Assembly: GCF_024158605.1 (NCBI RefSeq)
Contig: NZ_JAMZGM010000042.1
Span: 1-33,307 of the forward strand
DNA length: 33,307 bases
Origin: Sebaldella sp. S0638
GTDB taxonomy: Bacteria; Fusobacteriota; Fusobacteriia; Fusobacteriales; Leptotrichiaceae
Direction: 5' to 3'
The notes under the pieces were generated by a model, which searched no databases, was not told where the DNA came from, and saw nothing but the letters and a program-made list of their open reading frames with translations. A program made the position numbers and the translations under genes. Shown here in pieces: positions 1-33,307 of the stretch (its first letter is position 1; every line of letters starts with the position of its first letter).

Positions 1-36
1 TTATCTCCTAAAGAATATTTGAAAAAAATTTCATAA
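1..36 (+). CDS. Transposase C-terminal tail (partial)
   Basis: Frame 1 reads LSPKEYLKKIS followed by two stop codons. An L-S-P-x-E-Y/F tail is typical of the C-terminus of IS3-family OrfB DDE transposases, just after the last catalytic segment. The rest of the gene lies to the left of the window. The call rests on eleven residues plus the terminal-repeat-like sequence that follows. Confidence 0.45.
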   Translation, partial: LSPKEYLKKIS

Positions 37-76
37 TAGACAAGATAAATGTGTCCACATTATTGACATAAGTACA
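1..76 (+). mobile_element. Right end of an IS3-family (IS150-group-like) insertion sequence, partial
   Basis: Only the last 76 bases of the element lie in the window. They hold the 3' end of a transposase frame (stop at 34-36) and then a terminal sequence that ends in CA at 75-76. Read on the minus strand, the end begins TGTACTTATGTCAATAATG and continues into GGACA. From memory this resembles IS150-group ends, which start TGTAC and carry GGAC about 20 bases in. Immediately beyond base 76 an autotransporter reading frame begins without a start codon, so the element appears to have inserted into that gene. The family call is inference from a short stretch. Confidence 0.5.
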
Positions 77-983
77 AAACGGAGTTCTTGATAATGCATT
101 ATTTGTACTGCAAAATTCTGAAAATAATACAAAAGAAAATGTAAAGATAAATGTAATAGCAGGTAAAGGAGCAAGTAAAGAAAAAACAAGCGGAGTAGAA
201 TCATATGATTATGACACAGTGGGAGTTCTGGCTTTAAGAGAAGTAGAGAGAACTTACAGACACACATTCGGATATTCACTGGGGTACACAAGAACGGACT
301 TCCAGATGGACAGCAGCAGATTTAGCGAAGATATGGCGAATACTGTACAGCTGGGATTACATAATAAATATAAGGCGAATGGATGGAATTTTAGAAATGA
401 TTTACTTGGAAGAGTAAGTTTCCATACAAGTGACAGAACAATGGACTGGTATGACGGGACACAGAGCAAGATGAAAGCAGATTACAATGTGTACGGAGTA
501 AATTCGTTAAATGAAATAGGAAAAGAATTTGATTTGGGGAGAAATACAAAAATAATTCCATATACAGGTCTTGAGCTGGGATATATGTCACATGAAAGTT
601 TTCAGGAGAAAGGGGATGCAGAGAAACTGAAAGTAGACAAAAATGACGGATATTCAGTAAAACCAGAGATAGGAGTAAGACTGGAAGCAGAGAAAAATCT
701 TGGTAAAAATGAAAATTGGAGAATAAAAGGAAACATAGGAGCAGGTTATGAATATGAACTTGGGAATATGAATAAACAGGAACAGGCAAGTGTAGCAGCA
801 ATAGAAGATGGCTATCATAAACTGGCTAAACCTGCGGAAGACAAAGGGAAAATAAAAACAAACGGTATGGTAGGAGTAGAAGTAAAAGACAGATACGGAA
901 TATTCGTAACAGGTGAATATGGAATAGGTAACAGCAATAAAGAAGACTATAAAGTTGGTTTATCTTTAAAAGCAGTATTCTAA
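77..983 (+). pseudogene. Autotransporter beta-barrel domain, 5'-truncated by an insertion sequence
   Basis: The frame is open from the insertion-sequence edge to the stop at 981-983, about 300 residues, with no start codon or ribosome binding site at its beginning. The only internal start giving a long product is GTG 219, which lies inside a conserved barrel segment and has no Shine-Dalgarno. The sequence matches the C-terminus of the 2304-residue autotransporter at 21203-28117. Both share NNTKENVKINVIAGKG, then ALREVERTYRHTFGYSLGY, and both end in a strand finishing LKAVF, the C-terminal phenylalanine signal recognised by the Bam machinery. Signal peptide, passenger and linker are missing, so it cannot be exported as it stands. 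It is either a dead remnant or a donor for recombination with the intact copy. Confidence 0.75.
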
Positions 984-1030
984 CAATAAGTACACAGAAA
1001 TAGAGTTGGTTTTATGAGCCAATAATTATA

Positions 1031-1057
1031 AAAAGATCAGTTTTATCTGGTCTTTTT
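1031..1057 (+). terminator. Rho-independent terminator after the autotransporter remnant
   Basis: The arm AAAAGATCAG (1031-1040), a six-base loop and CTGGTCTTTT (1047-1056, one G-U pair) form a 10-bp stem ending in a T run. A second small hairpin (GAATAC/GTATTC, 1074-1089) follows. The rest of 984-1293 holds only the promoter and 5' leader of the next gene. Confidence 0.75.
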
Positions 1058-1189
1058 ACATTTTGTGGCAGTCGAATACTTTGGTATTCATTAAAAAAAA
1101 ATAAGATAAATATATACTTGTAGAACGACTCCTCAATTTTTAGAGTAATTTTATAATCAGGACAGATGTTTTTTATAATTTAAATGAGA

Positions 1190-1219
1190 TTGACAAGAAT
1201 ATAAAATAAATGTTATATT
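1190..1219 (+). promoter_or_regulatory. Promoter of the outer-membrane barrel gene
   Basis: TTGACA at 1190-1195 is followed after about 18 bases by TATATT/TTATAT at 1213-1219. The start codon is about 75 bases downstream, leaving a leader with no obvious structure. Confidence 0.55.
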
Positions 1220-1293
1220 ACCTGTGAGGATGCTCATATTCGCTTATTTAATATTTGGGATATTCTTAATACAATTTGATTTAGGAGGAAGAA

Positions 1294-2025
1294 ATGAAAA
1301 AATTATTGATTAGCTTATTTACAATTGTTTCACTAACATCATTCTCAGATGAATTAATTATTCGCGGAGGATTTGATGTGTTCAATGATTACAGCGGAAT
1401 GTCAGATTTTATAACAGGTGATCCCGGTGATGACAGTCTTGGATTTGAATTAGGAATAGAATATCTGAAAACAGTTGCACCTAACTTTTTGATCGGTGCA
1501 GGAATAGGGTATCAGGGACATGCTAAAGCCGAAGGAAAGAAAGTATTAATAAACAACTGGTATGATTCATCAGGTAATTATTACGAACATACATACGGTT
1601 ATGATGATAAAGTATACTATGACAGTGTACCTTTATATGTAACTGCGAAGTATGAATTTGAAACAGCCAACAAATATATAAAGCCATATGTAAAAGCGAA
1701 TTTAGGTTATTCTTTTAATATCCATAAAAATGATCTTACACTTAATGATAAGGTGACTCAGTATGTATATGACTGGTATTATGATGATTATGACGAGTAT
1801 TCATATTCATACAATTCAAAATCATATGATACAGACATAGAGAACGGAATATATTATGGGATAGGCGGAGGAATACAGATAAACGGTCTTACACTTGACC
1901 TTATGTATCAGGCAAACTATGCAAAAGCCAAAATAGACAATGGTGACGGTACAAGACAGGAACATGACCTGAATCTTCACAGAGTGACTTTTGGATTTGG
2001 TTATGCATTTGATTTTAGTTATTAA
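1294..2025 (+). CDS. Outer-membrane beta-barrel protein (porin-like fold)
   Basis: 243 residues. The N-terminus MKKLLISLFTIVSLTSFS is a signal peptide with cleavage probably before DE at residue 19. The mature part alternates short amphipathic strands with Gly/Asn/Asp turns and aromatic girdle residues. One extracellular-loop-like segment (about residues 150-180) is very rich in Tyr, Asp and Ser. The last strand reads HRVTFGFGYAFDFSY and ends in an aromatic residue, as expected of a Bam-targeted 8- to 10-stranded barrel. AGGAGG lies 6 bases before ATG 1294. It is a single-gene unit with its own promoter and terminator. No specific ligand can be assigned; a small OmpA/OmpW-like adhesin or structural barrel is equally possible. 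Confidence 0.75.
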   Translation: MKKLLISLFTIVSLTSFSDELIIRGGFDVFNDYSGMSDFITGDPGDDSLGFELGIEYLKTVAPNFLIGAGIGYQGHAKAEGKKVLINNWYDSSGNYYEHTYGYDDKVYYDSVPLYVTAKYEFETANKYIKPYVKANLGYSFNIHKNDLTLNDKVTQYVYDWYYDDYDEYSYSYNSKSYDTDIENGIYYGIGGGIQINGLTLDLMYQANYAKAKIDNGDGTRQEHDLNLHRVTFGFGYAFDFSY

Positions 2026-2048
2026 TAAAATATGTAAATAAATAGAAA

Positions 2049-2086
2049 AGCGGCTGCTCCAACATAAGTTGGGAGAGCCGCTGTTT
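2049..2086. terminator. Terminator shared by convergent genes
   Basis: AGCGGCTGCTCCAAC (2049-2063), loop ATAA and GTTGGGAGAGCCGCT (2068-2082) form a stem with a small internal mismatch. A T-rich tail follows on the plus strand and an A run flanks the other side, so it can serve both the gene ending at 2025 and the minus-strand gene ending at 2086. Confidence 0.7.
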
Positions 2087-2442
2087 TATAATCCGAACAT
2101 TTTTTCGTATGCTTTGAATACTTCTGTGACATCAAAATAATACTTTACAGTTTTTCCGTCAGGCATCTGTACTGTAAGAATATCATAAGGGGTACCGTTA
2201 TCATCGTAAACCAGCGCCTGCCCCAGGACTCTTGACCCGGGATATTTTGTTGATAAATATTTATATTCTTCTTCAACAGTATTGACTTTTACTGCTGTTT
2301 CAAAACTCAAACCATCTCTGGAATCAGCTTTTGCAGCATTTTTGTTATTTTTCTTCTGTGAATTTCCCGCAGCAGAACTTGATTTTGCACTCATGTTCAA
2401 TGTAATGATAAGCATAGTTAACAGAATAATAAATTTTTTCAT
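2086..2442 (-). CDS. Small secreted protein of unknown function
   Basis: 118 residues. A signal peptide (about residues 1-19, MKKFIILLTMLIITLNMSA) is followed by a low-complexity Ser/Lys/Asn/Ala linker to about residue 42. A compact domain then begins DGLSFETAV and contains YKYLSTKYPG and YDILTVQMPDGKTVKYYFD. I recall similar 'DGLS-x-E-x-A' domains in uncharacterised periplasmic proteins, but I cannot name a family or function. AAAGGAG lies on the minus strand shortly before the ATG, and a consensus-like promoter sits about 30 bases upstream. It is monocistronic and convergent with the barrel gene. Periplasmic location is inferred from the signal peptide and the lack of a lipobox. Confidence 0.75.
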   Translation of the reverse strand: MKKFIILLTMLIITLNMSAKSSSAAGNSQKKNNKNAAKADSRDGLSFETAVKVNTVEEEYKYLSTKYPGSRVLGQALVYDDNGTPYDILTVQMPDGKTVKYYFDVTEVFKAYEKMFGL

Positions 2443-2474
2443 ATTAAATCTCCTTTAGTTTTATTATTATATTG

Positions 2475-2503
2475 ATTATAATGCATTTCATAAATAAAGT
2501 AAA
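2475..2503 (-). promoter_or_regulatory. Promoter of the small secreted protein gene
   Basis: On the minus strand, TTTACT (2503-2498) and TATAAT (2480-2475) are separated by exactly 17 bases. The ATG is about 32 bases downstream. Confidence 0.55.
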
Positions 2504-2671
2504 ATAAATTCAAGACATTTTTTTAATAACATAAGAAAGCCCGTAAATTATATGATGGAAAGAAATAAAAATAATTTTTCAAAGAAGGAAAAATTCACAT
2601 TAACTTCATATTGGAATGGTAGAATGAGAATATAGATAAAAAGGTACAGTTCAGCTGTATAAGGAGGTAGC

Positions 2672-2938
2672 ATGAAAAAGATAGTATTAATTTTAGTATC
2701 AGTTTTTACACTGACTTCATGTATTTACGAAGACTACAATCATTATCCGCCGTCAGGTGGAAGACCGCCGTATAATAACGGTCATGGCAGACCACCGGGG
2801 AACGGCAGACCACCAGGGAATAACAGACCGCCCGGAAACAGCAGGCCTCCCGGGAATAGCAGACCACCGGGACCAGGAAGACCAAATAATAATAATGGAC
2901 CAAACCATAATAATAATGGTCATGGCGGAAGACATTAA
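2672..2938 (+). CDS. Small lipoprotein with RPPGN repeats
   Basis: 88 residues. The signal peptide ends in the lipobox LTSC, with Cys17 as the lipidation site. The mature part has no hydrophobic core: after IYEDYNHYPP it is almost entirely Arg, Pro, Gly and Asn, with five consecutive hexapeptides of form RPPGNx/RPPGPx at residues 40-69, then an Asn/His/Gly-rich tail. It should be an extended, disordered, positively charged tether on a lipid anchor. AAGGAGG lies just upstream of ATG 2672, and a strong terminator follows. Function is unknown; binding to peptidoglycan or another anionic surface polymer is a guess from charge alone. Base composition is markedly more GC-rich than its surroundings, as RPPG codons require. 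Confidence 0.75.
   Translation: MKKIVLILVSVFTLTSCIYEDYNHYPPSGGRPPYNNGHGRPPGNGRPPGNNRPPGNSRPPGNSRPPGPGRPNNNNGPNHNNNGHGGRH
2789..2878 (+). repeat. Five tandem 18-bp coding repeats (RPPGNx)
   Basis: Five consecutive 18-bp units, each starting AGACC(A/G)CC or a close variant, encode RPPGNG, RPPGNN, RPPGNS, RPPGNS and RPPGPG. All units keep the frame, so copy-number change would only lengthen or shorten the protein. Confidence 0.8.
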
Positions 2939-2943
2939 AATAT

Positions 2944-2984
2944 AAAACTGTTTCAGTAAGATGATTTTGAAACAGTTTTTTTTT
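2944..2984 (+). terminator. Terminator after the RPPGN lipoprotein
   Basis: AAACTGTTTCA (2945-2955) pairs with TGAAACAGTTT (2968-2978) across an 11- to 12-base loop and runs into a T tract ending at 2984. Confidence 0.85.
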
Positions 2985-3133
2985 GTAAATAAAAAATGTA
3001 GAAAAAAATAAACAATAAAATTTTTTATGTAATAATAGTGTTAATGCAGGGGAAAATGTATATAACAAAAAACTGAAATAAATAAAATCAGCAGTAAATA
3101 TAGCAATAGAGCCGTTTGAACAAAAAAGTAAAT

Positions 3134-3162
3134 TTGAAAATTTTTTGCAAATAACATATAAT
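3134..3162 (+). promoter_or_regulatory. Promoter of the exonuclease gene
   Basis: TTGAAA (3134-3139), 17 bases, then TATAAT (3157-3162). It overlaps an in-frame upstream ATG at 3145, which argues that translation starts later, at 3193. Confidence 0.65.
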
Positions 3163-3192
3163 GTAATAAATAAATTATTCGGGGTGGAAATA

Positions 3193-3783
3193 ATGTCAAA
3201 AAATATAGTTTTTTTCGATGTGGAAACAAACGGTAAGGTAGGAAGTTCAGTACTGTCAATATCAGCAATAAAAGTGAATTTTAACGGTGAGATACAGAAG
3301 TGGGAAAAAGTAGGAGAGTATGACAGATTCTATTTTCGGAATCCCGGCGAGGAAATAAATATGGGAGCCATAAATGTAAACGGTCTTACAGATAATGTAC
3401 TGGAAAAGAAAAGAGAGGGGAACATATATCCTGTTCATTTCAAAGATGATATAGAATCTTTTTACTCATTCTGTACGGATGCTTCTCACTATGTGGCACA
3501 TAATATAAAGTTCGACAGAAGCTTTATCCCTTTTATGCTGAAAAACCAGTTTGATACCATGATAGAAAATGTGGAAATAGTAAAAGCAGGAATAAATGAG
3601 TATTACGGAACGTATAAATGGCCCAAGCTGAATGAATGTGCCAAGTTTTATAACATACCTTTCGATGACAGCAGTCTTCATGAAAGTTTATATGATGTTC
3701 TGATTACCTTCAGAGTATTTTATAAAATGTCGAAACATCCAATAGCAAAAAATAAAATTTTTAATTTTCTGGAAAAACAGTAA
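3193..3783 (+). CDS. DnaQ-like (DEDDh) 3'-5' exonuclease
   Basis: 196 residues with the three exonuclease motifs of the DEDDh superfamily. Exo I is FFDVETNG (Asp9, Glu11), Exo II is HNIKFDRSF (Asp108), and Exo III is HESLYD (His163, Asp168). These residues bind the two metal ions that hydrolyse the 3'-terminal phosphodiester. It is a stand-alone nuclease domain without polymerase, helicase or BRCT modules, so it could be a proofreading-type, RNase T-like or oligonucleotide-clearing enzyme. The sequence alone does not decide. I chose ATG 3193 over the in-frame ATG 3145 because GGGGTGG lies just before 3193 and the promoter -10 covers 3157-3162. The protein is cytoplasmic and the gene appears monocistronic. 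Confidence 0.8.
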   Translation: MSKNIVFFDVETNGKVGSSVLSISAIKVNFNGEIQKWEKVGEYDRFYFRNPGEEINMGAINVNGLTDNVLEKKREGNIYPVHFKDDIESFYSFCTDASHYVAHNIKFDRSFIPFMLKNQFDTMIENVEIVKAGINEYYGTYKWPKLNECAKFYNIPFDDSSLHESLYDVLITFRVFYKMSKHPIAKNKIFNFLEKQ

Positions 3784-3814
3784 AGCAGCAGTGTTGTTTT
3801 TCCTTTAGAATATG

Positions 3815-3878
3815 TCCGGTTTATATTCAGACCGAGTAAATAAAGACAGATGAATGTCAGCTTTGAATATAAGCCGGG
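3815..3878. repeat. Large interrupted inverted repeat with an inner hairpin
   Basis: CCGGTTTATATTCA (3816-3829) pairs with TGAATATAAGCCGG (3864-3877) with a single G-U pair. The apical region contains a second hairpin, GACA/TGTC (3845-3858). No T tract follows on the plus strand, so it is not a standard terminator for the exonuclease. It may be an mRNA 3'-end stabiliser or a structured DNA element. Confidence 0.6.
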
Positions 3879-3937
3879 AAAAAATCTAATATACACATAT
3901 TATATAAGTCATATAAATAAAATATATACGATTTCTA

Positions 3938-3966
3938 TTGACATTTATGCGCGTTTTTATTATAAT
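3938..3966 (+). promoter_or_regulatory. Consensus promoter of the amino-acid uptake operon
   Basis: TTGACA (3938-3943), exactly 17 bases, then TATAAT (3961-3966): a perfect match to the housekeeping sigma-factor consensus. The start site should be near 3973, giving an untranslated leader of about 225 bases before ATG 4200. A promoter this strong ahead of an importer operon implies control after initiation. Confidence 0.8.
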
Positions 3967-3999
3967 TTTAAATAATAGAATGTTTTAGGAGGAACTAAA

Positions 4000-4041
4000 A
4001 TGATAAACAGAAATTTGGAAAGCATGTGTCATCATAGGTAG
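4000..4041 (+). CDS. Leader peptide (13 codons) ending Cys-His-His-Arg
   Basis: ATG 4000 is preceded by a perfect AGGAGG (3987-3992) at 7-base spacing and encodes MINRNLESMCHHR, stop TAG 4039-4041. It lies about 27 bases after the predicted transcription start and about 160 bases before the first structural gene. It is too short to fold or act as an enzyme. The strong ribosome binding site, the late single Cys codon and the hairpins directly after the stop suggest its translation is the signal: ribosome position would decide which hairpin forms. Because the operon encodes uptake of sulfur-containing or polar amino acids, cysteine is the natural candidate signal, but arginine and histidine codons are also present. 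Confidence 0.65.
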   Translation: MINRNLESMCHHR

Positions 4042-4042
4042 T

Positions 4043-4170
4043 GAGTTTGTGCAGTTAGGGTACAGACTCCTGTTGAAATGATTAAATTGAGTCTTGCCTG
4101 TGATGCTTTCGGAATTATCTAAACTTTAGTCCTTTTAATAAGCTCTCAGGGAACTGAGGGAATTTTTTTT
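4043..4170 (+). promoter_or_regulatory. Candidate transcription attenuator (competing hairpins plus terminator)
   Basis: Hairpin A pairs GAGTTTGT (4043-4050) with ACAGACTC (4062-4069). The same 3' arm can instead pair as AGACTC (4064-4069) with GAGTCT (4089-4094), hairpin B. GAG-T-CTT (4089-4095) can alternatively pair, with one bulge, to AAGCTC (4140-4145), which holds part of the 5' arm of the terminator at 4143-4160. A ribosome at the leader stop codon would cover 4043-4050 and favour B and termination. A ribosome stalled at the Cys codon (4027-4029) would leave A free and allow antitermination. The pairings are read from the sequence; the switching is inference, and the antiterminator is only about 6 bp. 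No T-box or SAM-box motif was recognised. Confidence 0.55.
4141..4170 (+). terminator. Intrinsic terminator inside the operon leader
   Basis: CTCTCAG (4143-4149), loop GGAA and CTGAGGG (4154-4160) form a 7-bp stem followed by eight T at 4163-4170. It lies between the promoter and the first structural gene, the position expected of an attenuator. Confidence 0.75.
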
Positions 4171-4199
4171 ATTATAAACTGAAGGAAAGGAAGGTAGCG

Positions 4200-4997
4200 A
4201 TGAAAAAGATTATTTTGATGTTAATATTTCTGCTGAGTATACTTATGTGTTCCAAAAAGGAGGAAAATCAGGCTGACAAAACAACGGGAGAACAAAAACT
4301 TCCTGATAAAATAATAGTCGGACTGGATGATACTTTTGCACCTATGGGATTCAAAGACGAGAAAGGTGAACTTGTGGGATTTGATATTGATCTTGCAAGA
4401 GCAGTGGGGGAAAAACTTGGTGTGGAAGTACAGTTTCAGCCTATAAACTGGGATTCAAAAGAGATGGAACTGAAAAACGGAAATATTAACCTTATCTGGA
4501 ATGGTTTGTCAATAACTGAAGAAAGAAAAAAACAGCTTTTATTCTCAGTTCCTTATCTGGAGAATTCACAGATAATACTTGTGAAAAAAGATTCTGCAAT
4601 AAAAAATAAGGAAGAACTAAAAGGAAAAGTAATAGGAACACAAAGTAAGAGCAGCGGAGAAGATGCAGTTCTGGCTGATCCTGTTAATTCGGAACTAAAA
4701 GAGCTGAGAACATATGATACTTATGATCAGGCATTCTTAGATCTTGATGCCGGAAGAATAGAAGCAATAGTGGGTGATGAAGTACTGGCAAGATACATAA
4801 AAGCCAATAAAGAGAAAAAAGAAGGAAAAGAATTATACGCCATTCTGGAAGGCAGCGACTTTGGGAAAGAGGAATACGGGATTGGAGCAAAAAAAGAAGA
4901 TACTTACCTGATAGAAAAAATAAATGAAGCAATAGAAGAGCTGAAAAAAGACGGTACATATAAAAAGATATACGATAAATGGTTTAGTGCAGAATAG
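4200..4997 (+). CDS. Polar amino-acid (probably cystine) ABC transporter, substrate-binding protein
   Basis: 265 residues of the family 3 solute-binding fold. A hydrophobic N-terminus ends ILMC-SKK; Cys17 could be lipidated, although Met at -1 is an unusual lipobox residue. The binding domain opens KIIVGLDDTFAPMGF, with GFDIDLARAV, NGLSITEERKK and LLFSVPYLEN, all typical of cystine/glutamine/arginine-type binding proteins. The hinge region YDTYDQAFLDLDAGRIEAIVGDE is also present. It is the first structural gene after the attenuator-like leader, with a purine-rich Shine-Dalgarno. It would capture the amino acid outside the inner membrane and deliver it to the permease encoded next. Substrate is not proven; cystine is favoured by the Cys-containing leader and the methionine importer downstream. 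Confidence 0.8.
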   Translation: MKKIILMLIFLLSILMCSKKEENQADKTTGEQKLPDKIIVGLDDTFAPMGFKDEKGELVGFDIDLARAVGEKLGVEVQFQPINWDSKEMELKNGNINLIWNGLSITEERKKQLLFSVPYLENSQIILVKKDSAIKNKEELKGKVIGTQSKSSGEDAVLADPVNSELKELRTYDTYDQAFLDLDAGRIEAIVGDEVLARYIKANKEKKEGKELYAILEGSDFGKEEYGIGAKKEDTYLIEKINEAIEELKKDGTYKKIYDKWFSAE

Positions 4998-5005
4998 GAG
5001 AAAAA

Positions 5006-5653
5006 ATGAGCGAATTATCTATTTTTATTCAAATTTTAAGTTCATTGCCTAATGTGATAATAGTTTATGCTGTTACAGCTGTGATTTCACTTCCTCTTGG
5101 AATAATAGGGGCACTTGCTTACACAGGCAATTCTGTTATCATAAAAAAAAGTATATCATTTTATACATGGATATTCAGGGGAACACCTCTTATACTTCAG
5201 TTATTCTTTATATATTATGGACTGCCTGCCCTGACTAATAATGCAATAGTCCTTGACAGAATGCCGGCAGCGCTTATTACATTTGTAATTAACTACACTG
5301 CATATCTTATAGAAATAATAAGAAGCGGACTGGAAAGTATAGACAAAGGTCAGAGCGAGGCTGCAAAGGTACTTGGTTATTCATATTCTAAGAAAATATG
5401 GTATATTCTTCTGCCGCAAGCAATAAGAAGAGTACTGCCGTCTCTTGGCAATGAAGCAATTACACTGGTAAAGGATACTGCACTGATATATGTAATCTCA
5501 TTAACTGAGATACTAAAGACTACTAAAGAAATAGCCAGCAGAGATTCCATAATAACTCCGTATTTTTATGCCGGACTGATTTATCTGGGACTAAGTTTCC
5601 TTATAGACAGAATATTTAAAAATATGGAGAAAAGAAGTAAGGTGAGAGTATAG
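5006..5653 (+). CDS. Polar amino-acid ABC transporter, permease
   Basis: 215 residues, an inner-membrane permease of the HisM/GlnP family with about five hydrophobic segments. The conserved start region includes FRGTPLILQLFFIYYGLP, the family's typical RGTPLLVQ motif. The cytoplasmic EAA loop, SEAAKVLGYSYSKKIWYILL (about residues 112-131), contacts the ATPase. A TAGGAG ribosome binding site overlaps the stop region of the binding-protein gene (8-base gap), so the two are translationally linked. Only one permease gene is present, so it probably works as a homodimer, as in TcyB-type systems. Confidence 0.85.
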   Translation: MSELSIFIQILSSLPNVIIVYAVTAVISLPLGIIGALAYTGNSVIIKKSISFYTWIFRGTPLILQLFFIYYGLPALTNNAIVLDRMPAALITFVINYTAYLIEIIRSGLESIDKGQSEAAKVLGYSYSKKIWYILLPQAIRRVLPSLGNEAITLVKDTALIYVISLTEILKTTKEIASRDSIITPYFYAGLIYLGLSFLIDRIFKNMEKRSKVRV

Positions 5654-5655
5654 CC

Positions 5656-6387
5656 ATGGATATTATAGAGATAAGAAGTATAAATAAGAGTTATGGTGAA
5701 AACAAGGTTTTGAATGATATTTCACTAAAAGTGGCACAGGGAGAAGTAGTTACCATAATAGGACCTTCGGGAAGCGGAAAATCCACGCTTTTGAGAAGTA
5801 TAGCAGATCTTGAGACTATAGACAGCGGAAGTATACTTATAGAAGGACGGGATATAACTGAAAAATCTATGGATAAGAAGGAAAAGAAGAAAATACTTTT
5901 GAAAACCGGTATGGTATTTCAGAATTTTAATCTTTTTCCTCATATGACTGTAAGAAATAATATAGCAAGAACCCTGAAAGTAGTAAAAAAAGCAACTGCA
6001 AAAGAAGCAGAAGAAATAACAAAGCAGATGCTGGCAAAAGTAGGACTTATAGATAAAATAGATAATTATCCAAATGAGCTGTCAGGCGGGCAGAAACAGA
6101 GAGCGGCAATAGCAAGGGCTATGGCACTTGATCCGGATATTCTGTTATTTGACGAGCCGACTTCAGCACTGGATCCCGAACTGGTAAAAGAGGTTCTGGA
6201 TTTGATTAAAAAGCTGAGAGACGAAAAAACAACAATGTTAATAGTCAGCCATGAAATGAAATTTGTAAAAGAAATTTCCGATAAAGTAATAGTTATGGAA
6301 AAAGGAAAAATACTTGAGGAAGGAACGTCTGAAAAGGTTTTTGAAAATTCATCCTCAGAGAGAGTAAGGGAATTTTTGAAAAAGTAA
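5656..6387 (+). CDS. Polar amino-acid ABC transporter, ATP-binding protein
   Basis: 243 residues, the full length for a GlnQ/TcyC-type ATPase. The Walker A motif GPSGSGKST is at residues 36-44 and the Q-loop is MVFQNFNLFPHMTV. The signature LSGGQ lies at 142-146, Walker B ILLFDEP with Asp166 and the catalytic Glu167, then D-loop SALDPE and H-loop His199. It starts 2 bases after the permease stop and completes the three-gene importer. It hydrolyses ATP on the cytoplasmic side to drive uptake. Nothing is truncated or missing. Confidence 0.9.
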   Translation: MDIIEIRSINKSYGENKVLNDISLKVAQGEVVTIIGPSGSGKSTLLRSIADLETIDSGSILIEGRDITEKSMDKKEKKKILLKTGMVFQNFNLFPHMTVRNNIARTLKVVKKATAKEAEEITKQMLAKVGLIDKIDNYPNELSGGQKQRAAIARAMALDPDILLFDEPTSALDPELVKEVLDLIKKLRDEKTTMLIVSHEMKFVKEISDKVIVMEKGKILEEGTSEKVFENSSSERVREFLKK

Positions 6388-6402
6388 AGATGGAACTAGA
6401 TT

Positions 6403-7191
6403 ATGAAGAAATCTTTTATAGTTACAATCACTGACTCAAAAGGAATAAAAAGCTATAAATTTAGTCAAAAAATAAAGAAAATAGTCTCTATGCTGGGAAT
6501 TTCCGTAACAATATATCTGTTGATTTCTATAATTGCTTTATTATTTCTTGGAGGGTCTTATCTAAAAAATATAGATATTTTGTCCCAAAATAAGGAATTG
6601 AGAAAATTTAAAAACGACTATGAAGAGGAACAGAAAAGGGAACAGGAGAGAGAAAATAAAAAAGTAAGTATGAGTAACCTGAACGAGGTATCTAAAAACA
6701 AAAAAAGAAAAGTACTTATGATAATACCAAATTCATATCCTGTAAAACCTGATACAAGAGTAACAAGTGAATTTGGCGGAAGAATCCATCCTATTGCCGG
6801 TGTCCAGAAAGATCATAAAGGAATAGATTTCGGAACTGGGATGAATGCAGATATATATTCTACTGCTGACGGTATAGTAAGTTTTGCCGGACAGCAGAAC
6901 GGATACGGAAATGTGGTAATTATTGACCATAGTTTCGGACTGCAGAGTTTTTACGCACATTTAGATTCATATTCAGTAAAAACAAGAGAATTTGTAAAAA
7001 AAGGGCAGATAGTGGCCAAAAGCGGAAACACAGGAAACAGTACCGGACCGCATCTGCATTATGAAATAAGATTTTACGGAGTGCAGTTAGACCCGATGAA
7101 TTTTATAAAATGGAACGAAGAAAATTTTGATTATTTATTTAAAAACGAGAGGAGTATAGAATGGGAGTCTTTTCTAAGGGAAATAATATGA
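6403..7191 (+). CDS. Membrane-anchored M23 (LytM) peptidoglycan endopeptidase
   Basis: 262 residues. A short cytoplasmic N-terminus is followed by one transmembrane helix (about 27-53), a charged coiled-coil stalk (about 55-90) and an M23 domain (about 115-235). Zinc ligands are intact: His138 and Asp142 in HKGIDFG, and His219 in HLHYE, with His186 (YAHL) and His217 in the active site. It should therefore be a catalytically competent endopeptidase cutting peptide cross-links in the periplasm, not a degenerate activator such as EnvC. The next gene, a bactofilin, overlaps its 3' end by 31 bases. M23-bactofilin pairs control cell shape in Helicobacter and other bacteria, so a scaffold-hydrolase partnership is likely here. 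Confidence 0.88.
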   Translation: MKKSFIVTITDSKGIKSYKFSQKIKKIVSMLGISVTIYLLISIIALLFLGGSYLKNIDILSQNKELRKFKNDYEEEQKREQERENKKVSMSNLNEVSKNKKRKVLMIIPNSYPVKPDTRVTSEFGGRIHPIAGVQKDHKGIDFGTGMNADIYSTADGIVSFAGQQNGYGNVVIIDHSFGLQSFYAHLDSYSVKTREFVKKGQIVAKSGNTGNSTGPHLHYEIRFYGVQLDPMNFIKWNEENFDYLFKNERSIEWESFLREII

Positions 7192-7556
7192 TTTCAGAAA
7201 CAAATATAACAGTAATATCACAAAATACAGAGTTGAAAGGTGATATAGTAACAGAGGGAATAATTCAGATAGAAGGAAAAATAGACGGGAAAATAGTGTC
7301 TAAAGATTCTGTGATTATAGGTATGGACGGAGTAGTAACAGGTGAGATTTATTCGGATGAAGCTGTAATAAACGGAACTCTTCTGGGAAAAGTAGAAGCT
7401 GCAAAGGTAAAAATAGGAGAACGTGGAAAAGTAAACGGTACTATAATATCAGAAGTATTTGCAATAGCTGAAGGCGGAGATTTTGAAGGTGATAAAAAAA
7501 TGAGAATCAAAAAAACAGAATCTTCATATTCAGATACAAGTTCTGAATTGTCTTAA
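7161..7556 (+). CDS. Bactofilin (polymer-forming cytoskeletal protein)
   Basis: 131 residues. The central part repeats short beta-strands with the spacing of a right-handed beta-helix: ELKGDIVTEGIIQIEGKIDGKI, DSVIIGMDGVVTGEIYSDEAV, then INGTLLGKVEAAKVKIGERGKVNG (quoted in pieces). The flanking tails are short and polar. Bactofilins polymerise without nucleotide into membrane-associated filaments that localise cell-wall enzymes. I keep ATG 7161, inside the M23 gene, because GAGGAG lies 8 bases before it and the N-terminus MGVFSKGNN is typical; ATG 7188 is a weaker alternative. The 31-base overlap implies coupled translation with the peptidase. Confidence 0.88.
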   Translation: MGVFSKGNNMISETNITVISQNTELKGDIVTEGIIQIEGKIDGKIVSKDSVIIGMDGVVTGEIYSDEAVINGTLLGKVEAAKVKIGERGKVNGTIISEVFAIAEGGDFEGDKKMRIKKTESSYSDTSSELS

Positions 7557-7575
7557 AAAATGAGAGGTGGAAAAG

Positions 7576-8589
7576 TTGGCAAAGCACATAGAAGTAAAGA
7601 ATCTAACTAAAATATATACAAATGTGGACAAAGAATTCAAAGCTGTGGACGATATTTCACTGTCAATTAATAAAAATGACATATATGGGATAATGGGACT
7701 AAGCGGAGCAGGAAAGTCAACTTTTATCAGGATGTTAAACAGGTTAGAGGAACCAAGCTCCGGAGAAATTTTTATAAACGGAGAAAATATAGTAGAATTA
7801 CCTAAAAAAAAGTTATTGGAATATAGAAGAAAAACAGGAATGATATTTCAGCATTTTAATCTTCTGAGCTCTAGGGATGTAAAAGGAAACGTGGCATTTG
7901 CCCTTGAGCTGGCCGGATGGCCGAAGGGTAAAATAGAACCTAGGGTAGATGAATTATTGGAACTAGTGGGGCTTGAAGACAAACGAAATGTGTATCCCAG
8001 TCAGCTGTCAGGCGGTCAGAAACAGAGAGTGGCAATAGCAAGAGCATTGGCAAATTATCCTGAAATTCTGCTTTCAGATGAAGCTACAAGCGCTCTTGAC
8101 CCCAGAACGACGGTTTCTATTCTGGAACTGTTAAAGGACATTCAGAAAAAGCTGGGTCTGACTATAGTACTGATAACCCACCAAATGGAAGTAATAAGAA
8201 AAGTATGTAACAGAACTGCTATAATGTCAGATGGTAAATTAATAGAAGAAGGAAGTACAAAAGAAATATTCCTGAATCCTAAAAACGAACTGACAAGGGA
8301 ATTCGTATCACATATAGCACCTGAAACAGAAACTAAAAAAGAAAAAATGAAAATAACAGGAAAACAGATGTTAAAGCTGAATTTTCAAGGTGAACAGGCT
8401 GAGAAGCCGTACATATCAGATATGGTAAAAAAATATGGTCTGGATGTAAACATTCTCGGCGGTACCATAGATGAGCTTGCAGATGATAAAGTGGGACATC
8501 TTCTTGTGGAGATTCTCGGAAGCGAGACTGAGAGAAACAGTGCGATAAGCTGGCTGAAAGAAAATAAGATAGAAGTGGAGGAAGTATAA
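7576..8589 (+). CDS. metN: Methionine ABC transporter, ATP-binding protein
   Basis: 337 residues from a TTG start. GAGGTGG (7563-7569) lies 6 bases before TTG 7576. The in-frame GTG at 7567 sits inside that ribosome binding site and is unlikely to be used. Walker A GLSGAGKST is at 41-49, the signature LSGGQ at 144-148, and Walker B has Asp168 in the MetN-typical form SDEATSALDP. The extra C-terminal domain (about 260-337, from LNFQGEQAEKPYISDMVKKY) is the NIL regulatory domain, which binds methionine and inhibits transport when internal methionine is high. The gene is 19 bases after the bactofilin and overlaps metI by one base. Confidence 0.92.
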   Translation: MAKHIEVKNLTKIYTNVDKEFKAVDDISLSINKNDIYGIMGLSGAGKSTFIRMLNRLEEPSSGEIFINGENIVELPKKKLLEYRRKTGMIFQHFNLLSSRDVKGNVAFALELAGWPKGKIEPRVDELLELVGLEDKRNVYPSQLSGGQKQRVAIARALANYPEILLSDEATSALDPRTTVSILELLKDIQKKLGLTIVLITHQMEVIRKVCNRTAIMSDGKLIEEGSTKEIFLNPKNELTREFVSHIAPETETKKEKMKITGKQMLKLNFQGEQAEKPYISDMVKKYGLDVNILGGTIDELADDKVGHLLVEILGSETERNSAISWLKENKIEVEEV

Positions 8590-9269
8590 TGCAATTTGAC
8601 TGGGCTGAATTTTTTAATTTTGGAAATATGCTTATTCCCCTCTGGGAAACTGTGTATATGGTTTTGATATCTATGTTTTTTGCATTGCTTATCGGAATGC
8701 CTCTGGGAATACTTCTGGTGACAAGTTCTGAAAATCATATTGCACCTAACAGAAGTCTTAATAAAATTTTAGATATTATCCTCATTAATATTACAAGATC
8801 AATTCCTTTTATTATATTAATGGTAGTGTTAATTCCCGTGGCCAGAGGAATTATAGGAAAATCTTTTGGCAACGAGGCCTTTATTGTTTATCTGGCACTT
8901 GGTTCGGCGCCGTTTGTTGCACGGGTAATAGAAGGTGCATTGAACGAAGTAGACAAAGGATTAATAGAAGCTTCGAAATCACTGGGAGCTACGAATTATC
9001 ATATAATAACAAAGGTAATGCTTCCGGAAGCACTGCCGTCTTTGATACACGGAATGGTACTTGCCCTTATTACACTTATAGGATATTCTGCAATGGCAGG
9101 TATAGTAGGCGGAGGAGGTCTGGGGAACCAGGCTGTAGTAGCTGGTTTTCAGAACAGTAATCCCGCTATAATATGGAAAGCTACACTGATCATTATAATA
9201 TTGGTGCAGATAATACAATTTGTTGGTAACCTTATAGTTAAAAAAATATATAAAAAACGAGGGAAATAG
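8589..9269 (+). CDS. metI: Methionine ABC transporter, permease
   Basis: 226 residues, an inner-membrane protein with about five hydrophobic segments. The EAA loop IEASKSLGATNYHIITKVML contacts MetN. GYSAMAGIVGGGGLGN is the highly conserved MetI motif near the C-terminus. The start ATG shares a base with the metN stop (TAATG), the usual sign of translational coupling. It forms the transmembrane pathway for methionine as a homodimer. Confidence 0.92.
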   Translation: MQFDWAEFFNFGNMLIPLWETVYMVLISMFFALLIGMPLGILLVTSSENHIAPNRSLNKILDIILINITRSIPFIILMVVLIPVARGIIGKSFGNEAFIVYLALGSAPFVARVIEGALNEVDKGLIEASKSLGATNYHIITKVMLPEALPSLIHGMVLALITLIGYSAMAGIVGGGGLGNQAVVAGFQNSNPAIIWKATLIIIILVQIIQFVGNLIVKKIYKKRGK

Positions 9270-9280
9270 GAGGTAACAAA

Positions 9281-10108
9281 ATGAAAAAGTTTTTAATAGG
9301 AATTCTGACATTAGGTGTAATATTTTCATGCGGGAAAAAAGAGGAAACACCGGCAGCTGATGCTGGAAAACCTGCTGAAACACCAAAAGAGCAAAAATTA
9401 GTAATCGGAGCAACACCAACACCGCATGCAGAAATTCTGGAACAGGTAAAAGAGGATTTGAAAAAAGAAGGAATAGATCTGGAAATAAAAATATTTGATG
9501 ACTATGTACTTCCAAACAGACTTCTTGGAGAAAAAACACTGGATGCAAACTACTTTCAGCATGTTCCTTATATGGAAGAATTCGCACAGAAAAATAATAT
9601 GGAACTTGTGGCAGTAGCTAAAATACATGTGGAACCGCTTGCAGTATATTCTAAAAAAGTTAAGGATCTGGCAGAATTACCGGAAGGTTCAGATGTATTA
9701 ATACCAAATGATCCTACAAACAGAGGAAGAGCATTAATATTACTGGATAAAAGCGGTATAATCAAACTGAAAGACAACAAAAAACTAGATTCAACTATAG
9801 AAGACATCGCAGAAAATCCTAAAAAACTAAAAGTTACAGCATTAAATGCTGATCAGATTCCAACTAGACTTAGTGAAGTGGGAGCAGCGGTAATTAATGG
9901 TAATTTCGCAATGAAAAATAATCTGAATCCGCTAACAGACAGTATATTTATCGAAGATAAAGATTCACCTTATGCGAATGTAATTACAGTTCTAAAAGGA
10001 AATGAAAACGACGAAAGAGTGCAGAAACTGGTAAAAGCACTTCAAAGTGAAAAAATCAAAAAATTTATAGAAGAAAAATACCAAGGATCTGTAGTACCGG
10101 CATTTTAA
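9281..10108 (+). CDS. metQ: Methionine-binding lipoprotein (first copy)
   Basis: 275 residues of the NlpA/MetQ family. A signal peptide with lipobox IFSC (Cys17) is followed by a Pro/Ala/Glu linker and the binding domain, opening KLVIGATPTPHAEILEQV. Family motifs are DYVLPNRLL, DANYFQHVPYMEEF, HVEPLAVYSKKVK and IPNDPTNRGRALILL. AGGAGG precedes the ATG. The protein is anchored on the outer face of the inner membrane, or possibly the outer membrane, and feeds methionine or a methionine derivative to MetI. A terminator follows, separating it from the second copy. Confidence 0.9.
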   Translation: MKKFLIGILTLGVIFSCGKKEETPAADAGKPAETPKEQKLVIGATPTPHAEILEQVKEDLKKEGIDLEIKIFDDYVLPNRLLGEKTLDANYFQHVPYMEEFAQKNNMELVAVAKIHVEPLAVYSKKVKDLAELPEGSDVLIPNDPTNRGRALILLDKSGIIKLKDNKKLDSTIEDIAENPKKLKVTALNADQIPTRLSEVGAAVINGNFAMKNNLNPLTDSIFIEDKDSPYANVITVLKGNENDERVQKLVKALQSEKIKKFIEEKYQGSVVPAF

Positions 10109-10114
10109 GAAAAT

Positions 10115-10159
10115 AAAAAATCAGAAAGAGGGTTTCCTAATTCTTATCTGATTTTTTTT
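10115..10159 (+). terminator. Terminator after the first metQ
   Basis: AAAAAATCAGA (10115-10125) pairs with TCTGATTTTTT (10147-10157) across a loop of about 20 bases, with a T run on the 3' side. It could be partial and let some transcription reach the second metQ. Confidence 0.65.
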
Positions 10160-10233
10160 AAAACTTTTTATCCGGAAAGACGAATATTCATAAGCAGCTT
10201 TATATGGTGAAACACTTATAACAGGAGGAAAAA

Positions 10234-11037
10234 ATGAAAAAGATAATACTGGGAATATTAATGGGAGCGTTTTTGCTTTCATGCGGAAATAAAGACGGGG
10301 CAGCAGCAAAATCCGACGGGAAAAAAGTCCTTGTGGTAGCGGCTACGCCTGAACCACATGGTGAAATATTAAAAGAAGCAATACCTATGATGGCTAATAG
10401 AGGGATAGAATTAAAAGTAGAAATCTTTAATGACTATGTAATGCCAAACAAAGTTCTTGCTGAGAAAACTGTTGATGCGAATTTATTTCAGCATAAACCG
10501 TTTCTGGATAATTATAATGAAAAAAACGGTACGGAAATAGTAGATGTGGCAAGAAGTTATACAGCACCGCTTGCACTATATTCTGACAAGTATAAGTCTC
10601 TTGACGACTTGGAAAACGGAGCGGAAATATTAATAGCAAATGATCCTACAAACTTGGCAAGATCGTTAATATTACTTGATAAAAATGGTATTATAAAACT
10701 AAAAGATCCTAATAATGTAGTAGCTACACTGGATGATATAGTAGAAAATCCGAAAAATCTGAAAATAACTACAATAACAGCTGATCAGATAGCAATAAGA
10801 TTAAAAGAAGTAGGAGCAGCAGTAATACCTGGAAATTACGCAGTGAAAAACGGGCTTAATCCTAGAGAAAGCCTCGCAGTGGAAAGTAAAGATTCTCCAT
10901 ATGCCAATATAATTGCAGTATTAAAAGGAAACGAAAATGATGAAAGAATCAAGATATTAATAGAAGTCCTTCAGAGTGATGAAATGAGAAAAATTGTTGA
11001 ACAAAAATACAACGGTTCAGTAATAGCAACATTCTAA
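10234..11037 (+). CDS. metQ: Methionine-binding lipoprotein (second copy)
   Basis: 267 residues, a close paralogue of the product at 9281-10108, with lipobox LLSC (Cys17). It shares DYVMPNKVLAEKTVDANLFQ, NDPTNLARSLILLDKNGIIK and the C-terminal YNGSV block. The linker after the lipidated Cys is shorter and less charged than in the first copy. AGGAGG lies just upstream of ATG 10234. Having two binding proteins for one MetN-MetI pair suggests different ligands (L- versus D-methionine, methionine sulfoxide or short peptides) or different expression levels. The sequence does not tell which. Separate terminators flank it. Confidence 0.88.
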   Translation: MKKIILGILMGAFLLSCGNKDGAAAKSDGKKVLVVAATPEPHGEILKEAIPMMANRGIELKVEIFNDYVMPNKVLAEKTVDANLFQHKPFLDNYNEKNGTEIVDVARSYTAPLALYSDKYKSLDDLENGAEILIANDPTNLARSLILLDKNGIIKLKDPNNVVATLDDIVENPKNLKITTITADQIAIRLKEVGAAVIPGNYAVKNGLNPRESLAVESKDSPYANIIAVLKGNENDERIKILIEVLQSDEMRKIVEQKYNGSVIATF

Positions 11038-11062
11038 GATAGAAAGCAAACTGATGTCTTTT

Positions 11063-11092
11063 GAAAGCCTGTTAAAACGGCTTTCTTTTTTT
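11063..11092 (+). terminator. Terminator after the second metQ
   Basis: GAAAGCC (11063-11069) and GGCTTTC (11079-11085) form a 7-bp stem followed by T's to 11092. Confidence 0.8.
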
Positions 11093-11178
11093 ACAAAAAT
11101 TATTGTGTATACACAAATATGAGATGCTGAATTCCATGATTAAATAAGGTCGTATTTAAATTATTAAATTTGATATTA

Positions 11179-11207
11179 TTGATTTTTGCTAAAAAGTTTG
11201 ATAAAAT
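11179..11207 (+). promoter_or_regulatory. Promoter of the first L,D-transpeptidase gene
   Basis: TTGATT (11179-11184), 17 bases, TAAAAT (11202-11207). It covers the upstream in-frame TTG at 11186, so translation must begin later, at TTG 11243. Confidence 0.6.
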
Positions 11208-11242
11208 ATAGGAGCAGATTTTATAGAAAGGGAGTTTTATAC

Positions 11243-12754
11243 TTGAAGAACTTAAAAATACTACTATTTTCATTAATGATTACAGTATTTTCATATGGAT
11301 TTGAAGCCCCGGGAATATACAAAGAAAAAGAAATGAAAATAGATGGTTATGAGCTAAAGGAAAGCAATATAACACTAAAAGACGGAAAGCCTGCCAAAAT
11401 GGCAGTTTATTACAGAAATACCGAAAATAACGGTATGGAAACATTTTTTAACATTTATGAACAGAACGGAAGTGAATACAAACTTAGATTACAATCAGAG
11501 AAAAGCTTTAAATACAGTTATGACTTTATCAAGGAGCTTGATACCTACAAAAATAATCTGATTGCTACTATAAACGGCAACACTGCCGGATTATCAGAAA
11601 ATGAAACAAGAGAAATCGAAGTTTTTGATACTTATCGTCCAGAAGAAATGAAGTTTGAGCTAAAATATGACAAAAATGCACCAAAGTTTGATGATTTTCT
11701 GTTTATAAAGAAAAGTACCCCGGTTAATTCCGAGCCGACACTTACTTCAGAAGTGATAGAAACAGTGAATTATCCAAAGAAAATAAAAACTACATCACAG
11801 CTGAAATCTAATATTAACGGTGATTGGTATGAAGTAACACTGGAAGACGGAAAAAAAGGCTACATAGCTGTTTCAGAGAATGTAGAGAAAAGAAATTTTA
11901 AATGGAGTGCAATGGTAGATAAAATTGATATAGTAAATGATTTTATTGCCGAAACACTGAAAAGAAAAGAAAAATTATACACAATAAGTGCTTATGCACC
12001 TCTTTCAAGAGATTATTACGGTGAAAAGGATAAGTTTAATAACCGTCCGAACCAGAGTATAAAAGGATATTTAAGTCCTGATTCCAAGGAATTTATTAAT
12101 ATCCCCGACAGAACAATATTCAAAATGACTGGTGAAAAAGATGGATTTTATGAAATTGAAACTCCGTTTTACGGAGGACCGTATTACATAAAAGCTAATC
12201 CTAACACTATAGTAGAAGAAACAGAACTAAAAGATATAATCAGACATTTTATAGTTATAGACCCTGATAATCAGTCAGAAGTTATAATAGAAAAAGCTGA
12301 GGATAAATGGAATGTAATAACATATTCTTTTGTAACAACAGGTAAAGACAACGGATATTCATCTTATGAAACACCGCACGGTGCATTTCTTGTAGCTTAC
12401 AGTAAGCCTGTAATGCAGTATACAAGAAACAGAAAAAAAGATGAAACAGAAGTGGCAAAGCACCTTAAAGTAGCATCAAGAGATGATCTTGTAATATCAG
12501 GCGAGGCTCTTTATGCGGTAAGATTCAGCGGCGGAGGATATCTTCATGGTATTCCGGCTACATACGGCGGAGGAACCGCAGCTAAAAAGGCCTATACAGG
12601 ACAAAAGATAGGTACTTATAAAGAATCACATAAATGTGTAAGACATTATGATGATCAGATAAAATTCGTATATGACTGGCTGGGAGATGCTTCTCCTAAT
12701 GATGAAAAAGGTCACAGAAAACCTGTTTCACCTACAGTTGTAATTGTATTATAA
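11243..12754 (+). CDS. L,D-transpeptidase (YkuD family), SH3-like domain, copy 1
   Basis: 503 residues from TTG 11243, chosen because AAAGGGAG lies just before it and because the product then starts with a clean signal peptide (KNLKILLFSLMITVFSYG). After an N-terminal domain comes an SH3-like segment (about 163-215) and a C-terminal YkuD-type domain (about 333-503). Candidate catalytic residues are His435 (LHGIP) and Cys465 in SHKCVRH. Canonical YkuD enzymes have S/T-H-G-C with 14-17 residues after the first His; here the Gly is Lys and the spacing is about 28. The enzyme should form 3-3 cross-links or attach proteins to peptidoglycan in the periplasm, with the SH3 part probably binding the wall. 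Substrate and activity are unproven given the altered motif. Confidence 0.8.
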   Translation: MKNLKILLFSLMITVFSYGFEAPGIYKEKEMKIDGYELKESNITLKDGKPAKMAVYYRNTENNGMETFFNIYEQNGSEYKLRLQSEKSFKYSYDFIKELDTYKNNLIATINGNTAGLSENETREIEVFDTYRPEEMKFELKYDKNAPKFDDFLFIKKSTPVNSEPTLTSEVIETVNYPKKIKTTSQLKSNINGDWYEVTLEDGKKGYIAVSENVEKRNFKWSAMVDKIDIVNDFIAETLKRKEKLYTISAYAPLSRDYYGEKDKFNNRPNQSIKGYLSPDSKEFINIPDRTIFKMTGEKDGFYEIETPFYGGPYYIKANPNTIVEETELKDIIRHFIVIDPDNQSEVIIEKAEDKWNVITYSFVTTGKDNGYSSYETPHGAFLVAYSKPVMQYTRNRKKDETEVAKHLKVASRDDLVISGEALYAVRFSGGGYLHGIPATYGGGTAAKKAYTGQKIGTYKESHKCVRHYDDQIKFVYDWLGDASPNDEKGHRKPVSPTVVIVL

Positions 12755-12773
12755 TATAATTAGTGATTATACT
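12744..12773 (+). promoter_or_regulatory. Possible promoter of the second L,D-transpeptidase gene
   Basis: TTGTAT (12744-12749), 18 bases, TATACT (12768-12773), partly inside the end of the upstream gene. Moderate match only. Confidence 0.35.
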
Positions 12774-12811
12774 ATTCGAAAGTTTGCAAGTTTAAATTTA
12801 TTATGAGAAAA

Positions 12812-12849
12812 ACTTTGTTTAGAGTATTGTAAAAAATAAGAAACAAAGT
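12812..12849 (+). repeat. Inverted repeat in the 5' leader of the second L,D-transpeptidase gene
   Basis: ACTTTGTTT (12812-12820) and AAACAAAGT (12841-12849) are perfectly complementary across 20 bases. The hairpin would end a few bases before the ribosome binding site AAGGAGG. It is not followed by a T run. It could influence translation of the downstream gene or be a protein-binding site. Confidence 0.45.
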
Positions 12850-12870
12850 ATAAGTAAGGAGGTAATAACC

Positions 12871-14562
12871 TTGAAAAGAAAATTAGCCGTTCTCTTTATG
12901 TTATTTTCTTTCATGATGTTCGCAGAATTACTGAAAGTACCGGATAAATACAGCTCGAAAATGGAATTGGACGGATGGAGCCTTAATGAAAAGAAAATTG
13001 ACCTGAACCAGGACGGACAGGCAGATGTATTGTTAATATACTATAAAGTAGAGTCAACTAATGTAGTTACTAATTATGTTTCATATATAAATGCAGGAAA
13101 CGACACTTATAAAAAAGATTTTCAGCTGGAAAAGGTATTTACTACAGATACATTCGGAAGTGAATTTGGTAAATTTACAAATGATTTTGTAGATAATTAC
13201 TTTGACTATAAGGCAGGAAAAAAGAAGGTTACCAATGGGACAGTAACTGCTCCGGTACCACCGAAAAAACCTGCGGAAACTGTAAAAAAGCCTGAGGAGA
13301 ATACAAAAAAGCCAGAGGAAACTAAGAAACCAGAGACACCTCCTGCCGATACTGCCGTAAAGCAGCCTGATAATACCCAGACAGCAGAAACACCTGAACA
13401 AACAGTATACAAGGTGCTTGAACAATACAGTGATAAAAAGCCGGATAATATGACTTTTAATCTTAAATATGATAAAAATGCGCCTAAAGATCTGGATAAT
13501 TTCGTTTTTGCGAAATCTGATATAAAAATTAGAAAAGCACCAAATTATCAGGCAGAGATACTTGTGAATGCAAAATATCCGGACAAGATAAAAGTCCTGA
13601 AAAAATTGGATAAAAACAGTGTTAAGAGTGATTACGACTGGTATGAGGTAGAGCTTTCCGATAAAAGAATCGGATATGTGTATGCCGACGGAGTACTAAA
13701 AAGAGAATTTAACTGGAAAGAAATGGCTGACAGAATAGATAAAACAAACAAGTTTTTGAATAAAGCCTTTACTGAGAAAAAAGATATATACGTAATAGAC
13801 CAGTATGTAGCCTTGAGCAAAGACGTAAATACCCCGAAAGATAAATTCGGAAACAGGGAAAATCAAAGCCTGAGAGGATATACAGCACCTAATTCAAAGG
13901 AATTTATCAATATTCCGGACAGATCAATATTAAAAATACTTGATGAAAGCAACGGATATATAAAGGTAGAGACACTTGCATACGGCGGACCTTATTATAT
14001 CAGTTCTTCCAATAAGTCAAAGCTGAAAAACGCCAATATTACTTCTGAGATAAACCGATTTATAATAGTGGATTCAGAAAGTGAAAATGAAGCTGTAATG
14101 GAAAGAACAAACGGAAAATGGAATGTAATAACATACTCTTTTGTTACTACAGGAAAAGATGACGGAGCTTCTTCATATGCTACGCCATACGGGGATTTTC
14201 TTATTGCATATTCCAAGCCTGTGATGGTCTACACAAGAAGAGCAAGATCAAATGAACAGGTAGAGGATAATAAGAAGGTTGCCGGAAGAACAGATGTGGT
14301 AATAGACGGTGAAGCTGCATATGCGGTGAGATTCAGCGGCGGAGGATATCTTCACGGAATTCCTGCTTCATATGGGGCAAACAGAGACGCAAGAAAAGCA
14401 GCAACTGCCAAAAAAATAGGAACATATAGAGAGTCACATAAATGTGTAAGACATTATGATGATCAGATAAAATTTATCTATGACTGGCTTGGAAATTCTA
14501 CTCCCGGAGATAAAAACGGGTACAGGGTTCCCACAGAACCTACTCTGGTTATAGTGATGTAA
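12871..14562 (+). CDS. L,D-transpeptidase (YkuD family), SH3-like domain, copy 2
   Basis: 563 residues from TTG 12871, preceded by AAGGAGGT. Signal peptide about 1-18. The layout matches the upstream paralogue but with an added Pro/Lys/Glu/Thr-rich linker (about residues 126-178, repeated KKPEE/KKPAE units) between the N-terminal domain and the SH3-like segment (about 212-275). The YkuD domain occupies about 395-563, with His495 (LHGIP) and Cys525 in SHKCVRH, the same unusual motif. Shared blocks include KWNVITYSFVTTGKD and AVRFSGGGYLHGIPA. A tandem duplication with linker gain is the simplest origin. The linker could span more of the periplasm or wall. Probable role is cross-linking or anchoring to peptidoglycan. 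Confidence 0.8.
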   Translation: MKRKLAVLFMLFSFMMFAELLKVPDKYSSKMELDGWSLNEKKIDLNQDGQADVLLIYYKVESTNVVTNYVSYINAGNDTYKKDFQLEKVFTTDTFGSEFGKFTNDFVDNYFDYKAGKKKVTNGTVTAPVPPKKPAETVKKPEENTKKPEETKKPETPPADTAVKQPDNTQTAETPEQTVYKVLEQYSDKKPDNMTFNLKYDKNAPKDLDNFVFAKSDIKIRKAPNYQAEILVNAKYPDKIKVLKKLDKNSVKSDYDWYEVELSDKRIGYVYADGVLKREFNWKEMADRIDKTNKFLNKAFTEKKDIYVIDQYVALSKDVNTPKDKFGNRENQSLRGYTAPNSKEFINIPDRSILKILDESNGYIKVETLAYGGPYYISSSNKSKLKNANITSEINRFIIVDSESENEAVMERTNGKWNVITYSFVTTGKDDGASSYATPYGDFLIAYSKPVMVYTRRARSNEQVEDNKKVAGRTDVVIDGEAAYAVRFSGGGYLHGIPASYGANRDARKAATAKKIGTYRESHKCVRHYDDQIKFIYDWLGNSTPGDKNGYRVPTEPTLVIVM

Positions 14563-14647
14563 AATAAAATATACTTGTAATAATAACTGCAAAAAAACAG
14601 AAATTATGATAAAATAACAATGAATTTGTATTTTAAATAAATATGTT

Positions 14648-14676
14648 TTGATGCAGTTTTTTATTTGTAATATAGA
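14648..14676 (+). promoter_or_regulatory. Possible promoter of the AUA-start small gene
   Basis: TTGATG (14648-14653), 17 bases, TATAGA (14671-14676). Weak -10 but optimal spacing, about 30 bases before the candidate start. Confidence 0.35.
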
Positions 14677-14705
14677 ATATTTTTTAAAATGGAGGAGAAA
14701 ATCCC

Positions 14706-14945
14706 ATAGTAAATATTGAACCGAATCATTTACAGATAGAAACAGAAGACGGCGTTCTTTATAAAAATACCTCGGATTATATGGAAACAGGAAGCTCTTC
14801 TTCTATGATGGATTCACATAGAATAGATGCTATTCCTGTAGGAACAAGCCGTGAAGTAAATCTCGACTATAAAATAAAAGGTGAGCCGAAGTTTCTCGAT
14901 TTTGTCGCAGGTGACAGAGTAATAGGAAAACTGATACTGAAATAA
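14706..14945 (+). CDS. Unrecognised small gene, 79 codons, apparent AUA start
   Basis: The 494-base stretch between the second L,D-transpeptidase and smc holds an intact frame with no normal start codon at its head. GGAGGAG (14691-14697) is followed after 8 bases by ATA 14706, exactly where a start codon is expected. The frame runs VNIEPNHLQIETEDGVLY and on to FVAGDRVIGKLILK, stop TAA 14943-14945. Composition is that of a real beta-rich protein, without signal peptide or membrane segment. The pattern D-G-x-x-Y, then I-P-x-G-x-S-R-E and alternating strands faintly recalls the DUF4352 immunoglobulin-like fold, but this is weak. It may be a gene with a rare start codon, a gene whose ATG mutated, or the C-terminal remnant of a longer protein. 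A dedicated terminator follows. Confidence 0.5.
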   Translation: MVNIEPNHLQIETEDGVLYKNTSDYMETGSSSSMMDSHRIDAIPVGTSREVNLDYKIKGEPKFLDFVAGDRVIGKLILK

Positions 14946-14969
14946 AGAAAATATAATTTTAATATAACG

Positions 14970-15000
14970 CGGGCATAAGAGATTATGCTCATTTTTATTT
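14970..15000 (+). terminator. Terminator between the 79-codon frame and smc
   Basis: GGGCATAA (14971-14978), loop GAGA, TTATGCTC (14983-14990, one G-U pair), then a T-rich tract. It gives the 79-codon frame its own transcript end and isolates smc. Confidence 0.75.
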
Positions 15001-15018
15001 ATAAAATTTCTCTATTTA

Positions 15019-15027
15019 TGATATAAT
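15019..15027 (+). promoter_or_regulatory. Extended -10 promoter of smc
   Basis: TG-A-TATAAT (15019-15027) is an extended -10 element about 30 bases before ATG 15057. No convincing -35 hexamer is seen, as is usual for extended -10 promoters. Confidence 0.5.
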
Positions 15028-15056
15028 ATTATAATAAATCTACAATCGGAGGAAAG

Positions 15057-18000
15057 ATGTATTTAAAAGCATTAGAACTGAACGGTTTTAAATCATTTGC
15101 CGAAAAGACTGTAATCGACTTTACTAACGGGATTACATCAATAGTCGGGCCAAACGGAAGCGGCAAGAGTAATATTCTTGATGCTATACTTTGGGTATTG
15201 GGAGAACAAAGCTATAAAAGCATAAGGGCAAAAGACAGTTCAGATGTCATATTTTCTGGAGGAAAAAATAGAAAAGCCAAGTCAGTGGCAGAGGTAAGTC
15301 TTATTATAGATAACAGTGACAGATATCTTGATATAGATTTTACCGATTTAAAAATCACCAGAAGAATATACAGAAGCGGAGAAAATGAATACCTGATAAA
15401 TAATAGAAAAATTCGTCTGAAAGATATAAATAATTTATTTATGGATACAGGAATAGGAAAACAGGCTTACTCAATAATCGGACAGGGAAGGGTAGAAAAG
15501 ATTATCGGTTCTACACCAAAGGAATTAAAAGAGCTTATAGAGGAAGCAGCAGGAGTAAAAAGGGCAAAAACTGAAAAAGAAGATTCTGTAAAAAAATTAA
15601 ATGATATTCAGAGCGAAGTAGAAAAAATAGAATATGTAGAAAATGATCTCGCGTCAAGAGTATCGGCATTAAAGGAGCAGAGTGACAAGGCAAAACTCTA
15701 TAAGGTACTTACCAGAAAGATAAATACTTTGAAGCTGATGACTGTAAATTATAATATAAATCAAAAAAATACTGATAAAAAAGATTTGAAAGAAAAGATA
15801 GAGTCGTTAAATATCAAGATAAAAGAAGTAGAAAATGAATTTTCCATAAAAGAAAGTGAATTAAGAGAAGTAAATCAATACAGGGAAGATTCATATACCA
15901 AGCTTCAGGAGAAAAAAGACGCTAATCTTGAGATATTTAAAGAACTGGAAGTATTGAAAAATAAAATATCAGAGATTAATAACAGGTCATCAAACCTTGA
16001 AGTGGAGTTTCAGGAAAAAGGCAAGCGAAGAGAAAATATAGAAAGTGAACTGAAAGAAAAAAATCTGGTACTTGAAAACAGTAAAAAAGAACTGGATGAC
16101 ATAAAAAAAGTCTTTGATGAAAAAAATAACGATAAAAAAAATCTGGAAAAAGAACTGGAAGCTATCAAAGAAGAAAGCCTTGCAATAGAAAAAACTCTTG
16201 AAAATCTAAGTAATGAAAACAGGAATTCCGAAATAGAAAAGATCAAGCTGAATGGTGAACTCGAAGATTTGGAAAAAAGAATAAACCTGGCAAAAGCAAG
16301 AGTAAATTCTATTTTGAAAGAAAAAGAAAAAATACTGGAAGATTTTGATAAAATAAGTACAACAATAAAAAAATATGAAGAAACTTCTTCAAAAAACACA
16401 GAAACTCTCAGTGAAAAGAAACAAAATCTCAGAGTAAGCACTGAAAAGTTTCAGGAAATACAGAAAAATAAAGAATTAATATTGAAAAAGCTTAATGAAC
16501 TGAATTATAAAAATACAAATTTATCTACTAAAAAAAGAGCTATTGAAAATATCATAGAAAATAACGAAACATTCGGCAGATCTATAAAGCTGATATTAAA
16601 TAAAAAGATCGACGGTGTATTAGGAGCATTTGCCAATCTGATATCAATACCCGAAGAATACCAATATGCTGTACAGATATTATCAGGAAGTAATTTTCAG
16701 GATATAGTAACAAACAATGATAATACTGCGAAAAAATGTATAGATATATTAAAAAACGAGAAAATAGGAAGAGCTTCTTTTCTTCCGCTGGAAACTATAA
16801 AAACAGGCAGGGCAATGGATAAACTTCCATCAGGCGGGAATATACTGGGATTTGTAAGAGATCTGGTGACTTATGATAAAAGAATTGAAAAAGCTGCTTT
16901 TTTTGTATTCGGTAATTCTATTATGGTAAAGGATCTGGACAGCGGACTGCAAATACTAAAAAATGGTTTTAATGACAGAATTATTACTATAGACGGCGAG
17001 CTGATAACTTCGAGGGGTAGAATAAGCGGAGGTTTCAAGAGCAAAGGAAGAGATGAGCTTTTTGAAAGGAAAAAAGAGCTTGGGGAAATAAACAGCACTC
17101 TTGAAGAACTTATTAAAGAAACGGAATTGTGTTCGGCAGAAATAGAAAAGGCAGAAGCGCTTGAAAAAGACATGAGCAGCCGTATACAGGAAGAAAGAGC
17201 AGAGCTTCAGGAACTGGAAAGCCGGAATATTGACTTTAATAATGAATTCGAAACTGCAAAATCTGAATATAACAGAAGCAAAAGAGAATTAGATACAGTT
17301 AATTTTGAGGAAAATGATAATAAAGAGTTTATAGAAAAACAGGTTTTGAAAATCGAGGAAAAGAAAAAGTTAATTTCCCAATTTGATCTGAATATAGAAA
17401 ATAATAATAAACTTATTATAGAAACTGCAGAGAAGAAAGAAAAAATAAGAGATACAGGTGAACTTACCGCGAAACTTAATGAGATTTCCATAGAGAGTGC
17501 AATATTAAATGAGAAGTTTATGAATTATAAGGTACGTTACGATGAGATAAGTACCGAATATGACAGGCTTCTGAAAGAAAAACAGACACTGGATTCTTTT
17601 TTCTCGGAAAACAGTAACTTGAAAGAAGAGTTAAGCATCAAAAATAAAGAGATAGTGGAAACTATCAGTAAAAAAAACAATGAAAACACTAAACTGCTTG
17701 ATGAAATAAAAGAACTCGAGCTGGAAATCAGAAAGCTGGAATCAGGTGAAAAAGAGCTGATAAGCAAAGTAAAAGATATAGAGACTAAAATAATTCTTAA
17801 TAAAAACGAACATGTGAAGCATGTAGAAAATTTTACAAAAATATCAAAGGAATTGGAATATCTTTCACAGGAACACGAGGAAATGCAGATAGAGGAAATA
17901 AACGAAGAAGAATATGAAGAAATAGCAGATGATAATACTCTTGCAGCAACTAAGAGAAAAATGTCCGTTAATGAAAAATCAAGAATGGATATCGGACCGG

Positions 18001-18584
18001 TGAATCTCGCTTCAATAGAAGAATATGAAAAAGAGGAAGAGCGTTACAGACTGCTGTATGAACAGAAGGAAGACCTTCTGAAAAGCCGGGAATCTCTTTT
18101 TACCCTTATCAAAGATATAGAAAGTGAGATAACAGAAAAGTTCGCATATGCTTTCAGGGAAATAAACAAAAACTTTGTTTATATGTGTAAAGAGATACTT
18201 AATAATGCCAAAGGGGAGATAAAAATTCTTGATGAGGAAAATCTGCTGGAAACAGGTTTGGAATTAAGCGTAAAATATAAAAATAAACCTGAACAAACCC
18301 TGCTTTTATTATCTGGGGGAGAGAAATCAATGCTTGCAGTATCATTTATTATGGCGATTTTTATTTTTAAGCCCAGCCCGTTTACGTTTTTCGATGAAAT
18401 AGAAGCTGCGCTGGATGATGCAAACACTAAAAAAATAGTAAAGCTCTTAAATGAATTTACAAATAAGTCACAGTTTATACTGATTACGCATAATAAAGAA
18501 ACAATGAAAGGTTCTCACAGGCTTTACGGGGTTACAATGAATAAAGAGATAGGAGAATCAAGAATAGTAAGTGTAGATATTTAA
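15057..18584 (+). CDS. smc: Chromosome condensation and segregation protein Smc
   Basis: 1175 residues, normal length for bacterial Smc. The N-terminal ATPase half starts YLKALELNGFKSFAEKT with Walker A GPNGSGKSN (31-39). Long coiled coils rich in Lys/Glu flank a hinge (about residues 515-640, with GVLGAFANLISIPEEYQYAV and SGGNILGFVRDLV). The C-terminal half carries the signature LLSGGEKS (about 1084-1091) and Walker B FTFFDEIEAALDDAN (about 1110-1124). Smc dimers, with ScpA and ScpB, extrude DNA loops and help resolve sister origins; neither Scp gene is in this window. GGAGG lies just before the ATG. The Walker B segment reads FFDEIEA where many orthologues have VLDEVDA, a conservative change. 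Confidence 0.93.
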   Translation: MYLKALELNGFKSFAEKTVIDFTNGITSIVGPNGSGKSNILDAILWVLGEQSYKSIRAKDSSDVIFSGGKNRKAKSVAEVSLIIDNSDRYLDIDFTDLKITRRIYRSGENEYLINNRKIRLKDINNLFMDTGIGKQAYSIIGQGRVEKIIGSTPKELKELIEEAAGVKRAKTEKEDSVKKLNDIQSEVEKIEYVENDLASRVSALKEQSDKAKLYKVLTRKINTLKLMTVNYNINQKNTDKKDLKEKIESLNIKIKEVENEFSIKESELREVNQYREDSYTKLQEKKDANLEIFKELEVLKNKISEINNRSSNLEVEFQEKGKRRENIESELKEKNLVLENSKKELDDIKKVFDEKNNDKKNLEKELEAIKEESLAIEKTLENLSNENRNSEIEKIKLNGELEDLEKRINLAKARVNSILKEKEKILEDFDKISTTIKKYEETSSKNTETLSEKKQNLRVSTEKFQEIQKNKELILKKLNELNYKNTNLSTKKRAIENIIENNETFGRSIKLILNKKIDGVLGAFANLISIPEEYQYAVQILSGSNFQDIVTNNDNTAKKCIDILKNEKIGRASFLPLETIKTGRAMDKLPSGGNILGFVRDLVTYDKRIEKAAFFVFGNSIMVKDLDSGLQILKNGFNDRIITIDGELITSRGRISGGFKSKGRDELFERKKELGEINSTLEELIKETELCSAEIEKAEALEKDMSSRIQEERAELQELESRNIDFNNEFETAKSEYNRSKRELDTVNFEENDNKEFIEKQVLKIEEKKKLISQFDLNIENNNKLIIETAEKKEKIRDTGELTAKLNEISIESAILNEKFMNYKVRYDEISTEYDRLLKEKQTLDSFFSENSNLKEELSIKNKEIVETISKKNNENTKLLDEIKELELEIRKLESGEKELISKVKDIETKIILNKNEHVKHVENFTKISKELEYLSQEHEEMQIEEINEEEYEEIADDNTLAATKRKMSVNEKSRMDIGPVNLASIEEYEKEEERYRLLYEQKEDLLKSRESLFTLIKDIESEITEKFAYAFREINKNFVYMCKEILNNAKGEIKILDEENLLETGLELSVKYKNKPEQTLLLLSGGEKSMLAVSFIMAIFIFKPSPFTFFDEIEAALDDANTKKIVKLLNEFTNKSQFILITHNKETMKGSHRLYGVTMNKEIGESRIVSVDI

Positions 18585-18637
18585 AGTATCAATATAAGGA
18601 ATATAAATGAAATATTTATTTGTTTAATTATTTTTTA

Positions 18638-18666
18638 TTCTATATTCTAAAGAAAAATGATATAAT
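18638..18666 (+). promoter_or_regulatory. Promoter of the hydrolase-mlaA operon
   Basis: Extended -10 TGATATAAT (18658-18666), with only a weak -35 (TTCTAT, 18638-18643). ATG 18715 is about 48 bases downstream of the -10. Confidence 0.45.
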
Positions 18667-18714
18667 GTAAATTAATTTTAGGAAAGAAAAAATAGATATA
18701 TAAGGAGTTAGAGT

Positions 18715-20013
18715 ATGAAGTTAAAAAAATTGATTTTGACAGTAATAGTTATTGTTTTTTCTGTCATATCATTTAGTGCTGAAAGTGATGATGTATATGA
18801 AGTAGCCAAAAATTATCCATATAAAGACAGTCCGCTTATGGCTACTGTATTTGGAACACCTTCAAAAGACTGGTATAAATTTAACAAAACAAAACTGCCT
18901 AAAAAAGATCATGTAAAGGCAGCAAGGGAAAATATACCTGAAATATTGAGAAAATGGACTAATTATGATTATAATATCTGGATACAGAAAGAAGAAGCAC
19001 CGTTGATGATAATAATATCAGGAACAGGTTCTACATATGACAGTTCACTGTCAATGTATCTGGGGATGATGTTTAATGATAACGGATATAATGTAATAGC
19101 TATAAGTTCTACAAGTACTCTGCCTTTTATAGTAAGTCAGGGGCAGAACAATTACTCGGGATATCTAAAAGATGATATTAAAGATGTATATAATATTCTA
19201 CAGGGAATTATAGCTAAATATTCAGATACAATGAAAGTATCAGATGTTTATGTGACAGGATATAGTCTTGGCGGCTTCCAGTCATTACTTCTTCATGAGT
19301 ATGACAGTGAACAGAAAAAAATAGGAATCAAGAAGTCGCTTCTTCTGAACAGTCCTACTGATATATTCAAGGCATCGCAGATTTTGGATGGATATCTTGT
19401 AAAGAACGGAATATATGATGCAGAGGGAATAGAAAAATACTTTGATTCTATATTTCAGAAAATGTTAAAAAGTAAAGATATAAAACTAGCGAATTTTGAT
19501 ATGAATAATCTTCCAGAGCTGATGAAAGGACTTGATCTTTCTGACAGAGACCTTGGTATACTAACAGGACTTCTGTTCAGAGTATATTCAGCTAATCTTA
19601 CTTTTACCGGCGACGTATTTAATGGCGGAGGCAGACTTGTAAAGATGGATAAAGTGCCTGCAAGATTTGACAGTGTAACGAATTATTTCCTGGACGGGTT
19701 GTCTATATCTTATGATGAATATGCTTCGGAGATATTATATCCGTATTTGATAAAGAATGGGAAATTCAGCGGAAGTTATGAAGATTTTCTTATGACTTTT
19801 TCAATGAAGAACAGTGAAGAATTTATTAGAACTCATAATGATGACATTATTTTTGTGACGTCATTGGATGATATACTAATAGATCAGCAGGATATTGCAT
19901 ACATAAGAAGAACGTTTAAGAACAGAGTATTTTTCCCGTACGGAGGACATACCGGAATGCTATGGCATGCAGAGGTGGATAAAATATTATTAGAAAAATT
20001 AAAGGAGGAGTAG
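18715..20013 (+). CDS. Secreted alpha/beta-hydrolase paired with MlaA
   Basis: 432 residues with a signal peptide (about 1-22, ending SVISFSA). The core is an alpha/beta-hydrolase fold: a strand APLMIIISGTGSTYDSS, the nucleophile elbow GYSLGG with Ser184, a likely acid at Asp385/386 (SLDDIL) and His412 (GGHTG). It is therefore a serine hydrolase, plausibly a lipase, esterase or phospholipase in the periplasm. The gene ends 2 bases before mlaA, whose product removes phospholipids from the outer leaflet of the outer membrane. That pairing points to a lipid or lysophospholipid substrate, which is inference. The ribosome binding site AAGGAG is clear. I do not recognise a named family beyond the fold. 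Confidence 0.78.
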   Translation: MKLKKLILTVIVIVFSVISFSAESDDVYEVAKNYPYKDSPLMATVFGTPSKDWYKFNKTKLPKKDHVKAARENIPEILRKWTNYDYNIWIQKEEAPLMIIISGTGSTYDSSLSMYLGMMFNDNGYNVIAISSTSTLPFIVSQGQNNYSGYLKDDIKDVYNILQGIIAKYSDTMKVSDVYVTGYSLGGFQSLLLHEYDSEQKKIGIKKSLLLNSPTDIFKASQILDGYLVKNGIYDAEGIEKYFDSIFQKMLKSKDIKLANFDMNNLPELMKGLDLSDRDLGILTGLLFRVYSANLTFTGDVFNGGGRLVKMDKVPARFDSVTNYFLDGLSISYDEYASEILYPYLIKNGKFSGSYEDFLMTFSMKNSEEFIRTHNDDIIFVTSLDDILIDQQDIAYIRRTFKNRVFFPYGGHTGMLWHAEVDKILLEKLKEE

Positions 20014-20015
20014 TA

Positions 20016-20972
20016 ATGAAGAAATTTATGTTAATTGGTTGTCTTGTATCTGCAGCTATGGGTCTTAATACTGCTTTTTCCAGCAGCCATACAGATCAGA
20101 TAGAAGTAGAGCTTAATAAAAATAACATTTATGAGGAATTTACAGACGAAATAGAAATGCCGAACTCTGATAAATATTTTGTAAGTGAGGAAAAAAATCC
20201 GGATTTGACTATAGATGAAGGAAAAGTAGAAAAGCTGGAAACATATATTATAATTCCTAAGGACGATTTTGGAATTCTGGCAAGTAATCTTAAGTATCCT
20301 GATGAAGATTATATATTAGTGGATAAGGTATTTAAGTTTACAGACATAGATGACAGCCTTGAGCCGTTTAACAGAAGGATGTATGCGTTTAATACAGAAG
20401 TAGATCGTTATGTTTATATACCGGTTACCAGTGTTTATACTGCATTTGTTCCTAAACCTATCAGGGTAGGAATAAATAACTTCTTTGTGAATTTAGGAGA
20501 AATAACTACTACATTTAACTCAATATTACAGTTAAGACCAGATAAAGCACTGAATTCAATTGGTCGTTTTGCAATAAACAGTACTGTCGGGCTTGCCGGG
20601 ATCTTTGATGTGGCAAAACATGCAGGACTGAAAAATGATCCGGAAACTTTCGGGGAAACTCTGGGAGTATACGGTGTGAATCCAGGATCATATCTGGTAG
20701 TGCCGTTAACAGGACCTACTACTGTAAGAGATGGTGTCGGAATGCTGGTAGACGGATATGTCTCAGGAGAAATACAGAATAAAATTTTTGATAATACTGT
20801 TTATGAAATTGGAATAGAAAAAAATGTATTCTTCCCGACTAAGACCACTGCACAGGGTCTGAATGCCAGAGCAATGGTAAAATTCAAATATGGAGATATG
20901 AATTCACCTTTTGAATATGATCTGGCAAGAGCTTTCATATTTAATTACAGACAATTACAAATTGGAAAATAA
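20016..20972 (+). CDS. mlaA: MlaA (VacJ) outer-membrane lipid-asymmetry protein
   Basis: 318 residues. The MlaA domain occupies about 112-300 and starts DSLEPFNRRMYAFNTEVDRY, followed by PIRVGINNFFVNLGE, LNSIGRFAINSTVGLAGIFD and FGETLGVYGVNPGSYLVVPL, all hallmark segments. MlaA forms a ring in the outer membrane that lets misplaced phospholipids leave the outer leaflet toward MlaC and MlaFEDB. Unusually, about 85 acidic residues separate the signal peptide from the domain. The N-terminus is ambiguous: a Cys at position 9 is too early for a normal lipobox, so a type I signal peptide cleaved near AFS is likelier than a lipid anchor. No other mla genes are in the window. It is co-transcribed with the hydrolase. 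Confidence 0.88.
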   Translation: MKKFMLIGCLVSAAMGLNTAFSSSHTDQIEVELNKNNIYEEFTDEIEMPNSDKYFVSEEKNPDLTIDEGKVEKLETYIIIPKDDFGILASNLKYPDEDYILVDKVFKFTDIDDSLEPFNRRMYAFNTEVDRYVYIPVTSVYTAFVPKPIRVGINNFFVNLGEITTTFNSILQLRPDKALNSIGRFAINSTVGLAGIFDVAKHAGLKNDPETFGETLGVYGVNPGSYLVVPLTGPTTVRDGVGMLVDGYVSGEIQNKIFDNTVYEIGIEKNVFFPTKTTAQGLNARAMVKFKYGDMNSPFEYDLARAFIFNYRQLQIGK

Positions 20973-20991
20973 TATTTATAAATATAAATAT

Positions 20992-21024
20992 AAAGATGAG
21001 CTGAAAATGCTCATCTTTTGTTTT
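20992..21024 (+). terminator. Terminator after mlaA
   Basis: AAAGATGAGC (20992-21001), a 7-base loop and GCTCATCTTT (21009-21018) form a perfect 10-bp stem, followed by TTGTTTT. Confidence 0.85.
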
Positions 21025-21074
21025 AAATTTAATATTGTATGTTGTTCATTTGTGTTATAGAAAATAAAAGATTA

Positions 21075-21103
21075 TTGACAATTTAAACTAAGTTTAGTAA
21101 AAT
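21075..21103 (+). promoter_or_regulatory. Autotransporter promoter with overlapping palindromes
   Basis: TTGACA (21075-21080), 17 bases, TAAAAT (21098-21103). The spacer holds two overlapping perfect palindromes, TAAACT-A-AGTTTA (21084-21096) and ACTAA-GT-TTAGT (21087-21098). A regulator bound there would block RNA polymerase. The transcript leader before ATG 21203 is about 90 bases. The operator role is inferred from position and symmetry only. Confidence 0.6.
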
Positions 21104-21202
21104 ATAATATAGGTACTTATATATACAAATAGAAAGGAGTTATAAAGAGAAAAAAGCACGCATAATAAATAACAAATATAAAGAGAATCAGGAGAAATTG
21201 TT

Positions 21203-24200
21203 ATGAAAAGAAATAAAAAATTATTAGTATCATTTGCAGCGCTGAATGCAATGATCCCGGCCTATGTTGCCGGTCAGACAACATCAGTAGTCAAATATGA
21301 CAGACTTTATAACAGTATGATAAATAACATTAAAACCGGAAAGTCAAATGATAAAGCATACCAATTATTAGAAAGAACGCTCAACCAAAAAAATAAAGAA
21401 TTGGAAGATTTATATTTTCAGGGTGATTATATAGTCAAACCGGAATACTTGGAATGGCAGATATTTTTCAGCGGTTTTTATCACGAAAGCGAAGGAAATG
21501 ACAATACAAGCGAAAATGCCCGTTATCACTCTAAGGTAGAGTATGGTACAAGCGGATATTATAATGAAAACGGAGAATATATCATAACTGGAACAAATAA
21601 AAGCGTAACCGGAAAACCTTATCAGCCTTTGCAGACAGCTAAGGAAATAGATTTGGGAGTCTCTATACCAATGAAGGGAATTACTAGAGATCCTTCACTT
21701 TTGAACCCGGTTCCTCCGGTAGAAATAAACGTTAATCCAGGAACGCTGAATGTAACACCTCCGTCAGCAGCTAATATACCTACAGTAAATACACTGGTAT
21801 TTCAGCCAATGACACCTACAGTGGAATCTCCTTCACTTACTTCTGTACCTGTAATTACTGTAAAAGGAGCAGGCGGTGGAAATTCCGACGGGGCATATTT
21901 CGTACAGGGCGGTTCAAGTCACGCAGTAATCAGTCAGTGGGATATGATAACCGGAGATATTAATATAAGAGCTACAGGTTTCCAAAATTACAGCTATACA
22001 ATGAATAATGCTACTGGAACAATAAGTTTATCCGGAGCAAGAACGAGTCCGTCAAGTGCTACAGTACCGGGGGCTTATACATCAGCAGCACTGCCGTCTT
22101 CATTGATAACTCAGTCAAGTGTTTCTATGCAGGGATTTTATAGAATAGTAGGGGCACCGGTAGTCAGACTGGGAGCAGGAGTTACATTTACATTAGAAGG
22201 AGATAACAGTTCATTGGCAATGTCACAGCATATTCTTCACTATGATGCACATAGTGAACAGGCCTCTACACTTGACTGGCTTGAAACAAACGGAAGAATA
22301 AGCACAGCAGAAAAATCTGAACTTTCAAAGTATGTTTCCAATACAAACTCTGACTTAATACAGTATGTGGTAAATGAAGGGAAAATGAATCTCGTAGGTA
22401 GAGATGTACTTGCAGTAAATCAGCAGGGACATACATATTCAGGTGATAAGCCTGTTTCTGTTTTTTCTAATAAAGGTGAAATAACTGGATTGAACGATCT
22501 GACAACAAGTGGTTATACTTCAATGAGACAGACGGTATTTGCTTTTCTGGAATCTGGGAATCCTCCCGGAAGAGAACAGATATTCGATAATACAGGAACT
22601 GGAAAGATAGAATTAAGAGCACCTGAAAGTATTGTATATAATATAGGCGGGAATTATGACAAAGTCCATGCAGCAACTTTTATGAATTCAGGTTCTATAA
22701 AAATGTACGGATTGAAAAACGTTGGTGTGTATACAGCAGGGGCTTATAGCGGTTATAGCAGTGCTGCAGGACTTGCTAAGCCGGGAAGAATAGTATTTGA
22801 TACTCCGATAGAAATACTGGGAGACCAGTCAATAGGAATTGATCTTGAAAGACCTATTAATGGTGCTGAAAGCAAAATTAACCTGAAAATAGGCGGAGAA
22901 GGAAATTTATACTCAGGAAATGCCGGAGCCGGATATGATCCGCAATTAGTAGAAGAGTCTACAGGTCTGTATTATAAACTAACAGCAGGCGGAGCGAATA
23001 CACTGGTGACTTTGGATGATTATCTTATAAATGCTGATTCTTACTCTAAAAGAAGTTATCTTGTAAGGGTAGAAGACGGAACTCTGACTCTCGGAGATGG
23101 TAACAGTACAAATAATTCAGGAAAAAATCAGCTGATAGAAAGTGACGGCGGAAATGAAAATATATTGCTGGCTGCAATAGGAAAGTCGGCAAAACTGGTT
23201 ACAGATAAAGATATACAAGTAAATGCTGTAAATGGTATAAGACAAACAGGACTTTATGTGGGAGATTTCACAACAACACCTAGCAACGGCGGAGGAACAA
23301 TGACTTTTGCCGGAAAACTTAATGTAAGCGGAGATGCTTCAAAAGGTGTAGTAGTAGATAAAGCCGGTACGAGTTCAGCTACTGGAGCTTCAATAACTAA
23401 CAGCGGTATGATAAATATTTCAGGCGGAAGTTATTATGACGCAGCTATTAGTAAAACTGTAGGAACAGTAGGAGTAATAGTAAACGGGCAGTATTCAAAA
23501 TTTACTTCATCAGGTATTGGCAGTACTGTAAAAATAGATGTTGCTGATAAAGAATCTACGGCAGTATTTGTAAGTGACGGATTGGCAGATATATCAAATG
23601 GTGATATAAAAACTTCCAATGGTGCATTTAATCTTTATTCAAAAGGTAATACCGCTGTTATTAAATTAACTGATACATTACTTGAAACAGGGCAAAAATC
23701 ACTTTTATTCTATAGCGAGAGTAATGGTAAATTCGATTTAAATAATGTAACAGCTAAGATAAAAGGCGGAACAAATGCAAGTGACAGAGGTACTGCATTC
23801 TATTATCAAGGAACCGGGGGAACTATAAGTTCTGCTGCAATAGAAGCCTATATAAAAAATATGCTTAATAATACTCAGGGACAGCTGACACTTGATATGG
23901 AAGCCGGATCAAGACTGTTTGTAATGGATAATGTAACAATGGATCTAAGTTCAGCAGCAGGAGCAATAGGCTCTTTGGGGATTAATTTTACACCTTCATC
24001 TACTGATTATAAAACTTATATGATGTATAAGAGTTCACTGGGGATAGATCAGAATATTGATCTTGATTCATCATCTGATGCATATAACAGCCTTGAGATT
24101 GCAACTTCAAGTATTACAAATAACGGAAAATCAATAGTTGGTAATCTTGCAGGAAATGTTGCCATAGCACAGGAAAATGGTTTGGATGCATCAGGGACAC

Positions 24201-27200
24201 CGCTTGGAAGAAATATGGTTACTTTAACAAACGATGCAGGTACAATTACTCTTGGCGGTGCTGATTCAGTGGGAATGTATACCAGCTACGGTGAAATATA
24301 TAATAAAAACATTGCTAAAATAAATGTAACAGGTGATAATTCAATAGGAATATATGCAGTAAACGGATCAAAAGTAGAAAATCAAGCTGGTTCAGAAATA
24401 ACAGTAGGAAAAGGCGGGACTGGAATATTTGCTGAGGGCTATAAACAGGGAACAGCACAGCTTTTTGGCGATGGAAAACTTGATATCAAAAATAGCGGAT
24501 TAATAAAATCTGGAACAGGTTCCGGTGCAATAGGAATATTTTTGAATAATAATTCAGGTGTTGCCAGAAGTGATTCAAAACTGGATTTAACAAACGGAGT
24601 AATAAATTTAAAAGATTCAGAAAATGCTGTCGGAGTTTATGTAGAAAAAGGAACAGTAACTGACAGTGCTTCTACAATAACAGTAGGGAAAAACGGAATA
24701 GCTCTTTATGCTAAAGATAGTGATGTTACTTTGAGCGGTACTACAATAAATCTTTTTGGAGACAATGCATTAGGATTGTATCTTGATTCGCCTTCTAGTT
24801 TTAACGGAACAGGAACTATAAATATAGATGGTCAGAATGTAGTATTATTTAATATTATTTCAAGCGGGGGAACAATAACAAATAACTTTACTTTGGGAAG
24901 TATAGCATCAGGTTCTACTTATTCAATAGGAAATATTTCCGGCGGTGAAATAGAATACACAGGAAGTACAACTCTTGGAACAAACGGAACTATGATGGCC
25001 GGTATTAATTCTGCTATATATTTGAACGGTTCTGCAATAACAGCTGCGCCGGGTGCTGTTAATACAGCTGCCATGGCACTTGGCGGACAATATGGAGGGG
25101 TAGTATCTTTTCCTACAATGTCTTTGAGTACAGACGGCGAAAATGCAGGAACTATAACTTTAGGCGATAGTTCAGTGGGTATTTACGGTAAGAACGGATC
25201 AAGATTAAGCAATAAAGGGACTATAACAATGGGAACAGGTTCTGCAGCTATATCGACGGCAGGTGCCGGTTCTACAGCAGTAAACAGCGGGCAGATAAAT
25301 CTGGGAGCCGGTTCTCAGGGAATATATCTGCGTGACGGAGATAAAATAAACAATACATTATCAGGGAAAATAGAAAGTACAGGAGAGTCTGCAATAGGAA
25401 TTTTTGGTAATAATGTAAATACTTCTATAGAAAATCACGGTCTTATTGATTTAACAGGAAGTAAAACTATTGGAATTTATACAGCAGGAGCAACTGCAAA
25501 AACTGTAACAAATTCTGCTTCCGGAGTAATAAATATAGGAAATTCTGTATCTCAGGATGAACCAGGAGTAGGAATATTCAGTCAAACATCTGGAGATAAT
25601 ATAACTAATGCCGGAACTATAACAGGCGGTACTAATACAATAGGAATTTTCTCACAAAATGCTGCAGTAACAAACAGCGGTAATATAAGTACAGGAGCCG
25701 GAGGAACTGCAATTTATGCAGACGGCGGAACATTAAATCTAACCGGAGGAACTATAACAACCGGCGGCGACGGTTCTGTGGGAGTGTATGCATCTGATCT
25801 AAGTGCACCGGTAGTGAATAATTCTGCTTTTGTAATAGGAAGCGGAACTGGTGACAATAATGCTTACGGTTTTGTATTTTCCGGTACTGCTCCTGTAGAT
25901 TTTACAAATAATGCCTCAGTTACTATGGATAATAATGGTGTTTTCCTTTATTCCAAAACAGGAGGAACTGTAACTAATAATGCCAATATAACTATGAATG
26001 GTTCTAACAATGTAGGATATTATGTAGAACAGGCAGGTACAATAGTAAATAATGCAGTGATAAAAGGTGATACAGGATCAGCAAACATAGGTATATTCGG
26101 AAAAGGTATATATGACAGCAGTGGGAATCTTATAACTGAAGGAAGTATAAAAAATACAGGTGACATATTACTCGGCGACTCTCATCTTGTGGAACTTACA
26201 GATGAATACGGCGAGAAATATAAGAGCGGATACTCTGTGGGGATATACGGTGAAGGTTCAAGTATACTAAATGACACTACAGCTACAATAAAAGTAGGTA
26301 AAGACGGAATAGGTATGTATGCCAGAGATGCTGTAACCGCTTCTGTAAACTATGGTAATATTATAGGAACAGGGGATAATTCCATAGGAATATTTGCAGA
26401 TAATACAAAGGTAGAGAATTACGGAACAATAGATATGTCTGGTGATAATGTAATAGGAATAGCAGTAAGAGACGGAGCAGAGCTTATTAACAAAGGAACT
26501 ATAAAAGTAACAGGAGATAATGTATTTGGTATTTATATGTCAGGAGATAATACAGTTGTACGTAATGAAGGAACAATAGTAATAAGCGGGACAGGATTTG
26601 GAATAGGTTACACACCTAGTGCTGATAAAAACAATATATATGATACTACAGGTACAAGTACAGGTTCGACATCTAAATATTATGAACTGCCTGAAATGCC
26701 TACTCTGGTGAATTCAGGAATAATAAATATAGATTTGGGAAGCAGCTTTAATTACGACGGGGTAAAAGTAATAGTCAAAGTAGATCCGTCTACAAATACA
26801 CCAACAACAGATTCATCAAGTCAGGTTGGATTTGGCGGAACAATTCCGGATAAATTCGAGATAACACCTGATTTTTCACAAGGAACATCAGCAGACAGAT
26901 ATGTACTGGAAAATATTTTCAGAGGACAGTCAGGCAGAGGAGAGTATATTTCGCAATCTTTAACTTGGGACGCAACAGCTCAGGGCAGTGACATGGTCAT
27001 GACGAGAAAATCTTATACAGATTTTACAGATGGTTTATGGTATGAAGATTTCGGGCGTGTCCTGAATGAAAATTATGCTAATTCTACAGGTGACAGACTG
27101 AAAATATATGATAAAATCGATTATATAACTACAGAAAAAGACTTTAGACATGTAATGGGAAGTCTCGCAGGCGATGTCTATGCTAATATAAATCAAAGAG

Positions 27201-28117
27201 AAGATGATATAGCAAGGGCTTTTGAAAATTCACTTGATCTAATGTCAAATTCTGTAAACAATACTAAAGAAAATGTAAAAATAAATGTAATAGCAGGAAA
27301 AGGAAAACATAAAGAAGATACTGACGGGGTCTTGGGATATGATTACACTACAACAGGTGTACTAGCTCTGCGTGAGGTAGAAAGAACATACAGACATACA
27401 TTCGGATACTCACTGGGATACCTGCATACAGGGTTTGAATTCAAAGACGGAAATGAAAGTGAAGAATGGGTAGATACTGTTCAGCTCGGAATACATAATA
27501 AATATAACGCAGGAGGATGGAAAGTAAGAAATGATCTTACAGGAAGAGTGAGTCTGCACAATGTAGACAGAAACATAGACTGGCCTTCTCCTAATACACG
27601 TTCGGAAATGAATGGAACATATGAAACATACTCTGTGACTTCAGATAACATACTGGGGAAAGAGTTTGAAATAGGTAAAAAAGTTACTGTAACTCCATAT
27701 GGTGCTTTCAGGGCAATGTATGTTACAAGACCTACATTCAAAGAAAGCGGACTTGAGAGACTGGAAGTGGAAGGGAACGATGCATGGAGCGTGAAACCAA
27801 GAGCAGGTGTGGAACTAAAAGGTGCTGTGCCGCTTGGAAGTCAGAACAGCTGGCAGCTTAAAGGCTCTTTGGATGTAGCATACGAGTACGAACTTGCAGA
27901 TTTGAATGAAAGAGAAAAAGCAAGACTTGTAGCTGTAGAAAGTGATTACCATAAATTATCTAAACCTGAGGAAGAAAAAGGAACATTCAGAACAAAAGCT
28001 TCTATAGGTGTAGAAGTAGAAGACAGATACGGAATATTCCTAACCGGGGAATATGCTAAAGGTAATGATAAAGAGGATGATTACAGAGCAGGTATAACTT
28101 TAAAAGCAGTATTTTGA
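21203..28117 (+). CDS. Giant type V autotransporter (adhesin-like passenger, C-terminal beta-barrel)
   Basis: 2304 residues. The signal peptide (about 1-25, with LLVSFAALNAMIPAYVAG) is followed by a helical, charged N-terminal region of the kind seen in other fusobacterial autotransporters (about 26-95), then a Pro/Thr-rich stretch (about 170-215). The passenger is Gly/Ser/Thr/Asn-rich beta-helix; from about residue 1015 to 1820 it repeats an irregular motif, SIGIYA/VGIFS then a short turn, then VxNxGxI. A linker (about 1945-2045) leads to the barrel (about 2047-2304), which opens LALREVERTYRHTFGYSLGY and ends LKAVF. The chain would be secreted through its own barrel and displayed on the cell surface; adhesion or aggregation is the usual role, but no ligand can be assigned. 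ATG 21203 has GGAG 9 bases upstream. The gene is intact and monocistronic. Confidence 0.9.
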   Translation: MKRNKKLLVSFAALNAMIPAYVAGQTTSVVKYDRLYNSMINNIKTGKSNDKAYQLLERTLNQKNKELEDLYFQGDYIVKPEYLEWQIFFSGFYHESEGNDNTSENARYHSKVEYGTSGYYNENGEYIITGTNKSVTGKPYQPLQTAKEIDLGVSIPMKGITRDPSLLNPVPPVEINVNPGTLNVTPPSAANIPTVNTLVFQPMTPTVESPSLTSVPVITVKGAGGGNSDGAYFVQGGSSHAVISQWDMITGDINIRATGFQNYSYTMNNATGTISLSGARTSPSSATVPGAYTSAALPSSLITQSSVSMQGFYRIVGAPVVRLGAGVTFTLEGDNSSLAMSQHILHYDAHSEQASTLDWLETNGRISTAEKSELSKYVSNTNSDLIQYVVNEGKMNLVGRDVLAVNQQGHTYSGDKPVSVFSNKGEITGLNDLTTSGYTSMRQTVFAFLESGNPPGREQIFDNTGTGKIELRAPESIVYNIGGNYDKVHAATFMNSGSIKMYGLKNVGVYTAGAYSGYSSAAGLAKPGRIVFDTPIEILGDQSIGIDLERPINGAESKINLKIGGEGNLYSGNAGAGYDPQLVEESTGLYYKLTAGGANTLVTLDDYLINADSYSKRSYLVRVEDGTLTLGDGNSTNNSGKNQLIESDGGNENILLAAIGKSAKLVTDKDIQVNAVNGIRQTGLYVGDFTTTPSNGGGTMTFAGKLNVSGDASKGVVVDKAGTSSATGASITNSGMINISGGSYYDAAISKTVGTVGVIVNGQYSKFTSSGIGSTVKIDVADKESTAVFVSDGLADISNGDIKTSNGAFNLYSKGNTAVIKLTDTLLETGQKSLLFYSESNGKFDLNNVTAKIKGGTNASDRGTAFYYQGTGGTISSAAIEAYIKNMLNNTQGQLTLDMEAGSRLFVMDNVTMDLSSAAGAIGSLGINFTPSSTDYKTYMMYKSSLGIDQNIDLDSSSDAYNSLEIATSSITNNGKSIVGNLAGNVAIAQENGLDASGTPLGRNMVTLTNDAGTITLGGADSVGMYTSYGEIYNKNIAKINVTGDNSIGIYAVNGSKVENQAGSEITVGKGGTGIFAEGYKQGTAQLFGDGKLDIKNSGLIKSGTGSGAIGIFLNNNSGVARSDSKLDLTNGVINLKDSENAVGVYVEKGTVTDSASTITVGKNGIALYAKDSDVTLSGTTINLFGDNALGLYLDSPSSFNGTGTINIDGQNVVLFNIISSGGTITNNFTLGSIASGSTYSIGNISGGEIEYTGSTTLGTNGTMMAGINSAIYLNGSAITAAPGAVNTAAMALGGQYGGVVSFPTMSLSTDGENAGTITLGDSSVGIYGKNGSRLSNKGTITMGTGSAAISTAGAGSTAVNSGQINLGAGSQGIYLRDGDKINNTLSGKIESTGESAIGIFGNNVNTSIENHGLIDLTGSKTIGIYTAGATAKTVTNSASGVINIGNSVSQDEPGVGIFSQTSGDNITNAGTITGGTNTIGIFSQNAAVTNSGNISTGAGGTAIYADGGTLNLTGGTITTGGDGSVGVYASDLSAPVVNNSAFVIGSGTGDNNAYGFVFSGTAPVDFTNNASVTMDNNGVFLYSKTGGTVTNNANITMNGSNNVGYYVEQAGTIVNNAVIKGDTGSANIGIFGKGIYDSSGNLITEGSIKNTGDILLGDSHLVELTDEYGEKYKSGYSVGIYGEGSSILNDTTATIKVGKDGIGMYARDAVTASVNYGNIIGTGDNSIGIFADNTKVENYGTIDMSGDNVIGIAVRDGAELINKGTIKVTGDNVFGIYMSGDNTVVRNEGTIVISGTGFGIGYTPSADKNNIYDTTGTSTGSTSKYYELPEMPTLVNSGIINIDLGSSFNYDGVKVIVKVDPSTNTPTTDSSSQVGFGGTIPDKFEITPDFSQGTSADRYVLENIFRGQSGRGEYISQSLTWDATAQGSDMVMTRKSYTDFTDGLWYEDFGRVLNENYANSTGDRLKIYDKIDYITTEKDFRHVMGSLAGDVYANINQREDDIARAFENSLDLMSNSVNNTKENVKINVIAGKGKHKEDTDGVLGYDYTTTGVLALREVERTYRHTFGYSLGYLHTGFEFKDGNESEEWVDTVQLGIHNKYNAGGWKVRNDLTGRVSLHNVDRNIDWPSPNTRSEMNGTYETYSVTSDNILGKEFEIGKKVTVTPYGAFRAMYVTRPTFKESGLERLEVEGNDAWSVKPRAGVELKGAVPLGSQNSWQLKGSLDVAYEYELADLNEREKARLVAVESDYHKLSKPEEEKGTFRTKASIGVEVEDRYGIFLTGEYAKGNDKEDDYRAGITLKAVF

Positions 28118-28135
28118 TATTTATAAAACAGCAGA

Positions 28136-28158
28136 AGTGAGCCGAAAGGCTCATTTTT
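28136..28158 (+). terminator. Terminator after the autotransporter
   Basis: TGAGCC (28138-28143), GAAA tetraloop, GGCTCA (28148-28153), then TTTTT. Confidence 0.85.
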
Positions 28159-28195
28159 GTGTGAAAATTTACAAATCAGAATAATTTTTATAAAT

Positions 28196-28231
28196 AAAAA
28201 AAGCTGGTCAAAATATATTGACACAGCTTTT
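28196..28231 (-). terminator. Terminator of nagBA
   Basis: On the minus strand AAAAGCTG-T-GTCAA pairs with TTGAC-CAGCTTTT (one bulged base at 28223), followed by a seven-base T run (28202-28196). It sits 7 bases after the nagA stop and faces the autotransporter terminator. Confidence 0.8.
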
Positions 28232-28237
28232 ATAGTA

Positions 28238-29380
28238 TTAATTAAATTTTTTATGTTTACCTTTTGCGACTATTCCCAAAACATCAAAGTTATCGTTTAA
28301 AATAGCAAAGTCAGCAATATATCCGGGTTTTATAAATCCGTATCTGTCTTCCACAGATATTGCCTTAGCCGCATATGAAGTAGCCATTCTCAAAGCTTCT
28401 TCCACGGGAAGTCCTACATGCTGTACAAGATTTCTTACTCCTGCATTCATAACAAGAGCCGAACCACCCAGAGTACCGTTCTCATCAGAACATTTACCAT
28501 TTTCATGGAAGACTCTTTTTCCTTCAAATATAAATTCTTTCATATCAGTACCGGCAGGGCTTACTGCATCTGTTACCAGATAAAGTTTATCAGAAAGAAT
28601 ACTGTGTGCTATTCTTATACTTGCGAAATCACAGTGAAAACCGTCTGCTATTATTCCTGCATAGATATCTTTTTTATCAAATATAAACCCTACAACCCCA
28701 GGTTCTCTGGAACCAAATTCAGTCATAGCATTAAATAAGTGTGTAGCATTCTTGAAATAATCTTTTTTTGGTTCACATTCTGCATATTTTGCGAAAGTAT
28801 GTCCGATAGAAATATGAATATCTGCGTTTTTTAGTTTTTCAAGATGTCTGGGTTCTGCTTTTTCAGGAGCCATAGTAATAATTTTTACTGATCTGCTTCC
28901 GGAAGAAACAATTCTGTCTACTATATCATCTGAAAGAATTCTTATATATGCCGCATTATGTATACCTTTTTTTTCAATACTTATATTAGGGCCTTCAAGA
29001 TGCAGTCCAAGTACGCCTATATTTTCCATATCGTTCATATTATCAATTAAATCAAGTGATTTTATTATTTTTTCATCCGGTGATGTAATCAGTGTCGGCA
29101 AAAATGAAGTACAACCATATTTATGATTAGTTTCATTCATTATTTCCAGTGTTTTACGCGAAATATCATCGTTAAAAAGTACACCGCCGCATCCGTTCAG
29201 CTGTAAATCAATAAAACCCGGAGATAACACAGCATTGTTAAGGTCAATTACTTCTTCACCAGTGTACCCCGATAATTCAGATTCAGAAAGAGTCTTAACA
29301 ATTTTGTCATTTTCAATCAAAACAGCTGTATTGTTAATAAATGAATTTCCGTCAAAAATTCTACAATTTTTTAGTATCAT
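28238..29380 (-). CDS. nagA: N-acetylglucosamine-6-phosphate deacetylase
   Basis: 380 residues, the usual length. It removes acetate from GlcNAc-6-phosphate, giving glucosamine-6-phosphate for NagB. Diagnostic segments are SPGFIDLQLNGCGGVLFND near residue 55; HLEGP (metal-ligand Glu); SIGHTFAKYAE and THLFNAM (metal-ligand His residues); GFHCD; and LVTDAVSPAGT, with the catalytic Asp. QLNG in place of a second metal-binding HxH makes it the single-metal, Escherichia coli-type enzyme. The ribosome binding site AGGAG is clear on the minus strand. It follows nagB by 12 bases in the same transcript. Confidence 0.93.
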   Translation of the reverse strand: MILKNCRIFDGNSFINNTAVLIENDKIVKTLSESELSGYTGEEVIDLNNAVLSPGFIDLQLNGCGGVLFNDDISRKTLEIMNETNHKYGCTSFLPTLITSPDEKIIKSLDLIDNMNDMENIGVLGLHLEGPNISIEKKGIHNAAYIRILSDDIVDRIVSSGSRSVKIITMAPEKAEPRHLEKLKNADIHISIGHTFAKYAECEPKKDYFKNATHLFNAMTEFGSREPGVVGFIFDKKDIYAGIIADGFHCDFASIRIAHSILSDKLYLVTDAVSPAGTDMKEFIFEGKRVFHENGKCSDENGTLGGSALVMNAGVRNLVQHVGLPVEEALRMATSYAAKAISVEDRYGFIKPGYIADFAILNDNFDVLGIVAKGKHKKFN

Positions 29381-29392
29381 GAAATAACACTC

Positions 29393-30223
29393 CTATTTTA
29401 ATTTGAATAATTCCTCTTTTAATTTGCTGATATGAAGATTTTCAGCTTCAATTTCTCTAAAATATTTATATGTTTTTACTTTTAATTCTACAGCAGCACT
29501 TTCATCTATAACTACAATTGCTCTTCTGTGAAGCTGCAGAGCAGAAAGAGTACAAAGATGATTTACTCCGTTCTCAATTCCCTGATGTATTGCACCAGCT
29601 TTTTTATATCCGTCAGCCATTATTACTACTTCTTCAGAATCAAGAAGAGTTCCTACACCGACAGTCAGTGCTACTTTTGGTACTTTAGTAATATCATTGT
29701 CAAAGAATCTTGAGTTAGCAAGGATAGTATCATAAGTAAGTTCTTTATCTCTTGTTCTTGATTCCAGTGAAGAACCAGGCTCATTAAATGCTATATGACC
29801 ATCTTCACCAACACCGCCTAAAAATAATTTTATTCCTCCATAAGATCTGATTTTTTCTTCGTATTCTTCACATGTTTTCTTAATATCAGTAGTTAGTCCG
29901 TCCAAAATGTTAATATTTTCTTCTCTTGCATCCACATGTTTGAAGAAAGTATCGTGCATAAAGTAGTGGTAACTCTGAGGATGATCCGGAGCCAGTCCTA
30001 AATATTCATCCATATTGAATGTAACAACGTTTTTAAATGACAGAATACCATCTTTATGTAATTGGATCAGATTTTTATATGTCTCCATAGGAGTGCTTCC
30101 TGTAGGTAATCCTAATACAAATGGTCTGTCCTCAGTTGGTTTGAATTCCAGTATTTTTTTAGCTGTATGGTAAGCTACCCACTTCCCGATATCTTCCTTG
30201 TCTTTTAAAATGATAAGTCTCAT
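29393..30223 (-). CDS. nagB: Glucosamine-6-phosphate deaminase
   Basis: 276 residues, close to the hexameric enzyme of enteric bacteria in length. It converts glucosamine-6-phosphate to fructose-6-phosphate and ammonium, linking amino-sugar catabolism to glycolysis. Motifs are [13 protein letters not shown] (phosphate binding), [11 protein letters not shown] (catalytic Asp), [17 protein letters not shown] (catalytic His and Glu) and [25 protein letters not shown] precedes the ATG on the minus strand. First gene of nagBA, divergent from the RpiR regulator. Confidence 0.94.
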
Positions 30224-30277
30224 AAAAAATTCACCTCTCTATATAATATTTATAAATCAAATTTACTATCTATAATA

Positions 30278-30306
30278 GTTATACTATATTAAGTCTAAAA
30301 AATCAA
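30278..30306 (-). promoter_or_regulatory. nagBA promoter
   Basis: On the minus strand TTGATT (30306-30301), 17 bases, TATAAC (30283-30278). About 55 bases upstream of the nagB start. Confidence 0.6.
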
Positions 30307-30527
30307 GGTTTTTTGAATTAAAATAAAAAAAATGAAAAAAAGAGTATTTTTGGTATTTTCAAAAGATAATAACGATAAAAATATAATTAAAATTCATTTT
30401 GTTGGAATAAATGTGAATCTATTTTTGAATTGGTTGTATTTCCTTTAAAATATGGTTTTGAGTATGAAAAAAACAAAAAAACATATGAATTTCTAAGATA
30501 GCGGTAATTTATAAAATGATTTAATTT

Positions 30528-30542
30528 GAAATTTATAATTTC
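30528..30542. promoter_or_regulatory. Palindrome, candidate operator 1
   Basis: Perfect GAAATT-TAT-AATTTC in the 490-base AT-rich region between nagB and the RpiR gene. Confidence 0.35.
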
Positions 30543-30589
30543 GTTTTTGATCAATTAAAATAGTGTGTTGTGACATGTAATGTTATGTA

Positions 30590-30603
30590 AGTGAAAATTC
30601 ACT
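30590..30603. promoter_or_regulatory. Palindrome, candidate operator 2
   Basis: Perfect AGTGAA-AA-TTCACT, about 70 bases upstream of the regulator's promoter. TGAA...TTCA symmetry is common in binding sites of RpiR/MurR-family regulators. Confidence 0.45.
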
Positions 30604-30662
30604 AATTTTTTTCAGGAAAAAATTATAATTACAAAAAAATCAAAAAAAATTTCAAAACCCTA

Positions 30663-30693
30663 TTGACTTTTAAAAAAAACGTGGTATTATAAT
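30663..30693 (+). promoter_or_regulatory. Promoter of the RpiR regulator and PTS gene
   Basis: TTGACT (30663-30668), then overlapping -10 candidates TATTAT (30685-30690, 16-base spacer) and TATAAT (30688-30693, 19-base spacer). Confidence 0.55.
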
Positions 30694-30695
30694 AG

Positions 30696-30709
30696 TGAAT
30701 TTGAATTCA
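30696..30709. promoter_or_regulatory. Palindrome, candidate operator 3 at the transcription start
   Basis: Perfect TGAATT-TG-AATTCA directly after the -10, where a bound repressor would block transcription. It shares TGAA/TTCA ends with the palindrome at 30590-30603. Confidence 0.45.
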
Positions 30710-30749
30710 GATAATGAATTGGAAAATGAATTATAAGTTGGTGATAGCA

Positions 30750-31580
30750 ATGTTTCAAGTGAAATTAAAATCTGTGTACAACGATTTAACAAAATCAGAA
30801 AAAAAAATTGCTAATTTCATAATGAAAAACTTTGAGAGGACTAAAACAATGACTTCATATGATATATCAAAAAAGGTCAATGTAGGACAGGCAACTGTAA
30901 TTAGATTCTCAAAAAAGCTGGGGTATAGTAGTTTTAATGAACTTATAAATTCGATCAATAAATTAGATCAGGAAGATATTCTGGAAAAAAATATAAGTCT
31001 GGGAGATGATGTAGCAACTACTAATACAAAAATAGCCAATCAGTATATTGATGTCATAAAACTGACACTTGAACTGAATCCGGTTTATATATTTGAAGAG
31101 GTAATAGAGGCTATAATTGCTGCAGAAAGAATAGTGGTTCTGGGAATAGGCAATTCTGCGATAGTATCTACAGACTTTGTAAATAAGTTAGCCAGAGTGG
31201 GTATGAATGCCTTTACCAATCTGGATACACACTTACAGTTTTCCATGATTTCCAATCTCGGAAAGAATGACTTGCTGATACTGATATCTGACTCGGGAGA
31301 GACAAGAGAAATAATAGAAGCTGCAAAGCTGGCAAAGCAAAACAAAACAAGAATAATTTCAATAACTAAGTTTACTAAAAACAAACTTCATGCTTATTCT
31401 GACTTTATTCTGAAAACTGCAAGCTTTGATATTAATCTCCGGTTAGATGCTACTACATCCAGAATAACGCAATTTACAATTATTGATATGATTTTTATAA
31501 ATATCTTAAAGACAGATTTTTCCAAATATAAGGAAATAATTACAAACAGCGATAATGCTGTAAGGATATTAAAATATTAA
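30750..31580 (+). CDS. RpiR/MurR-family transcription regulator with SIS domain
   Basis: 276 residues. The N-terminal helix-turn-helix lies about 35-57 (TSYDISKKVNVGQATVIRFS). The C-terminal SIS domain (about 110-250) binds phosphosugars and contains RIVVLGIGNSAIVSTDFVNK and LILISDSGETREIIEAA. Such proteins sense sugar phosphates; GlcNAc-6-phosphate or glucosamine-6-phosphate is the likely effector given nagBA opposite and a GlcNAc-type PTS next. I prefer ATG 30750, with GGTGAT upstream and the family-typical start MFQVKLKSVYNDLTKSEKKI. The in-frame ATG 30714 has no ribosome binding site and sits 4 bases after a palindrome at the transcription start. Activator or repressor status cannot be read from sequence. 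Confidence 0.85.
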   Translation: MFQVKLKSVYNDLTKSEKKIANFIMKNFERTKTMTSYDISKKVNVGQATVIRFSKKLGYSSFNELINSINKLDQEDILEKNISLGDDVATTNTKIANQYIDVIKLTLELNPVYIFEEVIEAIIAAERIVVLGIGNSAIVSTDFVNKLARVGMNAFTNLDTHLQFSMISNLGKNDLLILISDSGETREIIEAAKLAKQNKTRIISITKFTKNKLHAYSDFILKTASFDINLRLDATTSRITQFTIIDMIFINILKTDFSKYKEIITNSDNAVRILKY

Positions 31581-31632
31581 CGAAAAAACTTTTGATTAAG
31601 AGACGAACAATTTTAGAGAGGTGTGGTTTTAA

Positions 31633-33006
31633 ATGTTAGCAAAATTACAAAAACTTGGGAAAGCGTTAATGCTTCCAATAGCAGTACTTCCAATAGCTGG
31701 TATATTACTTAGAATAGGGCAGCCAGATGTACTGAATATGCCTTTTATAGCAAGTGCCGGAGGAGCAATATTCGATAACCTAGCAGTGTTATTTGGTATA
31801 GGTATAGCAGTGGGACTGGCAAAAAATAATGACGGTGCCGCAGGACTGGCAGGAGCAATAGCACATTTTATATTATTAGCAACAGCAACAGCAATAGTAA
31901 CTGCAAGATATCCTGATCTGAAGTTCAGCGTGGGAGTACTTACAGGGATAATCGGCGGTATCACAGCAGGGTTGCTTTATAATAAGTTCCATGATATAAA
32001 AGTTCCGGAATTTTTGGGATTCTTTGGCGGAAGACGTTTTGTTCCTATTATCACAGGATTATTCGCACTTGCGGAAGGTGCAGTATTAGGACTTATCTAT
32101 CCTGTATTTGACCTTGTTTTTACAAAAACAGGTACATGGATTGTTAATTCAGGACCAATCGGATCATTCGTATTCGGACTGCTTAACAGATTACTGATTC
32201 CAACAGGATTACATCATATCTTAAACAGCTTTGTATGGTTTGTGTTTGGTACATATAATGAAAAAACAGGAGATTTAAACAGATTCTTCGCAGGAGATCC
32301 TAACGCAGGACAGTTTATGACAGGTTTCTTCCCAGTGATGATGTTTGGTGTGGCAGGTGCAGCATTAGCAATGTATCTTACAGCTAAAAGAGAAAGAAGA
32401 TCAGAAGTAGGAGGGATGCTAATATCTGTAGCTCTGACTTCATTCCTTACTGGAATAACAGAACCGTTTGAGTTCTTATTCATGTTCTTATCTCCAGTAT
32501 TATACTTAATACACGCAATTTTAACAGGAGCATCTATGGCACTGACTTATGCAATGGGTATGAGAGACGGATTTTCATTCTCGGCAGGTGCAATTGATTA
32601 TGTACTGAACTTCGGAATAGCATCTAATCCAATAGGAATAGCAATATTCGGAGTTGTATATTTCTTCATATACTTCGCTATATTCTACTTTATGATAAAA
32701 ACATTTAATTTGAAAACACCGGGAAGAGAAGACGAAGACTTAACTGCAATGTCAGCACCTGATCTTGGAATAGCTGAAGAAACTGCAAAATATGTAGATA
32801 TATTAGGCGGAATAGATAATATAAAATCAATAGATTCTTGTATAACAAGACTTAGACTTACAGTAAATGATTCAAGCAACATAAGTGACGAAAAATTAAA
32901 AGCACTTGGTGCAAAAGGTGTAATCAGACCATCTAAAGATGCAGTACAAATAGTACTAGGGCAAAAAGCAGAAAAAATGGCTGATGAGCTGAGAAAATTA
33001 AAATAG
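31633..33006 (+). CDS. nagE: PTS GlcNAc/glucose-type transporter, EIICB
   Basis: 457 residues. The EIIC membrane part (about 1-370) starts LQKLGKALMLPIAVLPIAGI with LLRIGQPDVL, and has FALAEGAVLGLIYPVFD, LIPTGLHHILNSFVWF and TGITEPFEFLFMFLSP, typical of the glucose/GlcNAc family. FGTYNEKTGDLNRFFAGDPN matches the NagE subgroup better than PtsG. The EIIB domain (about 389-457) carries the phosphorylated Cys403 in SIDSCITRLRL. There is no EIIA domain, unlike the three-domain NagE of enteric bacteria, so a separate EIIA must supply phosphate. It imports GlcNAc as GlcNAc-6-phosphate for NagA. GAGAGGTG precedes the ATG; it is 52 bases after the regulator with no terminator between. Confidence 0.88.
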   Translation: MLAKLQKLGKALMLPIAVLPIAGILLRIGQPDVLNMPFIASAGGAIFDNLAVLFGIGIAVGLAKNNDGAAGLAGAIAHFILLATATAIVTARYPDLKFSVGVLTGIIGGITAGLLYNKFHDIKVPEFLGFFGGRRFVPIITGLFALAEGAVLGLIYPVFDLVFTKTGTWIVNSGPIGSFVFGLLNRLLIPTGLHHILNSFVWFVFGTYNEKTGDLNRFFAGDPNAGQFMTGFFPVMMFGVAGAALAMYLTAKRERRSEVGGMLISVALTSFLTGITEPFEFLFMFLSPVLYLIHAILTGASMALTYAMGMRDGFSFSAGAIDYVLNFGIASNPIGIAIFGVVYFFIYFAIFYFMIKTFNLKTPGREDEDLTAMSAPDLGIAEETAKYVDILGGIDNIKSIDSCITRLRLTVNDSSNISDEKLKALGAKGVIRPSKDAVQIVLGQKAEKMADELRKLK

Positions 33007-33024
33007 CATATTAAATATATTTAG

Positions 33025-33128
33025 AAAAAGAGACTTTGGAATACAGTATTAATAACAAAATTTACAGATAATGGACAAAAATATTATTTGAATTAAATAT
33101 TGTGATATATTGGAAAAGTCTCTTTTTT
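33025..33128 (+). terminator. Long-range hairpin after the PTS gene, terminator or small structured RNA
   Basis: AAAAAGAGACTTT (33025-33036) is complementary to AAAGTCTCTTTTTT (33115-33127) across about 78 bases, followed by a T-rich tail. The stem is strong enough to terminate, but the loop is far longer than usual and contains a smaller hairpin (AATAC/GTATT, 33040-33050). Confidence 0.5.
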
Positions 33129-33307
33129 CTTTTTGAAAAAAGGAGTAAAAGGAATACAAAAAATAACTTTTAGCATGAGGGAAATCCAGTAATATTTATT
33201 TTTATTAGTTATATTTTTATAATTATATATTATTCTAGACCAGTTATAAAATGTCAAGGAAAAAAAGAAGAATTTTTAAATAAAAAAATGAGTATCACAA
33301 AATAGAC
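33129..33307. other. Non-coding right edge with a minus-strand promoter-like element
   Basis: No frame of useful length and no ribosome binding site with a start codon are present to the end of the window. On the minus strand TTGACA (33258-33253), 17 bases and AATAAT (33235-33230) resemble a promoter. Its spacer contains ACTGGTCTAGA, similar to one half of the NagR/DasR (GntR-family) operator. Any gene it serves is not evident. Confidence 0.35.

Follow-up and report, generated by a model that had tools for sequence, protein, structure and literature searches.

Known histidine leader peptides and the trpB motif

The closest described counterpart of the locus reported here is the his operon attenuator of enterobacteria, in which a leader peptide with His codons, alternative hairpins and a terminator precede the histidine genes (PMC9413887). 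Outside the Proteobacteria, histidine attenuators have been described in the Bacillus cereus group, Peptostreptococcaceae, Lutispora and Erysipelotrichales (PMC9413887). In bacilli, leader peptides with His codons are described ahead of paralogs of hisZ and hisS (PMC2965389). The leader peptides of these systems stand ahead of his genes, and the parts of the two papers drawn on here describe no scaffold common to other amino acids. The word "Fusobacteria" is absent from the main texts of both papers, and PMC4833913, in the part consulted, names the group once, as one with few genomes.

A second point of comparison is the trpB motif (RF04312), which Narunsky et al. (2024, PMC11109978) consider a strong riboswitch candidate without ruling out a classic attenuator. 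According to the parts of that paper used here, the motif has more than 900 representatives, in Firmicutes and Fusobacteria, and an ABC transporter is the gene most often associated with it. Our locus resembles the motif in having a hairpin (here the pairing C:D, defined below) followed by a terminator, and in the placement of the antiterminator strand, which sits in the first hairpin's right shoulder. The trpB motif differs in having been published as a riboswitch candidate, and no leader peptide is mentioned in those parts of PMC11109978. In the open-access literature, which leaves subscription papers mostly uncovered, we found neither a description of the present scaffold in Fusobacteriota nor any later work on the trpB motif.

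The leader and the importer operon

The window, by which we mean the whole stretch of 33,307 nucleotides of Sebaldella sp. S0638 that was analysed, carries an amino-acid importer operon on the forward strand, and the leader lies between this importer on one side and a (3'-5') exonuclease-like gene (3145-3783) on the other. Comparison of sequences makes it highly likely that this leader is a histidine-responsive, ribosome-mediated transcription attenuator. It shares with the systems above a His leader peptide outside the Proteobacteria, but differs from the enterobacterial his attenuator in its sequence, in having an importer downstream and in having two His codons.

A sigma-70 type promoter is predicted at 3938-3966 (forward strand, as are all features below), with TTGACA at 3938-3943 and TATAAT at 3961-3966, matching 12 of 12 consensus positions with a spacer of 17; the same hexamers are present at loci L010 and L011. 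The Shine-Dalgarno sequence AGGAGG (3987-3992), also retained in L010 and L011, precedes a 13-codon frame at 4000-4041 encoding MINRNLESMCHHR*, with its ATG at 4000, its TAG stop at 4039-4041 and His control codons at 4030-4032 and 4033-4035; orthologous leaders also finish in His runs. An intrinsic terminator is predicted at 4143-4170 (stem 4143-4149/4154-4160, eight T at 4163-4170, -10.5 kcal/mol). The sequence-only reading had proposed a perfect consensus promoter, a 13-codon frame with an ideal ribosome binding site, and mutually exclusive hairpins with an intrinsic terminator ahead of an amino-acid importer; all three proposals held. As in attenuators of the his/trp type, the leader is preceded by a Shine-Dalgarno sequence, is translatable and has cognate codons near its end, and one branch of its mutually exclusive helices leads to the terminator. 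The leader RNA (3973-4176) folds far better than its shuffled versions (z -4.2; 0 of 200), and the RNA 3' of the leader stop, taken alone, shows no excess folding against shuffles (z -1.55; 17 of 200).

Aligning the leaders of relatives, which the sequence-only reading had put forward as a check, showed the CHHR end of the peptide, the promoter, the Shine-Dalgarno sequence and the helices to be kept in three genus members. Because promoter, Shine-Dalgarno sequence, frame and helices are kept in both other genus members with the operon (G003 and G002, with binding-protein identities of 92% and 76%), these elements are more than chance. In the fourth genome of the genus (G001, 86% complete), nothing closely matched the binding protein.

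The importer consists of an SBP_bac_3 substrate-binding protein (4200-4997), a permease (5006-5653) and an ATPase (5656-6387). Against curated models every score of the importer is below the cut-off, and the ligand is predicted to be histidine or another polar amino acid. The closest natural solved relative, 3hv1, has a title without a ligand, the next closest, 4ohn, was crystallised with bound histidine, and binders of Gln and Arg score equally high by fold. Behind the importer, on the same strand, positions 6403-11037 hold an M23 peptidase, a frame at 7161-7556 (bactofilin-like by eye) and MetN-, MetI- (by eye) and two MetQ-type genes.

Competing helices and the proposed mechanism

The leader can be divided into five segments. 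Segment A (4030-4040) contains the His codons, the Arg codon and the stop; where no ribosome covers it, 4030-4039 would pair with 4096-4105, in a duplex of -20.5 kcal/mol that includes seven extra pairs between 4018-4024 and bases 3' of 4105. Segment B (4043-4052), directly after the stop, is the 5' arm of hairpin B:C (4043-4052/4060-4069; -12.3 kcal/mol as a duplex). Segment C (4058-4069) is the predicted partner of B under starvation or of D under repletion (C:D, -13.9 kcal/mol). On the evidence of covariation and duplex energies, segment D (4089-4108) pairs with C through 4089-4098 and provides the antiterminator strand 4097-4108, whose predicted partner E1 (4140-4150) holds the 5' arm of the terminator (D:E1, -12.0 kcal/mol). 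An antiterminator 4089-4095/4140-4145 had been proposed earlier, but it is weak (-3.1 kcal/mol against -12.0 for 4097-4108/4140-4150), and we have replaced it with the latter pairing.

The front edge of a ribosome lies about 12 nt past the first base of the A-site codon. With this value a ribosome at 4039 reaches about 4051 and covers B, whereas at the His codon 4030 or 4033 its front edge comes to about 4042-4045 and most of B stays free. The order of events that we infer would be as follows. RNA polymerase would start near 3973, as the promoter suggests, and a ribosome would follow on the 13-codon leader. With ample charged tRNA-His, the ribosome would reach the stop at 4039 with its front edge over segment B, C (4058-4069) would pair with D (4089-4098), E1 would be left unheld, and the terminator (4143-4170) would form and stop transcription. 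When histidine is scarce, the ribosome would wait at 4030-4035, B:C would form and leave D free, and D (4097-4108) would pair with E1 (4140-4150), pre-empting the terminator so that the importer would be transcribed. Without translation, A would pair with D and the terminator would form.

The sequence-only reading had argued from ribosome geometry for a stall at cysteine. The layout of the leader does fit stalling, but histidine fits equally well: a stall at the Cys codon at 4027 gives the same geometry, so that geometry cannot choose between His and Cys, and the choice falls to comparison (see below).

In simulations of the nascent leader RNA, equilibrium folding gave 0.84 for the starved and 0.78 for the replete state with a 12-nt footprint; a stricter measure gave 0.61 starved and 0.84 replete at 9 nt, 0.79 and 0.57 at 11 nt, 0.85 and 0.78 at 13 nt, and 0.84 and 0.79 at 15 nt, so that at footprints of 9-15 nt equilibrium folding does not separate the two states for this leader. 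Across the classes, the starved value was the higher one at 12 nt for 28 of 30 Trp leaders from Lactobacillales, for 9 of 10 Pro and 9 of 11 hisZ leaders, for both aromatic ones and for 2 of 3 Tyr leaders; the importer leaders, with 19 of 30, separate weakly as a class. By the stricter measure the Lactobacillales Trp leaders (n = 30) still favoured the expected direction, with 23 up and 2 down at 9 nt and 16 up and 6 down at 15 nt; the Pro leaders (n = 10) lost the separation at 9 nt (4 up, 4 down), the importer leaders (n = 30) were 7 up and 12 down at 15 nt, and all 91 loci together went from 54 up and 15 down at 9 nt to 32 up and 24 down at 15 nt.

The flat simulation, together with the fact that just two His codons remain here, fewer than in most relatives, might suggest a vestigial leader, in which frame and hairpins have been inherited and regulation has been lost. 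We find this extremely unlikely, given that promoter, Shine-Dalgarno sequence, frame, helices and terminator are kept at binding-protein identities of 76-92% and that CHHR is found in three genus members.

Covariation of the helices

Peptide motifs aided the curation of the 91 loci compared, of which the 61 from Fusobacteriota, of all classes, were aligned. Paired cells make up 96.3% for B:C, 87.0% for C:D and 77.0% for A:D. Double changes number 53 for B:C, against a mean of 17.2 and a maximum of 27 in 500 shuffles, 77 for C:D (shuffles: mean 32.4, maximum 46) and 35 for A:D (mean 17.6, maximum 32); kinship among the sequences inflates counts of this sort. Slid registers pair at 30-53%, and since one of them reaches 23 double changes for A:D, this is the weakest of the three cases.

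Partners taken from foreign classes were as strong as the own A:D partner in a median fraction of 0.0 for importer and Pro leaders, 0.017 for Lactobacillales Trp leaders and 0.061 for hisZ leaders. The fraction is high in Tyr (0.648), aromatic (0.865) and the two fusobacterial Trp leaders (0.483), and because their own A:D is no stronger than foreign ones, this pairing looks optional. In importer leaders a foreign-class E1 fits D nearly as well as the own E1 (median fraction 0.449), but this cross-pairing has little power, since the core of D and E1 is common to all classes.

Relatives of the importer leader and the amino acid sensed

Matches to the binding protein were found in 59 of 60 genomes searched, the own genome included, and many of them are paralogs. 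We read the upstream regions of the best 30 matches (L009-L038), and among these the leader is present in 16 and absent in 14; at L038, which has no leader, the gene stands directly behind another gene, and the remaining 13 without a leader are the genomes of genus g3 treated below. The leaders end in CHHR (in the window and two genus members, with SMCHHR in L027), MHHHR, MCYHHHH..., SYHHR, HHHHHR or HHHHHG, IHHHHR, and IHHHYR or IHHHQI. Judging from these sequences, the residue common to the orthologous leaders is His.

The sequence-only reading had taken cysteine as the signal, with a stall at Cys 4027-4029 turning on an operon for cystine (and methionine) uptake. Cys does precede the two His codons in all three genus members read, and it recurs in two other genera (SMCHHR in L074, MCYHHHH in L028); AMCMS stands ahead of a MetN-type gene in a sister genome (L092) and MCSHRC ahead of a permease (L082), MetNIQ-type genes lie downstream in the window, and the geometry permits the stall. 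In the relatives, however, the control positions are occupied by His, with Cys merely beside the His pair, and H, Y or T occupies the place of the Cys elsewhere (MHHHR in L075, SYHHR in L019, THHHR in L097). Among 56 importer or hisZ leaders, at least two His are found in the last eight residues of 54, against at least two Cys in 1 and at least one Cys in 8. An attenuator with a single control codon would be unusual. On these counts we have rejected cysteine as the main reading and regard a cysteine-responsive attenuator as improbable. A mixed sensor, in which Met-Cys-His-His would answer to histidine and sulfur amino acids and so match the metNIQ-type genes downstream, draws on the same observations, and also on the nearly identical RNA that reads MCMS ahead of a MetN-type gene in G018 (L092). 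The Met and Cys codons show no sequence sign of selection, and in most members of the family the run consists of His alone, so we give this reading little credence as well, and histidine would be the signal at this locus.

In the 13 genomes of genus g3 (13 of 98 genomes) the importer is kept, yet there is neither a leader nor a site found by the covariance model R1 described below. Because the scaffold is absent though the importer is kept, the regulation of the importer in this genus must differ.

Some loci have an unusual arrangement. In G009 (contig C23; L019 and L082) one operon holds two leaders, SYHHR ahead of the binding protein and MCSHRC ahead of the permease, the binding-protein match being interrupted by one in-frame TAA. 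The genome of the window itself has a second copy of the scaffold (L099, G000:C37:19408-19504), whose leader MTLISLNNNSINKIKAHHHIGRV carries AHHHIGRV ahead of a hisZ-like gene (TIGR00443, 218.4 bits, below the cut-off of 271.65). NHHHHR leaders with the scaffold are found at L040 and L061 (G078, G079), and L046 has an HHHHRY leader.

Survey of the Fusobacteriota

R1 was built from 13 importer leaders with the helices A:D and B:C. Run on 98 Fusobacteriota genomes, it had hits in 56 of them, 96 rows in total at E <= 0.5; 13 of these rows are antisense copies, leaving 83 sense sites, 13 of them the training set, and all 83 were read. Using a rule blind to amino acids (Shine-Dalgarno sequence, start, 8-45 codons and a stop near the model start), a leader was found at 80 of the 83 sites, the exceptions by this rule being L116, L208 and L211. 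The training leaders were all of the importer type, L082 included, and nearly all have His runs, so what R1 picks up is the hairpins and not the codons; two importer leaders that were already known, L029 and L030 (IHHHQI), escaped it.

To classify the downstream genes, 12 reference proteins taken from the window and from these loci were compared by tblastn, which gave a gene for 77 of the 80 sites with a leader; profile matches of hisZ and MetN score under their curated cut-offs. With His as cognate of importer or hisZ, Pro of putP, Tyr of tyrS and Met of metN, two or more cognate residues occur in the last eight positions of 75 of 77 leaders, whereas 5000 shuffles of the gene labels averaged 42.7 and never exceeded 55, though this count takes His as the cognate of the importer, which is partly the point argued. 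Independently of that assumption, all 21 loci with PutP (16), TyrS (3) or MetN-type (2) genes carry Pro, Tyr or Met, and none of these 21 leaders has two His. The leaders that fall short are L082 (MCSHRC ahead of a permease) and L028 (HHHH farther from the stop). Across the family, then, the downstream gene fits the amino acid of the codons, as in attenuators of the his/trp type, and the earlier proposal of a ribosome-mediated attenuator is upheld by conservation, covariation and codon-gene matching.

The window leader would accordingly be one of a set found across the phylum, whose common scaffold is directed to different amino acids through the codons ahead of the stop. The class of mechanism is classical; hairpins that stay constant while codons are swapped across a phylum amount to a natural codon-swap experiment.

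Individual sites of the survey include L117 (G016:C5; R1 E 0.052), where a MKYTTTFMMMHMYT leader stands ahead of a MetN-like ATPase, and L092 (G018), where the leader MKRFREAMCMS stands ahead of a MetN-type gene in an RNA stretch nearly as in the CHHR leaders, with another stop, so that Met codons replace His codons. The leader FYWWRS at L207 has no classified gene.

The trpB motif in Fusobacteriota and Lactobacillales

Several orthologous leaders (5 of 6 tried) align to RF04312 in their second half, all under the cut-off, the best being L034 with 52.4 bits (E 6e-5) against a gathering cut-off of 59 bits; the window leader has no match, and falls outside the family at 59 bits. Of 98 Fusobacteriota genomes, 46 have matches at E <= 0.01 and none has one over the cut-off. 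Beyond the R1 sites, these rows include the Trp leaders WQSH and WQSHWI ahead of TrpX (L128, L129), the aromatic runs WYFYYF and WYFYYYF ahead of DAHP synthase (L123, L137) and NPTVPR ahead of PutP (L130). At L124 (G088:C44), possibly a case of tandem attenuators, an AgcS carrier is preceded by a Tyr leader and then by a further frame with a tyrosine run, MFRTNYYYYYYYKSDLDYAI, and one more terminator-like hairpin. A leader is present at 30 of 30 Fusobacteriota RF04312 loci among those listed; other rows were read in part, and L131, L132, L134, L135 and L136 showed none.

In Lactobacillales, RF04312 was found in 133 of 295 genomes at E <= 1e-4, and over the cut-off in 52 of 295; a Bacillota sample gave 2 of 398 genomes and three streptococci gave none. 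We examined 50 Lactobacillales loci from 49 genomes, namely 30 listed over the cut-off and 20 weaker ones hand-picked below it. At 48 of the 50 a Trp-codon leader with a Shine-Dalgarno sequence, often WQNWRR or WQSWRR, lies just upstream, the exceptions being L190 (FNFSYFRRCL) and L186 (Trp codons, no clear start). A blind rule, which selects another frame in L158 and L159, found Trp in the last ten residues at 46 of 50 loci, against 136 of 7952 random positions at the same loci. An NCBIfam check of three downstream genes gave TrpX in L144 and L157 and TrpB in L149; for the remaining genes the assignment relied on inspection of the first residues, and no clear gene lies within reach at L142 and L145.

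These results bear on whether the window leader could be a ligand-binding riboswitch of the trpB-motif kind, with the short frame incidental. The partial matches of RF04312 (a riboswitch candidate in the parts of PMC11109978 used here) to 5 of 6 orthologous leaders, under the cut-off, would speak for it. With a Trp-codon leader at 48 of 50 Lactobacillales loci, a leader at 80 of 83 R1 sites and at the 30 listed Fusobacteriota loci, no RF04312 match in the window leader, and an amino acid that varies with the gene while the hairpins are constant, we find the riboswitch reading very improbable. Rather, the comparison suggests that the trpB motif too is very probably a leader-peptide attenuator.

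R1 detects the Lactobacillales Trp leaders weakly (best E 0.0024), so common descent of the Fusobacteriota and Lactobacillales groups is likely but unproven. We think it probable, with somewhat less assurance than for the window leader, that one scaffold serves both groups as a re-programmable sensor for His, Pro, Tyr, Trp, aromatic and Met genes, RF04312 being its Trp version and no riboswitch. Evolution would have swapped the codons, with the antiterminator strand changing to match, and so re-targeted the same switch. If this is true, the orphan riboswitch candidate RF04312 receives a concrete answer.

Other Rfam elements were also considered. T-box, His_leader and other cis elements gave no gathering match in the window; a match to SL1 in the window (E 0.62), and those to SECIS_3 in L140 and to MicC and Thr_leader in L023, are under their cut-offs and were taken as chance. 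As for the less usual leaders, that of L190 in Lactobacillales stands ahead of a binding-protein gene, and in another Bacillota genome (L172) an FFNNHFR leader stands ahead of a transporter.
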